Assembly: GCF_001427985.1 (NCBI RefSeq)
Contig: NZ_LMSA01000002.1
Location: 401,550-465,549 of the forward strand
DNA length: 64,000 bases
Direction of reading: 5' to 3'
Origin: Knoellia sp. Soil729
GTDB lineage: Bacteria; Actinomycetota; Actinomycetes; Actinomycetales; Dermatophilaceae
How positions within the stretch are numbered: the first letter of the stretch is position 1; each line of letters starts with the position of its first letter. The notes under the pieces are model-generated. The model did no database searches. It was not told the DNA's origin and saw only the letters and a program-made list of their open reading frames with translations. Of this stretch, positions 1 through 64,000 are shown in pieces. Made by a program: the position numbers and the translations under genes.

Positions 1-113
1 CCTGGGGGCTGACGAAAAGTCCACGAAAGGGCAGATCGGATGTATGACCCGATGCTCTTGCGAACTCTGTGCGGTCTGAAGGAGTCCGCCCCCCGACCTG
101 AGAACGCGCCGAG

Positions 114-1205
114 TCACACGTTGAAGCGGAACTCCACGACGTCGCCGTCCTGCATGACGTAGTCCTTGCCCTCCATGCGGACCTTGCCGGCGGCCTTGGC
201 GGCGGCCATCGTGCCAGCCGAGTCGAGGTCGGCGAAGGACACGATCTCGGCCTTGATGAAGCCCCTCTGGAAGTCGGTGTGGATGACGCCGGCGGCCTGG
301 GGCGCGGTCCAGCCCTGGCCGATCGTCCACGCCCGCGACTCCTTGGGCCCGGCCGTCAGGTAGGTCTGCAGCCCGAGCGTGTGGAACCCGGTGCGCGCCA
401 GCTGATCCAAGCCGGACTCGGTCGCGCCGAAGCCCTCGAGCATCTCCTGGGCATCCTCGGGAGACATGTCCATGAGGTCCATCTCGAGCTTGGCGTTGAG
501 GAAGACCGCGTCGGCCGGAGCCACGAGCTCGCGCAGGCGGGCGTGCAGGTCGGTGTCCGCGAGCTGCTCCTCATCCAGGTTGAAGACATAGATGAACGGC
601 TTGGTCGTGAGCAGCCCGAGCGAGGTGACCCCGTCCCAGTCGAGACCGACCTTCGCGTCGTTCTTCACGGCATACAGGGTCGTGCCCTCTTCGAGCACCT
701 TCTGGGCCGCGAGCGCGTTGTCGAGCAGCGGCTTGGCCTCCTTCTTGATGCGCGCCTCCTTCTCGAGGCGCGGCACGGCCCTCTCCAGCGTCTGGAGGTC
801 GGCGAGAATCAGCTCGGTGTGGATGGTCTCGATGTCGCTCGCAGGCGAGACCTTGCCGTCGACATGCACGACGTCGCCGTCCTCGAACGCACGCACCACC
901 TGGCAGATCGCGTCGGCCTCGCGGATGTTGGCGAGGAACTTGTTGCCCAGCCCCTCCCCCTCCGAGGCGCCGCGCACGATGCCGGCGATGTCGACGAACG
1001 AGACGGTCGCCGGGAGCAGCTTCTCGGACCCGTGGATCTCGGCGAGCCGACCGAGCCGCTCGTCCGGCAGCGGGACGACGCCGACGTTGGGCTCGATCGT
1101 GGCGAACGGGTAGTTCGCGGCGAGGACGTTGTTCTTGGTCAGGGCGTTGAACATCGTCGACTTGCCGACGTTGGGGAGCCCGACGATTCCGATGGTGAGT
1201 GCCAC
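114..1205 (-). CDS. ychF: Redox-regulated ATPase/GTPase YchF
   Basis: This is a 363-residue P-loop protein of the Obg-like YchF family, an ATP-binding protein that associates with ribosomes and is linked to stress responses. The P-loop GLPNVGKS is at residues 9-16, followed by the DIAG (G3) motif. The NLDE sequence replaces the usual NKxD, as expected for YchF, whose specificity is for ATP. A TGS-type domain ends the protein (residues about 280-363). Length matches the family. The start is GTG, reading M-A-L-T-I-G as is usual for this family. It lies just downstream of a small membrane-protein gene on the same strand. The 113 bases between this gene and the window edge hold nothing I can support. 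Confidence 0.97.
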
Positions 1206-1214
1206 GGGGACAAG

Positions 1215-1220
1215 AGTCTA
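1215..1220 (-). promoter_or_regulatory. Possible -10 element of ychF
   Basis: TAGACT on the minus strand lies 9 nt before the GTG start of ychF, inside the tail of the preceding small gene. It fits an actinobacterial TANNNT box with a very short or absent leader. No good -35 was seen. Confidence 0.35.
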
Positions 1221-1442
1221 CTGGCGCGCAATGCGTGCGCTCGCCACCCTGCTTCCCACCCACCCGGCGAGGGCCGCGAGCGCGATGCCGACCACCGCGA
1301 ACACCGCATAGAGCCGAGCCGCGTCACCGTCACGCTGGTTGAGGGCATAGGCGACAGCCACGAGGCTCACGACGACCCAGACCAGCAGCGCGGTGGCGAG
1401 CAGCAGACCGACGACGAGACCGACGAACCTGCCCGCGGTCAC
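1218..1442 (-). CDS. Small two-helix membrane protein, function unknown
   Basis: This 74-residue protein has two predicted membrane helices (about residues 5-32 and 44-62), joined by a short charged loop containing NQRDGD, and a short basic tail. Its GTG start overlaps the stop codon of the NUDIX gene (GTGA), so the two are probably translated as a pair. I do not recognise the family. Its reality rests on the overlap arrangement and the clean hydrophobic pattern. Confidence 0.6.
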   Translation of the reverse strand: MTAGRFVGLVVGLLLATALLVWVVVSLVAVAYALNQRDGDAARLYAVFAVVGIALAALAGWVGSRVASARIARQ

Positions 1443-1972
1443 GCCATGCTCCCGGGGATCTCGCTGTTCTCGAGATACAGCGGGTATGCCGGTCCGTCGC
1501 CTTCCAAGACCTGCTCCAGCAGGCGGGCGGCATAGGGCGCCACGTGCTCCCCGATGTCCTTCGGCGCGACCCAGTGGACGTCCTTGATCTCGCGCGGCAG
1601 CAGAGTGAGGTCGTCGGTGAACGAGCGCGGAACCACTCCCAGGTCATAGAGGAACAGCACGGCGTCATCCCATCCCCGCCAGGGCGGCAGCCAGTTCACC
1701 GCCAGCAGTCGCTCGATGCCGACCGAGACACCGAGCTCCTCACTGATCTCGCGCACGACGCACGCGGCCGGCGACTCCATCGGGTCGACGACTCCCCCGG
1801 GCAGGTCCCACTCGGCCTTGTAGGTCAGCTGGCACAGGAGGACGTCGCCGTCCTCGTTGCGCAGGAGTCCCTGCCCGATGTTGCGCTTGCGCGGCAGCTT
1901 CGCGTTGAGGATGTGGATGAACGAGCGTCGGCCGGACTCTGTCGAGGTGTCGGGTCGCCCGCTGTCAGCCAT
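1439..1972 (-). CDS. NUDIX hydrolase
   Basis: This 177-residue protein carries a full Nudix box (G-x5-E-x7-REUxEExGU) at residues 60-82, with R74, E75, E78 and E79 as the metal-binding core. Nudix enzymes hydrolyse nucleoside diphosphates linked to another group; the substrate cannot be told from the motif. The pre-box sequence WDLPGG is typical of housekeeping Nudix proteins. It is first in a two-gene unit with the small membrane protein that follows, and is apparently read from a leaderless mRNA. Confidence 0.92.
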   Translation of the reverse strand: MADSGRPDTSTESGRRSFIHILNAKLPRKRNIGQGLLRNEDGDVLLCQLTYKAEWDLPGGVVDPMESPAACVVREISEELGVSVGIERLLAVNWLPPWRGWDDAVLFLYDLGVVPRSFTDDLTLLPREIKDVHWVAPKDIGEHVAPYAARLLEQVLEGDGPAYPLYLENSEIPGSMA

Positions 1973-1978
1973 GGTCCG

Positions 1979-1984
1979 AGGCTA
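1979..1984 (-). promoter_or_regulatory. -10 element, leaderless NUDIX transcript
   Basis: TAGCCT on the minus strand ends 6 nt before the ATG of the NUDIX gene, which would place transcription start at or next to the start codon. No Shine-Dalgarno sequence is present. Confidence 0.5.
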
Positions 1985-2033
1985 ACCTCCCCTTCGCCGC
2001 TGCTGCCACGAGCCACTCCAGGCCACGGTCTCA

Positions 2034-2061
2034 GCCGGTGGGGCCACCCCACCCCACCGGC
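2034..2061 (-). terminator. Hairpin after secreted-protein gene
   Basis: A perfect 10-bp stem (GCCGGTGGGG paired with CCCCACCGGC) with an 8-nt loop follows the stop codon of the gene at 2069. There is no T-tract, which is common for actinobacterial terminators. Confidence 0.6.
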
Positions 2062-2068
2062 CCCCGTC

Positions 2069-2581
2069 TCACCCGCACCTGAAGTCGTCCTTGGCAACCG
2101 TCGTGACGCCGTTGCCATTCACGGTCAACTTGCCTGACATGGTCAGCAGCAGGCGAGAGCCGTCGCTGCCAACCAAGGGCATACGCACGCGGTACTGGCC
2201 GATTCGCCCCACGTCGTCACCATTGCCATCGGTGCCCACGAGGATCGAGTTGACCTTCTCGCGATAGCTGCCGACGTAGGTCGGCAAGCTCGGGTCGTCC
2301 GGAACGAGCTCGAGGATGCCGTCGATGGCGCCGTTGGCGTGCATCTCACCGTCACGCTGGCCGCCCGAAGGTGTCACCAGACGGTATCCCCCGTCCCGCA
2401 CCTCGTGCTGGGTCCCGGCCCACGCGACGCAGGGCCCCTCGCCCGCCGTGAAGTGACGGGTCGACTCGTAGCTCTCGGGAAAGTAGTCATGTGCGGCGGA
2501 GGCCGATGCGGTCGAGGCCGCAGTGACGAGTAGGACGGCGGAGGCAGTCGTGGCGATCAGGGCGAAAGGTGGGTGTTTCAT
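2069..2581 (-). CDS. Secreted protein of unknown function
   Basis: This 170-residue protein has a typical Sec signal peptide: basic start MKHPP, hydrophobic core to about residue 22, and a cleavage-like ASASA-A near residue 30. The mature part has two cysteines (in GEGPCVAW and the C-terminal FRCG) that could form a disulfide. The last third is beta-strand-like with alternating hydrophobic residues. No family is recognised. It is followed by its own hairpin terminator and lies in the same direction as the small membrane protein at 2639. Confidence 0.75.
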   Translation of the reverse strand: MKHPPFALIATTASAVLLVTAASTASASAAHDYFPESYESTRHFTAGEGPCVAWAGTQHEVRDGGYRLVTPSGGQRDGEMHANGAIDGILELVPDDPSLPTYVGSYREKVNSILVGTDGNGDDVGRIGQYRVRMPLVGSDGSRLLLTMSGKLTVNGNGVTTVAKDDFRCG

Positions 2582-2638
2582 CGTGACTCCTGTTGAGGTG
2601 TGATGTGGGCTGATATGTGTCGATGAGGTGCTGGGTGG

Positions 2639-3103
2639 TCAGCCGACGACGCAGACGACGGCAGCGGCGAGGAAGGAGAGTGCGCCGGCGCACGCCGACA
2701 CAACGACGGCGGGGGAAAAGGAGCCGACCCGTCGGCGGTAGGCGAACGGCAAGGCGGTCGCCACGGCCCCGAGAACCATGGGCCAGCCCGACCAGAACAC
2801 GACAAAGGTCAGGACGGACCCGATGGCCAGCCCCATGGCGGTGCGCTGCAGCGCCTGCGGCCCACGGGCGAGCGCGCGCACCCCAAGCCAGCTGGCCAGG
2901 GCCACGGCTGCCCCGACGAGCGCCACGTAGAGCGCGATCTCCCCCATCGACACGGGCGTTACGTCCGTGGTGTCGGCGTTCAGGTCGAAGACCTCTCCCG
3001 CCGTCATTGCCGCGCCGAAGGCCACGGCTCCGAGGCCTGCCGCCGCCAGCGGGTGGATCGAGACCTCGCGGCTGTCCGACCTGGCGATGTCGAGTGTGCT
3101 CAT
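2639..3103 (-). CDS. Four-helix membrane protein (DUF6069-like)
   Basis: This 154-residue protein has four predicted membrane segments, near residues 17-35, 57-77, 88-108 and 130-152. The spacing and the acidic loop after helix 1 (EVFDLNADTTDV) resemble DUF6069 proteins, small actinobacterial membrane proteins without known function; this match is from memory and tentative. It is divergent from the histidine kinase gene, so the two share a 170-bp regulatory region. Confidence 0.7.
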   Translation of the reverse strand: MSTLDIARSDSREVSIHPLAAAGLGAVAFGAAMTAGEVFDLNADTTDVTPVSMGEIALYVALVGAAVALASWLGVRALARGPQALQRTAMGLAIGSVLTFVVFWSGWPMVLGAVATALPFAYRRRVGSFSPAVVVSACAGALSFLAAAVVCVVG

Positions 3104-3165
3104 GGTGCGGTCCTTTCGTGTAGGAGCAGGGCCGGTGTGGCCTCCTCACACGAGACCACGCCCAC

Positions 3166-3190
3166 ACTGGTGTGCGGACGTGTCACCAGT
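3166..3190. promoter_or_regulatory. Candidate operator palindrome
   Basis: A perfect 7-bp inverted repeat, ACTGGTG and CACCAGT separated by 11 bp, sits in the divergent region between the membrane-protein gene and the histidine kinase gene. An autoregulated NarL-type response regulator could bind here. This is inference from position and symmetry only. Confidence 0.35.
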
Positions 3191-3273
3191 CGTGTCCGAC
3201 CCGGGACGTCCTCCCGGGCCGGCCAGGTCTCCAGACCCGGGACAGGGGGTTCCCGGCGGAGCACACTTGCGCC

Positions 3274-5265
3274 ATGGCGCTGCACCCGGACCGCGGCCGC
3301 AAGGTGGCTGGCTGGATGCTCGCGGCCCTCGTCGTCCTGCTGTACGCGACCGTGCCGCTGTCGCTGTCGGGCGACGTGATCTCGCGGCCCTCGGTCACCC
3401 TGTCCCCCGGCGGGGTCTCCGTGGGCCTGATCCTCGGGGCGTTCGCACTGTCCGGGGCCTTCCTCACCCACGCGCGGCCCCGCAACGCCATCGGATGGAT
3501 CATCATCGGCTCCGGTCTCCTGCAAGCCGTGAACAGGGCGGCAGACGCGTACTCCGCGCGCGCCCTCACCGATCCCGACGGGTCCCTGCCGTGGGGGCTG
3601 CCAGCGGCCTGGCTTGCGTCGTGGTCGTGGATGCCCTCGCTCCTCGTCCCGGTCCTGATCCTCCCCGCCCTCTACCCGACCGGCCGAGCACCCTCGCCCT
3701 ACTGGCGGTGGCACGTGCGCCTCGCGAGCGCCGGGATCGCGCTCACCCTGCTCGTGACGTCTGTCCTGCAAGGGGGCGTCGATGACAGCGTCGCCGGGAC
3801 CAGCCTCCCGTGGACGACCCCGGACTGGGTCAGCTGGGTTCTCGGCGTCCCCGCGGCCGTACTCGTGGGCGCCTGCGCCCTCAACGTCGTCGTCGGGACG
3901 GTCGTGCGGGCAGCGAGGTCCAGCTCGCCCGAACGCCAACAGCTGTTGTGGCTGATCGGCGTCGTTGCACTCATGGTGGCGACGTTCGTGGACCCCTTCC
4001 ACGTGATGTTCGGCTTCGCCTACGGGCTGTTGCCTGTCGCGGTCGTCGTCGGGGTGCTTCGCTACCGCCTCCTCGGCATCCAGGTGGCCTTGCGCCGGAC
4101 GCTGCTGTACGTGCCGCTCACGATCCTGGTGGCGCTGGTCGTCGGCGGCATGACGACCGGGCTGTCCGAGCTCGTCCCCGAAGGGCCCGTGCCACTTCTC
4201 CTCTCCTCAGCGGTCGCCGCCGTGGTGGTGATCTTTGTGGCTCAGCGCCTCCGCGTGCGTGTGGACCGTTTCGTCCTGGGGCCAGAGAGCGATCCGCTCG
4301 CCCTCGTCGACCGCGTCGCCGCGGGGCTCGAGATCGAGCACGCCGACCCCGTCGCCTCGATGCTCGAGGCTGTCGCCTCGGCCGTAGGAGCCGGGTATGC
4401 CGCGGTCCTGGCTCCCCATGGCGCCGTCACGGCTGCGGTAGGTCACCCTGCAGACGACCCGGCTCAGGTGCGCCTGCCGCTCCGACACAGTGGGGTCGAC
4501 CTGGGGGAGCTCGTCGTGGGTGGGCCAGCCGGCACACCTCTGCCCGAAGGGGGTCTACGGCTCACCGCAGCACTGGCCCCCCACCTCGCGGTCGTCGTCG
4601 AGGCGACCCGCCTCGCGGTCGAGCTCGACCGCGAGCGTGAGCGTGTCACCACCGCGACCCTCACCGAACGCGACCGGCTTCGCAGGGACCTCCACGACGG
4701 ACTCGGTCCCTCGCTTTCAGGGATCGCGCTGGGACTGGAAGCGACGGCCCTCGCGAACGAGACCAACCCGGGCGCGGTGCCGGCGCTTCTGGCCCGGACA
4801 CGTCAGGAGGCGGACTCCGCGGTGGCCGAGATCCGCCGTGTGCTCGACGGACTGAGGCCCGCCGCTCTCGACCTCAGCGACCTTCCGGGTGCAGTGCGGA
4901 GCACTGCAACGATGCTGGGTCTGGGCCGTACCGGCTCGGCGGCGTTCGAGCTCGTGACGGACCCGATATCGGGACTTTCCCCGAGGGTCGAGGAGGCGGC
5001 ATACAGAATCGTCGCGGAGTCACTGACCAACGTCGTGCGGCACGCAGGGGCCACCCGGTGCATCGTTCGGCTCGTCCACTCCGACAATAGCCTCCAGGTC
5101 CTGGTGACCGATGACGGGCGCGGCCCCGGCGCGGGACGGGCCTCCGGCCACGGTGTCGAGTCCATGAGGCGGCGTGCCGTTGACATCGGCGGCACGTTGG
5201 CCATCGGGGCGGCGGCCGCGGGCGGCACCACAGTGTCGGCGGTTCTGCCGCTGGAGGGGCCATGA
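3274..5265 (+). CDS. Sensor histidine kinase (NarL-class, HisKA_3)
   Basis: The protein starts with about seven or eight membrane helices (residues 10-330), followed by a GAF-like stretch (about 350-440), a dimerisation/phosphoacceptor helix with the HisKA_3 motif RRDLHDGLG (phospho-histidine H474), and a HATPase domain with N-box (ESLTNVVRHA) and G-box (DDGRGPG, HGVESM). It phosphorylates the response regulator that overlaps its 3' end by 4 nt (ATGA). I chose the ATG at 3274 (663 aa) because upstream in-frame codons encode a cysteine- and proline-rich stretch unlike any membrane sensor. The signal is unknown. Confidence 0.9.
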   Translation: MALHPDRGRKVAGWMLAALVVLLYATVPLSLSGDVISRPSVTLSPGGVSVGLILGAFALSGAFLTHARPRNAIGWIIIGSGLLQAVNRAADAYSARALTDPDGSLPWGLPAAWLASWSWMPSLLVPVLILPALYPTGRAPSPYWRWHVRLASAGIALTLLVTSVLQGGVDDSVAGTSLPWTTPDWVSWVLGVPAAVLVGACALNVVVGTVVRAARSSSPERQQLLWLIGVVALMVATFVDPFHVMFGFAYGLLPVAVVVGVLRYRLLGIQVALRRTLLYVPLTILVALVVGGMTTGLSELVPEGPVPLLLSSAVAAVVVIFVAQRLRVRVDRFVLGPESDPLALVDRVAAGLEIEHADPVASMLEAVASAVGAGYAAVLAPHGAVTAAVGHPADDPAQVRLPLRHSGVDLGELVVGGPAGTPLPEGGLRLTAALAPHLAVVVEATRLAVELDRERERVTTATLTERDRLRRDLHDGLGPSLSGIALGLEATALANETNPGAVPALLARTRQEADSAVAEIRRVLDGLRPAALDLSDLPGAVRSTATMLGLGRTGSAAFELVTDPISGLSPRVEEAAYRIVAESLTNVVRHAGATRCIVRLVHSDNSLQVLVTDDGRGPGAGRASGHGVESMRRRAVDIGGTLAIGAAAAGGTTVSAVLPLEGP

Positions 5266-5906
5266 CACTGCGTGTGGCGATCGCCGATGACCACCCGATG
5301 TATCGCTTCGGGCTCGCGGCCGTCCTGGCGCAGTCCGACGACGTCGAGGTCGTCGCCCAGGTCGGCACGGGCGAGGAGCTGCTCGCGGCCGTGAACGAGC
5401 ACCAGCCCGACGTGGCCATCACGGACCTGTCGATGCCAGGCGTCGACGGGGTGCAGGCCACCAGTCGCCTACTGAGCCAGCGACCGGACCTGCCCATCCT
5501 CGTGCTGACCATGCACGAGGACGATGAGCACGTCTTCGCTGCCCTGCGCGCGGGTGCCCGTGGCTACCTCGTCAAGGGCGCCGATGGCACGGAGATCGTC
5601 GGTGCCGTGCGTACGGTGGCCGCAGGGGGCGCCGTCTACGGAGGAAGCGTCGCCCGTCGAATCGTGTCGTTCTACTCGGGTGGTGCTGAGCAGTCCCCGA
5701 CGGAGCGCGCCTTCCCTCAGCTGACTCCACGGGAGCGCGACGTCCTCGAACTGGTTGCGCTCGGCTGCCGCAACCACGAGATCGCCCGCCGCCTCCAGAT
5801 GTCGGACAAGACCGTCCGCAACCACGTCTCGGCCATCCTGACCAAGCTCCAGGTGCCCGACCGGACGGCCGCTGCGCTGCGGGCACGCGATTCGGGCGCG
5901 GGTTGA
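5262..5906 (+). CDS. LuxR/NarL-family response regulator
   Basis: This 214-residue protein has a receiver domain (residues 1-120) with acidic pocket D9-D10, phosphoacceptor D55 in ITDLSMPG, and the conserved T (LTMHE) and K (YLVKG). A GerE-type helix-turn-helix follows (about 150-207: LTPRERDVLELVALG, then MSDKTVRNHVSAIL). It overlaps the kinase stop codon (ATGA), so the pair forms one translational unit. Targets are unknown; the palindrome upstream of the kinase is a candidate for autoregulation. Confidence 0.95.
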   Translation: MTLRVAIADDHPMYRFGLAAVLAQSDDVEVVAQVGTGEELLAAVNEHQPDVAITDLSMPGVDGVQATSRLLSQRPDLPILVLTMHEDDEHVFAALRAGARGYLVKGADGTEIVGAVRTVAAGGAVYGGSVARRIVSFYSGGAEQSPTERAFPQLTPRERDVLELVALGCRNHEIARRLQMSDKTVRNHVSAILTKLQVPDRTAAALRARDSGAG

Positions 5907-5984
5907 CCCTGGACCGGACGCGGCCCGTAGCCGGTCGCCCATGACCTCCCCGTGTTGTCGGTGTCGACTGGCACGGTGGTGCCC

Positions 5985-7193
5985 ATGAACCCGTGGATCG
6001 CGTTGGTGGCCGGCATCGTCCTGGGTGCCGTCACGGCATACCTGCTTCTCCGGCAGACGTATGCCGTGCGTGCAGCTTCCGTGGCCACCGAGCGTGACCT
6101 CCTGCGCGAGCGGGTGCTGGACCTCGAGGCCTCGCTCGCCGAGGACCTCGAGACCGCCTCGCTGCTCGCACCGCTGCGTGACGCCCTCGGCCGTGTCGAG
6201 CGCCAGGTCGGTGTCCTCGAGCGTGACCGGGTGGAGCAGTTCGGGGCACTGCGTGCCGTCATGGGGCGCGTGGAGTCGGAGGCCCAGCAGCTCGGCCGGC
6301 AGACCCAGTCCCTGGCGGGCTCGCTGAGGTCCTCGTCGGTGCGCGGTTCGTGGGGGGAGGTGCAGCTGCGCCGCGTGCTCGAGGCCTCCGGCATGCTGGC
6401 CCGCTGCGACTTCGAGGAGCAGGTCCGAGCGCGCAGCCGCCACGACCGCGAGGTCCGCCCCGACGTGGTCGTCCGTCTGCCGGGTGAGCGCGCGCTCGTC
6501 ATCGATGCCAAGGCCCCGATGGCCGCGTTCCTCGATGCCCAGACCGAGGAGCTCGCCGACGACGAGCGGGCCGAGCTGCTGCGCGACCACGCGAGCGCTC
6601 TGCGCCAGCACGTGCACGCGCTGTCGGCCAAGGACTACTGGTCGGCGTTCGAGACGACCCCCGAGATGGTCGTGTGCTTCGTGCCGAGTGATGCAATGCT
6701 CGGCGCGGCGCTGGCGGCCGACCCCGGGCTGCACGAGCGCGCCATGGCGGCCAAGGTCGTGCTGGTCGGACCCGGCACCCTTCTGGCGCTGCTGCGCACC
6801 GTGGCGTTCGGGTGGCAGCAGGACGCCCTCTCGTCGAGCGCGCGCGAGCTGCTCGCCCTGGGTCAGGAGCTCTATCGACGCCTGTCGACGCTCGGCACCC
6901 ACACCGCCAAGATGGGGCGCTCGCTGCACGCGACGGTCGAGAGCTACAACCAGTTCGTGGGAGCGCTCGAGTCGCGGGTGTTCGTCACGGCCCGGCGCAT
7001 GCAGGACCTCGACCTCGTCGCCGATGATCTGCCACAGCTGGTGCCGCTCGAGACCGGGCCACGGGTGCTCACCGCCATCGAGCTGCTCGAGGCGGTCGCC
7101 GGTGAGGACCGGCGACCCGAGGTCGACCTGGACGACCTGGACGACCTCCGCGCAGGCTCAGGGCGTCAGGAGTCGGTCGACGAGACCGCATAG
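5985..7193 (+). CDS. rmuC: DNA recombination protein RmuC
   Basis: RmuC-family proteins limit DNA inversions and resemble nucleases. This one (402 aa) has an N-terminal membrane anchor (residues about 3-22), a coiled coil rich in E, R and L (about 25-110), and the RmuC domain (about 115-340) with the conserved SSVRGSWGEVQLRRVLE and VIDAKAPMAAF stretches. The ATG at 5985 is preferred over an in-frame GTG 33 nt upstream because it starts right before the anchor helix. Its 3' end overlaps the converging DUF1989 gene by 28 bp. Confidence 0.93.
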   Translation: MNPWIALVAGIVLGAVTAYLLLRQTYAVRAASVATERDLLRERVLDLEASLAEDLETASLLAPLRDALGRVERQVGVLERDRVEQFGALRAVMGRVESEAQQLGRQTQSLAGSLRSSSVRGSWGEVQLRRVLEASGMLARCDFEEQVRARSRHDREVRPDVVVRLPGERALVIDAKAPMAAFLDAQTEELADDERAELLRDHASALRQHVHALSAKDYWSAFETTPEMVVCFVPSDAMLGAALAADPGLHERAMAAKVVLVGPGTLLALLRTVAFGWQQDALSSSARELLALGQELYRRLSTLGTHTAKMGRSLHATVESYNQFVGALESRVFVTARRMQDLDLVADDLPQLVPLETGPRVLTAIELLEAVAGEDRRPEVDLDDLDDLRAGSGRQESVDETA

Positions 7194-7786
7194 TCGATGG
7201 GCTTGCAGGAGCCGCCGTTGGACTTCTCCGCCGAGCAGGCAGTCAAGCCCACGTGCAGGTCCATCTCGGCGCGCACCGCGAACCGGTCACCAGCGCGGGA
7301 GGTCGGTGGGTCGATGTGCAGCTCCTCGCCCGGGCGCGACCCCACGTTCATGAAGATGTTGAGCGTGGTGCCGATCTGGTCCGGCTCCACGCCGAAGGGC
7401 TCCAGCCCGCGGCAGAGGTTCTCGAAGCAGCTGGGGTGGTAGGCCCCCTCGAACTCGGGGTACAGGAGGTCGAAGGTCTGCTGGCTGCAGGGTGTCAGCG
7501 TGATGTCGTGCCGACCACAGGTGTCCTCGACGATGGTCATCATCGGCCTGCTGCGGTTGCTGTACAGCACGTGGCCCGTGGACAGGTAGAGCGAGTTGGC
7601 ATAGTCGATCGTGCGCCCTCCCGACATCCACTCACCGTGGTCGTCCGCGGCGAAGCAGAAGAGGTCGCTCACCTGGCCCCCCATGGGGTCGACCACCGTG
7701 AGGGTGTGGCCCCGGGGCAGCAGGAACCCGGTTCCGGTCTGCGGTGCGAGGCGCACGAGGTCGATGTTGGGCTCGACGCTGCTCAT
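7166..7786 (-). CDS. DUF1989 protein (urea carboxylase-associated family)
   Basis: This 206-residue protein (start MSSVEPNIDL) belongs to the DUF1989 family, often annotated as urea carboxylase- or urea amidolyase-associated. Members are cupin-like, with cysteines in conserved positions, here in DTCGRHDI, TPCSQQTFD, PSCFENLC and the final SCKPIDYAVS. Typical motifs seen are DPMGGQVSDLFCF and NIFMNVG. Its ATG overlaps the stop of the GntA-like remnant (ATGA), so both came from one operon. No urea carboxylase lies nearby. The enzyme's reaction is not established. Confidence 0.85.
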   Translation of the reverse strand: MSSVEPNIDLVRLAPQTGTGFLLPRGHTLTVVDPMGGQVSDLFCFAADDHGEWMSGGRTIDYANSLYLSTGHVLYSNRSRPMMTIVEDTCGRHDITLTPCSQQTFDLLYPEFEGAYHPSCFENLCRGLEPFGVEPDQIGTTLNIFMNVGSRPGEELHIDPPTSRAGDRFAVRAEMDLHVGLTACSAEKSNGGSCKPIDYAVSSTDS

Positions 7787-8040
7787 CGAGACTCCTCCGC
7801 GACCAGATGGCCGGTGACGTCGGGCGCGTGGGACGTGAACGGTGCCTCCCACTGCTCGTCAACAGCCCGGCCGGAGTACTGCGCGGCCTCCGAGCCCTGA
7901 CCGTGGTCATTGACCATCGGGTTCAGCGTGCCCTGCACCGCCGTGTCGCGCCGGCGGATGGTGTCACGCATCCGGGCGTACTTGTCGCTGGCCCGCAGCT
8001 CCTCGAACTGGTCGTGCAGGTTGAAGACCAGCGTGGGAAG
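7783..8040 (-). pseudogene. C-terminal remnant of a YqcI/YcgG (GntA-like) gene
   Basis: About 85 residues, beginning LPTLVFNLHDQFEELR and running through NPMVNDHG and AAQYSGRAVDEQW, match the C-terminal third of YqcI/YcgG-family proteins, which include the haem-dependent N-hydroxylase GntA. Family members are some 220-270 residues long. Upstream of about 8040 the frame stays open toward 8238 but encodes arginine-rich, family-unlike sequence that runs into the 3' end of ispH. The N-terminal two thirds are therefore missing. The remnant still overlaps the DUF1989 start by 4 nt. The family match is from recalled motifs. Confidence 0.7.
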
Positions 8041-8161
8041 CGGCGCCCGACGGGCGATGCGCGACGTGCTCCAGCCCGCTCGCGGCCAGCTCGGCAACGT
8101 GCTCCTTCGAGCTCCGTCGCTGTGTCCTGCCCCGTCTCCCCGCCGCCGCTTCGCTGCGGGC

Positions 8162-9187
8162 TCAGTGGAGGGAGCCCGTCTCGGCAAACGCTCCGTCGTG
8201 ACGCATCTTGTCGGACAGACCCGCGGCCTTGAGGTCACGACGGATCTCGTTGGGCAGCGAGAACATCAGCGACTCCTCTGCCGCGACGACGGGTCGCACG
8301 TCCTCGTAGCCGTGCTCGACGAGGTAGTCCAGCACGCCGCGCACGAGGATCTCGGGCACTGACGCGCCGGAGGTCACACCGACCGTCGTGACGCCGTCGA
8401 GCCAGGACGCGTCGATCTCCTCGGCGTAGTCGACGAGGTGGCCGGCCTTGGACCCGTGCTCGAGGGCGACCTCGACGAGGCGCACCGAGTTCGAGGAGTT
8501 GCGCGATCCCACGACGATCATGAGGTCGCAGTCGGGAGCCATGTGCTTGACCGCGAGCTGGCGGTTCTGGGTGGCGTAGCAGATGTCGTCACTGGGCGGG
8601 TCCTGCAGCAGCGGGAACTTCTCGCGCAGCCGGCGCACCGTCTCCATCGTCTCGTCGACCGACAGCGTGGTCTGCGAGAGCCACACGACCTTGTCCGGGT
8701 CGCGAACCTCGACGTTGACGACGTCGTCGGGCCCGTCGACGAGGGTGATGTGCTCGGGAGCCTCACCAGCGGTGCCGACGACCTCCTCGTGACCCTCGTG
8801 GCCGATGAGGAGGATGTCGTAGTCGTCGCTGGCGAAGCGGACGGCCTCACGGTGCACCTTGGTCACGAGCGGGCAGGTCGCGTCGATCGTCTTGAGGTTG
8901 AGCGCCTTGGCCTCCTCGTGCACGACCGGGGCGACACCGTGCGCCGAGAAGATGACGGTCGCGCCCTCGGGTACCTCGTCGGTCTCCTCCACAAAGATCG
9001 CGCCGCGCTTCTCGAGGGTGGTCACGACGTGCTTGTTGTGGACGATCTCCTTGCGGACGTAGACCGGCGCCCCATAGAGGTCGAGGGCCTTCTCGACGGT
9101 GACGACGGCCCGGTCGACGCCGGCGCAGTAGCCGCGCGGCGCGGCGAGCAGCACGCGTTTGGTGGCCTGGTCAGTCGTGGCGGTCAT
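8162..9187 (-). CDS. ispH: 4-hydroxy-3-methylbut-2-enyl diphosphate reductase
   Basis: IspH carries out the last step of the MEP isoprenoid pathway, making IPP and DMAPP with a [4Fe-4S] cluster. The three cluster cysteines are visible: C21 (RGYCAGV), C105 (DATCPLV) and one in [11 protein letters not shown]. Substrate-binding histidines H50 and H83 and the [11 protein letters not shown] stretch are also present. I chose the ATG at 9187 (341 aa); it is preceded by a TAGAAT box 7 nt upstream and no Shine-Dalgarno, so the mRNA looks leaderless. The gene is divergent from xseA. Confidence 0.97.
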
Positions 9188-9194
9188 GCCTCTC

Positions 9195-9200
9195 ATTCTA
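9195..9200 (-). promoter_or_regulatory. -10 element, leaderless ispH transcript
   Basis: TAGAAT on the minus strand, with 7 nt between it and the ATG of ispH. This spacing puts the transcription start at the start codon. Confidence 0.6.
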
Positions 9201-9257
9201 CGTGGGCGCCCGGACACCCCCTGTATGCCGTCCGCACCGTGCGTCGGTGGCCGCACC

Positions 9258-9263
9258 TACGCT
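9258..9263 (+). promoter_or_regulatory. -10 element, leaderless xseA transcript
   Basis: TACGCT ends 6 nt before the ATG at 9270, and no ribosome binding site is visible. It faces away from the ispH promoter 58 bp to the left. Confidence 0.55.
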
Positions 9264-9269
9264 GTGCCC

Positions 9270-10502
9270 ATGTCTCCCGAGGTGCTTCCCGAGCGGGCCG
9301 GTGACACCACGGCCGAGCAGCCCTGGCCGGTCCGGCTGCTCTCGATGAAGATCGCGGAGTACGTCGACAAGATGTCGGTGCTGTGGGTCGAGGGGCAGGT
9401 CGTCCAGCTCAACCGCCGGCCGGGGGCGCGCACCGCCTACCTCACCCTGCGCGACCCGGACGTCGACATGTCGCTGTCCGTCGCCATCCAGGTCAACGCC
9501 CTCGACGCGATGGCCGCACCCCTGGCCGAGGGGGCGCGCGTCGTCGTGCAGGCCAAGCCGACGTTCTGGACCCAGCGCGGCAGCCTCATGCTCGACGGTC
9601 GGCAGATCCGTCCCGTGGGCGTGGGCGAGCTCCTCGCCCGGATCGAGTACCTCAAGCGCAACCTCGCGAGCGAGGGACTCTTCGACGCCGACCGCAAGCG
9701 AGCGCTGCCCTTCCTTCCACGACGCATCGGCCTGATCTGCGGGCGGGCCAGCGCGGCCGAGAAGGACGTCGTCGAGAACTCCCGGCGCCGCTGGCCCACC
9801 GCCCAGTTCGAGATCCGGCAGGTGGCCGTGCAGGGATCGGTCGCCGTCACGGAGGTGACGGCGGCACTCGCCGAGCTGGACGGCATACCGGACGTCGACG
9901 TCATCGTCATCGCCCGGGGAGGCGGCAACGTCGAGGACCTGCTGCCCTTCAGCAACGAGGCGATGCTGCGAGCCGTGGCGGCCGCGCGCACGCCCGTGGT
10001 GAGCGCCATCGGGCACGACGTCGACTCTCCCCTGCTCGACCTCGTCGCCGACCACCGGGCATCGACCCCGACCGATGCGGCCAAGGCGATCGTCCCGGAC
10101 GCCGAACGGGAGCACCAGCTCGTCGTGGCAGCCCGCACCCGTGGGCGCCGAGCCCTCGAGGCACGGCTGCACCATGAGCGCCGACGCCTCGTCGAGCTGC
10201 GCTCACGCCCGGTGCTGGCCGACCCCGCCGCCTTCGTGCGAGTGCAGCGCGACGTCGTCACGGCCCTGAGGTCACGAGCACGCCACCGGGTGCAGGCCCA
10301 GCTGCACCGCCACCATGACCACGTCGGCCACTTGCGAGCCCAGGTGCGCACGCTCTCACCGCAGTCGACGCTCGACCGTGGCTACGCGATCGTGCAACGC
10401 GTCGACGGGGCGGTCGTGCACGACCCGGCCGACCTGAGCATCAAGGAGCTGCTGCACGTGACAGTGGCTCGCGGCGACTTCGGTGTCCGCACCGAGGGTT
10501 AG
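9270..10502 (+). CDS. xseA: Exodeoxyribonuclease VII large subunit
   Basis: XseA is the catalytic subunit of exonuclease VII, which degrades single-stranded DNA to oligonucleotides. The 410-residue protein has the N-terminal OB-fold (residues about 20-110, including VEGQVVQLNRRPG), then the nuclease domain with LICGRASAAEKDVVEN, VIVIARGGGNVEDLLPFSNE and SAIGHDVDSPLLD, and an arginine-rich coiled-coil tail. Length fits the family. An open frame extends upstream to 9159, but the ATG at 9270 fits both homologues and the -10 box. xseB follows after 10 bp. Confidence 0.97.
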   Translation: MSPEVLPERAGDTTAEQPWPVRLLSMKIAEYVDKMSVLWVEGQVVQLNRRPGARTAYLTLRDPDVDMSLSVAIQVNALDAMAAPLAEGARVVVQAKPTFWTQRGSLMLDGRQIRPVGVGELLARIEYLKRNLASEGLFDADRKRALPFLPRRIGLICGRASAAEKDVVENSRRRWPTAQFEIRQVAVQGSVAVTEVTAALAELDGIPDVDVIVIARGGGNVEDLLPFSNEAMLRAVAAARTPVVSAIGHDVDSPLLDLVADHRASTPTDAAKAIVPDAEREHQLVVAARTRGRRALEARLHHERRRLVELRSRPVLADPAAFVRVQRDVVTALRSRARHRVQAQLHRHHDHVGHLRAQVRTLSPQSTLDRGYAIVQRVDGAVVHDPADLSIKELLHVTVARGDFGVRTEG

Positions 10503-10505
10503 GGT
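10500..10505 (+). promoter_or_regulatory. -10-like element before xseB
   Basis: TAGGGT overlaps the TAG stop of xseA and ends 7 nt before the ATG of xseB. It could give xseB a separate leaderless transcript in addition to read-through from xseA. Confidence 0.4.
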
Positions 10506-10512
10506 GCTCGGC

Positions 10513-10773
10513 ATGGCCAAGGAGACACCGCAGCCCGAGCCCGCGCAGGACCGGACGTCGGGCGCCGAGGTGCCGTCCACGGACGGCACCAACGCCGACG
10601 TGGCCGACCTCAGCTACGAGGCCGCCCGCGACGAGCTCGTCGACATCGTGGCCCGCCTCGAGAACGGTCAGGTCGGTCTCGAGGACAGCATGGGGCTGTG
10701 GCAGCGCGGCGAGGCGCTGGCGGCGCACTGCGCCCAGTGGCTCGACGAGGCCGAGGCCAGGCTCAGCGAGTAG
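10513..10773 (+). CDS. xseB: Exodeoxyribonuclease VII small subunit
   Basis: This 86-residue protein has the XseB pattern: a variable, acidic N-terminal tail of about 30 residues, then a helical hairpin with SYEAARDELVDIVARLENGQ and LEDSMGLWQRGEALAAHC. It binds the coiled coil of XseA to form exonuclease VII. It lies directly after xseA, as in most bacteria. The gene ends 12 bp from the converging DUF4245 gene. Confidence 0.95.
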   Translation: MAKETPQPEPAQDRTSGAEVPSTDGTNADVADLSYEAARDELVDIVARLENGQVGLEDSMGLWQRGEALAAHCAQWLDEAEARLSE

Positions 10774-10785
10774 CCACCCGCGACC

Positions 10786-11340
10786 TCAGGGCTTGACCGG
10801 CCCGAGGTGCTCGGCGACGAAGGTCATCTCCTCGAACGTGGCGGTCCCGGTGAGCAGGGTCGTCAGCTCCCCGGGGTCGGTGCGACGGTCCACCAGGCTG
10901 TTCTGGACCTTGCCGCCGCGCTCGTACTTGATCCACGTGGTGCCGCCGATCTGCAGCTCACCCGTGCGCCGGGCCCGGTTGGTCTGCGCCTCCACCCACC
11001 CGCGGGTGGCGTCACGCGTCTGCTCGACCGCGACGTAGTTGCCTGACGGGGCCTGGTATCCCGCGTGCCACGTCAGCAGCCCGTCGGTCCCCTTGACGTA
11101 GCGCGCGCTCGTCGTCTTCCAGTCCTGCGGCAGGTCGACCGCTTCCGAGATCGGCCAGCCGCTGTCCTTGGCGACGGTCAGCGCCGTGCCGTGGACATCG
11201 ACCACCGGGCCGCCGAGGGTGTTGACGCGCGGCGTCATGAACCAGATGAGCGCCATGAGGGCGCCGATCACGAGGAGGGACCGCACCATGTTGGGTGCGG
11301 ATCCCATCGAGTATCGGCTCTTGGCCGGCGCTTCGCTCAC
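10786..11340 (-). CDS. DUF4245 membrane-anchored protein
   Basis: This 184-residue protein has one N-terminal membrane helix (residues about 18-36, [18 protein letters not shown]) and an extracytoplasmic beta-rich domain with [27 protein letters not shown] and a C-terminal [10 protein letters not shown]. This matches DUF4245, an actinobacterial family commonly found next to glpX, as here. Start is GTG with the Shine-Dalgarno sequence GGAGGG. Its function is unknown. Confidence 0.88.
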
Positions 11341-11389
11341 CCCTCCATCGTCCCTGATGACCCCACGAGTCCACGTATCGGGTCGGCGC

Positions 11390-11395
11390 TAGAGT
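11390..11395 (+). promoter_or_regulatory. -10 element upstream of glpX
   Basis: TAGAGT lies about 62 nt before the glpX start. A Shine-Dalgarno (AAGGA) precedes the ATG, so this mRNA would have a leader, unlike many neighbours. No clear -35 was seen. Confidence 0.4.
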
Positions 11396-11457
11396 CAGGA
11401 TCGCAGGGTCCTCAGCCGATCCGCCCACCGCGCCCCGTCAAGGAAGACAGGTTCCCC

Positions 11458-12456
11458 ATGCCCGACGCCCCGTCCGCGAACGTCCCCGACCGCAACCTCG
11501 CGCTCGAGCTCGTCCGGGTCACCGAGGCCGCCGCGATGGCCGGTGGCCGCTGGGTGGGGCGAGGCGACAAGAACCGCGCCGACGGCGCCGCCGTCGAGGC
11601 CATGCGCGCCCTCATCTCCACCGTCGAGATGCGCGGCACCGTCGTCATCGGTGAGGGCGAGAAGGACAACGCCCCCATGCTCTTCAACGGTGAGCAGGTG
11701 GGCGACGGCACCGGTCCCGAGGTCGACGTGGCCGTGGACCCCATCGACGGCACCACCTTGGCCGCCAAGGGCATGCCCAACGCCATCGCGGTCATGGCCG
11801 TGAGTGACCGCGGGACGATGTACGACCCGAGCGCCGTGTTCTACATGGACAAGCTCGTCGCGGGCCCCGAGGTCGCCGACGTCGTGGACATCCGCCTCCC
11901 CGCCGGCGAGAACGTCCGGCGCATCGCCAAGGCCAAGAAGCAGCGGCCCGAGGACGTCACCGTCGTCATGCTCGACCGGCCGCGCCACGAGAAGCTCGCC
12001 GACGAGGTGCGCGCCAGCGGTGCCCGCATCAAGCTCATCTCCGACGGCGACGTCGCCGGTGCGATCTCCGCGGCCCGCGAGACGACCGGCATCGACCTCC
12101 TCCTCGGTGTCGGCGGCACCCCCGAGGGCATCATCACGGCCTGCGCGATCAAGTGCCTGGGCGGAGTGATCCAGGGACGGCTCTGGCCCCAGGACGACGA
12201 CGAGAAGCAGAAGGCGCTCGATGCCGGCCACGACCTGGACCGCGTGCTCACGACCGAGGACCTCGTCACCTCTGACAACTGCTTCTTCGTCGCCACGGGC
12301 ATCACCGATGGTGAGCTCCTGCAGGGCGTGCGCTACTCCCGCGGCCGCGCGACGACCAACTCGATCGTCATGCGCAGCAAGTCGGGCACCGTCCGGGTCA
12401 TCGAGAGCCACCACGTCCTCGACCGGACCGCCGGCCTCCCGCTGAGCAACGCGTGA
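11458..12456 (+). CDS. glpX: Class II fructose-1,6-bisphosphatase GlpX
   Basis: GlpX dephosphorylates fructose 1,6-bisphosphate in gluconeogenesis. The 332-residue protein shows the family motifs: [17 protein letters not shown], the metal site [13 protein letters not shown], the phosphatase core [13 protein letters not shown], and [19 protein letters not shown] near residue 220. This is the main FBPase type of actinobacteria. It overlaps the following PfkB-family kinase gene by 4 nt. Confidence 0.97.
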
Positions 12457-13391
12457 TGGCGACCCACCCCGGCACCGGCCCGCGCGTGCTCGTCGTCGGC
12501 GAGACGCTCGTCGACATCGTCCAGTCCCCCGACAGCTCCGTCGCCGAGCACGTCGGTGGCTCGCCGGCGAACGTCGCCATGGGCATCGCGCGCCTGGGGC
12601 ACGACACGGTCCTCGCCACCACCCTCGGCGAGGACCCGCACGGCGTCCGTTGCCGCGAGCAGATCACCCGCAACGGTGTCACCATCGACAACCTCGACGC
12701 CGGGGGCCATCCGACCTCCACCGCGCTCGCCGTGATCGACGACGTGGGCGCCGCGTCCTACGAGTTCGACCTCCACTGGGACCTGCGCCCGGTGACCGAC
12801 CTCGACGCTGCCGCCCACGTGCACACCGGTTCGATCGCCGCGACCATGACGCCGGGAGCAGCTGTCGTCACGCAGACGCTGGTCGACGCCCGTGAGCACG
12901 CCACGACCTCCTACGACCCCAACGTGCGGCCGACCATCATGGGCAGCGCCGACGAGGTCCGGCCACGGGTCGAGGAGCTCATCGCGCTCAGTGACGTGGT
13001 CAAGGCCAGCGACGACGACGTCGCCTGGCTGTATCCCGGTCAGTCGCTGCCCGAGGTCATGGCCGCGTGGGAACGGCTCGGCCCGGGCCTCGTCGTCATC
13101 ACCCGTGGCGGCGCCGGTGTGACCTATCGGGTCGCGGCCACCGGTGAGGTCGCCGAGGCGCGCGCCACGGCTGACCGGGTCGCCGACACCGTCGGCGCCG
13201 GAGACTCGTTCATGGCGGGGCTCGTCTCCGGACTGCTCGACGCCGGCCTCCTCGGTGACGCGCAGGCCCGCCAACGCCTCAGCACCGCTTCCCTCGACGT
13301 GGTCTCGAGCTCGGTGGACCGCGCCCTGGCAACGAGTGCCGTCACGGTCGGCCACGCCGGCGCCTACGCCCCCACGCGTGAGGAGCTCTGA
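12453..13391 (+). CDS. PfkB-family sugar kinase (fructokinase-like)
   Basis: This 312-residue carbohydrate kinase has the N-terminal PfkB signature region ([15 protein letters not shown], residues 32-46) and the C-terminal signature [13 protein letters not shown] with the catalytic Asp of GAGD. The sequence is closest in feel to fructokinases, but substrate cannot be fixed. Start is GTG at 12453 (GTGATG; the ATG 3 nt later is equally possible), overlapping the glpX stop. Coupling to glpX suggests a role in fructose 6-phosphate supply; that is inference. Confidence 0.88.
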
Positions 13392-13396
13392 ACGAC

Positions 13397-14410
<1,014 letters not shown>

Positions 14411-14414
<4 letters not shown>

Positions 14415-14926
14415 GCGAGAACTCCTCTGCAACACCCGGATTCGATGACCTGCTTGAGGCCAACGAGGCCTTCGCCGCCAACTTCGCGCTCGGCGGCTTC
14501 GACGGCATCGCCCAGCGTGGTGTCGCCCTCATCACCTGCATGGACTCCCGCATCGACCCGCTGGGCATGCTCGGCCTCTCCCCCGGTGACGCCAAGATCT
14601 TCCGCAACCCCGGTGGTCGCGTCACGGCGGCAGCCCTCGAGGCGCTCGTCCTCGGCGTGCACCTGCTCAACGTCAACCGCATCCTCATCGTCCCGCACAC
14701 GAAGTGCGCGATGACGCAGATGTCCGAGGCCGAGCTGCGCGAGGTCATCACCGAGAAGGCCGGTGTCGACGCGTCATGGATCGGCTTCCACGTCGTGCCC
14801 GACCAAGAGGCAGCGCTCAAGGCCGACGTCGCCGCCGTGAAGTCCCACCCGCTCATCCCCGAATCGGTCGCAGTCGGTGGCTTCCTCTACAACGTGGACA
14901 CCGGCACGCTCGACCGCCGCGTGTGA
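14411..14926 (+). CDS. Beta-class carbonic anhydrase
   Basis: This 171-residue protein interconverts CO2 and bicarbonate at a zinc site. Ligands are visible as C43 (ITCMDSR, with D45 and R47), H96 and C99 (HTKC). It is the short, compact beta-class type common in actinobacteria. Its ATG overlaps the stop of the fumarase remnant, so it was translationally coupled to fumarase and may now also be made as a fusion with the shifted fumarase half. Confidence 0.92.
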
Positions 14927-15067
14927 GCTGTCGGTGAAGGTCGGCCGCACGGTCGGCCGGACGACGATGCGCGCTCAGTCGCTCCTTAGTCGCGAACGCG
15001 CGTGAGCTGTCGGTGACGGTCAAGCGCACGGCGACGCACGCTCAGTCGCTCATTCGTCGCGAACGCG
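14921..15067 (+). repeat. Imperfect tandem repeat at the carbonic anhydrase 3' end
   Basis: Two copies, 14921-15000 and about 15000-15067, share GTGAGCTGTCGGTGA at their start and a CTCAGTCGCTC...TCGCGAACGCG end; the second copy lacks about 12 bp. The first copy includes the stop codon of the carbonic anhydrase gene. The repeat fills most of the gap before the MOSC gene. It may act as a terminator or be a local duplication. Confidence 0.75.
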
Positions 15068-15120
15068 CGCATCGCCCTGCGCTCGACCTTCTGTTCCGCA
15101 CCACGAGGGGTACCTGACTC

Positions 15121-15999
15121 ATGTCGACATCACGCGTCGTCGGGCTGAACCTGCACCCCGTCAAGAGCTGCGCCATCCGGCCCGTGGAGGTCGCCACGGT
15201 GGAGCGGGCCGGGTTCGCCGGGGATCGTCGGTGGATGGTCGTCGACTCCGACGGGAAGCTCGTCTCGGCCCGTGAGGAGCACCGCCTCTTCTCCATAGTC
15301 CCCGACACGGCTGAGACCAGTTCGGATATGACACGTGGCCTTCGCCTACATGCCCCGGATGTCGACGACCTTCTCGTCAGCTCAGCCCCGGGGCCCGAGA
15401 TCTCGGTGCGGCTGCACCGCCACGACCTCAGTGGTTCTCTGGTCTCACGCGAGGCCGACGAGTGGGTCAGCACGGTGGTGGGTCGCTCCGGGCTACGGCT
15501 GGTGCGTTGTCCAGACCCGACTGCCCGGGCGCTCAACCCGGACTTCAGCGCAGAAGGCGACCACACGGCATACGCCGATGGTTATCCGGTGACGCTCGCC
15601 AGCCGGGCCTCGCTGGCCCGGCTCAACGAGTGGATCGCGCAGGGCGCGGTCGAGCGTGGTGACGAGGCGCCCCCTCCCCTGCCGATGGAGCGCTTCCGGC
15701 CCAATGTCGTCATCGACGGCGACCTCGAGGCGTTCGTCGAGGACAGCTGGTCGAGGGTGCGGCTGGGCGGGGTGAGCTTCCGGGTCGCGAAGCCGGTCGA
15801 CCGCTGCGTCATGACAACCATCGACCTCGCGGACCTCGAGACCGGCAAGGAACCGATCCGCACCCTGGCCCGTCACCGGCGCTGGGACGGAGCCACCTGG
15901 TTCGCCATCCACCTCATCCCCGACGGCACCGGGGAGGTCCACGTCGGCGACGAGGTGCTGGTCGACCAGGTCAGACGATCGCGTCCAGCGCCAGCCTGA
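15121..15999 (+). CDS. MOSC-domain protein (YcbX/mARC-like)
   Basis: This 292-residue protein has the N-terminal beta-barrel domain (VVGLNLHPVKSCAIRPVEVA, residues 6-25, then GFAGDRRWMVVD) and a C-terminal MOSC domain with RFRPNVVIDG and the conserved cysteine in KPVDRCVMTTID. Relatives bind molybdenum cofactor and reduce N-hydroxylated compounds (mARC, YcbX). No redox partner gene is adjacent. The 3' end overlaps the converging oxidoreductase gene by 29 bp. Confidence 0.9.
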   Translation: MSTSRVVGLNLHPVKSCAIRPVEVATVERAGFAGDRRWMVVDSDGKLVSAREEHRLFSIVPDTAETSSDMTRGLRLHAPDVDDLLVSSAPGPEISVRLHRHDLSGSLVSREADEWVSTVVGRSGLRLVRCPDPTARALNPDFSAEGDHTAYADGYPVTLASRASLARLNEWIAQGAVERGDEAPPPLPMERFRPNVVIDGDLEAFVEDSWSRVRLGGVSFRVAKPVDRCVMTTIDLADLETGKEPIRTLARHRRWDGATWFAIHLIPDGTGEVHVGDEVLVDQVRRSRPAPA

Positions 16000-16624
16000 T
16001 CGGCGTCTCGCCGTTGTTGAACTGGATCGTCGTCCGGGCGAAGTCGGCGTGGTCGATGACGTAGGCCGCAACGGTCGCCACGTCGTCGCGCGCCACGTGC
16101 CCGGCCGTCACGCCGTCGCCCGTCTCGATCGCGCCCGTGCCCGCGTCGTCGGTGAGCGTGCTCGGCGCGAGGATCGTCCAGTCGAGTGACGTGTCGCGCA
16201 GGTGGGCATCGGCATCGGTCTTGGCCTGGGCATAGGTGAAGAACGCGTTGTCCTGCGGCACACCGTGATCCGGGCCTGCCCCGAAGTAGGAGACCATGAC
16301 GTAGCGCGAGACCCCGGCAGCGACTGCCGCGTCCATCGACCGGATCGCAGCCTCACGGTCGACAGCAACCGTGCGCTCGGGGCTGCCGCCACCCGCACCT
16401 GCGGACCACACGACGACGTCGGCTCCCGCGAAGGACTCGCTCATCTGTTGCGTCGACATGGTCTCGACGTCGAAGACGGCTGGCGTGGCACCGGTCTCCT
16501 CCACGTCGGAGCCCTGCTCTGCCTTGCGGATCCACGAGGTCACCTCGTGACCCTTGTCGGAGAGCTGGCGGGCCAACCGCAGGGCGATCTTGCCGTGACC
16601 CCCGATGATCGTGACGGCTGCCAT
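15971..16624 (-). CDS. NAD(P)-binding, atypical SDR-family protein
   Basis: This 217-residue protein begins AVTIIGGHGKIALRLARQL, a glycine-rich dinucleotide-binding loop of the atypical short-chain dehydrogenase/NmrA type. Further family features are VVWSAGAGGG and YVMVSYFGA near the middle, and DWTILAPSTLTD. The substrate is unknown. It follows ohr by 3 nt, so both are likely co-transcribed; a redox-stress role is inference from that. Confidence 0.88.
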   Translation of the reverse strand: MAAVTIIGGHGKIALRLARQLSDKGHEVTSWIRKAEQGSDVEETGATPAVFDVETMSTQQMSESFAGADVVVWSAGAGGGSPERTVAVDREAAIRSMDAAVAAGVSRYVMVSYFGAGPDHGVPQDNAFFTYAQAKTDADAHLRDTSLDWTILAPSTLTDDAGTGAIETGDGVTAGHVARDDVATVAAYVIDHADFARTTIQFNNGETPIRLALDAIV

Positions 16625-16627
16625 GGC

Positions 16628-17056
16628 TCAGGCCGTCCGGACCGTGATGTCGACGTCGATGTTGCCGCGCGTCGCCTTGGAGTAGGGGCAGGCGGCGTGG
16701 GCCGCGTCGACCAGCTCCTGTGCCGTGGCTTCCTCGATGCCGGGGACCAGCACGTCGAGGGTGACGGCGATACCCACCCCGGAGTCCGTGTGACCGAGGG
16801 TGACGGCGGCCGTCACCGTGGACTCGCTGGTGTCGAGGCCCTGCGCGGTGGCGATGCTGTTGAGGGCGTTGCCGAAGCAGGCTGCGTAGCCGGCCGCGAA
16901 CAGGGTCTCGGGGTTGGCCTTGGGGTTGGCCTTGCTCCCCGGCTTCCCGAGGGCGAGGTCGAGGACCCCGTCCTCACTCGTGACGTGTCCCTGGCGGCCG
17001 CCCTTGGCGGTGGCGGCAGTGACATAGAGGGGCGTGGTGATGGATTCGTGGGGCAT
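16628..17056 (-). CDS. ohr: Organic hydroperoxide resistance protein (Ohr/OsmC)
   Basis: Ohr is a thiol peroxidase that reduces organic hydroperoxides. The 142-residue protein has both catalytic cysteines in family context: C60 (GYAACFGNAL) and C123 (ACPYSKATRGN). It starts at ATG 17056 (MPHESITTPLYV). It is divergent from the GH1 gene 45 bp away. No OhrR regulator is adjacent. Confidence 0.95.
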   Translation of the reverse strand: MPHESITTPLYVTAATAKGGRQGHVTSEDGVLDLALGKPGSKANPKANPETLFAAGYAACFGNALNSIATAQGLDTSESTVTAAVTLGHTDSGVGIAVTLDVLVPGIEEATAQELVDAAHAACPYSKATRGNIDVDITVRTA

Positions 17057-17089
17057 GGCAACACCCTGCCGCACGATGGTGTCCCGCAC

Positions 17090-17095
17090 TACGTT
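17090..17095 (+). promoter_or_regulatory. -10 element, leaderless GH1 transcript
   Basis: TACGTT ends 6 nt before the ATG at 17102; the intervening GGGGGC is not a useful ribosome binding site at that distance. Confidence 0.5.
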
Positions 17096-17101
17096 GGGGG
17101 C

Positions 17102-18472
17102 ATGACGTTCGAGACGACCTTTCCCGACAGCTTCCTCTGGGGCGCGGCGACCGCGAGCTACCAGATCGAGGGCGCAGTGGCCGAGGACGGGCGCCTGCCC
17201 TCCATCTGGGACACCTTCTGCGCCGAGCCCGGCAAGGTCCTCGGGGGTGAGTCCGGCGAGGTCGCGTGTGACCACTACCACCGCATGCCGCAGGACGTCG
17301 CGCTCATGAAGGAGCTGGGCCTCGACGCCTACCGCTTCTCCATCGCCTGGCCCCGTGTCATCCCGACCGGCACCGGAGCGGTGAACACCAAGGGGCTCGA
17401 CTTCTACTCACGGCTGGTGGACACGTTGCTGGACAGGGGGATCCGTCCCTTCGTGACGCTCTACCACTGGGATCTTCCTCAGGCGCTCGGCGACCAGGGC
17501 GGGTGGCTCAACCGGGACATCAAGGACTGGTTCGCCGAGTACACGGGGGCCGTCGTCGGCGCCCTGGGTGACCGCGTCAAGAACTGGACGACCCTCAACG
17601 AGCCGTGGTGCTCGTCGCTGCTCAGCTACTCGCTCGGCCACCACGCGCCCGGCCACACCGACCGCGTCGAAGGTCTTGTCTCGGCGCACCACCTCATGCT
17701 GGCCCACGGCACTGCTGTGCCCGTCATCCGTGAGGCCTGCCCGGACGCCGAGGTGTCCATCACCCTCAACCCGACCCAGGTCATCGGTCCGGACGACCCG
17801 ACCGACGCCGACCTCGACGCCATGCAGCGCGCCGACGACGTCCTCAACGGCATCTTCTTCGGACCGCTGTTCCACGGCGCCTACCCGCCCACCCTCCTCG
17901 AGAACACCGCCCACCTCACCGACCACGCCTACATCCACGACGGCGACCTCGAGGTCATGAGCGCACCGCTGGACAACCTGGGCGTCAACAACTACTTCCC
18001 CACTCGGGTGAAGCACACCGACGGAGCCACCCACCCGCTACCGGGCGGCGAGGGCGTGGAGGAGACCGAACCCCACCCGCCACTGACCGCCATGGGCTGG
18101 GAGATCAACGCCGACGCCCACCACGACATCCTCATGCGCTCTTCGCAGGAGTCCGGGCTGCCGATCTACGTCACCGAGAACGGCTCGGCCTGGCCTGATG
18201 TCATCGAGACCGGCCCGGAGGGTGAGTCGGTCCACGATGTGGACCGCACGGCATACCTGCACGGGCACCTCGACGCCGTGAAGCGTGCCATCGACGACGG
18301 AGCCGACGTCCGGGGCTACTTCGCGTGGTCGCTCATGGACAACTTCGAGTGGGCGTTCGGCTACAGCAAGCGCTTCGGCATCGTGTACGTCGACTACGAC
18401 ACCCAGGAGCGGACGGTCAAGGACTCCGGCAAGGAGTACGCCCGGATCATCGCCGCGCACCGCACCGACTGA
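17102..18472 (+). CDS. Family 1 glycoside hydrolase (beta-glucosidase)
   Basis: This 456-residue cytoplasmic enzyme (no signal peptide) has the GH1 hallmarks: N-terminal FLWGAATASYQIEGA, acid/base E167 in TLNEPW, nucleophile E359 in YVTENGSAW, and C-terminal NFEWAFGYSKRFGIVYVDY. It cleaves beta-linked glucosides, probably cellobiose-like disaccharides or aryl glucosides. It stands alone, without a sugar transporter or LacI regulator alongside. Confidence 0.96.
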   Translation: MTFETTFPDSFLWGAATASYQIEGAVAEDGRLPSIWDTFCAEPGKVLGGESGEVACDHYHRMPQDVALMKELGLDAYRFSIAWPRVIPTGTGAVNTKGLDFYSRLVDTLLDRGIRPFVTLYHWDLPQALGDQGGWLNRDIKDWFAEYTGAVVGALGDRVKNWTTLNEPWCSSLLSYSLGHHAPGHTDRVEGLVSAHHLMLAHGTAVPVIREACPDAEVSITLNPTQVIGPDDPTDADLDAMQRADDVLNGIFFGPLFHGAYPPTLLENTAHLTDHAYIHDGDLEVMSAPLDNLGVNNYFPTRVKHTDGATHPLPGGEGVEETEPHPPLTAMGWEINADAHHDILMRSSQESGLPIYVTENGSAWPDVIETGPEGESVHDVDRTAYLHGHLDAVKRAIDDGADVRGYFAWSLMDNFEWAFGYSKRFGIVYVDYDTQERTVKDSGKEYARIIAAHRTD

Positions 18473-18535
18473 CCTCACGAGGTCACGATTGGGGACCGTC
18501 ACCACAAAATCGTGGGTATGCCGGGTGTCGCTCGG

Positions 18536-18541
18536 TAGGGT
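18536..18541 (+). promoter_or_regulatory. -10 element of the ABC importer operon
   Basis: TAGGGT lies 52 nt before the GTG start of the substrate-binding protein, which has a good Shine-Dalgarno (AAGGAG, 18583-18588). A copy of the GTATGCCG octamer is 20 bp upstream, close to where a -35 would lie. Confidence 0.45.
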
Positions 18542-18593
18542 CAGCGCCAGTCGGCGTGAATCGACAACGCCAACAGCCGAACAAGGAGTACCC

Positions 18594-19430
18594 GTGAGCA
18601 CCTCACGCCCCCGCCGCGTCAGCACCTTCGCTGCCGCCGCGCTCATCTCCACCCTGGCGCTCGCCGCCTGTGGTTCCAGCGACGACGGCGGGGACGCCGC
18701 GGCCACGAACGCCAGCGGTGTCACCACCATCGAGTCAGGCAAGCTCAAGGCCTGCACGCACCTCTCCTACAAGCCGTTCGAGTTCAAGGAAGGCGCTGAC
18801 GTCGTCGGCTTCGACAAGGACCTCACGGACCTCGTCGCCAAGAAGCTCGGCCTCACCCAGGAGGTCGTCGACATCGAGTTCGCCACGATCACCTCGGGCG
18901 CAGCCTTCGCCGCCAAGAAGTGCGACATGGGCTACGGCGCGACGACCATCAACGAGGAGCGCTCCAAGGCGGTGCTCTTCTCCGACCCCTACTTCGACGC
19001 CACGGCGGCGCTCATCGCCAAGAAGGACGGGGGTGTCACCGACCTGGCAAGCCTCAAGGGCAAGAAGATCGGTGTCCAGACCGACACCACCGGCCAGGAG
19101 TTCGCCGAGAAGAACAAGGACGCCAACGGATACGAGGTGGTCGTCTTCGACGACCTGCCGACGCAGCTCGCCGGCGTGCTCTCCGGCCGGGTGGACGCAG
19201 CGATCAACGACAACGGCCCACTCCTCGACTACGCCAAGGACAACCCCTCGACCTCGGTCGTCAAGGAGTTCGACACGGGCGAGCAGTACGGCCTGATGTT
19301 CAAGATCAACGACCCCAACGGCACCAAGCTCGCCGAGACCGCCAACGAGGTGCTCAAGTCGTCCCAGACCGACGGCACCTACAACACGATCTACAAGAAG
19401 TGGTTCGGAGTCGACGCTCCGAAGAAGTGA
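18594..19430 (+). CDS. Polar amino-acid ABC transporter, substrate-binding lipoprotein
   Basis: This 278-residue lipoprotein has a lipobox ending LALAAC (C26) and a type 3 solute-binding domain with FKEGADVVGFDKDLTDLVAK and MGYGATTINEERSKAVLFS, typical for glutamine/glutamate/cystine binders. It captures substrate outside the membrane for the permease and ATPase genes that follow. The GTG start is placed by its Shine-Dalgarno and by the signal peptide. A stacked hairpin follows, which could raise its level over the other subunits. Confidence 0.94.
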   Translation: MSTSRPRRVSTFAAAALISTLALAACGSSDDGGDAAATNASGVTTIESGKLKACTHLSYKPFEFKEGADVVGFDKDLTDLVAKKLGLTQEVVDIEFATITSGAAFAAKKCDMGYGATTINEERSKAVLFSDPYFDATAALIAKKDGGVTDLASLKGKKIGVQTDTTGQEFAEKNKDANGYEVVVFDDLPTQLAGVLSGRVDAAINDNGPLLDYAKDNPSTSVVKEFDTGEQYGLMFKINDPNGTKLAETANEVLKSSQTDGTYNTIYKKWFGVDAPKK

Positions 19431-19447
19431 CCCTTCCGCAACGTCGG

Positions 19448-19481
19448 GGGCGGCGGTACGGTTTCGACCGGCCCGCCGCCC
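19448..19481 (+). promoter_or_regulatory. Stacked hairpin between binding protein and permease genes
   Basis: A 9-bp G/C-only stem (GGGCGGCGG with CCGCCGCCC) encloses a smaller CGGT-TTCG-ACCG hairpin with a UUCG tetraloop. It sits in the 101-bp gap after the binding-protein gene. Such structures commonly stabilise upstream mRNA or cause partial termination, giving excess binding protein. Confidence 0.55.
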
Positions 19482-19531
19482 TCGGCGTTGGGAGCCCATG
19501 ACCACGGACATGCCGGTCGGCAGGAGAACTG

Positions 19532-20353
19532 ATGAGCACCACCGCTGAAGCGCCACCGAAGAAGAAGCTCTCCCCACGCAAGCGCGCCCAGCGCATCCGT
19601 TGGGCGCAGTACGCCATCCTCGCCGCCATCGCCGTCGTGGTCGCGTTCGCGGCTGACTGGGGCCAGATCCAACACGTGTTCTTCCGGTCCGACATGGTCA
19701 AGGCAACCTTCACCGAGGGCCTGCCCAATGCGTTCAAGAACACCCTCGTCTACACCGCCGGGGCCTTCATCATCGGGCTGCTGCTCGGGACGGTGCTCGC
19801 CCTCATGCGCCTGTCGTCCGTCGGGCCCTACCGGTGGATCGCCAGCATCTGGATCGAGTTCTTCCGTGGGCTGCCCGCGATCGTCGTGTTCATCGCGTTC
19901 GGACTGCTGCCGTTGGCCTTCGCGGGCCTGGTCATCCCCTTCGACCCCTACGGGACCGTCTGGGTTGCCCTGGGCCTCGTGGCCTCGGCCTACATGGCGG
20001 AAACGATCCGGGCCGGAATCCAGGCGGTTCCGCCGGGCCAGATCGAGGCGGCCCGCTCGCTCGGGATGCCTGCAGGTGCCGCCACTCGCAAGATCATCCT
20101 GCCGCAGGCGTTCCGCATCATCACCCCTCCCCTGACGAACGAGGTCATCCTCCTCGTCAAGGACTCCTCACTCGTCTACGTCCTGGGACTCTCCGGGTCC
20201 GCCTACGAGCTGACCAAGTATGGGCGCGGCCTGGCCAACACGAACGCCAACCTCACCCCCCTCGTCGTTGCCGGATTCTGCTACCTGCTCATCACCCTCC
20301 CGCTCTCCATCCTCGTGCGCCGTATGGAAGCCCGCCAGAAGAAGGAGCGCTGA
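19532..20353 (+). CDS. Polar amino-acid ABC transporter, permease
   Basis: This 273-residue HisM-type permease has a cationic N-terminal tail (PPKKKLSPRKRAQR), then about five or six membrane helices. The coupling-helix region is EAARSLGMPAGAATRKIILPQAFR, where EAA-x3-G contacts the ATPase. The motif LPNAFKNTLVYTAGA marks the start of the conserved permease core. With one permease gene the transporter is likely a homodimer. It is followed after 6 nt by the ATPase gene. Confidence 0.94.
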   Translation: MSTTAEAPPKKKLSPRKRAQRIRWAQYAILAAIAVVVAFAADWGQIQHVFFRSDMVKATFTEGLPNAFKNTLVYTAGAFIIGLLLGTVLALMRLSSVGPYRWIASIWIEFFRGLPAIVVFIAFGLLPLAFAGLVIPFDPYGTVWVALGLVASAYMAETIRAGIQAVPPGQIEAARSLGMPAGAATRKIILPQAFRIITPPLTNEVILLVKDSSLVYVLGLSGSAYELTKYGRGLANTNANLTPLVVAGFCYLLITLPLSILVRRMEARQKKER

Positions 20354-20359
20354 GTCCTC

Positions 20360-21226
<867 letters not shown>

Positions 21227-21235
21227 AACAACCGA

Positions 21236-21292
21236 CGAGAGTAGACGAAGTCCCGCCTCCAGCTGCTGGAGGCGGGACTTTGCCTACTCTCG
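21236..21292. terminator. Bidirectional hairpin, family A copy 1
   Basis: Arms of 26 nt (21236-21261 and 21267-21292) pair at 24 positions around a 5-nt loop. It lies between the converging ABC ATPase and glmM genes and could stop both. The outer arm CGAGAGTAGACGA is shared with the hairpin at 48281. Confidence 0.85.
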
Positions 21293-21313
21293 ACTGCTTG
21301 GTGGAGGGCTCGG

Positions 21314-22660
21314 TCAGAGGGTGAGGCGCTCCTTGACGACGGACACGAGCCGGTCGGCCACCTGCTGGGCGTCGTCCTTGGTGGCCGCCTCGACCATGAC
21401 GCGCACCACGGGCTCGGTGCCGGACTTGCGCAGCAGCACCCTGCCGGAGCCGTCGAGCTGCCTCCCGGCGTCGGCGACCGCCGCCTGGACCCCCTCGTCG
21501 GTCTCGACGCGGGCCTTGTCGACGCCCTTGACGTTGATGAGGACCTGGGGCAGGTGGGTCATGACCGTGCCGAGGTCGGCGATGGTGCGGCCGGTCGCGA
21601 CCATGCGGGCCGCGAGCATCAGCCCGGTCAGCACGCCATCGCCGGTCGTCCCGTGCTCGAGCATGATGACGTGGCCCGACTGCTCGCCACCGAGCGAGTG
21701 CCCCGACCTGCGCATCTCCTCGAGGACGTAGCGGTCGCCCACCGCGGTCTGCTTGACCGTGATGCCCTCACGCTTCATCGCCTGGAGCAGCCCGAGGTTG
21801 CTCATGATGGTGGCCACGAGGGTGTCCTCGTGCAGGGCGCCCCGCGACTTCATGTCGACGGCGAGGATCCCCATGATCTGGTCACCGTCGACCTCGTTGC
21901 CCTCGGCATCGACCGCGAGGCAGCGGTCGGCGTCGCCGTCGTGCGCGATGCCGAGGTGGGCCCCCTTGCGCACGACCGCGTCCTTGAGGTGGTCGAGGTG
22001 GGTCGAGCCGTAGCCGTCGTTGATGTTGAGGCCATCGGGCTCGGTGCCGATCTCGATGACCTCGGCGCCGGCGAGGCGGAAGACCTCGGGCGAGACCGAC
22101 GAGGCGGCCCCGTGGGCGCCGTCGATGACGACCGTGAGTCCGTCGAGGCGGTTCGGCAGGGCCTCGAGCAGGTGGGCGACGTAGCGGGCCTGACCGGCGC
22201 GGTTCTGCAGCACCCGACCGACCTGGGCGCCCGTGGGGAGCACGGGCGGGCTGTCCAGGCCCGCGGCGATCTCGTCCTCGAGCGCGTCAGGCAGCTTGTG
22301 GCCACCGAGCGCGAAGAACTTGATCCCGTTGTCCGGCATGGCGTTGTGCGAGGCCGAGAGCATGACGCCGAAGTGGGCGTCCATGTCGGCCGTCAGGAAC
22401 GCGACGGCCGGGGTCGGGAGGACGCCCACGTCGTGCACGTCGACCCCGGCGGACGCGAGTCCGGCCACGACCGCCGCGCTGAGGAACTCGCCCGAGGCTC
22501 GGGGGTCGCGCCCCACGACGGCCTTGGGTTTGCGCCCCGCTGCCCGGGCCTCGCGACCGAGGACGGTGGCCGCCGACATGGCGAGCCTCAGGGCGAGGTC
22601 GGCAGTGATGTCGACGTTGGCGAGTCCTCGGACTCCGTCGGTCCCGAACAGTCGAGCCAT
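21314..22660 (-). CDS. glmM: Phosphoglucosamine mutase
   Basis: GlmM turns glucosamine 6-phosphate into glucosamine 1-phosphate for peptidoglycan precursors. The 448-residue protein has the phosphoserine loop [13 protein letters not shown] (S104), metal loop DGDADR, sugar loop GGEQSGH, and phosphate-binding [12 protein letters not shown] at the end. It follows rpl13/rps9 on the minus strand, as in other actinobacteria, but is set apart from them by a hairpin. Confidence 0.98.
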
Positions 22661-22795
22661 GCGTGGGCCGTGCCTTTCGTGGTGCGTGTGGGGTCGGGCG
22701 ACGCGGCATCCCCGCGCGGGGACAGCCGAAACGGCCGACGAGTCAACCTACCCCCGGGAGGCCGAAGCCAGCATCCGGCCAGGGCAGGGCGGGAG

Positions 22796-22840
22796 AAGAC
22801 GAAGTCCCGCGTGCGGGGTCGCGACGCGGGACTTCGTCTT
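22796..22840 (-). terminator. Hairpin after rpsI, family A copy 2
   Basis: A perfect 17-bp stem (22796-22812 with 22824-22840) with an 11-nt loop follows rpsI. The arm AGACGAAGTCCCGC is the same as in the copy at 21236. Confidence 0.85.
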
Positions 22841-22875
22841 GTCTCGATGGGCAGGAGTCCGCCCATGGAGAGGGA

Positions 22876-23394
22876 TCAGCGCTTGCTGTACTGAGGCGCC
22901 TTGCGGGCCTTCTTGAGACCAGCCTTCTTGCGCTCGGGGACGCGGGCGTCACGGGTGAGGAAGCCGGCCTTCTTGAGTGCCGGACGGTTCAGCTCCTCGT
23001 CGACACCGTTGAGGGAACGGGCCACGCCCAGGCGCACGGCGCCGGCCTGGCCGGAGGGGCCACCACCGTGGACGCGCACGAGCACGTCGTAGGCGCCGTC
23101 GAGCTCGAGCAGCGTGAACGGCTCGTTGACGATCTGCTGGTGGACCTTGTTGGGGAAGTAGGCCTCGAGCGAGCGGCCGTTGACCTTCCACTCGCCGGTG
23201 CCGGGGACGATGCGCACGCGGGCGATGGCCTGCTTGCGACGGCCGGTGGCCGCCCCGGGCGCGGAGGCGGAGGGGCGACGGGTGGGCTCGCCGGCGACGT
23301 CACCGGAGGACTCCGAGGTGTACTCGGTGATCTCCTGGTCCTCGCTGTCGGTGCCGAACTCAGCCGCAGTGGCTTCGGTGATGTTCTCGCTCAT
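22876..23394 (-). CDS. rpsI: 30S ribosomal protein S9
   Basis: S9 is a 30S head protein whose C-terminal tail reaches the P-site tRNA. The core runs from about residue 50 ([15 protein letters not shown]) to the basic tail ending QYSKR. Total length is 172 residues because of an acidic N-terminal extension of about 45 residues, usual in actinobacteria. Its start overlaps the rplM stop (ATGA). Confidence 0.98.
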
Positions 23395-23837
23395 GACTGG
23401 GCCACCTGGGTGATCTCGAAGGGCTTGGGCTGCTGAGCAGCGTGGGGGTGCTCGGAACCTGCGTAGACCTTGAGCTTGGTGAGCTGCTGACGGCCCAGCG
23501 TGGTGCGCGGGAGCATGCCGCGAACGGCCTTCTCGACGGCCTTCTCGGGGTACTTCTCGAGCATCTCGACATAGGTGCGGCTACGCAGGCCACCCGGGAA
23601 CCCGGAGTGGCGGTAGGCGCGCTTCTGCTCGGCCTTGGCGCCGGTGAGGGCGACCTTGTCGGCGTTGATGATGATGACGAAGTCGCCACCGTCGACGTGG
23701 GGGGCGAAGGTCGGCTTGTGCTTGCCGCGCAGGAGCGTCGCCGTCTGGACGGCGAGGCGACCGAGCACGACGTCCGTGGCATCGATGATGTGCCACGTGC
23801 GGGTGATGTCGCCCGGCTTCGGGGTGAACGTACGCAC
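23391..23837 (-). CDS. rplM: 50S ribosomal protein L13
   Basis: L13 is an early-assembling 50S protein. The 148-residue protein begins [19 protein letters not shown] and contains [20 protein letters not shown] and the conserved [11 protein letters not shown]. The GTG start was chosen because the protein then aligns with family length; the open frame upstream has no family character. It is first gene of the rplM-rpsI unit. Confidence 0.97.
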
Positions 23838-24116
23838 GGTATTGCCTAACGTGTGAATGGGTCGGATGAACCTGTGGCCGCCGCTCGGAGAGACGATGCA
23901 GACCTCAGGGGTATGCCGTGTGCTCCCGTCAGGGTCCGAACCTTCCGGTCTCGATCCTCTCGGGCCACCCTGAACAAGGGCGCACGGCACAACAGTCCTC
24001 AAGTTTACGGAGGAAGCCCCCCGGCACCCAAATCGCGGTCAAGGCGACCCGAAACTGCGGTTGACCTGCAGGAATAGCGGTCACAGAACGGCATACACAG
24101 CTCTTGTGCAAACAGA
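23838..24116. other. Divergent intergenic region rplM / regulator
   Basis: This region must hold the rplM-rpsI promoter (minus strand) and the promoter of the regulator gene (plus strand), but I see no convincing -35/-10 pair for either. It contains two copies of the CGGCATAC octamer in opposite orientations (23911 and 24090) and a TTGACC at 24061 without a matching -10. No small gene is supported. Confidence 0.5.
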
Positions 24117-24139
24117 GTGTGCACAGGTATTGTGCACAC
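24117..24139. promoter_or_regulatory. Operator palindrome at the regulator start
   Basis: A perfect inverted repeat with 9-bp arms, GTGTGCACA and TGTGCACAC, and a 5-bp centre ends one base before the ATG of the regulator. A further half-site TTGTGCA is at 24104-24110. The position suggests binding by the winged-helix protein encoded next, blocking its own expression and that of the exporter. Confidence 0.65.
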
Positions 24140-24140
24140 C

Positions 24141-24752
24141 ATGCCTTCCCAACAGCCCCAGAACGCGCCCGGCCTCACCGGTCTGCGCCTCGACGCACCG
24201 GCGCTCAAGGTGCTCGCGCATCCCCTGCGCTCACGCCTGCTGTCCGCGCTGCGCGTCGGCGGCCCCGCGACGGCGACCGACCTCGCCGCCTCCCTCGGCA
24301 CCAACTCGGGCGCCACGAGCTATCACCTGCGCAAGCTCGAGTCCGTCGGCCTGGTCGCCGACACCGAGGAGGGCGAGGGCAAGCGCCGTCTGTGGCGGGC
24401 CGCCACCGAGAGCCACCAGTGGGAGCCCAGCGACTTCGCCGGCGACGAGGACTCCGAGACGGCACTCAACTGGCTCGTGCGGGACTACACCCGCCACTTC
24501 GCCGAGCAGTTCGAGAAGTGGCTCGACGTCGAGGCGGCGTGGCCGATGGCCTGGCGCGACGCCGCAGGGATGAACGACTCCTACGTCATCGCGACCCCGG
24601 CCCAGCTGGAGGAGATGAAGGCGGAGATCTCGGCCCTCATCGACAGCTATCGCCGTGTGGGACAGGGCAATCCGGCCGCACGCCGTCTCGCCGTCTACAG
24701 CGTCATCTATCCCCTGGACCTCGACCGCATCCCGCGCGGAGACGACCAATGA
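24141..24752 (+). CDS. ArsR-like winged-helix transcriptional regulator
   Basis: This 203-residue protein has a helix-turn-helix near residues 20-85: LKVLAHPLRSRLLSALRVGG, ATDLAASLGTNSGATSYHLRKLE, then a wing with EGEGKRRLWRA. It resembles the ArsR/HTH_20 regulators without metal-binding cysteines. The C-terminal half (about 90-203) is helical and probably binds a ligand or partner. A perfect palindrome lies just before its start, and its stop overlaps the start of the MFS exporter gene (ATGA), so it likely controls that exporter. Confidence 0.85.
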   Translation: MPSQQPQNAPGLTGLRLDAPALKVLAHPLRSRLLSALRVGGPATATDLAASLGTNSGATSYHLRKLESVGLVADTEEGEGKRRLWRAATESHQWEPSDFAGDEDSETALNWLVRDYTRHFAEQFEKWLDVEAAWPMAWRDAAGMNDSYVIATPAQLEEMKAEISALIDSYRRVGQGNPAARRLAVYSVIYPLDLDRIPRGDDQ

Positions 24753-26017
24753 GCACCATGACCCCCGCAGCCGCCCAGCGCACCTTCTACCTGCTGACGA
24801 CGACGCGCTGGCTCCCGGTCGGCTTCGTTGCCGGGATCTTCACCCTCGTGGCCCGCGAGCGCGGGCTCTCGGTCGAGCAGATCACGCTCTACATGACCGC
24901 CCAGGGCATCATGGTGCTCCTGCTCGAGCTGCCCACGAGTGGCTTCGCCGACGTCCTCGGACGCAAGCCCGTGCTGCTGGCGGCCGGGGTGGTCAACATC
25001 GTGGCCGGCCTGGCCTTCATGTTCGCCCACTCCTTCTGGACCTTCGCGCTCGCCGCCGGCCTCATGGGTGTCTATCGCGCGCTCGACTCCGGCCCGCTCG
25101 AGGCGTGGTACGTCGACACGGTCCACGAACGTCAGCCTGGAGCCGACGTGCACGGCGCCATGTCGATCCAGGGCGTGCTCGTCGGCGTGGGGATGGGTGG
25201 TGGTGCCCTCGTCTCCGGCGGACTCGTCGCCTGGCACCCCTTCAAGGAGTCCAGCGCGCTCCTGCTGCCCATCCAGGTGTTCGTCACCCTGTGCGTCGTC
25301 CACCTCGTCGCCACGCTGTTCCTCCTGCGCGAGGCGCCTCGGACCGACGGGCGCCTGCGCGGCCGGCTCGCGTCGTCCGTGCGCGAGACCCCGGCCGCCA
25401 TCGGCGACGGGCTGCGACTCCTCGCCCACAACTCGGTCCTGCGCGCGCTCGTCCTCGTCGAGGTGTTCTGGGTGACCGGGATGATGGCCTACGAGACGCT
25501 CATGCCGCTGCGCCTGGCCGAGCTGCTGGGGTCCGAGGCCCGCGCGGGTGTGTGGATGGGTCCGGCAGCCGCTGGAGGCTGGGCGCTGTTCTCCTTCGGC
25601 TCCTGGCTCGGCGGGCGGTTGGCCGACCGGCTCGGCCTCGTGTGGGCGGCGATCCTGGGCCGGGTGGTCAACGGCCTCGGCGTCGTCGCCATGGGCCTCA
25701 CGCTCGGCCCCGCAGCGCTCGTCGTGGCCTACCTGTTCACCTACACGATGCACGGCGCTGCCAGCCCGGCCTTCATGGGCCTCATGCACCGTGAGGCGAG
25801 CTCGAAGAACCGCGCCACCATCCTGTCGATGGGCTCACTCGCCATGCAGGGAGGAGGCGCCATCGTCGGCCCCCTCCTCGGAGTCCTGGCCGCAGCCACC
25901 TCGATCGCCACGGCGATGGTCGTGGCGGGCCTGGTGAGCATGGTGGGCTTCGTCTGCTTCCTGCCGGCCCGCCGCCAGGAGCGCGCCCGTCAGGCCCCGG
26001 AGGTCCTCACATCCTGA
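24749..26017 (+). CDS. MFS transporter, probable drug exporter
   Basis: This 422-residue protein has twelve predicted membrane helices and the MFS loop motif GFADVLGRKPVLL after helix 2 (residues about 66-78), with a related GGRLADRLG in the second half. It is coupled by a 4-nt overlap to the regulator gene, a common arrangement for inducible efflux pumps. The substrate is unknown. The gene ends 98 bp before the converging amylase gene. Confidence 0.9.
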   Translation: MSTMTPAAAQRTFYLLTTTRWLPVGFVAGIFTLVARERGLSVEQITLYMTAQGIMVLLLELPTSGFADVLGRKPVLLAAGVVNIVAGLAFMFAHSFWTFALAAGLMGVYRALDSGPLEAWYVDTVHERQPGADVHGAMSIQGVLVGVGMGGGALVSGGLVAWHPFKESSALLLPIQVFVTLCVVHLVATLFLLREAPRTDGRLRGRLASSVRETPAAIGDGLRLLAHNSVLRALVLVEVFWVTGMMAYETLMPLRLAELLGSEARAGVWMGPAAAGGWALFSFGSWLGGRLADRLGLVWAAILGRVVNGLGVVAMGLTLGPAALVVAYLFTYTMHGAASPAFMGLMHREASSKNRATILSMGSLAMQGGGAIVGPLLGVLAAATSIATAMVVAGLVSMVGFVCFLPARRQERARQAPEVLTS

Positions 26018-26045
26018 CCGCACCCCACTTCCCCTCCCCCAACTC

Positions 26046-26100
26046 CGACTGATTGCCCGTTTGGCCAGTGCGAAGCACTGGCCAAACGGGCAATCAGTCG
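26046..26100. terminator. Bidirectional hairpin, family B copy 1
   Basis: A perfect 26-bp inverted repeat (26046-26071 with 26075-26100) has only a GAA loop. It lies between the converging MFS and amylase genes. The arm core TGATTGCCCGTTTGGCCA recurs at 34720 and 37048. Confidence 0.9.
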
Positions 26101-26114
26101 CTCGGTGGGGCCGC

Positions 26115-29100
26115 CTACTGGCTCGTGACGGTCGTGAGGTGCGTCGCCGAGTCGTAGGTGAAGGACGTCTTCGCGCCGTTCGTGGGAACGGTCACCGTGA
26201 TGTCGCCGCCCTTGAACACCCCACCGTCGCCGTAGTTCTCGTCCCAGGACAGCCCGTGCGCCACCTTGAACTGCCACGTGCCCGCCGGGATCCGGGTCGT
26301 CGCCCAGCTGTAGACGCCGTCGCCGTCCTTGTCCTGCAGCCACGGGCGCATGCAGTCCGGCGCCCAGTCGCCGGGGCACCCGAGCTCGGACTGGAACGAG
26401 CCGGGCGCCGTGATGATCGGACCCTCCTCGTCGGAGGTGGCCCAGTGCGTCGTGGGGTCGTAGTAGAACGTCACCTTGCCGTCGAGGGTCTCGTAGGAGA
26501 TGTTGGCGCCCTCACGCTCACCCTTCGCGCCGTAGTTCTCGGTCCACGACTTGTCGAGCGCGGCCTTGTAGGCGTACGGCCCGACCGGCAGCGTGAACGC
26601 CTTCTTCCAGATCTGGTCAGCGGGGTCGAGCGTGAGCTGCGAGGCGTCGCAGAGCTCGTCCCAGTCCTTGCTGCACCCCATCTCGGAGTTGTGCGTGCCC
26701 GGGACCCCGACCGTGCTCGGCTGGGTCGCGGGTGGGTCGCCGATCTCGGCCGGCGCCGGCGGGGGCACGTCGGCGACGACCGATGCCCAGGTCCCGTCAG
26801 CCGCCACGCGGCCGGCGGCGTCACGCACGACCGCGCGGTACTCGAGGACCGAGCCGAGCGGCATACCGGCAACGTCGTGGAAGACGCGGAACGGAGCGTT
26901 GTCGTCGGTCCCGATGGTGCGCCACTGCGTCGTGCCGACGGGCCGGTAGAGGAAGGTCGTCTGCGCGAACGTGCTCGCGGACACGTCGGCCGAGATCTCG
27001 GCGCGACCTGCGACCGTAGCTGCGTCACGCGTCGACACCTCGACGGTCGGGGCCGCACCCGTCGTGCTGATCGTCTTGTTGGCCCGCCAGATGCTCACGG
27101 TGAGCGGTGGGACCTTCACCGTGAGCGAGCCGTCCGCCGCGGGCTTGACCGCGGTGTCCGTGCCCGAGACCGGCGTGAACACGACTCCCTTGCCCTTGCT
27201 CCAGGTCGGGAAGGTCGCCGACGACGGGGTCGTCGCGTTGTTGGCCGCGACGACGTACTCGACCTTCTGCTTCGCGTCGATGCGCGAGACGGCGAAGATT
27301 CCGTCGCCGTCGGCGGCGAAGCGCGCGACCTGGGCGCCGTCGGCGAGCGCCGGGTGCTTGGCCCGCACCTTGGACAGCGCGCTGATGTGCTGATAGAGCG
27401 GGTGGTCGGTGGCGAAGCGGTCTCGGGAGCCCTCGGGACCGGCGAGCACCTCCTCGGTGTTGTAGATGCCGACCTTGCTGGCGAACATGTCCTCGCGGGC
27501 GAGCTGGTCGCCACCGGTGCCGATGAAGCCCTGCTCGTCGCCGTAGTAGGTCACCGGGTTGCCGCGGGTCGCGAACATCAGGGAATCCGCGAACTTCACG
27601 CGGGCCAGGTGCTCGGCCTCGTGCTTGGTCCCCTCCTTGAGGAACATCGCGACGCGGCCCATGTCGTGGTTCCCGAGGAAGGTCGGCAGCTGGTAGGCGT
27701 TGCTGTCGGCATCGGTGTACCAGTCGTCCTTGGCGAAGAAGTCGGCGAGCACGTTGGCCGGCTTGCCCTTGGCGAAGTCGACGCCCTGCTGCTGGAAGCC
27801 GAAGTCCAGGGTCGCCTGCAGCGTGCCGCGGGTCGTGTACTCGGACATCACCGCCGGGTTGCCGTCATAGACCTCACCGAAGGCGAAGAAGTCGTCGTTT
27901 TTGACGGCCTTGGCCTCGGCGAGGATGTCGGGCACGAACTTCTGCCAAAACTCGAGGTTGACGTGCTTGACGGTGTCGATGCGGAAGCCGTCGATGCCGA
28001 AGTCGACCCACTTCTTGTAGATCTGGCCCATGCCGTCGACGACCTCGGGCCGCTCGGTGAAGAGGTCGTCGAGCCCGATGAAGTCGCCATACGTCGAGGA
28101 CTCGCCGGCAAAGGTGGAGTCACCGCGGTTGTGGTACATGAGCGGGTTGTTGAGCCACGCCGGGGTCTTGGCGTCCTCGTCGCCCTTGTGGAAGAACGGC
28201 ATGTAGGGGAACGACGTCGCCGGGTCCATCTCGGGGAAGGCCTTGTTGACGTAGTCGCGGTCGTCGAACGCGGTGCCGTCGGCGTCCCGGTAGGGCGAGG
28301 TCTTCTTGGACTTGTAGGTGTAGGTGCCGCCCTGGTAGTCGATGACGTCGGCGGTGTGGTTGGTGATGATGTCGAAGAAGACCTTCATCCCCTTCTTGTG
28401 CGCCGCGTCGATGAGCGCCTTCATCTCCTCGTTGGTGCCCAGGTGCGGGTCGATCTGGGTGAAGTCGGTGATCCAGTAGCCGTGGTAGCCCGCGCTCTCC
28501 TCGCCCGGCTTGCCCTGCACCGGCTTGTTCTTGAAGCTCGGCGTGAGCCAGATCGCGGTGGTGCCCAGCCCCTTGATGTAGTCGAGCTTGCTGGTCACGC
28601 CGGCCAGGTCACCACCGTGGTAGAAGCCCTTGTTCGTCGTGTCGAAGCCGGTCGTGAGCGGCCCACCGGTGAGCCCGCCGCGGTCGTTGTCCGTGCGCCC
28701 GTTGGCGAAGCGGTCCGCCATGAGGAAGTAGAACCGCTCCTTGGTCAGCGGCGAGCGCAGCGAGCTCTGCGCGAGCCTCCCGTCGGCACTCGTGGTGCCC
28801 CCGGCGAGCCCACGGGGGATGAAGCTCACGAGGTGGGTCACGTCGTCGTAGGTGAAGTCCAGCGTCGCCGGCCCCTCGAGCACGAGCGGGATGTTCGAGC
28901 CGTTCAACGCACCGCCCGCCCCGTAGTTGATGTCCCACGAGTCGTTGATCGCGATCTTGAACTCGTACTTCCCAGCCGGGAGGCTGAACGACCGGGCGTA
29001 TGCCGTGCTGTTGCCCACGCGCGTGAGCTCCGTTGCGCTGCACTCGGGCTGCCAGTCGCCGGAGCAGCCGAGCTCGGACTGCAGCGAGCCCGCGAGCGCC

Positions 29101-29204
29101 ACCGAGGTCGTCTCGGCGGCAGCCGGAACAGCCGCCGACAGGAACGGGGTCAGGGCCAGTGCGGCACCGGCAGTGACGGCATACACACGTCGTGGACTGG
29201 GCAT
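26115..29204 (-). CDS. Secreted GH13 alpha-amylase/pullulanase with three X25-type modules
   Basis: This 1029-residue extracellular enzyme has a signal peptide (to about residue 31), a starch-binding-like X25 module as in bacterial pullulanases (about 38-130, SLQSELGCSGDWQ), then the GH13 barrel with nucleophile D410 (FRIDTVKHVN), acid E444 (FGEVYDG) and D514 (GNHDMG). A C-terminal beta domain and an Ig-like stretch (about 710-810) follow, then two more X25-type modules starting near residues 833 and 932. Each X25 copy has the GCxxDWxxxC cysteine pair. It should act on alpha-glucans; no maltose transporter is nearby. An RBS (GGAGGAG) precedes the ATG. Confidence 0.93.
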   Translation of the reverse strand: MPSPRRVYAVTAGAALALTPFLSAAVPAAAETTSVALAGSLQSELGCSGDWQPECSATELTRVGNSTAYARSFSLPAGKYEFKIAINDSWDINYGAGGALNGSNIPLVLEGPATLDFTYDDVTHLVSFIPRGLAGGTTSADGRLAQSSLRSPLTKERFYFLMADRFANGRTDNDRGGLTGGPLTTGFDTTNKGFYHGGDLAGVTSKLDYIKGLGTTAIWLTPSFKNKPVQGKPGEESAGYHGYWITDFTQIDPHLGTNEEMKALIDAAHKKGMKVFFDIITNHTADVIDYQGGTYTYKSKKTSPYRDADGTAFDDRDYVNKAFPEMDPATSFPYMPFFHKGDEDAKTPAWLNNPLMYHNRGDSTFAGESSTYGDFIGLDDLFTERPEVVDGMGQIYKKWVDFGIDGFRIDTVKHVNLEFWQKFVPDILAEAKAVKNDDFFAFGEVYDGNPAVMSEYTTRGTLQATLDFGFQQQGVDFAKGKPANVLADFFAKDDWYTDADSNAYQLPTFLGNHDMGRVAMFLKEGTKHEAEHLARVKFADSLMFATRGNPVTYYGDEQGFIGTGGDQLAREDMFASKVGIYNTEEVLAGPEGSRDRFATDHPLYQHISALSKVRAKHPALADGAQVARFAADGDGIFAVSRIDAKQKVEYVVAANNATTPSSATFPTWSKGKGVVFTPVSGTDTAVKPAADGSLTVKVPPLTVSIWRANKTISTTGAAPTVEVSTRDAATVAGRAEISADVSASTFAQTTFLYRPVGTTQWRTIGTDDNAPFRVFHDVAGMPLGSVLEYRAVVRDAAGRVAADGTWASVVADVPPPAPAEIGDPPATQPSTVGVPGTHNSEMGCSKDWDELCDASQLTLDPADQIWKKAFTLPVGPYAYKAALDKSWTENYGAKGEREGANISYETLDGKVTFYYDPTTHWATSDEEGPIITAPGSFQSELGCPGDWAPDCMRPWLQDKDGDGVYSWATTRIPAGTWQFKVAHGLSWDENYGDGGVFKGGDITVTVPTNGAKTSFTYDSATHLTTVTSQ

Positions 29205-29340
29205 GTGGTGCTCCTCCAGGGTCGCCGCGAGACGTCGTTGTCCGCTGTGATGACTGCAGAGAAGGCTATCTCCAAGATCCCAACCTCGCCTTCTGTGCCT
29301 GAGGCCGACATGCACCTCTGCGTAGGGCACACGAGGCAGG

Positions 29341-30015
29341 ATGGGGTGGGTGAAGCAGTTCCTCCTCGGTGCGGTCTCGATGCTCGTGGCGCTCGTGCTC
29401 GCCGTCGTGGCCCTGGTGTGGTCGGTCGGCAGCCCGGGCTCGAACACGGACGTCACCCGTCCGGCGACCGCCAGAGCGACGCCGAGCCCCTCGGCCCCCA
29501 CGGACCTCGCCAAGGGTGAGACGTGGCTGGGTGACGCGCGCCTGACGAGCGCGCACGTGGTGACCGGAGACGGTGGCCTGCGCGACGTCACGGCAACCGG
29601 CTCTGCCGTGACCCTTACGAAGGACGGCCTGCGCGCCGAGCGCCTGGACATCGACGCGGTGCTGCCGTTCGAGACCGCTGCCTCACAGATCGGCGACGGC
29701 GTCACCCTCTATGCCGCGGGCGGCGGGCTGGCCGGGCTGCGACGTCGCGTGAGCGTCCTGAACCGTGAGGTCGAGGTCCGGGCCACCGGTGCGGTGCAGG
29801 CCGTCGACGGGCAGCTCGTCATCACTCCCGACACGGTCGACCTCGACGGACCCGACTGGCTGGACTCGGCCGCGTCAGCGATCGTGCGGCGACTCGTGAC
29901 CATCCACCACACCGTGGAGGGCGTCCCCCAGGGCATGGCACTCACCTCGGTGTCGGTGGAGGCCGACGGCTTCCGCGCGCACCTGCGCGGCGAGAACGTG
30001 GCCATCGCGCCCTGA
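29341..30015 (+). CDS. DUF2993 (LmeA-like) membrane-anchored protein
   Basis: This 224-residue protein has an N-terminal membrane helix (residues about 8-30), a proline/serine-rich linker and a DUF2993 domain with alternating beta strands, including DVTATGSAVTLTKDGLRAERLDIDAVL and a C-terminal GMALTSVSVEADGFRAHLRGENV. Family members such as mycobacterial LmeA are lipid-binding cell-envelope proteins. Its function here is unknown. It is divergent from the amylase gene and converges with truA, 17 bp apart. Confidence 0.82.
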   Translation: MGWVKQFLLGAVSMLVALVLAVVALVWSVGSPGSNTDVTRPATARATPSPSAPTDLAKGETWLGDARLTSAHVVTGDGGLRDVTATGSAVTLTKDGLRAERLDIDAVLPFETAASQIGDGVTLYAAGGGLAGLRRRVSVLNREVEVRATGAVQAVDGQLVITPDTVDLDGPDWLDSAASAIVRRLVTIHHTVEGVPQGMALTSVSVEADGFRAHLRGENVAIAP

Positions 30016-30032
30016 CTCACCCCGAGGTCGAG

Positions 30033-30884
30033 TCAGTCCTTCGCGTCGAGGGACCGGGTGGCCCGGGCCTCGTGGGCGCGGGCCGCGAGCCCGCTGTCGG
30101 CCGGATAGCTCACCTTCTCGAGGCACAGACCGTGGGCGGGCATGACCCTGACCCGTGGGTCCCTCGCGCGCGCACCCAGAACCTGGTGCGGGAAGCCGAC
30201 CTCCGCACGGCCCAGTCCGACGGGGACGACCGATCCCACGAGTGCGCGAACCATGCTGTGGCAAAAGGCATCTGCGACGACCGTGGCAACGACTGTTCCG
30301 TCCCACGCGCGCTCCCACGAGTAGTCCAGCAGTGTCCTCACCGTCGTCGCACCCTCGCGCTTCTTGCAGAACGCAGCGAAGTCGTGCAGACCCACCAGGT
30401 GCTCGGCGGCCGCGTTCATCGCGTCCACGTCCAGCTCCTCCTTGAGGACCACGGTGTCGCGACGCCTCAGCGGGTCGAGCAACCCCGGACGGTCGCAGAT
30501 GCGATAGCTGTAGCGGCGCATCATCGCCGAGAAGCGCGCGTCGAAGCCGTCGGCTGCGCGCGCGACCGATCGCACCACCACGTCCGGCGGCAGGATGCCG
30601 GACAGGCGGGCCCTCGCCGACTCCTCGGGTGAGCGGTCCGACCGACCGGGCAGGGCGGCATACAGGCTCTGGTCGACATCAGCGTGGGCGACCTGTCCGC
30701 GGGCGTGCACGCCGGCATCGGTGCGCCCGGCAACGGTGAGGCGCACCGGTTCCGGCGCGCGGAGCAACATCGTGAGCGCCGATGACACCTCGCCCTCCAC
30801 GGTCCGGCGTCCCGGCTGCGCGGCCCAACCCGAGAAGTCGGTGCCGTCGTAGGCCAGGTCGATCCGCACCCGCAGCAACGTCAT
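30033..30884 (-). CDS. truA: tRNA pseudouridine(38-40) synthase
   Basis: TruA modifies uridines 38-40 in the anticodon arm. The 283-residue protein begins LLRVRIDLAYDGTDFSGWAAQ and has catalytic D56 in AGRTDAGVHA, and the conserved FCHSMVRALVGSVVPVGLG toward the end. It is normally found right after rplQ; here three genes (two on the plus strand) lie between them. The ATG at 30884 has a TAGGCT box 8 nt upstream, so the mRNA looks leaderless. Confidence 0.96.
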   Translation of the reverse strand: MTLLRVRIDLAYDGTDFSGWAAQPGRRTVEGEVSSALTMLLRAPEPVRLTVAGRTDAGVHARGQVAHADVDQSLYAALPGRSDRSPEESARARLSGILPPDVVVRSVARAADGFDARFSAMMRRYSYRICDRPGLLDPLRRRDTVVLKEELDVDAMNAAAEHLVGLHDFAAFCKKREGATTVRTLLDYSWERAWDGTVVATVVADAFCHSMVRALVGSVVPVGLGRAEVGFPHQVLGARARDPRVRVMPAHGLCLEKVSYPADSGLAARAHEARATRSLDAKD

Positions 30885-30892
30885 GATCCGGC

Positions 30893-30898
30893 AGCCTA
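30893..30898 (-). promoter_or_regulatory. -10 element, leaderless truA transcript
   Basis: TAGGCT on the minus strand, 8 nt before the truA ATG. It is back-to-back with the plus-strand box at 30911. Confidence 0.5.
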
Positions 30899-30910
30899 GG
30901 ACAACGGGTC

Positions 30911-30916
30911 TACGGT
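30911..30916 (+). promoter_or_regulatory. -10 element, leaderless MFS transcript
   Basis: TACGGT ends 6 nt before the GTG at 30923. The two divergent boxes are only 12 bp apart, so the truA and MFS promoters must overlap. Confidence 0.5.
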
Positions 30917-30922
30917 CGGGGC

Positions 30923-32164
30923 GTGACCAACCCTCACGCACGGCTGGCGATCAGCGCCGCCTTCTTCGTCCAGGGCCTGCTGTTCATCACGCTGACCCTG
31001 CGGCTGCCCGTCGTGCAGGACCTCCTCGGCCTCTCGGCGCTGGCGCTGTCGGGCGTCATGCTCATGCTCGTGCTGTGCGCGGGTGCCGGCTCGGTCGTCG
31101 CCGAGGCCCTGGCCCGCCGGGTCGACAGTGCGCGCACGCTGCGACTGGCCCTGTCGGTCATCGCCATGGGGTTCGTCCTCATCGCGCTGGGAGTGCGCGG
31201 CGACGGTTCCCTGCCGGTCTTCGCCGCAGGCGTTGCCGTCTACGGCTTTGGCCTCGGCGGCAACGATGCGGCGAGCAACATGCAGGCGGTCGCCCTGGAG
31301 CATCGGCTCGGCCGACCGGTGATGCCGTCCTTCCACGCCGCCTGGACCGCCGGGGGGCTGCTCGCCACCGGGCTCGCGTTCGTGCCGGTGAGCTTCCCGG
31401 CGATGGTGGCCACGCTCGTCGTGGCGCCGCTGGCCGTGCTGGCGGCTCCCCTGCTGCGGCGCGAGCTGGCTTCCGTGGTCGCGCCGGCCACCACCGAACC
31501 GCTGGGGATCCCGTGGTCACGCATCCTGCTCGTCGGCGTCGCGCTCATCCTCTTCTACATGGTCGACACCTCGGCGACCGCGTGGGGCCCGGTCTACCTC
31601 AGCAGCCCCCACGTCTTCGACGACCCACCCACCAACAGCGCGATGTTCGCACTCGCCACGCTGCCCTACCTTGCGGCGACCCTGCTCGCTCGGGTCTTCG
31701 GCGACGGGCTGACGGCGCGCCTCGGCGCCACGGCGGTCGTGCGCGCGGGCAGCATGCTGGCCTTCCTGGGCCTGGTCGTCATCGTCTTCGCGCCGAGGTC
31801 GACGTGGCAGGTCGGCATCGTGGGGTTCTTCGTCGTGGGCCTGGGAGTCGCCGTCATCGCCCCCTTGGCCTTCTCCGCCGCCGCCCGCATCGCCGGCGAG
31901 ACCGGGGACTCGGAGGTCGACGACGCCACCCATCGCGCTCGCGTCGACGCCGTCATCGCCCGCTTCAACCAGTTCAACTACGTCGGTGCGCTCCTGGGTG
32001 CCGTCCTCACCGGAGCGATCGGCAACGGCAACCTGCGGATCGGGTATGCCGTCCCGATGGTTCTCGTCCTGGCCCTGCTGCCGCTGGCGAGACACTTCGT
32101 GGGGCCGGCCACGGCACCGGCCGTCACCGACAAAGCCCTCGCGCCGGGTCGCACGACTCCCTAG
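30923..32164 (+). CDS. MFS transporter (YbjJ/FucP-like)
   Basis: This 413-residue protein has about twelve membrane helices. The N-terminal pattern FVQGLLFITLTLRLPVVQDLLGLS and the GAGSVVAEALARRVDSARTLR loop after helix 2 resemble YbjJ-type MFS proteins, which are poorly characterised. A hydrophilic loop of about 30 residues (IAGETGDSEVDDATHRARVD) lies between helices 10 and 11. The substrate is unknown. A DUF2087 gene follows. Confidence 0.88.
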   Translation: MTNPHARLAISAAFFVQGLLFITLTLRLPVVQDLLGLSALALSGVMLMLVLCAGAGSVVAEALARRVDSARTLRLALSVIAMGFVLIALGVRGDGSLPVFAAGVAVYGFGLGGNDAASNMQAVALEHRLGRPVMPSFHAAWTAGGLLATGLAFVPVSFPAMVATLVVAPLAVLAAPLLRRELASVVAPATTEPLGIPWSRILLVGVALILFYMVDTSATAWGPVYLSSPHVFDDPPTNSAMFALATLPYLAATLLARVFGDGLTARLGATAVVRAGSMLAFLGLVVIVFAPRSTWQVGIVGFFVVGLGVAVIAPLAFSAAARIAGETGDSEVDDATHRARVDAVIARFNQFNYVGALLGAVLTGAIGNGNLRIGYAVPMVLVLALLPLARHFVGPATAPAVTDKALAPGRTTP

Positions 32165-32167
32165 GGT
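32162..32167 (+). promoter_or_regulatory. -10-like element before DUF2087 gene
   Basis: TAGGGT overlaps the TAG stop of the MFS gene and ends 7 nt before the ATG at 32175, the same layout as between xseA and xseB. Confidence 0.4.
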
Positions 32168-32174
32168 CGAGCTC

Positions 32175-32477
32175 ATGGACCGACCTGCCCTTGCCGATGC
32201 GCTGGCCCACCGCGAGACCGTCCTGCGGGCCTTCATCGGGGCGGATGGTCGCCTGTCGAGCATCCCCACCAGGCTCACCAAGCGGCTCGTCATCCTCGAC
32301 CACATCGCCCAGTCCTTCGAGCCCGGGGTGCGCTACAGCGAGGCGGAGGTGAACGCGATCATGCACCGGTTCCACGCCGACCATGCCGCGCTGCGCCGCC
32401 ACCTCGTCGAGAACGAGTTCCTCGAGCGCGATGCCGGCCTCTACTGGCGCGCCGGCGGCAGCACGGACCTCACCTGA
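32175..32477 (+). CDS. DUF2087 domain protein
   Basis: This 100-residue protein is nearly all one DUF2087 domain: GADGRLSSIPTRLTKRLVIL, FEPGVRYSEAEVNAIMHRFH and RRHLVENEFLERDAGLYWR. The domain often follows a helix-turn-helix in regulators and is itself winged-helix-like; here it stands alone. It probably binds nucleic acid or a partner protein, but no role is known. The 299 bp to the rplQ stop hold only the rplQ terminator. Confidence 0.85.
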   Translation: MDRPALADALAHRETVLRAFIGADGRLSSIPTRLTKRLVILDHIAQSFEPGVRYSEAEVNAIMHRFHADHAALRRHLVENEFLERDAGLYWRAGGSTDLT

Positions 32478-32722
32478 GCGAGCACCCGCCGCGGCAAACA
32501 CCCCCCAGGACCAACCCCTTTGAGCGTGCAGGGTGCAAGAAAGCGCTCGTTTGCCGCCCACTGTGCCGGTCCCTAACGTCGCGCGGCACGGGACGAGGTG
32601 GCAAGCAGAGCGCCCGAATGCCGGTTCGCCGCCGACTGGGACTGGCGGGAGACCCGAGCGCGCTCAGCGCGCGAGGGTCGGATGGGACAGCGGCGAACGG
32701 GCTTTCGGTCGCGGAGCCAAAA

Positions 32723-32762
32723 CACACGGGCCGTTCACCCCGAAGGATGAACGGCCCGTGTG
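32723..32762 (-). terminator. Intrinsic terminator of rpoA-rplQ
   Basis: A perfect 15-bp stem (CACACGGGCCGTTCA with its complement) with a 10-nt loop is followed on the minus strand by TTTT. This is one of the few hairpins here with a T-tract. Confidence 0.88.
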
Positions 32763-32776
32763 ACAGGCGAAGCAGA

Positions 32777-33508
32777 TCAGGCGTTGTCGCCCTCGGCCTG
32801 CTGCTTGGCCTCGCCGCCAGCAGGCTCGAAGCCAGCTGCCTGGGCGTCGTCGGCCGAGGCGAACCAGAACTCGGCCTCGGTCTGGTCGTACCACTGCGAA
32901 CCCTCGACGTGGTACTTGCCGGAGTCGGCGTTGCCCTTGACCGAGTAGCCCTCGGGAGCAGAGCCATCCTCGTTCGCCGCGACGGCGCCCTGGGGCAGGT
33001 CGGCGGCGGCAGCGGTCTCGGTGGCGGGAGCGTCGGTGGCCTCAGCCTCGACGGTCTCGTCCTGGGCGACCTCGGCCTCGGCGGCCCGGGACTCCTTGAC
33101 GGCACGCTTGGTCGCGCCCTCGGCCTCCTTGACGGTGGCCTTCCTGGCGACGGGCTCGCGGACGAGCTCGATGACCGCCATGGGGGCGTTGTCGCCCTTG
33201 CGGGGACCGATCTTGGTGACGCGGGTGTAGCCACCCTGGCGGTCGGCCATGTCGGGGGCGATCTCCACGAAGAGGCGGTGGACGACTCCCTTGTCGCGGA
33301 CGACCGTCATGACGCGGCGACGGGCGTGCAGGTCGCCGCGCTTGGCGAAGGTGACGAGGCGCTCGGCGAGCGGACGCAGGCGCTTGGCCTTGGTCTCGGT
33401 CGTCGTGATCGAGTCGTGCTCGAACAGCGAGGTCACGAGATTCGCCAGGATGTGGCGCTCGTGAGCCGGGCCGCCTCCGAGGCGGGGACCCTTGGTGGGC
33501 GTAGGCAT
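32777..33508 (-). CDS. rplQ: 50S ribosomal protein L17 with C-terminal extension
   Basis: The first about 120 residues are standard L17 ([57 protein letters not shown]). Another 120 residues follow: an alanine/glutamate-rich linker and, from residue 187, a compact domain with [26 protein letters not shown] and [11 protein letters not shown]. The same domain ends L4 in this window (37 of 51 aligned residues identical). It resembles the 'sunset' motif found in several actinobacterial proteins. The gene follows rpoA. Confidence 0.97.
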
Positions 33509-33535
33509 GTCAATACTCCTTGGTGTGGGTCAGCG

Positions 33536-34594
33536 TCAGAGCTGCTCGTCCTCGGCGAACGACGCGTCCTCTGCGTCGTCGGCGTCGGAGAAGCTGAACT
33601 CGTCGTCGTAGGAAGCGATCTGGCTCGGGTCGAAGCCGGCGGGGCTGTCCTTGAGGGCGAGACCCATGCCGTGGAGCTTGGCCTTGACCTCGTCGATGGA
33701 CTTCTGACCGAAGTTGCGGATGTCGAGCAGGTCTGCCTCACTGCGACCGACGAGCTCACCCACGGTGTGGATGCCCTCGCGCTTGAGGCAGTTGTAGGAA
33801 CGGACCGTGAGGTCCAGGTCCTCGATCGGCAGGGCGAGGTCGGCAGCCAGTGCCGCGTCCGTCGGGGACGGGCCCATGTCGATGCCCTCGGCCTCGACGT
33901 TGAGCTCGCGGGCGAGCCCGAAGAGCTCGACGAGGGTCTTGCCGGCGGAGGCGAGCGCGTCGCGCGGGGTGACGGCCTGCTTGGTCTCGACGTCCAGGAC
34001 GAGGCTGTTGAAGTCGGTGCGCTGCTCGACTCGGGTCAGTTCGACCTTGTAGGTGACGTTGAGGACCGGGCTGTAGATGGAGTCGACCGGGATGCGGCCG
34101 ATCTCCTGGTCACCGGACTTGTTCTGGGCGGCGGAGACGTAGCCGCGACCGCGCTCGACGGTCAGCTCCATCTCGATGCTGCCCTTGTCGTTGAGCGTCG
34201 CGATGTGCAGGTCGGGGTTGATGACCTCGACACCGGCCGGCGGTGCGATGTCCGCGGCGGTGACGGCGCCGGAGCCCTGCTTGCGCAGGTACATGACGAC
34301 CGGCTCGTCGTGCTCCGAGGAGACGACCAGCCCCTTGATGTTGAGGATGATCTCGGTGACGTCTTCCTTGACACCCGGGATCGTGGAGAACTCGTGGAGC
34401 ACTCCATCGATGCGGATGCTCGTCACTGCGGCACCGGGGATGCTCGAGAGCAGGGTGCGGCGGAGCGAGTTCCCGAGCGTGTAGCCGAAGCCGGGCTCGA
34501 GGGGCTCGATGACGAATCGGCTCCGGTTCTCGGAGATGACGTCCTCGGAGAGGAGTGGACGCTGTGCGATGAGCACGGTGATTTTCCTTCCCAC
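33536..34594 (-). CDS. rpoA: RNA polymerase alpha subunit
   Basis: This 352-residue protein has the N-terminal assembly domain ([25 protein letters not shown]) and a C-terminal domain (about 255-320: [37 protein letters not shown]) that contacts activators and UP elements. A short acidic tail follows. It starts 198 bp downstream of rpsD, with a family B hairpin between them, so rpoA-rplQ may be transcribed partly apart from rpsM-rpsK-rpsD. Confidence 0.98.
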
Positions 34595-34719
34595 GGGCGA
34601 CCGCTATATGACGCCTCGTGAAACAACGCCGGGTGCGAACCCGGCAAGCCCAGCCCACCTCTGTCTGTGGTCAGGACAAGCCTTGCTGTATGCCGTGGAG
34701 CACGCAGGTGCCCACAGCC

Positions 34720-34785
34720 CCGACTTATTGCCCGTTCGGCCATCCCTCGCAGAGCTCGGGCGTGGCCAAACGGGCAATAGGTCGG
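34720..34785. terminator. Hairpin between rpsD and rpoA, family B copy 2
   Basis: Arms 34720-34742 and 34763-34785 pair at 21 of 23 positions around a 20-nt loop. It follows rpsD directly. No T-tract follows on the minus strand. If it terminates, rpoA needs its own promoter in the remaining 125 bp; none was recognised. Confidence 0.7.
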
Positions 34786-34791
34786 CTGAGA

Positions 34792-35400
34792 TCAGTTCTT
34801 CGAGTAGAACTCGACGATGAGCTGCTCGGTGAGGATCGAGTCGATCTGCGCCCGGATCGGGAGCGAGTGGATCAGGATCTGCAGCGAACCCGGGACGACC
34901 TGCATCCAGGCCGGGGTCGGGCGCTCGCCGAACGTCTCGCGAGCGAGCTGGAGCGGGAACGTCTCCACCGACTGCTTGCGCACGGTGATGATGTCGTACT
35001 GCTCGACGCGGTAGGACGGGACGTCCACGCGCTTGCCGTTGACCTCGAAGTGGCCGTGCGTGACGAGCTGGCGCGCGGCACGACGGGTGCGGGCGAGGCC
35101 CGCGCGGTAGATGACGTTGTCGAGTCGGGACTCGAGGATCGTCAGGATGTTCTCACCCGTCTTGCCGGGGCGGTTCGCCGCTTCCTTGTAGTAGCGACGG
35201 AACTGCTTCTCCATGACGCCGTAGGTGAAGCGAGCCTTCTGCTTCTCCTGGAGCTGGGTCAGGTATTCCTTCTCCTGCATCCGGCGACGGCCGTGCTGGC
35301 CGGGCGGGAAGGGGCGCAGGTCGAAGTTCTTGTCGCCGCCGACGAGGTCAACCCGCAGACGACGCGACTTCTTGGTGATGGGGCCGGTATAACGAGCCAT
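34792..35400 (-). CDS. rpsD: 30S ribosomal protein S4
   Basis: S4 is a primary 16S rRNA binder that nucleates 30S assembly. The 202-residue protein starts MARYTGPITKKSRRLRVDL and carries the S4 RNA-binding domain (RLDNVIYRAGLARTRRAARQLVTHGH). The N-terminal zinc cysteines of some S4 proteins are absent (zinc-independent type). It ends directly before a long hairpin. Confidence 0.98.
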   Translation of the reverse strand: MARYTGPITKKSRRLRVDLVGGDKNFDLRPFPPGQHGRRRMQEKEYLTQLQEKQKARFTYGVMEKQFRRYYKEAANRPGKTGENILTILESRLDNVIYRAGLARTRRAARQLVTHGHFEVNGKRVDVPSYRVEQYDIITVRKQSVETFPLQLARETFGERPTPAWMQVVPGSLQILIHSLPIRAQIDSILTEQLIVEFYSKN

Positions 35401-35432
35401 GTTCTAGTTCTCTTTCCGTCTTCTCGCGGCGA

Positions 35433-35837
35433 TCAGACGCGGCGGCGCTTGGGCGGGCGGACACCGTTGTGCGGTGAGGGCGTGACGTCCTGGATCGAGC
35501 CGACCTCGAGGCCGGCTGCGGTCAGCGAACGGATCGCGGTCTCGCGACCCGAGCCCGGACCCTTGACGAAGACGTCGACCTTGCGCACGCCGTGGTCCAT
35601 CGCACGACGGGCAGCGGCCTCAGCGGCAGTCTGCGCGGCGAACGGGGTGGACTTGCGCGAGCCCTTGAAGCCGACCTGGCCGGCGGAGGCCCAGGCAATG
35701 ACGGCACCGGTGGGGTCGGTGATCGAGATGATCGTGTTGTTGAACGTCGACTTGATGTGGGCCTGGCCCACGGGAACGTTCTTCTTGTCCTTGCGGCGCA
35801 CCTTCTTGGCGCCGGTCAAACGGCCCTTGGGAGGCAT
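35433..35837 (-). CDS. rpsK: 30S ribosomal protein S11
   Basis: S11 lies on the 30S platform near the mRNA exit. The 134-residue protein has an N-terminal basic tail ([10 protein letters not shown]), the [22 protein letters not shown] core and the C-terminal [18 protein letters not shown] typical of the family. Its ATG overlaps the rpsM stop by 1 nt (TAATG). Confidence 0.98.
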
Positions 35838-36214
35838 TACTTACCAACCTTCTTCTTGCCGGCGACGGTGCGCTTCGGACCCTTGCGGGTACGCGCGTTG
35901 GTCTTGGTCCGCTGACCGTTGACGGGCAGGCCCGAACGGTGACGGCGACCCTGGTAGGACCCGATCTCGACCTTGCGGCGAATGTCGGCCTGGACCTCAC
36001 GGCGGAGGTCACCCTCGACCTTGAGGTTCTCGTCGATCCAGTCGCGCAGCGCGACCAGGTCGGCGTCGCTGAGGTCCTTGACGCGGGTGTTGGCGTCGAC
36101 GCCGGTGGCGGCGAGAGCCTTCTGCGAGCTGGAGCGGCCCACACCGAAGATGTAGGTCAGTGCGATCTCGACGCGCTTCTCGCGCGGGAGGTCGACTCCT
36201 TGGAGACGTGCCAT
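35837..36214 (-). CDS. rpsM: 30S ribosomal protein S13
   Basis: S13 sits in the 30S head and bridges to the 50S. The 125-residue protein starts [21 protein letters not shown] and ends in a basic tail with [21 protein letters not shown] and a lysine-rich end. It is first of the tightly packed rpsM-rpsK-rpsD group; a 228-bp gap with a hairpin precedes it. Confidence 0.98.
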
Positions 36215-36283
36215 CGTGTGATGGTTCCTGTTCTGGGATTCCGGAGGTCTGGTGCAGTCGCCGGTCCGGCACTCGTGTCCGGT

Positions 36284-36303
36284 CCTCGGCCTCCGGGCCG
36301 AGG
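36284..36303 (-). terminator. Hairpin between rpmJ and rpsM
   Basis: A perfect 8-bp stem CCTCGGCC/GGCCGAGG with a TCCG tetraloop lies in the 228-bp gap between rpmJ and rpsM. It may attenuate transcription or mark a processed leader. Nothing else is recognised in this gap. Confidence 0.5.
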
Positions 36304-36442
36304 GTGACGTCCCGTGCTCACCTCTGACAGGTGACGCCCACGGGGGTCGGGCGCTGCGTTCTCATCATGAACTTCTTGCGTGTGCTCGAAGCTGTGCTCC
36401 GTGCAGGGTCCTGGCTCGGAAGCCGGGACGGTCAGGCTCTGC

Positions 36443-36556
36443 TCAACCCTGGCGCTGCTTGTGGCGCGGGTTCTCGCAGATGACCATGACCCGACCGTTG
36501 CGGCGGATCACCTTGCACTTGTCACAGATCTTCTTGACGCTCGGCTGAACCTTCAT
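36443..36556 (-). CDS. rpmJ: 50S ribosomal protein L36
   Basis: A 37-residue protein, [20 protein letters not shown] continuing to a basic end, with zinc ligands C11, C14, C27 and H32 (C-x2-C-x12-C-x4-H). It is the zinc-binding L36 type. It sits in its usual place between infA and rpsM, though with gaps of 108 and 228 bp on either side. Confidence 0.97.
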
Positions 36557-36664
36557 TGCCTCTGCTGTCTTGTCGATCCTCCCGACACGGCGGAGGCCGT
36601 GCGGGTCGTTCGGGTGGTGCTGGTTGCTACTGCTGTGCCAACCGATGAGTGAGCAAAGCCCACG

Positions 36665-36886
36665 TCAGCGGTAGCGGAAGACGATGCGGCCTCGGGTCAG
36701 GTCGTAAGGGCTGAGCTCCACCACCACGCGGTCCTCGGGGAGGATCCGGATGTAGTGCTGACGCATCTTGCCCGAGATGTGTGCGAGCACCTTGTGACCG
36801 TTGGTGAGCTCCACGCGAAACATCGCGTTGGGGAGCGCCTCAACGATGGTGCCCTCGATCTCGATGACGCCGTCCTTCTTGGCCAT
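36665..36886 (-). CDS. infA: Translation initiation factor IF-1
   Basis: This 73-residue protein is a single OB-fold: [60 protein letters not shown]-1 binds the 30S A site and helps subunit assembly at initiation. It heads the infA-rpmJ-rpsM-rpsK-rpsD group and has a Shine-Dalgarno (GAGAGGG) before its ATG. Confidence 0.98.
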
Positions 36887-36991
36887 ACCCTCTCAATCCG
36901 TTGCTGGCCCCACCCTGGGTGTGGCGCGAGGCCACCAGTGGAACCATGGGAGTCCGGTCGCGCATGCGCAAGCACACGAGACCGACGCTCC

Positions 36992-37020
36992 ATCCTACGG
37001 GAGCGCACGCTGAGCACGAA
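36992..37020 (-). promoter_or_regulatory. Possible infA promoter
   Basis: On the minus strand, TAGGAT (36992-36997) is preceded by 17 bp and TTCGTG (37015-37020). Transcription would start about 100 nt before infA. The -35 match is weak. Confidence 0.4.
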
Positions 37021-37047
37021 ATCGCCCTTGGCCCGCTCCCCACCCGC

Positions 37048-37109
37048 CACTGACTGCCCGTTTCGGCCAATGAGCGGCGGCGACGAGCTGGCCGAACGCG
37101 CAATCAGTG
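37048..37109. terminator. Hairpin after meaB, family B copy 3
   Basis: Imperfect arms 37048-37069 and 37089-37109 with the family B core (TGACTGCCCGTTTCGGCCA on the left). The right arm includes the meaB stop codon. It separates the mutase operon from infA. Confidence 0.75.
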
Positions 37110-38087
37110 CGCTTTGTCTCCATGGCCGAAGAGGTCGAGGACCTGTGCCGCGGCGTCGACCGCGCTGACCTCACCCGAGCGGACCGCCGCCTCGAGCTTG
37201 GCCCGCTGCGCCTTGACCGCCGGCGCCGACCTCACGGCGTCCTCGAGGTGGGCGTCGACGAGGGCCCACATCCAGTCCTGCTGCTGCTGTGCCCGGCGCA
37301 GCTCGAGCGACCCCTCCGACTCCAGGTGCGCGCGGTGCTCGAGCACGGCCTCCCAGACCTCGTCGAGTCCCGTGCCCGTGACCGACGAGCAGGTGAGCAC
37401 GGGAGGGCGACGCACGTCCTTGCCCGGCAGCATGAGTCGCATCGCCGACGAGAGGTCCCGGGCCGCACCGCGCGCCGGCCCCTCCCCGTCGCCGTCGGCC
37501 TTGTTGACCGCGATGACGTCGGCCAGCTCGAGGATGCCGCGCTTGATGCCCTGGAGCTGGTCACCGGCGCGGGCCAGCGTCAGCAGGAGGAAGGTGTCGA
37601 CCATCTCGGACACGGCGATCTCGTTCTGCCCGACGCCGACGGTCTCGACGATGACGACGTCGAAGCCAGCGGCCTCGAGGACGAGCATCGACTCGCGCGT
37701 CGCCCGGGCCACTCCCCCGAGGTGGCGTCCGCTCGGACTGGGCCTTACGAACGCCGAGTCGCTGGCACTGAGCTCACCCATCCGGGTGCGGTCACCCAGG
37801 ATCGAGCCACCCGTGCGACGCGAGCTCGGGTCGACGGCGACGACAGCAACCTTGTGCCCGGCCTCGATGAGGCGGCCACCCATCGCGTTGATGAAGGTGG
37901 ACTTGCCCGCACCCGGAACCCCAGAGATCCCGACGCGCACCGCTGAACCCGTGTATGCCGTGAGCTCGGTGAGGAGGGCACGGGCCCGTTCGCGGTGGTC
38001 GGCTCTCGTCGACTCCACCAGGGTGATCGCGCGGGCGATCGCCGCCCGCGACCCCTCGCGAATACCGTCGAAGAGCTCGTGGGTCAC
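37104..38087 (-). CDS. meaB: Methylmalonyl-CoA mutase-associated GTPase MeaB
   Basis: MeaB is the G3E-type GTPase that guards cobalamin loading and reactivation of methylmalonyl-CoA mutase. The 327-residue protein has P-loop GVPGAGKS (residues 56-63), the [20 protein letters not shown] motif, EVGVGQNE-type switch ([12 protein letters not shown]) and NKAD specificity motif. It overlaps the mutB stop by 4 nt, so it is made together with the mutase. Confidence 0.97.
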
Positions 38088-40285
38088 GCGCCAGCCCGGT
38101 CTGCGGCGCCCCGCTCGTCGATGTGCAGCCTCGCGCGCAGGTCGCCGATGAGGCTGATCGCCGCGGTCGAGATCACCGTGCCGGGTGGATAGATCGCATC
38201 GGCCCCGGCTGCTCGCAGGTCGTCGAAGTCCTGGTTGGGGATGACGCCGCCGACGACGATCATGAGGTCCTCGCGGCCGAGCGCGTCGAGCTCCTTGCGC
38301 AGCGCAGGCACCAGGGTGAGGTGCCCGGCGGCGAGCGACGAGACCCCCACGACGTGGACATCGGACTCGACGGCCTGACGCGCGACCTCCGTCGGCGTCT
38401 GGAACAGGGGGCCCACGTCGACGTCGAAGCCGAGGTCGGCAAACGCCGTGGCGATGACCTTCTGCCCGCGGTCGTGCCCGTCCTGGCCCATCTTGGCGAC
38501 GAGGATGCGGGGGCGACGACCCTCGGCCTCCTCGAACTCCTCGACGAGCTCCTGCGCCTTGCGCACGGTGGCGTCGGAGCCGGCCTCGTCGGAGTACACG
38601 CCACCGATCGTACGGATCTGGGCGGTGTAGCGGCCGAAGGCCTCCTCCATCGCGGCGGACATCTCACCGACCGTGGCCTTGGCCCGGGCGGCGTCGATGG
38701 CGAGCGCGAGGAGGTTGGTGTCGAGGGTGCCATCGGAACCACCGCGGGCGGCGGCGGTCAAGCGCTCGAGGGCTGCACGGCATACGTCGTCGTCGCGCTC
38801 TGCGCGCAGGCGTTCGAGCTTCTCGATCTGGCTCTTGCGCACCGCGGCGTTGTCGACCTTGAGGACCTCGATGGGTTCGTCGTTCTCGGGGATGTAGCGG
38901 TTGACGCCGATCACCGGCTGCTGGCCGGAGTCGATGCGCGCCTGGGTGCGGGCAGCGGCCTCCTCGATGCGCATCTTGGGGATGCCGGCCTCGATGGCCT
39001 TGGCCATGCCGCCGGCGGCCTCGACCTCCTCGATGTGCGCCCAGGCACGCTCCGCGAGGTCGTGGGTGAGGCGCTCGACGTAGGCCGAGCCGCCCCACGG
39101 GTCGATGGTGCGCGTCGTGCCCGACTCCTGCTGGATGACCAGCTGGGTGTTGCGGGCGATCCGTGCACTGAAGTCGGTCGGCAGCGCGATCGCCTCGTCG
39201 AGGGCGTTGGTGTGCAGGCTCTGGGTGAGCCCCTGCGTCGCGGCCATCGCCTCGATGCAGGTCCGGACGACGTTGTTGTAGACGTCCTGCGCCGTGAGCG
39301 ACCAGCCACTCGTCTGGCAGTGGGTGCGCAGGCTGAGCGACTTCGGGTTCCTGGCGCCCTGCTGCTCGACCAGCCGCGCCCACAGGAGGCGGGCCGCGCG
39401 CATCTTGGCGACCTCCATGAAGAAGTTCATGCCGATCGCCCAGAAGAAGGACAGGCGCGGGGCGAAGCGGTCGACATCGAGGCCGACGTCCTTGCCTGCC
39501 CGGAGGTACTCGATGCCGTCCGCCAGCGTGTAGGCGAGCTCGAGGTCCTGCGTCGCCCCGGCCTCCTGCATGTGGTAGCCGGAGATGGAGATCGAGTTGT
39601 AGCGCGGCATCTTCTCGGAGGTGAACGCGAAGATGTCGCTGATGATCCGCATCGAGGGCTCGGGCGGGTAGATGTAGGTGTTGCGGACCATGAACTCCTT
39701 GAGGATGTCGTTCTGGATGGTCCCCGAGAGCTGCTCGGGCGCGACGCCCTGCTCCTCGGCCGCGACGACGAAGAGTGCCAGCACGGGGATGACCGCGCCG
39801 TTCATCGTCATCGACACCGACATCTGGTCGAGCGGGATGCCGTCGAAGAGGGTGCGCATGTCGTAGATCGAGTCGATGGCCACACCGGCCATGCCGACGT
39901 CGCCCTCCACGCGCGGGTGGTCGCTGTCGTAGCCTCGGTGGGTGGCGAGGTCGAAGGCGACGCTCAGGCCCTTCTGTCCGGCGGCGAGGTTGCGGCGGTA
40001 GAAGGCGTTGGACTCCTCGGCGGTGGAGAAGCCGGCGTACTGGCGGATGGTCCACGGCTGGTTGACGTACATCGTCGGGTAGGGCCCGCGCAGGAACGGC
40101 GGCGCACCGGGGATGGTCTCGAGGAAGTCCAGGCCCTCGAGGTCGGCCTCGGTGTAGAGCGGCGGCACCTCGATCTGCTCGGGGGTGAGCCACGTCCGGG
40201 CGTTGCCGCCCTCGTCGTGGGGCCCGGCGCTCTCGGGGCGGCCGTTCCCCAGGTCGAGGGTCGTGAAGTCGGGGATCGAGCTCAT
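38084..40285 (-). CDS. mutB: Methylmalonyl-CoA mutase, large (catalytic) subunit
   Basis: This 733-residue subunit has the substrate-binding TIM barrel ([21 protein letters not shown], residues about 65-85) and a C-terminal cobalamin domain with DGHDRG, where H604 is the lower cobalt ligand. It converts methylmalonyl-CoA and succinyl-CoA into each other, linking propionyl-CoA to the TCA cycle. It overlaps both mutA and meaB by 4 nt. The cluster lies between map and infA, where actinobacteria normally have no such genes. Confidence 0.98.
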
Positions 40286-42012
40286 GCGGGAGCTCCCATC
40301 TCGTCGAGGAGGGCGGAGAGGAAGGCGACCACGTCCATGTCCTTGGCGACACCCTCGTAGCCCGTGTCGGTGGCGGCCAGCGTGATGGCGGCTCTGCTGT
40401 CTCCGTCGCCGTCGACGGTGTCAACGGCGTGGATGCCGGCCACGGTGAGCAGGTTGACCACGTCGATGCGGCGGTCGGCCGCGCGGGGCACGTCGAGGAG
40501 CGGCACGGCGACACTCGGCGCCTGCCCGTGCTTCGCCGCGTAGGCCGCCGACCGATCGCGCAGGGCTTCGAAGATGCTCGAGTCCCGGTGTGGTGCAAGC
40601 GCATCGGGCCCGGTGGAGAGCTGTGCGCGAGCCTTGCGCTGGAGCGGCTTCTCGCCGGCGAGGGGGAACGTGCTCACGCCGGTGATGGGAGTGGATCGCG
40701 TCGCGAGCGCCGTGTCGCGCTCGGCGACAGCGGCCGAGATCCGTTGTGCCACAAGGCCACTGGTGAGGGCTTCCGACATGCCACCAGCGGCCTCGATCTC
40801 CTGGAACGTCGCCCAGGCGGCCCGGGCCACCTCGTCGGTGAGGGTCTCGACGTACCAGGAACCTCCGGCCGGGTCAGTGACCCGGCCGACGTGGGACTCC
40901 TCGGCGAGGAGGATCTGGGTGTTGCGGGCGATGCGCCGCGAGAACGGCGTGGGCAGTCCCGACACCGTGTCGAACGGCAGGACGGTGATCGCGTCTGCCC
41001 CACCGAGGCTGGCGCCGAACGTCGCGAGCGTGCTGCGCAGGATGTTGGTCCAGGCGTCGTCCCGGGTGAACATGCGCCCCGACGTCACGGCGTGAGTGAA
41101 CGCGCCACGCGCCTTCTCGTCGACCCCGACGCTCTCGCCGATGCGCGCCCAGGTCCGGCGGAGCGCACGCAGGGCGGCCGCGGAGAGGAACTGGTCGGCG
41201 CTGGCGCTCACGCGGAACTCGATGTGGCGGAATGCCTCGGCGACGGCGACCCCCTCGGCCTCGAGGTGGCGCAGGTAGGCCACGGCCGTCGCGAGGGCGA
41301 AGGCGATCTCGTCGGTCACCGTGGCGCCGGCGTCGGCGTGGACCCGGGTGTCAACCGTGATTGCGCGGACCTCGCCCAGGTCGGTGAGCCGGTGGACCGA
41401 GTCGGCCAACGGGGACAGGTCCGCGGCCGTGCCCGTGCGGGCGGCAGCGCCGAGCGGGTCGTGGCCGAGGTTGCCGGAGGCGGCAGGAGAAGCCGAGAGG
41501 ACGGCATACAGGGCGTCCGCGGCAGCGACCTGGTCGTCCCACGACGAGACGACCACGGGTGCGAGGTCGAGCTGGACGTCGGCGAGCGCGTCGGCCAAGT
41601 CGCCCGGCGCCAGACCGTCGGCACCGACGTGGAGCCAGACCGAGGTGACACCGTTCTCGAGGTCGGCGAGGACGAGCTTGCGGGTCGCGGCCACGTCGGG
41701 GTCGTCGTGCAGCTGACGGACGTCCCAGGGGACGTCTGCGTCGCGCAGGGTCCGTCCGCGCGTGAAGGGCATCGCTCCCGGCACGCCGAGCGGCGCGGGC
41801 TCCGCGGGCCTCGTGTAGAGCGGTTCGATGTCGAGCCCGCCCTCGAGGTGGGAGCGCATGGAGGCAACGGCCTCGTCGGTGCCGAGGTGCTGGTCCTCGG
41901 GTCGCCCCTTGTTGACGACGCCGGCGACGAGCTCTCGCCACTGCTCCTGCGTCTGATCCGGGAAGTGTGCCGCCAGCGTCATCGCTGCGGGCCGCTTCGG
42001 GGCCACCGTCAT
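40282..42012 (-). CDS. mutA: Methylmalonyl-CoA mutase, small subunit
   Basis: The 576-residue small subunit resembles the large one (barrel residues about 75-420, with [14 protein letters not shown] and [17 protein letters not shown]) but lacks the DxHxxG cobalamin motif in its C-terminal domain, as expected. It forms the heterodimer with MutB. It is the first gene of the mutA-mutB-meaB operon and has a Shine-Dalgarno (CAGGAG). Confidence 0.96.
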
Positions 42013-42078
42013 CCGCTGCTCCTGATGTCGATCGGGTCAGCCCGCACCTGTCGTCGTGAGGTCTGCGAGCCTCAAATC

Positions 42079-42084
42079 ACCCTA
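42079..42084 (-). promoter_or_regulatory. Possible -10 element of the mutase operon
   Basis: TAGGGT on the minus strand, about 66 nt before the mutA start codon, which has its own ribosome binding site. No -35 was recognised. Confidence 0.4.
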
Positions 42085-42215
42085 CCGGCGCGGTGCTCGG
42101 GCCCGAACGAGAGTTTGGGCACATCGGGCCGCTTCGACGGACACGGTGGCCGGACTGCCGCCCCTACGCTGGCTTCTGGTGGCACGTCGCCACCACCTCT
42201 GCGCCAGGAGCCGGC

Positions 42216-42860
42216 ATGTCCCTCGCCCGCGTCACCCAGTTCAGCATCTCGCTCGACGGCTACGCCACCGGCGACGTCCAGTCACTGGAGAAGCCGTTCG
42301 GTCACGCGGGGATGCGCCTGCACACGTGGATGTTCTCCCCCCAGGGGGTGGCCGGCGGCCGTGTCCAGCATGGGGTCGACGGTGCGCTCGCGGCCGTGGG
42401 GTGGGACGGCTCCGTCGGCGCCGAGATCATGGGCCGACGCAAGTTCGGACCACAGACGGGGCCGTGGGAGGACGAGGAGTGGCGCGGCTGGTGGGGTGAG
42501 GATCCGCCCTTCCACACGCCCGTCTTCGTGCTCACCCACCACCCCCGTCCCTCGCTCGAGATGGAGGGCGGCACGACCTTCCACTTCATCGACGCCTCGC
42601 CCGCCGAGGCGCTCGAGCAGGCCCGGGCCGCCGCCGGGGGCCTCGACGTCCGCATCGGCGGTGGGCCGACGACGGTGCGCGAGTTCCTCGAGGCAGACCT
42701 CGTCGACGTGATGCACGTGGTGCTCGTCCCGATCGTCCTGGGCCGGGGCGTCTCGCTCTGGGAGGGGCTCGAGGGCGTGGAGTCCCGCTTCGACATCGAG
42801 TCGGTCACCTCCCCCAGCTCGGGCGTGACCCACCTGCTCTTCCAGCGCAAGGGTGCCTGA
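42216..42860 (+). CDS. Dihydrofolate reductase-like (RibD C-terminal) protein
   Basis: This 214-residue protein shows the RibD-C/DHFR-like fold: FSISLDGYATGD at the start, GRRKFGPQTGPW, TPVFVLTHHPRPSL, and the NADPH-binding VRIGGGPTTVREFLEADLVD. Family members are mostly uncharacterised reductases. It overlaps the next gene, a shorter relative, by 8 nt. It is divergent from the mutase operon. Confidence 0.9.
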   Translation: MSLARVTQFSISLDGYATGDVQSLEKPFGHAGMRLHTWMFSPQGVAGGRVQHGVDGALAAVGWDGSVGAEIMGRRKFGPQTGPWEDEEWRGWWGEDPPFHTPVFVLTHHPRPSLEMEGGTTFHFIDASPAEALEQARAAAGGLDVRIGGGPTTVREFLEADLVDVMHVVLVPIVLGRGVSLWEGLEGVESRFDIESVTSPSSGVTHLLFQRKGA

Positions 42861-43440
42861 GGTGGGACGCCTGCGCTACGGGATGCTCGTGTCCCTCGAC
42901 GGCTACGCCCGCGATGCGTCGGGCTCCTTCGACTGGGCCCGGCCCAGTGATGAGCTCCATGCCTACATCAACGCCCAGGAGCGCGGGGTGGGGACCTACG
43001 TCTACGGCCGTGGCCTGTGGGAGGTCATGCGCTACTGGCAGGACGCGCCTCCCGGAGAGGCGAGCGCCCCCGCGCACGACGAGTACGCCGCCATCTGGCA
43101 GGACAGCGACAAGGTCATCATCTCGACGACGCTGCAACCCCCGCCGGAGCCACGGACCGATGTCTGGGACCGCTTCGACGTCGACCGCCTCGCCACGCTG
43201 GTCCGCCAGTGCCCCACCGACGTGAGCATCGGCGGACCGACCCTGGCCGGGCACGCACTCAGGGCGGGACTCGTCGACGAGATCACGGCATACGTCATGC
43301 CGCACGTCGCCGGCGGCGGGCTGCCGTGGCTGCCCGACGGCTTCACGTCCAGCCTCGCCCTGCGAGAGCACCACACCTTCGACAGCGGAGCCGTCGCCCT
43401 CGTCTATGACGTCACCACGAGTGGCGTCACGAACACCTAG
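42853..43440 (+). CDS. Second dihydrofolate reductase-like protein
   Basis: This 195-residue protein has the same fold as the previous gene: LVSLDGYARDASG, VYGRGLWEVMRYW, and VSIGGPTLAGHALRAGLVDEI. The two proteins share motifs but not close sequence, so the pair is not a recent duplication. GTG at 42853 or the GTG three codons later may be the start; the first overlaps the previous gene. It ends 12 bp before the converging LLM gene. Confidence 0.88.
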   Translation: MPEVGRLRYGMLVSLDGYARDASGSFDWARPSDELHAYINAQERGVGTYVYGRGLWEVMRYWQDAPPGEASAPAHDEYAAIWQDSDKVIISTTLQPPPEPRTDVWDRFDVDRLATLVRQCPTDVSIGGPTLAGHALRAGLVDEITAYVMPHVAGGGLPWLPDGFTSSLALREHHTFDSGAVALVYDVTTSGVTNT

Positions 43441-43452
43441 CGCAAACCTGCG

Positions 43453-44475
43453 TCAGTCGCGCCAGCCGAGTGCCGGAGCCACGTGCGTGAGGATGCTCTC
43501 GAGGATGTGGGCGTTGTAGTCCACGCCGAGGGTGTTGGGAATCGTCAGGAGCAGGGTGTCCGCCGCCGCGATGGCCTCGTCCTCGGCGAGCTGGCGCACC
43601 AGCTCATCCGGCTCCGCGGCATACGACTTCCCGAAGCGGGCGAGCCCACCGTCGATCATCCCGACCTGGTCGGTGCTGCGACGGTCCGCCCCGAAGTAGG
43701 CATGGTCCTGCGCCGTCACGAGCGGGAAGATGCTGCGGCTCACCGACGTCCGTGGGGTGCGCTCGTGACCGGACTCGCGCCAGGCGTCGTGGAACATCTG
43801 GATCTGCTCGGCCTGCAGCTGGTGGAAGGGCACTCCGGTGTCCTCGGTGAGCAGCGTTGAGCTCATGAGGTTCATGCCCTGCTGCGCGGTCCAGACCGCG
43901 GTCGCGCGCGACCCCGCGCCCCACCAGATGCGGTCGCGCAGACCCGCGGAGTGTGGTTCGACGCGCAGCAGGCCGGGCGGGTTGGGGAACATGGGGCGCG
44001 GGCTGGGTTGCGCGAAGCCTTCGCCGTCCAGGACGGTGAGGAACTCGGCCGTATGCCGTCGCGCCATGTCCGCGTCCGACTCACCTTCGCGTGGGTCGTG
44101 GCCGAAGTAGCGGTAGCCCTCGACGACCTGCTCGGGCGATCCGCGGCTGATGCCGAGCTGAAGTCGTCCTCGGGCGATGAGGTCGGCCGCGCCGGCGTCC
44201 TCGGCCATGTAGAGCGGGTTCTCGTAGCGCATGTCGATGACGCCCGTACCGAGCTCGATCCGGCTCGTCCTGGCCCCGGCCGCGGCGAGCAACGGGAACG
44301 GTGACGCGAGCTGCTGGGCAAAGTGGTGCACGCGGAAGTAGGCGCCGTCGGCCCCGACCTCTTCAGCCGCGACCGCCAGCTCGATGGACTGCAGCATGAC
44401 GTCGGACGCCGTGCGGACCGCTGACTGCGGGTGGGGGTTCCAGTGCCCGAACGAGAGGAATCCGATGCGCTTCAT
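43453..44475 (-). CDS. LLM-class flavin-dependent oxidoreductase
   Basis: This 340-residue luciferase-like monooxygenase relative begins MKRIGFLSFGHW and contains VGADGAYFRVHHF, SRIELGTGVIDMRYENPLYMAEDAGAAD and RLQLGISRGSPEQVV, typical of TIM-barrel LLM enzymes using FMNH2 or F420. An in-frame ATG five codons upstream is possible. The substrate is unknown. An NADPH-FMN reductase gene about 2 kb away could supply flavin; this link is speculative. Confidence 0.9.
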   Translation of the reverse strand: MKRIGFLSFGHWNPHPQSAVRTASDVMLQSIELAVAAEEVGADGAYFRVHHFAQQLASPFPLLAAAGARTSRIELGTGVIDMRYENPLYMAEDAGAADLIARGRLQLGISRGSPEQVVEGYRYFGHDPREGESDADMARRHTAEFLTVLDGEGFAQPSPRPMFPNPPGLLRVEPHSAGLRDRIWWGAGSRATAVWTAQQGMNLMSSTLLTEDTGVPFHQLQAEQIQMFHDAWRESGHERTPRTSVSRSIFPLVTAQDHAYFGADRRSTDQVGMIDGGLARFGKSYAAEPDELVRQLAEDEAIAAADTLLLTIPNTLGVDYNAHILESILTHVAPALGWRD

Positions 44476-44549
44476 ACCTGCATTGAACACCGCCGGTCGG
44501 CGGGCATTCCTCGGTCAGCTCGAGCCCAGCTACGGACAGAGCCCTGGGG

Positions 44550-45398
44550 TCACGCGAGCGGAGCGTAGGCCGCGCCGAGCTCCCTGAGCTTGGCCTCGCC
44601 GCCGTCGACCTCGGTGAGGACCCACAGGCCCTTGCCGGTCACGGCCACGGTGTTCTCCCAGTGGGCCGCCCGGGACCCGTCGTTGGTCACCACCGTCCAG
44701 TCGTCCTCGAGGACGCGGTTGGCCTCGGGCCCCAGCGTGACCATCGGTTCGATCGCGATCGTCGTCGCGTCCACGACGATCGGGCCCTTGCCGCTCACGC
44801 GGTAGTTCGGCACCTGGGGGTCCATGTGCATCGAGGTGCCGATGCCGTGGCCGACGTAGTCCTCGACGATGCCGTACTCGCGTCCACGCCGCTCCCCCGC
44901 CGCGGTGAGGCTGTCCTCGACCGCGGCGCCCACGGCATACAGGCTCTGGCCGACCGTGAGCGCGCAGATCCCGGCCCACATGGACGCCTCGGTGTCGTCG
45001 ATGAGCTCGAGGTCCTCGGGGCGGGCTGCCTCGCGGCCGCCGACGACGAGCGAGATGGCGGCATCCCCGTGCCAGCCCTCGACGATGGCGCCGCAGTCGA
45101 TCGAAAGCAGGTCGCCCTCGTCGAGCACCCGTCCGCCGGGTATGCCATGCACGACCTCCTCGTTGACCGAGGTGCACAGGGTGCCCGTGAAGCCGTGGTA
45201 GCCCAGGAAGCTCGGGGTGCCGCCGCCGTCGCGGATGGCGGTCTCGGCCAAGGTGTCGAGCTCCTTGGTCGTCATTCCCGCCCGCACGGAGGAGCGCAGC
45301 AGCTGCAGGGTCTGCCCCACGAGGAGGCCTGCGGCGCGCATGAGAACCACCTGCTCATGCGTCTTGGCCTCGATGCGCTCACGTCCGAACAGTCCCAT
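44550..45398 (-). CDS. map: Methionine aminopeptidase type I
   Basis: Map removes the initiator methionine. The 282-residue protein has all five metal ligands, D101 (SIDCGA), D112 (HGDAAI), H184 (VGHGIG), E217 (AIEPMV) and E248 (HWENTVAV), plus H84. In relatives it follows adk directly; here three unrelated genes lie between. A TAGATT box 8 nt before its ATG suggests its own leaderless promoter, which would make sense after separation from adk. Confidence 0.97.
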   Translation of the reverse strand: MGLFGRERIEAKTHEQVVLMRAAGLLVGQTLQLLRSSVRAGMTTKELDTLAETAIRDGGGTPSFLGYHGFTGTLCTSVNEEVVHGIPGGRVLDEGDLLSIDCGAIVEGWHGDAAISLVVGGREAARPEDLELIDDTEASMWAGICALTVGQSLYAVGAAVEDSLTAAGERRGREYGIVEDYVGHGIGTSMHMDPQVPNYRVSGKGPIVVDATTIAIEPMVTLGPEANRVLEDDWTVVTNDGSRAAHWENTVAVTGKGLWVLTEVDGGEAKLRELGAAYAPLA

Positions 45399-45406
45399 GG
45401 TCGGCG

Positions 45407-45412
45407 AATCTA
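45407..45412 (-). promoter_or_regulatory. -10 element, leaderless map transcript
   Basis: TAGATT on the minus strand, 8 nt from the map ATG, with no Shine-Dalgarno in between. Confidence 0.5.
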
Positions 45413-45502
45413 CCGTGCGGCCGCGGGAAGGCCTGACCGGCGGTGGTAGCCGGGCGACGCGGCGGGGTTGCCACGAGAGTGGGCCCGGGCCAGTCTTTCG
45501 CC

Positions 45503-46549
45503 ATGACGACGTCGCCCCAGGTGCGTGCTCGCGCCGGTCTGCTCGCCGGGCTCACGCCCGGCTACTACGCGTTCGTCATGGCCAGCGGCATCGTGTCGCT
45601 GGGCTTCGACCTGCTCGGCTTCAGGACGCTGTCCGTCGCGCTGTTCGCCATCTGCGTGGTCGGCTACGTGGTCCTGTGCGCCCTCAATGCAGCACGCTTC
45701 ACCAGCCACCGGCGTGCCATGGCCGACGACTTCCGCGACCCGAAGCGGGCGTTCGGCTTCTTCACCTTCGTCGCCGGCACGAACGTCCTGGGGGTCCGTG
45801 CCGGAGCCGAGGGCTGGTATGCCGTGACCGCCACCCTGCTCGTCGTCGCCGGACTCGCCTGGCTCGTGCTCGGCTACGTCATCCCGTGGAGCGCGGTCCT
45901 GGGGCAGGAAGAGCGACCCGTCGTCGCCTTCGCCAACGGGACGTGGTTCATCTGGGTGGTCGCGAGCCAGTCGGTCGCCGTGTCCGCCGCCACCCTGGCG
46001 AACGTCTACCCACGAGGGCTCCACGCGCTCGTGATCCTGGCGATCCTGTGCTGGTCCGTCGGCGTCTTCCTCTATGCCGCGTCGGGGATCATCGTCGCCC
46101 TGCGACTCATGCTCTACCCGCTCGACCCCCGCGACTTCGACCCGCCCTACTGGGTGGCCATGGGCGCAGTGGCCATCACCGTCGTCGCGGGAGCACGCAT
46201 CGTCGAGATGGACTCCGCGCCGATGGTCGACGCGACGCGCGGCCTCATCGCCGGGCTGTCGGTCGTGTTCTGGGCGTTCGCCACCTGGCTCATCCCGGTG
46301 CTCGTCGCCGTCGGCGTGTGGCGGCACGTCCTGCGCAAGGTCCCCCTGCGCTACGAGCCCACCTTGTGGAGCATGGTCTTCCCGCTCGGCATGTATGCCG
46401 TGGCCGGCATCTACCTGGGACGCGCCGACGAGCTCCCGATCGTGGACTGGATCGGCTCGGCCTGGCTCTGGGTGGCGGCCGCCGCCTGGGCCGCGGTCTT
46501 CGTCGCGATGCTCCGTGAGGTGGTGCGCACGGTGTCGGGCCCTCGCTGA
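45503..46549 (+). CDS. TDT-family transporter (TehA/Mae1-like)
   Basis: This 348-residue membrane protein has about ten helices and begins GLTPGYYAFVMASGIVSLGFDLLG, the typical first helix of the tellurite-resistance/dicarboxylate transporter (TDT) family, related to TehA and SLAC1 anion channels. The ATG at 45503 is preferred over an upstream in-frame GTG because it directly precedes that helix. The substrate (a C4-dicarboxylate, sulfite or chloride-like anion) is not known. Confidence 0.87.
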   Translation: MTTSPQVRARAGLLAGLTPGYYAFVMASGIVSLGFDLLGFRTLSVALFAICVVGYVVLCALNAARFTSHRRAMADDFRDPKRAFGFFTFVAGTNVLGVRAGAEGWYAVTATLLVVAGLAWLVLGYVIPWSAVLGQEERPVVAFANGTWFIWVVASQSVAVSAATLANVYPRGLHALVILAILCWSVGVFLYAASGIIVALRLMLYPLDPRDFDPPYWVAMGAVAITVVAGARIVEMDSAPMVDATRGLIAGLSVVFWAFATWLIPVLVAVGVWRHVLRKVPLRYEPTLWSMVFPLGMYAVAGIYLGRADELPIVDWIGSAWLWVAAAAWAAVFVAMLREVVRTVSGPR

Positions 46550-46574
46550 GGAGCGCCCGACACCGCGGTGAGGG

Positions 46575-47135
46575 TCAGGACTGGGCCGCGACCCCGTCGA
46601 GGTCGAGGACCTTGCTGTGCAGGGTGTCGAGGAGGTCGCGCAGCTCGGTGCTCGCTGCGCCCTCGGCGTCGACGACCGAGCCGTCGATGGTCAGCTGCTC
46701 GGGGAAGCTCAGCCCGAGGCCACCCACCACGTCGGCCTTGACATGGGTGAGCACCTTGGCGAGGTCGGCGCACGCGTCGCTGGCGCCGCTCCAGCCGTAG
46801 CCCACGAGGCCGATCGGCTTGGAGTCCCACTCCGCGAAGAGGTAGTCGATCGCGTTCTTGATCGGCGCGGGGTAGCTGCGGTTGTACTGCGGCGTGACGA
46901 CGAGCACCGCGTCCGACTCGAAGATCGCGCTGGCCCACGCCTGGGTGTGCGGCTTGGCGTAGTTGCCGTTCTTGGGCATGTCCTCCTCGTCGAAGAAGGG
47001 CAGGTTGATCTCGCCCAGGTCGAGGATCCTGACCTCCCACTGCTCGCGGGACGCCTGCTCGCTCACCCACTGGGTGACCTTGTGGCCGATGCGGTTCGGA
47101 CGGGTGCTGGACACGATGATGCTGAGTTGATTCAC
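46575..47135 (-). CDS. NADPH-dependent FMN reductase
   Basis: This 186-residue flavodoxin-like protein starts LSIIVSSTRPNRIGHKV (phosphate loop for FMN, residues 4-20) and has VLVVTPQYNRSYPAPIKNAIDYL and GLVGYGWSGAS, marks of the NADPH-dependent FMN/azoreductase family. The start is GTG at 47135. It ends 26 bp from the converging TDT gene. The natural electron acceptor is unknown. Confidence 0.92.
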   Translation of the reverse strand: MNQLSIIVSSTRPNRIGHKVTQWVSEQASREQWEVRILDLGEINLPFFDEEDMPKNGNYAKPHTQAWASAIFESDAVLVVTPQYNRSYPAPIKNAIDYLFAEWDSKPIGLVGYGWSGASDACADLAKVLTHVKADVVGGLGLSFPEQLTIDGSVVDAEGAASTELRDLLDTLHSKVLDLDGVAAQS

Positions 47136-47180
47136 ATTTCAACCAACAGCCCGGTCCCGCTCCCCATTCCCACCTCCGCC

Positions 47181-47249
47181 AGCAGTCGAGAGGAGACGAC
47201 ATCCCGTATGCCGTCCGCCCACGCGGGAAGTTGTCTCCTCTCGACTGCT
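47181..47249 (-). terminator. Hairpin, family A copy 3
   Basis: Arms 47181-47206 and 47224-47249 pair at 24 of 26 positions around a 17-nt loop that carries a GTATGCCG octamer. It follows the gene at 47255 on the minus strand. The arm AGTCGAGAGGAGACGA is a one-base variant of copies 1 and 4. Confidence 0.85.
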
Positions 47250-47254
47250 TCCGG

Positions 47255-48229
47255 TCAGAGGATGTTCAGGCTGCGCGGGTCGAGGCCCAGGGCCCGGGCC
47301 ACGAACTCCAGGGTCTCGACGCGCCTGGGAGGTCGGAAGATGTCGTCGACGAAGAGCTCCCGCACGGTGTGGCCCGTGGACTCGAGCAGCCGGCGCTTGG
47401 CCTCGTCGCCGCTGCGTGCATCGATGTCGGCGTGGACCTGTCCCTGGTACTCCGCCGCCACGCGCCGTGCCCACCACAGGAGGTCCACCTCGGCGAGGTA
47501 CTCACCAGCGTCGTCGGTGACCACGCCGTTGACCTCGGGTTCGGGGAGCCCCGCGCGGACGAACATCAGCCGGGCGCGTGACTCCATCGGCGACTTCACA
47601 CGGGGACGGATGAGATCGAGCGCCTGGCGCAGCATGACCTTGCCGCGTGGTCGCACACGCCGACCCAGCGCCTCGTGCAAGGCCATCACCCCTCGCGATG
47701 TCCGTGCTCCCGACCGGACCTCCGCCTGGGTGCCGGCATCGAGCCGCGCGACCACTGCATCGCCGAGCACGACAGGGTCGTCGACCGTGAGCCGGCCCCT
47801 CCGCAGCTCGCCGAGGTCACACCAGGTGTCGGCCAGGCCGACCAGCCTGAGGCCATCGACGACCTCCACCTCACGGATCTCGAGGCCGCGGTGGCCCCGG
47901 CAGCCCTCTCGCTTCACCTGGCCGTCCGAGGTGGGGGCCATGATGTCGAGGTCCCCGGTCTCGGCCTCCCGGACGAGGAAGCTCGGCACCGGTAGGTCGC
48001 GAAGGACCGCATTGGTGACGTGGGAGAAGGCGCGGGCGGACGGCATACCGGCGGCGTAGGCCGCAGCCCGTTCCGCCACGGTGACCGGAGTGGTCAGGGA
48101 GTGCGCACCATGGGTTGGGTGGACGAGGTCGCCCCGATGCATGCGCATCCCGGGCACGCCGAGCTCTCGAGCGCGGGACGTGGAGAACGGACCTCGCGCA
48201 AGCTCGTCGGGAAGCGGCTGCGGTCGCAC
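47255..48229 (-). CDS. AbiEi-like protein with a Vsr/DUF559-type endonuclease-like domain
   Basis: This 324-residue protein has an N-terminal region resembling the helix-turn-helix of AbiEi-type antitoxin proteins (FSTSRARELGVPGMRMHRGDLV, residues 15-36). The C-terminal part (about 215-300) has SRARLMFVRAGLP, YLAEVDLLWWARRVAAEYQG and RRLLESTGHTVRELFVDDI, like the Vsr/DUF559 PD-(D/E)xK fold with E, D and ExQ-like residues. Such proteins are common and uncharacterised in actinobacteria; no toxin gene is adjacent. Family hairpins lie on both sides. Confidence 0.7.
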   Translation of the reverse strand: MRPQPLPDELARGPFSTSRARELGVPGMRMHRGDLVHPTHGAHSLTTPVTVAERAAAYAAGMPSARAFSHVTNAVLRDLPVPSFLVREAETGDLDIMAPTSDGQVKREGCRGHRGLEIREVEVVDGLRLVGLADTWCDLGELRRGRLTVDDPVVLGDAVVARLDAGTQAEVRSGARTSRGVMALHEALGRRVRPRGKVMLRQALDLIRPRVKSPMESRARLMFVRAGLPEPEVNGVVTDDAGEYLAEVDLLWWARRVAAEYQGQVHADIDARSGDEAKRRLLESTGHTVRELFVDDIFRPPRRVETLEFVARALGLDPRSLNIL

Positions 48230-48280
48230 CCGAGGAGCATCCCCGAAATCGAGGTTTCGGCCGCGGAGTCATCCACAGGA

Positions 48281-48347
48281 GCAGTCGAGAGTAGACGACA
48301 TCCCGCGTGCCGTACCGGCACGCGGGATGTCGTCTACTCTCGACTGC
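48281..48347 (-). terminator. Hairpin after adk, family A copy 4
   Basis: A perfect 32-bp inverted repeat (48281-48312 with 48316-48347) with a TAC loop follows adk. It is the longest hairpin in the window. Outer arm CAGTCGAGAGTAGACGA. Confidence 0.9.
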
Positions 48348-48359
48348 TTCTGGGGCGGT

Positions 48360-48920
48360 TCAGGCCAGGGCGGCGATGACCCGCTCAGTGACCTCGTCGA
48401 CCTCACCGAGGCCGTCGACCTCGACCAGCAGGTCGCGCTCGGCATAGACGTCGGTCAAGGGAGCGGTCTCACGGCGGTAGATCGCCTGACGCTCCCGGAT
48501 GACCTCTTCGGTGTCGTCGACACGGCCCTCGATCTCGGCGCGCTTGAGGAGGCGGTCGACGACGGCGTCCTCGTCGACCGTGAGGGCGAGGACCTTGTCG
48601 ACGCCGACGTCGGTCTTGGCGAGCATCTCGTCCAGGGCGACGACCTGGCCCGTCGTGCGCGGGTAGCCGTCGAGCAGGAAGCCGCCCTCGCAGTCGGACT
48701 GCGCGAGGCGGTCTTCGACGATCGCGTTGGTGATGTCGTCGGAGACGTAGCCACCGGAGGCGGTGATCTCCTGGACCTGCTTGCCGAGCTCCGTGCCGGC
48801 CTTGATGTTGGCGCGGAAGATGTCGCCGGTGGAGATGGCGGGGATGGCGAAGTGCTCTGCGATGCGGGCGGCCTGCGTGCCCTTGCCTGCACCGGGGGGA
48901 CCGAGAATGATCAGACGCAT
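48360..48920 (-). CDS. adk: Adenylate kinase
   Basis: Adk balances AMP, ADP and ATP. The 186-residue protein has P-loop GPPGAGKG (residues 7-14), AMP-binding STGDIFR and [10 protein letters not shown]. It is the short type with only a brief loop in place of the zinc LID domain, as is usual in actinobacteria. The ATG overlaps the secY stop by 1 nt (TAATG). Confidence 0.98.
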
Positions 48921-50236
48921 TACTTCAGGAACCCTTCGTAGTGTCGCTGCTGCAGCTGGGACTCGATCTGCTTCACGGTCTCGAGCCCGACACCGACGAT
49001 GATCAGGATCGAGGTGCCACCGAACGGGAAGTTCTGGTTGGCCCCGACGAGGACGAGCGCGAGCAACGGGATGATCGAGATCAGCGCGAGGTAGATCGCT
49101 CCCGGCACGGTGATGCGTGTGAGCACGTACTGGAGGTACTCGGCCGTGGGTCGCCCGGCCCGGATACCCGGGATGAAGCCGCCGTACTTCTTCATGTTGT
49201 CGGCAACCTCGGTGGGGTTGAACGTGATCGACACATAGAAGAACGTGAAGAAGAGGATGAGCGCGGTGTAGGTGAGGCCGTAGGCCCACGTGTCACCGCC
49301 GGAGTAGTTCGCGTCGATCCACTGCACCCAGCCCGACGACGTGCCGTCGGCCTTGCGGTTGAACTGGGCCAGCAGTGTCGGGAGCGCAAGCAGCGAGCTG
49401 GCGAAGATGACGGGGATGACACCCGCCATGTTGACCTTGAGCGGGATGTAGGTCGACGTGCCGCCGTAGACGCGGCGCCCGACCATGCGCTTGGCGTACT
49501 GGACCGGGATGCGCCGCTGGCTCTGCTCGACGAAGACGACGAGCGCGATGATGACGAAGCCCATGAGGATGATCCCCAGGAAGATGTCCCAGCGACCCTC
49601 CTTCTGCTGGATGGCCCACAGGGCGCCCGGGAAGGTCGCGGCGATCGACGTGAAGATGAGGATCGACATGCCGTTGCCGACGCCGTGGTCGGTGACGAGC
49701 TCACCGAGCCACATGACGAGGCCGGTGCCGGCCGTCATCGTGAGCACCATGATGAGGATCGTCACGAGCGAGTGGTCGGTGAGGATGTTGGTGCATGCCG
49801 GGTTGGCGAAGAGCTGCTGCGGGTTCTGCGCGAAGGTGATGAACGTCGCCGACTGCAGCACGGCCAGGGCGATGGTCAGGTAACGCGTGTACTGCGTCAT
49901 CTTGGCCTGCCCGGCCTGTCCCTCCTTCTTGAGGGACTCGAACTTCGGGATCACCACGGTGAGCAGCTGGATGATGATGCTCGCGGTGATGTAGGGCATG
50001 ATCCCCAGCGCGAAGATCGACAGCTGGAGCAGTGCCCCACCGCTGAAGAGGTTCGCGAGGCCCAGCAGGTCGTTGGCGTCGCCCGCGCCCTTCTGGCACG
50101 CCTGGATGAGCGAGTAGCTCACGCCGGGCGTGGGCACCTGGGCGCCCAGACGGTACAGAGCGATGACCCCGAGCGTGAACAGGATCTTCCTGCGCAGGTC
50201 GGGCGTCTTGAACGCACGGCCGAAAGCGGTGAGCAC
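48920..50236 (-). CDS. secY: Preprotein translocase subunit SecY
   Basis: This 438-residue protein has ten membrane helices and forms the protein-conducting channel with SecE and SecG. Recognisable parts are the N-terminal [20 protein letters not shown], the plug region after helix 1, and the C-terminal cytoplasmic [20 protein letters not shown]. It follows rplO after a 181-bp gap with a strong hairpin, so it may be transcribed at a lower level than the ribosomal genes. Confidence 0.98.
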
Positions 50237-50345
50237 AGGTCCTCCAGGTGGGCGGCGGTAGCCGCATCAGTGTGTTGATCGACGAACAAGATACCCCGAC
50301 GCCGCTGACGGTCGACGACCGCCGTGGTCACGGAGGGTCAAACGA

Positions 50346-50404
50346 CGTATGCCGCAGGGCAGGTTCCCGAAGCTGCCCTCGGGAACCGCGCCCTGCGGCA
50401 TACG
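50346..50404 (-). terminator. Hairpin between rplO and secY with inverted octamers
   Basis: Arms 50346-50370 and 50379-50404 pair fully apart from one bulge. The outer ends of the stem are formed by GTATGCCGC at 50347 and its complement GCGGCATAC ending at 50403, that is, two copies of the dispersed octamer in inverted arrangement. It should terminate or attenuate the spc operon before secY. Confidence 0.85.
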
Positions 50405-50417
50405 CGCTGGAAAAACG

Positions 50418-50915
50418 TCAGGCAGAGTCGCCCAGGCTGGCCGAGCCGCCCGCCGCCTCGATCTTCTCCTTGGCAGAGGAGGAGAACGCGTTGGCGGTGA
50501 CGTTCACGGCGACCGTGATCTCGCCGGTGCCGAGCACCTTGACGAGGTGGCCGTCGCGGACCGCACCCTTGGCCACGAGGTCCTCGACGCTGACGTCGCC
50601 ACCCTCGGGGTAGAGGGAGGACAGCTTGTCGAGGTTCACGACCTGGTACTGGGTCTTGAACGGGTTCTTGAAGCCGCGCAGCTTCGGAAGACGCATGTGG
50701 AGGGGGGTCGAGCCACCCTCGAAGCGCTCCGGAACCTGGTAGCGGGCCTTGGAGCCCTTGGTACCGCGACCGGCGGTCTTGCCCTTGGAGCCCTCACCAC
50801 GACCGACACGGGTCTTGGCGGTCTTGGCTCCGGGGGCGGGACGCAGGTGGTGGACCTTGAGGGCCGAGGACTGGGTGCTGGTCCCAGCCCCTGCCGTCGT
50901 CTGCTTGTCAGCCAT
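50418..50915 (-). CDS. rplO: 50S ribosomal protein L15
   Basis: L15 is a late-assembling 50S protein. The 165-residue protein starts [12 protein letters not shown] and has an N-terminal [36 protein letters not shown] typical of L15, then a globular C-terminal part. The ATG at 50915 has GAGGAAGTGGAG just before it; a GTG two codons upstream that overlaps the rpmD stop is the alternative. Confidence 0.97.
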
Positions 50916-50917
50916 GA

Positions 50918-51100
50918 TCACTCCACTTCCTCAACGGCAACGAGGTGCGTCACCGTCTTGACCATCCCGCGGATCTCGGGACGGTCCTCCTTGACGACGA
51001 CGTCGCCGATGCGCTTGAGACCGAGGCTGCGCAGGGTGTCGCGCTGGTTCTGCTTGCCGCCGATCTCCGAACGGGTCTGGGTCACCTTGAGACGGCCCAT
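50918..51100 (-). CDS. rpmD: 50S ribosomal protein L30
   Basis: This 60-residue protein ([20 protein letters not shown], then [21 protein letters not shown]) is the short bacterial L30. It lies between rpsE and rplO with a 1-nt overlap at its start (TGATG). Confidence 0.97.
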
Positions 51101-51774
51101 CAGGCACCTGCCTTCGCGGCGTCACGGGACTCGGCGATACCGGCTGCCTGCGCACGGAGCATGGCGGCGGGGGCCACCCGGTCCACGGGCAGACCGCGGC
51201 GCGCGGCCACGGACTCCGGACGCTCGAGCTCCTTGAGGGCCTGAACGGTGGCGTGCACGATGTTGATCGCGTTGTCGGAGCCGAGGCTCTTGGACAGCAC
51301 GTCGTGGATGCCCGCGCACTCGAGCACCGCACGCACCGGACCACCGGCGATGACACCGGTACCGGGGCTGGCGGGGCGGAGCATGACGACGCCGGCAGCG
51401 GCCTCACCCTGGACGGGGTGCGGGATCGTGCCCTGGATGCGCGGGACCTTGAAGAACTCCTTCTTGGCCTCCTCGACACCCTTGGCGATCGCGGCGGGAA
51501 CTTCCTTGGCCTTGCCGTAGCCGACACCCACGGTGCCGTCTCCGTCACCGACGACGACGAGGGCGGTGAAGCTGAAGCGACGACCACCCTTGACGACCTT
51601 GGAGACGCGGTTGATGGTCACGACGCGCTCAAGGTACTGGCTCTTCTCGGCCTCGCGGCCGCCACCGCGACGGTCGTCACCGCGGCCACCGCGACGGTCG
51701 CCGCCACGGTTGTCGCTGCGCTCGCCACCGGTGGTGGTTGCGGGCCCGGTGCCTCGACGCTGGGGTCCTGGCAT
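51100..51774 (-). CDS. rpsE: 30S ribosomal protein S5
   Basis: S5 works with S4 in decoding fidelity and mRNA unwinding. The 224-residue protein has an N-terminal tail of about 45 residues rich in G, R and D ([15 protein letters not shown]), then the S5 core ([40 protein letters not shown]). The basic/acidic tail is typical of actinobacterial S5. Confidence 0.98.
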
Positions 51775-51820
51775 CAGATGTTCCTCATTTCACTGCTGGT
51801 CATGTGCACGATGGTGGAGG

Positions 51821-52195
51821 TCACAGCGACAGCCCACCCTCGCGGGCGCCGTCGGCAATGGCCGCAACGCGACCGTGGTACTTGTTGCCACCGCGGTCGA
51901 AGACGACAGCCTCGACGCCAGCAGCCTTGGCACGCTCGGCCACGAGCTCGCCGACCTTCTTGGCCTTGGCGGTCTTGTCGCCCTCGAAGGAGCGGACGTC
52001 GGCCTCCATGGTCGAGGCCGAGGCGACCGTCTGGCCCAGGGTGTCGTCGACGACCTGGACGAAGACGTGGCGCGACGAGCGCGAGACCACGAGACGCGGG
52101 CGGACTGCGGTGCCCGTGACGCGCTTGCGGAGACGAATGTGGCGACGGCCGCGCGAGGCGACCTTGCCCTTGGCACGCTTGATGATCATTGCCAT
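51821..52195 (-). CDS. rplR: 50S ribosomal protein L18
   Basis: L18 binds 5S rRNA together with L5 and L25. The 124-residue protein has [28 protein letters not shown] and ends [17 protein letters not shown], as usual. It follows rplF with a 3-nt gap. Confidence 0.98.
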
Positions 52196-52198
52196 GGC

Positions 52199-52735
52199 TT
52201 ACTTACCAGCCTTTCCGACCTTGCGGCGGATCTGCTCGCCGGCGTAACGCACGCCCTTGCCCTTGTAGGGGTCGGGCTTGCGGAGCTTGCGAATGTTGGC
52301 GGCAACCTCACCGACGAGCTGCTTGTCGATGCCCTCGACCTGGAACCGCGTGGGGTTCTCGACGGTGAAGGTGATGCCCTGCGGCGCGTTGACCGTGATC
52401 GAGTGCGAGTAGCCGAGCGCGAACTCGAGTGAACCGCCCTTGTTCTGCACGCGGTAACCGGTGCCGTGGATCTCGAGCTTCTTGACGTAGCCCTCGGTGA
52501 CACCGAGAACCATGTTGTGGATGAGGGAGCGCGTCAGGCCGTGGAGCGAACGCGACTCGCGCTCGTCGTCGGGACGTGACACCTGGACCTCACCGTCGGT
52601 CTTCTCGACCTGGATGGGCTGGGCCACCGTGTGTGCGAGCTCGCCCTTGGGTCCCTTGACCTTGACGGTCTGGCCCTCGACGTTGACCTCGACACCGGAG
52701 GGGATGGCAACCGGAAGACGTCCGATGCGCGACAT
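52199..52735 (-). CDS. rplF: 50S ribosomal protein L6
   Basis: L6 lies near the factor-binding site of the 50S. The 178-residue protein starts [17 protein letters not shown] and has two related beta-sheet halves, ending with [20 protein letters not shown] and a basic tail, as expected. Confidence 0.98.
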
Positions 52736-52747
52736 GTCGTGATCCCC

Positions 52748-53146
52748 TTACCAGATGTAGGCGAGGACTTCCCCACCCACACCCTTGCTAGCGGCCTGCC
52801 GGTCAGTGAGCAGACCGGACGACGTCGAGATGATGGCAACACCGAGTCCACCGAGAACCTTGGGCAGGTTGGTCGACTTGGCGTAGACGCGCAGTCCGGG
52901 CTTGGACACGCGACGGACACCGGCGATGGAGCGCTCGCGGTTGGGGCCGTACTTGAGGTTCACGGTCAAGGTCTGTCCGACCTCGGCGTCCTCGACGGTC
53001 CAACCGGCGATGTAACCCTCGGCCTCGAGGATCTCCGCGATGTGCGACTTGAGCTTGCTGAAGGGCATGGCGACCGTGTCCTTGTGCGCCGAGTTGGCGT
53101 TCCGGACGCGGGTCAACATGTCCGCGATCGGGTCAGTCATTGTCAT
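52748..53146 (-). CDS. rpsH: 30S ribosomal protein S8
   Basis: S8 is a primary 16S rRNA binder and, in E. coli, represses the spc operon. The 132-residue protein starts [18 protein letters not shown] and ends [15 protein letters not shown]-like ([14 protein letters not shown]). It is separated from rpsN by 142 bp with hairpins, unlike the tight packing around it. Confidence 0.98.
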
Positions 53147-53229
53147 TGGGCTTCTCCGCCCTCTCTCACCGTGGTTTCGACCGGGGCTGCTGCTCCGGCT
53201 GACCTTCGATGTAGATGGTTTTGGGGTAT

Positions 53230-53264
53230 GCCGCGTGTGCGGCGTGATCCCGGCTGTGCCGGGA
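53230..53264 (-). promoter_or_regulatory. Twin hairpins between rpsN and rpsH
   Basis: Two small perfect stems, GCCGC-GTGT-GCGGC (53230-53243) and TCCCGGC-TGT-GCCGGGA (53248-53264), lie in the 142-bp rpsN-rpsH gap. In E. coli the S8 repressor site is nearby in the same operon (at L5), so a structured control site here is plausible but unproven. A GTATGCCG octamer overlaps the first stem. Confidence 0.45.
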
Positions 53265-53288
53265 CCGGGTTGGCTGGGTCAGCCGTGG

Positions 53289-53474
53289 TCACCAGGACGA
53301 CTTCGTCACACCGGGGAGCTCGCCACGGTGGGCCATCTCCCGCAGGCAGATCCGGCACAGGCCGAACTTGCGGTAGACGGAGTGGGGACGGCCGCAGCGC
53401 TGGCAGCGCGTGTAGCCGCGCACCTTGAACTTCGGCTTCTTGTTCGCCTTGTTGACAAGAGCGGTCTTGGCCAT
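53289..53474 (-). CDS. rpsN: 30S ribosomal protein S14, zinc type
   Basis: This 61-residue S14 is the zinc-binding form with C24, C27, C40 and C43 (CQRC and CRIC). Its position between rplE and rpsH is standard. It is followed by an unusual 142-bp spacer before rpsH. Confidence 0.98.
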
Positions 53475-53475
53475 C

Positions 53476-54060
53476 TCAGTTCTCCTTGAACGGGAAGCCG
53501 AGCGCCTTGAGCAGCGCGCGTCCCTCGTCGTCGTTCGTCGCGGTGGTGACGATGGTGATGTCCATGCCCCGGACGCGGTCGATCTTGTCCTGGTCGATCT
53601 CGTGGAACATCGACTGCTCCGTGAGACCGAACGTGTAGTTGCCGCGGCCGTCGAACTGCTTCGGGCTCATGCCACGGAAGTCACGGATGCGGGGAAGCGC
53701 GACCGAGATGAGGCGGTCGAGGAACTCCCACATGCGGTCACCGCGCAGCGTGGTGTGCGTGCCGATCGGCATGCCCTCACGCAGCTTGAACTGGGCGATC
53801 GACTTGCGGGCCTTGGTGACGACCGGCTTCTGGCCGGTGATCGCCGTGAGGTCCCGGACCGCACCGTCGATGAGCTTGCTGTCCTTGGCCGCGTCGCCGA
53901 CACCCATGTTCACGACGACCTTGACGACGCCGGGAACCTGCATGACGTTGGCGTAGCCGAACTGCTCGAGCAGGCCCGCACGGATCTCGTCCGCGTAGCG
54001 CTGCTTGAGCCGGGGCTTGACAGCGGTGGTTTCAGTCTGAGTACTCATGGTCTGGCTCAC
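53476..54060 (-). CDS. rplE: 50S ribosomal protein L5
   Basis: L5 binds 5S rRNA and contacts P-site tRNA. The 194-residue protein has [46 protein letters not shown] and [21 protein letters not shown]. The GTG start at 54060 overlaps the rplX stop (GTGA); an ATG four codons later (54048) is an alternative start. Confidence 0.97.
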
Positions 54061-54404
54061 AGGTCCTTGCCCGAGCGCACGCTGACGCGGGTACGGGTCG
54101 CCTTCTGGCGGCCGTCACGCTCAACGGTCTCGACGCGGGTCTTGGTGCGGGTCGGCTTCTTGTCCTCGGGGTCGACGACGGCCACGTTGCTCACGTGGAT
54201 CGGCGACTCCTGGACGACGAGGCCACCGGTCTGGCTGCCGCGGGCAGTCTGCCCGGCCTTGGTGTGGCGGGTGACGCGGTTGACACCCTCGACGACGACG
54301 CGGTTCTTCTCGCGGTCGACGGAGATGACCTTGCCGGTCGAGCCCTTGTCCTTGCCGGCGAGCACCTGGACGGTGTCGCCCTTCTTGATGCCGAACTTGG
54401 CCAT
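54057..54404 (-). CDS. rplX: 50S ribosomal protein L24
   Basis: L24 starts 50S assembly. The 115-residue protein has the KOW motif region [24 protein letters not shown] (residues 5-28) and [14 protein letters not shown]. It follows rplN with a 1-nt gap. Confidence 0.98.
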
Positions 54405-54405
54405 G

Positions 54406-54774
54406 TCAGAGCACCTCCGGCGCCAGCGAGATGATCTTCATGAACTTCTTCTCACGCAGCTCGCGACCCACCGGGCCGAAGATGCGGGTTCCACGAGGGT
54501 CACCATCGGTCTTGAGCAGCACTGCTGCGTTCTCATCGAACTTGATGTAGGAACCGTCGGGACGACGGCGCTCCTTCTTGGTCCGGACGATGACCGCCTT
54601 GACGACATCGCCCTTCTTGACGTTGCCACCGGGGATGGCGTCCTTCACGGTGGCGACGATCGTGTCGCCGATACCGGCATACCGGCGACCCGAGCCACCG
54701 AGAACACGGATGCACAGGATCTCCTTGGCACCGGTGTTGTCGGCGACGCGTACTCGCGACTCCTGCTGGATCAC
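54406..54774 (-). CDS. rplN: 50S ribosomal protein L14
   Basis: This 122-residue protein ([45 protein letters not shown]) is standard L14, which forms an inter-subunit bridge. It begins the spc part of the cluster, 82 bp after rpsQ, a gap where a new promoter may lie. Confidence 0.98.
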
Positions 54775-54856
54775 TTATCTGTCTCCTATACGTCGTGCTG
54801 GTTCTCTGCGTTGCCCCGGACGAGCCGGCAGCGGCAGAGCCTGGCCGAACTGGGCT

Positions 54857-55162
54857 TTACTTGGCCTTTTCGAGGATCTCGACCACGCGCCAGCGCTTGG
54901 TCGCCGAGAGCGGGCGGGTCTCCATGATGAGGACGCGGTCGCCGATGCCGGCACCGTTCTCCTCGTCGTGCGCCTTGACCTTGCTGGAGCGACGAAGCAC
55001 CTTGCCGTACAGCGCGTGCTTCACGCGGTCCTCGACCTCGACGACAACGGTCTTGTCCATCTTGTCGCTGACCACGTAGCCCTGGCGGGTCTTGCGGTAG
55101 TTCCGGGCAGCGGTCTCAGCGGCCTGGGTGTGCATGGTCTCGTCCTTCACGTTCTCACTCAC
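54857..55162 (-). CDS. rpsQ: 30S ribosomal protein S17
   Basis: S17 is a primary 16S rRNA-binding OB-fold protein. The 101-residue protein has an N-terminal extension of about 20 residues, then [24 protein letters not shown] and [20 protein letters not shown]. Its GTG overlaps the rpmC stop (GTGA). It is the last gene of the S10 group. Confidence 0.98.
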
Positions 55163-55407
55163 TTGCTGTCCTCCGACGTGGCCGGGGCGGACCCGATGCC
55201 GAGCTCACGCTCGCGCATCTCGGTGTAGATCCGGGCAATGTCCTTGCGAACGGCGCGCAGCCGACCGTGGTTGTCGAGCTGTCCGGTGGCGGACTGGAAC
55301 CGCAGGTTGAACAGCTCCTCCTTGGCCTTGCGCAGCTCGTCGACGAGCTTGTCGTCGTCGAACCCACGCAGCTCGTTGGAGATCAGGTCCTTGGAACCGA
55401 TAGCCAT
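55159..55407 (-). CDS. rpmC: 50S ribosomal protein L29
   Basis: This 82-residue protein ([40 protein letters not shown]) is a helical hairpin at the peptide exit tunnel, where it helps bind SRP and trigger factor. A short C-terminal extension ([15 protein letters not shown]) follows. Its ATG adjoins the rplP stop. Confidence 0.98.
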
Positions 55408-55826
55408 CAGAAGTCACCACCTTCACGCTGGACGAAGCGGCACTTCATCGGCAGCTTGTGCATGGCCAGGCGCATGGCTTCACGCGCGACCTCTTCGGAC
55501 ACACCGGAGATCTCGAACATGATGCGTCCGGGCTTGACGTTGGCGATCCACCACTCGGGCGAACCCTTACCGGAACCCATGCGGGTCTCAGCCGGCTTCT
55601 TGGTCAGCGGGCGGTCGGGGTAGATGTTGATCCACACCTTCCCACCACGCTTCATGTAGCGGGTCATCGCAATACGAGCGGACTCGATCTGGCGGTTGGT
55701 GACATAGGCCGGCTCGAGAGCCTGGAGGCCGTAGTCACCGAACGCGATGACCGTCCCACCCTTGGCAGCGCCGGAACGACCCGGGTGGTGCTGCTTGCGG
55801 TGCTTGACGCGACGGGGAATCAACAT
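55407..55826 (-). CDS. rplP: 50S ribosomal protein L16
   Basis: L16 lies at the A site near the peptidyl-transferase centre. The 139-residue protein starts [20 protein letters not shown] and has [27 protein letters not shown], all standard. Its ATG overlaps the rpsC stop by 1 nt (TGATG). Confidence 0.98.
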
Positions 55827-56653
55827 CAGCTGGACGCTCCCTCGGTGGTCGTCGCCGCGGCCGGAGCCTCGGCGGTGGCGACCTCGGCCTGCGGGGCGGA
55901 CGCCTGAGGTGCGTCGGTGCGGTCGCGGCGGGCGCGAGCCGGACGGTCAGCACCGTCGCGGCGCGGGCCACGGCCCTGACGCGGCGCGGTCGCCTGCTGG
56001 GCAGCGAGCTCACGAGCGGTGAGGTCACCCTTGTAGATCCAGACCTTCACGCCGATGCGGCCGAAGGTGGTGCGGGCCTCGTAGAAGCCCACGTCGATGT
56101 TCGCGCGAAGGGTGTGCAGCGGCACGCGACCCTCGCGGTAGAACTCGGTGCGGGACATCTCGGCGCCGCCGAGACGGCCGGAGACCTGGACGCGGATGCC
56201 CTTGGCACCGGCGCGGGTCGCCGACTGCATGCTCTTGCGCATGGCCCGACGGAACGAGACACGGGCAGAGAGCTGCTCGGCCACGCCCTGGGCGACGAGC
56301 TGCGCGTCGGTCTCGGGGTTCTTGACCTCGAGGATGTTCAGCTGCACCTGCTTGCCCGTGAGCTTCTCGAGCTCGCCGCGAATGCGGTCGGCCTCGGCGC
56401 CACGGCGACCGATGACGATGCCCGGACGTGCGGTGTGGATGTCCACGCGCACACGGTCACGGGTGCGCTCGATCTCGACCTTGGAGATGCCCGCTCGCTC
56501 CATGCCCTCGGACATGAGCTTGCGGATGGCAACGTCTTCCTTGACGTAGTCGCGGTAGCGCTGACCCTCCTTGGTGGAGTCGGCGAACCAGCGGCTGCGG
56601 TGCTCGGACGTGATACCCAGACGGAAGCCGTGCGGGTTGACCTTCTGACCCAT
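55826..56653 (-). CDS. rpsC: 30S ribosomal protein S3
   Basis: S3 lines the mRNA entry channel. The 275-residue protein has the KH domain ([35 protein letters not shown]) and the C-terminal S3 domain ending near residue 215. About 60 further residues form a basic then alanine/threonine-rich tail, common in actinobacteria. Confidence 0.98.
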
Positions 56654-56655
56654 CT

Positions 56656-57063
56656 TCAGCGGCCTCCCTTCGAGTTGTTTGCGCGCTTGGGTGCGACGAC
56701 CACGGTGATGTGGCTCGTGCGCTTGTTGATGCGCGAGGCGCGGCCCTGCGCACGCGGACGGAAGCGCTTCATCGTCGCGCCCTCGTCAACGTAGGCGGAC
56801 GTGATGACGAGCTCCTGCTCGTCGAAGCGCTCGGCGGTCTTGTCGGCCTTGACCCGCGCGTTGGCGATGGCGCTCTCGAGCACCTTGAGGATCGGGTCCG
56901 ACGCACCCTGCGGGGCGAAGCGCAGCGTGGCGATGGCCTCGCTGGCGTTCTTGCCGCGGATGAGGTCGATGACTCGACGCGCCTTCTGCGGGGTCACCCG
57001 GACGTGGCGGGCCTGGGCCCGCGCCTCCAGGGTGACGGCGGTGGTTTCGGTCGTGGTGGCCAT
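56656..57063 (-). CDS. rplV: 50S ribosomal protein L22
   Basis: L22 lines the nascent-chain tunnel with a long beta hairpin. The 135-residue protein has [26 protein letters not shown] and [26 protein letters not shown] (the hairpin tip with macrolide-relevant residues). It overlaps rpsS by 1 nt. Confidence 0.98.
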
Positions 57064-57344
57064 CAGCGGCGCCGGCCCTTCTTGTCGTCCTTCACGTGCC
57101 CCTTGAAGGTGCGCGTGGGTGCGAACTCGCCGAGCTTGTGGCCGACCATCGACTCGGTGACGAACACCGGGACGTGCTTGCGGCCGTCGTGGACGGCGAG
57201 GGTGTGGCCGAGCATGTCCGGGCTGATGACCGAACGGCGCGACCAGGTCTTGATGACGTTCTTGGTGCCCGCTTCGTTCTGGACGTCCACCTTCTTCTGA
57301 AGGTGGTCGTCGATGAAGGGGCCCTTCTTCAAGCTACGAGGCAT
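57063..57344 (-). CDS. rpsS: 30S ribosomal protein S19
   Basis: This 93-residue protein ([20 protein letters not shown], then [43 protein letters not shown]) is standard S19 in the 30S head, contacting S13. Confidence 0.98.
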
Positions 57345-57361
57345 GTGTCAATGGCTCCTTG

Positions 57362-58198
<837 letters not shown>

Positions 58199-58229
58199 GT
58201 CGTGTTTCCTTAAGTTCCTCAGTCGTCTC

Positions 58230-58538
58230 TCAGGCGCCAGCGCTGCCGAAGATGTCGATCGTGCCCTCGCGGAGGGTGACGATCGCGCGCTTGGTGTCCT
58301 TGCGCTTGCCCAGGCCGAAGCGGGTGCGCCGGGTCTTGCCCTGACGGTTCAACGTGTGGACCGAGTCGACCTTGACGCCGAAGATCTCCTCGACGGCAAT
58401 CCTGATCTCGGTCTTGTTCGAGCGGGGGTCCACCAGGAAGGTGTACTTGCCCTGGTCGAGCAGTCCGTAGGACTTCTCGGAGACCACCGGCGCCAGCAGG
58501 ATGTCGCGCGGGTTCTTGCCCAATGTTGACGAGCTCAC
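58230..58538 (-). CDS. rplW: 50S ribosomal protein L23
   Basis: L23 is the main docking site for trigger factor and SRP at the tunnel exit. The 102-residue protein has [46 protein letters not shown]. Its start overlaps the rplD stop (ATGA). Confidence 0.98.
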
Positions 58539-59533
58539 TTCTGCTCCTCCTCGGAGTCCTCAGCGACCTGCTGGGCCGCTTCGCCACCGGCCGGGACGAA
58601 CCCGGCGGCCTTGGCTGCGTCCGCGGTGCGGAACCAGACCTCGGCCTCGGTCGCGTCGTACCAGCGTGAACCGGGCACGTGGTACTTCATCGAGTCCTTG
58701 TTGCCCTTGACCTCGAAGCCCGCGGGAGCGGAGCCGTCCTCGAGGGCAGCGGAGCTGTCGGCGCCGAAGCCACCGTCGGTGTCCGCGGCGTCCTCGGTGT
58801 CGACGAGCGCGACCGGCGTGTCGGCCTTGGCGGGCTTGTCCGCCTTGGGGGCCTTCTGTGCCTTCTTCGCCTCGGCCGGCTTCTCGGCGGCGGCCTCGAC
58901 GATGGTGACCTCGACGTCAGCGGTCTTGACCTTGGCGACGGGCCCGGCGACGAACGCGTCGAAGGCGGCCTGCGTGAAGACCACGTCGTCGGCGCACAGC
59001 ACGTCGTAGGTGTTGAGCTGGTCGGCGACGATGACGTGGAGGTTGTCCAGGTTGCGCACCGACTTCATCGACACGATGTCGCTGCGGTCGAGGACGACGA
59101 GCATGTTCTTGCGCTCGGTCAGGCCTGCGAGCAGCGAGATGGCTTCCTTGGTCGAGGGAACCTCACCCGTGACGAGCGAGGCCACGACGTGGATGCGGCC
59201 GTGACGAGCCCGGTCCGAGAGGGCGCCGCGCAGGGCAGCAGCCTTCATCTTCTTCGGGGTGCGCTGCGAGTAGTCGCGAGGGGTCGGCCCGTGGACGACG
59301 CCACCACCGGTCCAGTGCGGCGCGCGGGTCGAGCCCGCACGGGCACGACCGGTGCCCTTCTGGCGGTGCGGCTTGCGACCGCCACCGCGGACCTCGCCGC
59401 GGGTCTTGGTCGAGTGCGTGCCCTGGCGCGCCGCAGCGAGCTGGGCGACGACGACCTGGTGGATCAGCGGGACGTTGGTCTGCACGTCGAAGATCTCGGC
59501 GGGCAGCTCGACGTTCACGGTGTTCGTGGCCAT
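58535..59533 (-). CDS. rplD: 50S ribosomal protein L4 with C-terminal extension
   Basis: The first about 210 residues are L4 ([37 protein letters not shown]-type loop here [19 protein letters not shown], and [19 protein letters not shown]). About 120 more follow: an alanine/lysine-rich linker (about 212-245), an acidic stretch, and from residue 272 a domain with [27 protein letters not shown] and [11 protein letters not shown]. This is nearly the same domain as at the end of L17. The ATG at 59533 follows the rplC stop by 5 nt. L4 also acts as S10-operon repressor in some bacteria. Confidence 0.97.
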
Positions 59534-59538
59534 GGAGG

Positions 59539-60195
59539 TCACGCTCCCTTCACGGCGTTGCGGACGAGCACGACCGCGCCGCGGGGACCGGGAACGGCGC
59601 CCTTGACGAGCAGCAGTCCCTTGTCGGCGTCGACGGCGTGGATCGTGAGGTTCTGGGTGGTCTGGCGCACGCCACCCATGCGGCCGGCCATGCGCATGCC
59701 CTTGAAGACACGACCCGGGGTGGCGCAGCCACCGATCGAGCCCGGCTTGCGGTGGTTCTTGTGCGCACCGTGGGAGGAGGAGACGCCGTGGAAGCCGTGA
59801 CGCTTCATGACACCGGCGAAGCCCTTGCCCTTGGTGGTGGCGGAGACGTCGACGGCCTGTCCGGCCTCGAACGTCCCGGCGGTGAGCTCCTGGCCCAGCG
59901 AGTACTCGCCGGCGTCCGCGGTGCGGAGCTCGACGAGGTGGCGGCGCGGCGTGACGCCCGCCTTCTCGAAGTGGCCGGTGAGCGGCTTGGTCACCTTGCG
60001 CGGGTCGATCGCGCCGAACGCGATCTGCACCGCGGCGTAGCCGTCGGTCTCGGCGTTGCGGACCTGCGTCACGACGCAGGGTCCGGCCTCGATGACGGTG
60101 ACGGGGACGAGCCGGTTGTCGGCGTCCCACACCTGGGTCATGCCGAGCTTCTTGCCCAGCACGCCCTTCACGGTCTTGGTTGCAATGTCAGTCAT
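59539..60195 (-). CDS. rplC: 50S ribosomal protein L3
   Basis: L3 starts 50S assembly and reaches toward the peptidyl-transferase centre. The 218-residue protein has [20 protein letters not shown] near the start and the central [32 protein letters not shown], which includes the conserved glutamine-loop region. All features are standard. Confidence 0.98.
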
Positions 60196-60205
60196 CTGTC
60201 AACCC

Positions 60206-60514
60206 TCAGAGCTTGATCTCGATGTTGACGTCAGCCGGCAGGTCGAGACGCATCAACGAGTCGACGGCCTTGGGCGTCGGGTCGATGATGTCGATGAGGC
60301 GCTTGTGCGTGCGCATCTCGAAGTGCTCGCGGCTGTCCTTGTACTTGTGCGGCGAACGGATGACCACGAAGACGTTCTTCTCCGTGGGCAGCGGCACAGG
60401 GCCGACCACCGTTGCGCCGGCACGGGTCACCGTGTCGACGATCTTCCGCGCCGAGTTGTCGATGACCTCGTGGTCATACGACTTCAAGCGGATGCGGATC
60501 TTCTGTCCCGCCAT
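60206..60514 (-). CDS. rpsJ: 30S ribosomal protein S10
   Basis: S10 (102 residues, [59 protein letters not shown]) is a 30S head protein that also binds NusB in antitermination. It is the first gene of the S10 operon. A Shine-Dalgarno (GGAAG) precedes its ATG. Confidence 0.98.
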
Positions 60515-60910
60515 CTTGGCTTCCGTCTCTCTCTCGCCGTCTTCTTACTTCTGTCAATGTGCCGGTCCCGGCTCCGACCCCCGAGGTCGGGCGTGTCGCG
60601 CCCGCTCCGCGGCCCGACGGCATACGCGATCTCTGCGTGGAACCGTCGGATGGATCGTTTCCCCGGAATCCGGGGGCTGCTCGCACCTGCTGTGTGTCGC
60701 CCCGGCCGAACCGGTTCGATGTGTTCTCACAGTCAGGGGGCTAGGTCGGAACCCTTCGAGTGGTCGAAGCATCACGTCCTGCACCAAGCAACCCAGCAAG
60801 TGTGCCAGAGGCGGGGGTGACCTACCAAATCGGGACGGGGGCGGACGGCATACCGGCGCCGGTGGCGCGTCGCTGCGACCCGGGCTGCCGCGCTCCGTCA
60901 GCCCGGAACG
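60515..60910. other. S10-operon upstream region
   Basis: This 396-bp stretch holds no supported gene. It should contain the promoter and leader of the S10 operon (minus strand), but I see no convincing -35/-10 pair. Two copies of the CGGCATAC octamer are present (60619 and 60847), 228 bp apart in the same orientation, and the second lies just downstream of the YihY-family gene. Confidence 0.6.
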
Positions 60911-62005
60911 TCAGTCCTTCGAGCCGTCGTCGCCCGCTCCCCCGCCGTCGGCGTGTGCAACCGCACTCTCCCTCAGCCGTCGGCCCTGCGCCACCCGCTC
61001 CTCCTCCTTGCGCGCCCGCTTGCGCGACCCGGAGTCGTCCCGTGGCGGCAGCTGGAGCGTCTCCTCCGCCTCGATGCCGGCCTGGAGCTGCCGCGAGCGC
61101 TCGAGCTCGGCGTCGACCTCGGCCCCGAAGAGCAGCGCGAGGTTGGTGATCCACAGCCAGAGGAGGAAGACGATGACCCCGGCCAGGGAGCCGTAGGTCT
61201 TGTTGTAGGAACCGAAGTTCGCGACATAGAGCCCGAAGAGCAGCGAGGCGAGCACCCAGACGACGATCGCGACCACGGCTCCGATGCTCACCCACCGGAA
61301 CTTCGGCTGCTTCACGTTGGGGGTGGCGTGGTAGAGCATCGCGACGAGCAGGACCACGACGAGGAGCAGGACGGGCCACTTCGCGATGCTCCAGACGGTC
61401 ACCGCCGTGGAGCCGAGCCCGATCGTTTTCCCCACCGTCTCGGCCACGGGTCCGCTGACGACGAGCCCGACGAGGACCAGGCCCACGAGGACGATGCCGA
61501 CGAGCGTGAGGAGGAGCTGGAGCGGACGGAGCTTCCAGAACGGGCGGCCCTCGTCGATCTCGTAGATCCGGTTGCTCGCGCGGCCGAAGGCACCGACGTA
61601 GCCCGAGGCCGACCAGAGCGCGCCCAGGACACCGGCGAGCAGGGCGAACCCGGCCGAGCTGGTCTGGGTCATCTGCTTGATCGGACCCTCGAGCTGGTTG
61701 GCGACGTCGGACTGGCCGAGGTCGCGCACCATGCCGAGCAGAGTCTGCGTCGTCGACTCCCCCTGCCCGAAGAGCCCGAGCAGCGAGACCAGCGCCAGCA
61801 GCGCCGGGAACAACGCCAGCACGGAGTAGTAGGTCAGCGCGGCAGCGAGGTCGGTGCAGTGGTCGGAGCTGAACTCCGCCCACGCGCGCTTGGCGGTGTA
61901 GCGCCAGGAGGGCTTGGTGATGTCACCCGGCGAGTCGGGCTTCGCCGCCGAGTCTGCAGGCGGTGCCGTCCGGGCCTTCGTCGTGCTCTTCTGCTCGTGT
62001 GCCAT
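60911..62005 (-). CDS. YihY/BrkB-family membrane protein
   Basis: This 364-residue protein has a hydrophilic N-terminal tail of about 35 residues, then about six membrane helices. YihY motifs are seen: LAAALTYYSVLALFPALLALVSLLG near residues 50-75, and YVGAFGRASNRIYEIDEGRPFWKLRPLQLLLTL. The C-terminal tail is charged (RKRARKEEERV). The family was once called ribonuclease BN by mistake; its function is unknown. The ATG at 62005 is preferred to an upstream in-frame GTG. Confidence 0.9.
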   Translation of the reverse strand: MAHEQKSTTKARTAPPADSAAKPDSPGDITKPSWRYTAKRAWAEFSSDHCTDLAAALTYYSVLALFPALLALVSLLGLFGQGESTTQTLLGMVRDLGQSDVANQLEGPIKQMTQTSSAGFALLAGVLGALWSASGYVGAFGRASNRIYEIDEGRPFWKLRPLQLLLTLVGIVLVGLVLVGLVVSGPVAETVGKTIGLGSTAVTVWSIAKWPVLLLVVVLLVAMLYHATPNVKQPKFRWVSIGAVVAIVVWVLASLLFGLYVANFGSYNKTYGSLAGVIVFLLWLWITNLALLFGAEVDAELERSRQLQAGIEAEETLQLPPRDDSGSRKRARKEEERVAQGRRLRESAVAHADGGGAGDDGSKD

Positions 62006-62063
62006 GGGCACCTGATACCCGCCACCGGCAGCGGCATGCGCCGGGACCATGACCTGGACCGGC

Positions 62064-62100
62064 AGGAGCCCCCGCGGGTCCCTGTCCCGCGGGGGCTCCT
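62064..62100 (-). terminator. Terminator after secreted-protein gene
   Basis: A perfect 15-bp GC-rich stem (62064-62078 with 62086-62100) with a 7-nt loop follows the gene at 62119. Confidence 0.85.
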
Positions 62101-62118
62101 GCGTGCATGAGCCTGCGG

Positions 62119-62721
62119 TCAGCGAGGCCCTCCCCCGAGCACACCGGCGTCGAACGCCTTGAGCACCGACGCCTTGTCGGCCTCGGTGAGCGTGCCGTCC
62201 TTCACCGCCGTGTCGAGACGCTGTGACATCGCCGTGCGGTGCTCGGCCTCGCGGGCGCTCTCGAGCGTGTCGAGGGCAGTGGTGACCTTGCTCGCGGAGA
62301 CGCCCAGCTCCTTGGCCAGGGCCGTGACGTATGCCGTCCGGCGGGCTTCGCGGTCCGCCTCGGTGGGCGTGGCGCCCTCCGTCGGCGGCTGTGTGGGCCG
62401 GTTGGCCTCACGCACCGTCGTGATCGCCGCCTGAACCGTGGCCTCGTCGAGGCCGAGCGCCGTGGCCAACGCGGCGGCGTCGGCGCCCTTCATCCCACCC
62501 GGCCCGTGACCGGGTCCACCGGGTCCACCACGGTCACCGGGAGCGCCGGCGGTGGTGCCGCCGGGAGTGGTGGTGCCGGGCTGCTGCGCCGAGGCTGACG
62601 AGCTCGGACTCGGGGTGGGCGTGCTCTCGGCGAGCGCGGCGTTGGCACCGAAGCCGGCGAGCGTCACGGCGGTCGCGCCGGCCACACCGGCCAGTGCGGA
62701 CGTGATGGTGATCCTGGGCAT
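62119..62721 (-). CDS. Small secreted helical protein, function unknown
   Basis: This 200-residue protein has a signal peptide (MPRITITSALAGVAGATAVT, cleavage near ALAES at residue 32), a serine/proline/glycine-rich linker (about 34-78), and a helical part with two related stretches, AAALATALGLDEATVQAAITTV and VTALAKELGVSASKVTTALDTL. The repeat unit (LGxxxxxVxxAL) is like that of small actinobacterial cell-surface proteins with ClpN-like or similar helical repeats; I do not recognise a named family. It is a single-gene unit with its own terminator. Confidence 0.75.
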   Translation of the reverse strand: MPRITITSALAGVAGATAVTLAGFGANAALAESTPTPSPSSSASAQQPGTTTPGGTTAGAPGDRGGPGGPGHGPGGMKGADAAALATALGLDEATVQAAITTVREANRPTQPPTEGATPTEADREARRTAYVTALAKELGVSASKVTTALDTLESAREAEHRTAMSQRLDTAVKDGTLTEADKASVLKAFDAGVLGGGPR

Positions 62722-62880
62722 GAGGGGTGTCCTCTCGTCTCAAGCCGACCCGGAGTGGTCGACCTGTTCGCTCAAGACTGGGCCGTCGGTCTGTCGCGAG
62801 CCCATGGCCGACCTGTCACTCACCTGTGTGGCCAGCAGTGCCGGCCCCGGGCACGTGGACGGACCACCGAGGACGTGCGG

Positions 62881-62915
62881 AAGGGCCCCGCCTGCACGAA
62901 GCAGACGGGGCCCTT
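62881..62915 (-). terminator. Terminator of tuf
   Basis: Arms of 15 nt (AAGGGCCCCGCCTGC at 62881, partner 62901-62915) pair at 14 positions around a 5-nt loop, 69 bp after the tuf stop. Outermost A/T pairs give a short T-run. Confidence 0.85.
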
Positions 62916-62983
62916 CTCGAGTGCGTCAGGAACGCAGTAGTCGGTCGATCAAGCTCGCCCGACGACGACGACGTCGTCGACTG

Positions 62984-64000
62984 TTACTTGGTGATCTTGG
63001 TGACGCGACCGGCGCCGACGGTCCGGCCACCCTCACGGATGGCGAACTTGAGGCCCTCTTCCATGGCGATCGGCTGGATGAGCTCGACCGACATCTCGGT
63101 GTTGTCACCGGGCATGACCATCTCGGTGCCCTCGGGCAGGGAGACGACGCCGGTGACGTCCGTGGTGCGGAAGTAGAACTGGGGACGGTAGTTGTCGTAG
63201 AACGGCGTGTGACGGCCACCCTCATCCTTGGACAGGATGACGACGTTCGCGTCGAAGTTCGTGTGCGGCGTGATCGAGCCCGGCTTGCAGATGACCTGGC
63301 CGCGCTCGACGTCCTCGCGCTTGATGCCACGGATGAGCAGGCCGACGTTCTCGCCCGCACGACCCTCGTCGAGGAGCTTGCGGAACATCTCGATGCCGGT
63401 GACCGTGGTCTTGGTCGCGGGGCCCTCGTGGATGCCGACGATCTCGACGTCCTCGTTGACCTTGAGGATGCCACGCTCGATACGGCCGGTGACGACGGTG
63501 CCACGACCGGTGATCGTGAAGACGTCCTCGACGGGCATGAGGAACGGCTTGTCCACGTCACGCTCGGGCTCGGGGATGGTCTCGTCGACTGCATCCATGA
63601 GCTCGAGAACGGTCTTGCCCCACTCGGCGTCGCCCTCGAGCGCCTTGAGCGCCGAGACCTTGACCACGGGGACGTCGTCGCCCGGGAACTCGTAGGCCGA
63701 GAGGAGCTCACGGACCTCCATCTCGACGAGCTCGAGGATCTCCTCGTCGTCGACCATGTCGGCCTTGTTGAGCGCCACCACGATGTAGGGGACGCCAACC
63801 TGGCGGGCCAGGATGATGTGCTCCTTGGTCTGCGGCATGGGGCCGTCAGTGGCGGCCACGACCAGGATCGCACCGTCCATCTGGGCAGCACCGGTGATCA
63901 TGTTCTTGACGTAGTCCGCGTGACCGGGGCAGTCAACGTGTGCGTAGTGACGCTTCTCGGTCTGGTACTCGATGTGCGCGATGGAGATGGTGATACCGCG
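62984..64000 (-). CDS. tuf: Elongation factor Tu (partial; N-terminus beyond the window)
   Basis: EF-Tu brings aminoacyl-tRNA to the ribosome. The 338 residues present start within the G domain: [20 protein letters not shown], then G3 DCPGH, G4 NKAD ([11 protein letters not shown]) and domains 2 and 3, ending [14 protein letters not shown]. About 59 N-terminal residues, including the P-loop, lie beyond position 64000. Further right one would expect fusA, rpsG and rpsL. Usually tuf is close to rpsJ; here two unrelated genes lie between. Confidence 0.98.

Follow-up and report, generated by a model that had tools for sequence, protein, structure and literature searches.

Inverted pairs of an abundant octamer form gene-end hairpins in a family of high-GC Gram-positive bacteria and may originate from a DNA-uptake-type word

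Inverted pairs of the octamer GTATGCCG form hairpins at gene ends, a conclusion that the sequence evidence makes as good as certain. One such hairpin lies between rplO and secY in the 64-kb stretch of DNA that was analyzed (hereafter, the window). The arrangement as a whole probably reflects an uptake-type word, facing copies of which would have become hairpins that were kept at gene ends. The features at the rplO-secY site are as follows.

50346..50404, minus strand: paired-octamer hairpin, approximately 14 nt 3' of the rplO stop codon (fold and shuffles)
50347..50354, plus strand: octamer GTATGCCG, one arm of the stem base (word search)
50396..50403, minus strand: octamer GTATGCCG (CGGCATAC when read on the plus strand), second arm of the stem base (word search)
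50418..50921, minus strand: rplO (ribosomal protein L15), with the hairpin at its 3' end (Pfam PF00828)
48920..50236, minus strand: secY, the next gene downstream of the hairpin (Pfam PF00344)

The fold of positions 50336-50414 on the minus strand, flanks included, had a free energy of −61.5 kcal/mol (z −8.9), and none of 200 shuffled sequences was equally stable. The initial annotation had placed the octamer and its complement at the base of a 25-bp stem. The base of the stem is indeed GTATGCCG/CGGCATAC; its length has to be corrected, since the fold within 50346-50404 contains 27 pairs, a single bulged base, and a loop of 4 nt. A scan of positions 46000-52000 for sigma-70/U-tract terminators did not call this hairpin, and an Rfam search of positions 46000-55500 matched no family. 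The closest named relatives, as judged by SecY, were Janibacter sp. HTCC2649 (96%) and Knoellia flava (95%).

The window contained 40 octamers compared with 0.9 expected. Beyond the rplO-secY site, the following features were recorded.

6034..6066, no strand assigned: divergent inverted octamer pair (CGGCATAC N17 GTATGCCG; word search)
47190..47240, no strand assigned: hairpin between genes, the loop of which contains most of one octamer (47206-47213; fold of −29.6 kcal/mol)

The pair at 6034..6066 was the only other one in the window with its octamers less than 80 nt apart. A single octamer had also been assigned to the loop of a hairpin at 47181. This hairpin exists; its stem spans 47190-47240, and the first two bases of the octamer fall within the stem, with the remainder in the loop region. 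The shuffle test was applied to a shortened segment (47176-47236) of the full stem at 47190-47240. Because the fold of this segment was not clearly better than those of the shuffled sequences (z −1.3 on the plus strand and 0.2 on the minus strand), the hairpin is a weak second example.

The claim that the octamer is used in inverted pairs, which hinged on the presence of other such pairs near gene ends, held up in the genome as a whole. Genome-wide, 47 convergent octamer pairs with separations of 3 to 50 nt were found, and at separations of 10 to 40 nt, 37 pairs were observed compared with 9.8 expected in this genome. Thirty-seven of the 47 pairs (79%) were intergenic: tandem genes flanked 29 of them, two gene ends flanked 8, and two gene starts flanked none. 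Of these intergenic pairs, 32 lay no more than 60 nt from a stop codon. When 4,000 random 35-nt positions were drawn from the same loci, 577 (14%) were intergenic and 181 (4.5%) were within 60 nt of a stop codon; an alternative random intergenic baseline of 21% came from the window and the closed relative G078, not from the pair loci. Octamers overall were intergenic in 99 of 282 cases in the window and G078, and the reversed-word control was intergenic in 8 of 16 cases, which makes it a small control that is itself often intergenic. Genes were predicted by a home-made finder based on codon log-odds with greedy removal of overlaps, which gives exact stops and inexact starts; predicted genes covered 91% of the window, 85% of the loci of this genome's own pairs, 77% of the G078 sample, and 91% of the sample of another family genome, G049.

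The pairs also showed a preferred spacing and complementary inner arms. Separations of 18 nt and 19 nt were seen in 13 and 10 of the 47 pairs, respectively (23 together). In the 40 pairs that remained after 7 short ones were omitted, 4.15 of the first six inner base pairs were matched on average, compared with 2.75 when the arms were re-dealt. In the 10 intragenic pairs, the inner arms were largely unpaired, in line with chance. In addition, there were 29 divergent pairs in this genome; 13 of the 17 examined were intergenic, and several were hairpin-like.

As in intrinsic terminators, a GC-rich hairpin shortly follows the stop codon. A U-tract was rare among the 37 oriented tails, however: five T residues in the first eight tail bases were found in one of them, and the mean was 3.68 T in 15 bases. 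It is likely, from sequence, that the hairpins have a role at the 3' ends of transcripts, and their position and fold suggest that this role is termination. Alternatively, they may be stabilizers or processing sites of mRNA 3' ends, with termination, by Rho or otherwise, occurring further downstream. The 36 of 37 oriented tails without a U-tract and the 29 of 37 intergenic pairs located between tandem genes favor this alternative, nothing speaks directly against it, and it is compatible with a paired-word origin; we regard it as a tentative possibility, with the odds somewhat against it.

The excess of paired octamers extended to other genomes of the family, which from its named relatives is presumably the Intrasporangiaceae/Dermatophilaceae. 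At least 200 octamers were present in 117 of its 186 genomes (34 of 53 genera); three genomes had more than 4,000, and others were at background. The 117 octamer-rich genomes contained 3,164 convergent and 1,438 divergent pairs, compared with 920 expected of each on the basis of rounded genome sizes and independent placement, and the other 69 genomes held 1 convergent and 2 divergent pairs. By genus, the ratio of observed to expected convergent pairs ranged from 0.7 to 14. The convergent excess was weak or absent in g41 and g14 (1.5-fold each), g33 (0.8-fold), and g36 (0.7-fold), and divergent pairs outnumbered convergent ones in g14, g33, and g36. In g18, with the ratio of 14, convergent pairs, divergent pairs, and the reversed control were all raised, and the clustering in this genus is therefore general and not hairpin-specific. 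In G049, 204 convergent pairs were found compared with 20.6 expected, and all six pairs in an 80-kb sample of this genome were located 9 to 36 nt after a stop codon.

An octamer pair was present between rplO and secY in at least 10 loci besides the window among the 51 of 80 loci listed. In 11 genomes, including that of the window, 63 of 66 inner pairs of this hairpin were kept when G-T pairs were allowed, and compensatory two-sided changes were observed at five of the six inner-stem positions. This set left out L018, which has one mismatched arm, and the Nostocoides loci were uncounted. Five octamer-free loci, four from Phycicoccus and one from a Micrococcales MAG (L028), were folded separately and had a strong rplO-secY hairpin without octamers, which is consistent with a gene-end element that outlived the word or with a word that joined it later.

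In the 3.6-Mb genome, of which the window is C2:401550-465549, GTATGCCG occurred 2,138 times, with 1,055 and 1,083 copies on the two strands, compared with 89 reversed words. In an order-level sample of 362 genomes from 19 other families, each genome had at most 180 octamers, at most a few-fold over the reversed control (e.g., 131 versus 45). Within this sample of the order, to which the genome-wide search was confined, the octamer was abundant in this family only. The word is sharply defined: in sampled DNA, 5 of 24 one-mismatch neighbors exceeded twice their own reversed control, and the octamer itself was found 483 times compared with 19 for its reverse. Single octamers, defined by leaving out those within 80 nt of another octamer, had a weak 3' flank preference for T at +8, C at +14, and T at +18 (with the first octamer base as 0). 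Among the 181 octamers within predicted genes, 89 were sense in one frame and 63 were antisense in one frame. The excess was absent in single genomes inside octamer-rich genera, namely, G113 (g41), G008 (g4), and G083 (g32).

Sites that orient FtsK and recombinational chi sites are strand-biased. The octamer showed no such bias along the replichore, either in this genome, as the strand counts given above indicate, or in a 400-kb sample of G078, where 115 of the 242 octamers were on one strand and 127 on the other and the skew showed no trend. This observation bears on the alternative that a chromosome protein recognizes the octamer (in recombination as chi, segregation, nucleoid structure, or methylation), the pairs being dimer sites and the hairpins incidental. 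A sharply defined, non-palindromic word in thousands of copies is what such a site could look like; in contrast, the lack of strand bias is unlike chi or FtsK-orienting sites, and the location of the pairs at gene ends and the covariation of their inner stems indicate RNA. We consider this alternative unlikely. As a side observation, a 20-kb stretch of G078 (G078:C1:700001-720000; L162) had one octamer compared with approximately 12 on average. It carries conjugation genes, with TraG/TraD, a VirB6/TrbL-like match below the cut-off, and an M23/SLT/NlpC-P60 protein, and its scarcity of octamers fits an element of recent acquisition.

Different words were found in other genomes of the family. In a 100-kb sample of the octamer-free genome G064, CGAAGGGGG occurred 62 times compared with 3.5 expected. 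This word was abundant in exactly 19 of the 186 genomes (all 16 of g27 and all three of g35), at 797 to 1,939 copies, and none of the remaining 167 exceeded 80 copies. All 19 were octamer-poor, with at most 41 octamers, and abundant CGAAGGGGG and abundant GTATGCCG were mutually exclusive. Genus g27 appears to be Janibacter, to judge from the presence of CGAAGGGGG in loci so named: seven Janibacter loci had 2 to 10 copies each, 44 in 136 kb together, and the locus of Janibacter sp. HTCC2649, a strain that groups with Knoellia, had none. Extended hairpins are also built from CGAAGGGGG. Between rpsQ and rplN, CGAAGGGGG pairs were present in five Janibacter loci, and octamer pairs were present in three Pedococcus/Knoellia koreensis loci and two Intrasporangium loci, in divergent orientation; matches to Pfam S17 and L14 confirmed the flanking genes in 3 of these 10 loci (L027, L024, and L041). 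No such word pair was present at rpsQ-rplN in the window or in the remaining Knoellia loci.

A third word, GGATGCCG, differs from GTATGCCG by one base and was abundant in 7 of the 186 genomes (G017-G018 of g9, G034-G037 of g15, and G178 of g51), with 2,099 to 4,480 copies compared with at most 1,336 elsewhere. G036 and G037 carry both words, combining a high number of GGATGCCG with approximately 1,200 copies of GTATGCCG. Two of the four close GGATGCCG pairs in 80 kb formed extended hairpins.

Further words were enriched in individual genomes: GTACGCCG in G089 (L154-L158) and G015 (L222-L225), CGCCGTACG in G083 (L149-L153), AGGGCAACC also in G089 (21 versus 0.8 expected), and ACCCTAGGG as a second word in G064 (L139-L143; 10 versus 0.1 expected in 100 kb). 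The enriched words GTACGCCG (G089 and G015) and CGCCGTAC (G083) were considered for hairpin use. Because their few pairs lack extended stems, no such use is claimed for them. In G091 (g35), two CGAAGGGG pairs were without perfect inner extension. Among 14 sampled octamer-poor genomes, seven had no clear word, and G014 had a weak word only.

The recurrence of the arrangement with another word also affects the alternative that the palindromes of 34 to 35 nt are copies of a REP/REPIN-like mobile repeat that carries the octamer, gene ends being permissive insertion sites. The single spacing of 23 of the 47 pairs, many of which have a common inner arm such as TCCGCTC, and the flank AGACGCAG common to five pairs (L132, L136, L184, L192, and L195) would suit such a repeat. 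However, the inner stems vary by site and covary, the rplO hairpin is found at one fixed site with differing stems in 11 genomes, octamers outside close pairs far outnumber the pairs and have their own 3' flank preference, and Janibacter uses a different word likewise. We therefore consider a mobile repeat improbable. An origin of the close pairs as chance by-products of word density, which would account for about 10 pairs at 10 to 40 nt and fits the appearance of the 10 intragenic pairs, is refuted for the whole set by the observed number of pairs, their preferred spacing, their gene-end location, and their inner complementarity.

By analogy with known systems, an uptake sequence is the best single explanation of GTATGCCG, and we believe it to be a reasonably probable one. 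According to the proposed mechanism, GTATGCCG would be one lineage's version of a DNA-uptake-type word and would mark DNA for uptake. Where two copies and their 3' flanks happened to face each other 3' of a gene, a ready-made palindrome would have arisen; it would then have been kept as a hairpin at the transcript's 3' end, its inner stem becoming refined, and in this position it may stop transcription or protect the 3' end. The rplO-secY hairpin would be one case of such retention. This genome encodes ComEC and a ComEA-like protein (SLBB and HHH) in adjacent full-length open reading frames, and TadE matches are present. ComEC and TadE were considered as correlates of the word; they were present in 180 and 181 of the 186 family genomes, respectively, octamer-rich or not, and this near-universal presence does not discriminate. 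Since the competence machinery is present with and without the word, it neither supports nor refutes uptake.

To our knowledge, uptake sequences have been described only in Neisseriaceae and Pasteurellaceae. Among the matches listed in a search of the open-access literature, with subscription journals and preprints mostly outside its reach, there was no report of an uptake sequence in this family or in Actinobacteria. Of 3,142 papers with the octamer or its complement in their text, the 30 listed appeared unrelated to judge from their titles, and this comparison was uninformative. On balance, the analogy leans slightly toward a first Gram-positive DNA-uptake-sequence system, with the dialects GTATGCCG, GGATGCCG, CGAAGGGGG, and perhaps GTACGCCG, with two words in some genomes, and with pairs that repeatedly became 3'-end hairpins, using differing words at the same site across genera. 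If this is true, such a Gram-positive family with its dialects would offer independent evidence on what makes words of this kind spread, and the dialects would provide barriers to gene exchange between species that can be tested. It would also illustrate how hairpins at gene ends can arise from a dispersed word.

The initial annotation had likened the rplO-secY site to the paired uptake sequences of Neisseria, with an unrelated signal. This interpretation is partly supported, in that the architecture passes the tests of excess over chance, orientation, spacing, gene-end location, covarying conservation, and recurrence with another word; the putative role in termination is drawn from position and fold, and that in uptake from analogy. 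According to the available parts of the published accounts, inverted pairs of uptake sequences serve as terminators in Neisseria and Pasteurellaceae (PMC1852404, PMC3630211). As with the Neisseria sequence, there are approximately 2,000 copies, inverted pairs at gene ends, and lineage-specific words, as far as these parts describe them (PMC1852404, PMC3630211). More generally, like the known uptake sequences, for which approximately 1,000 or more copies are characteristic, the octamer is present far above chance and in both orientations, with 2,138 copies in this genome; the words are specific to lineages, and the enrichment of inverted pairs at gene ends depends on the genus, with no convergent excess in g36 and g33. 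Unlike in Neisseria, the word is unrelated, the host is a high-GC Gram-positive bacterium, a separation of 18 to 19 nt is preferred, and the hairpins have an extended GC-rich inner stem and no T-tail.

In Pasteurellaceae, the available part of the source reports spikes in pair spacing at approximately 8 and 19 to 22 nt, ascribed to extended 3' flanks, which are A/T-rich (PMC1852404). The present pairs likewise have a preferred spacing (23 of 47 at 18 to 19 nt), and single octamers weakly favor certain 3' flanking bases; unlike the A/T-rich flanks of Pasteurellaceae, these are mainly the T, C, and T given above for positions +8, +14, and +18, respectively. Among high-GC Gram-positive bacteria, Micrococcus luteus has a Flp-pilus-dependent transformation system with com genes, and a term search of the available part of that paper returned no mention of an uptake sequence (PMC4322843). 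The present genome resembles M. luteus in being that of a high-GC Gram-positive bacterium and in having ComEC, a ComEA-like protein, and TadE matches. With regard to dialects, those of Neisseriaceae share a core, and Simonsiella has two of them, according to the part of the source available (PMC3630211). In the present family, GGATGCCG and GTATGCCG are one base apart; unlike the Neisseriaceae dialects as described there, CGAAGGGGG has no obvious core in common with GTATGCCG, and the two-word state of G036 and G037 is reminiscent of the two dialects of Simonsiella.
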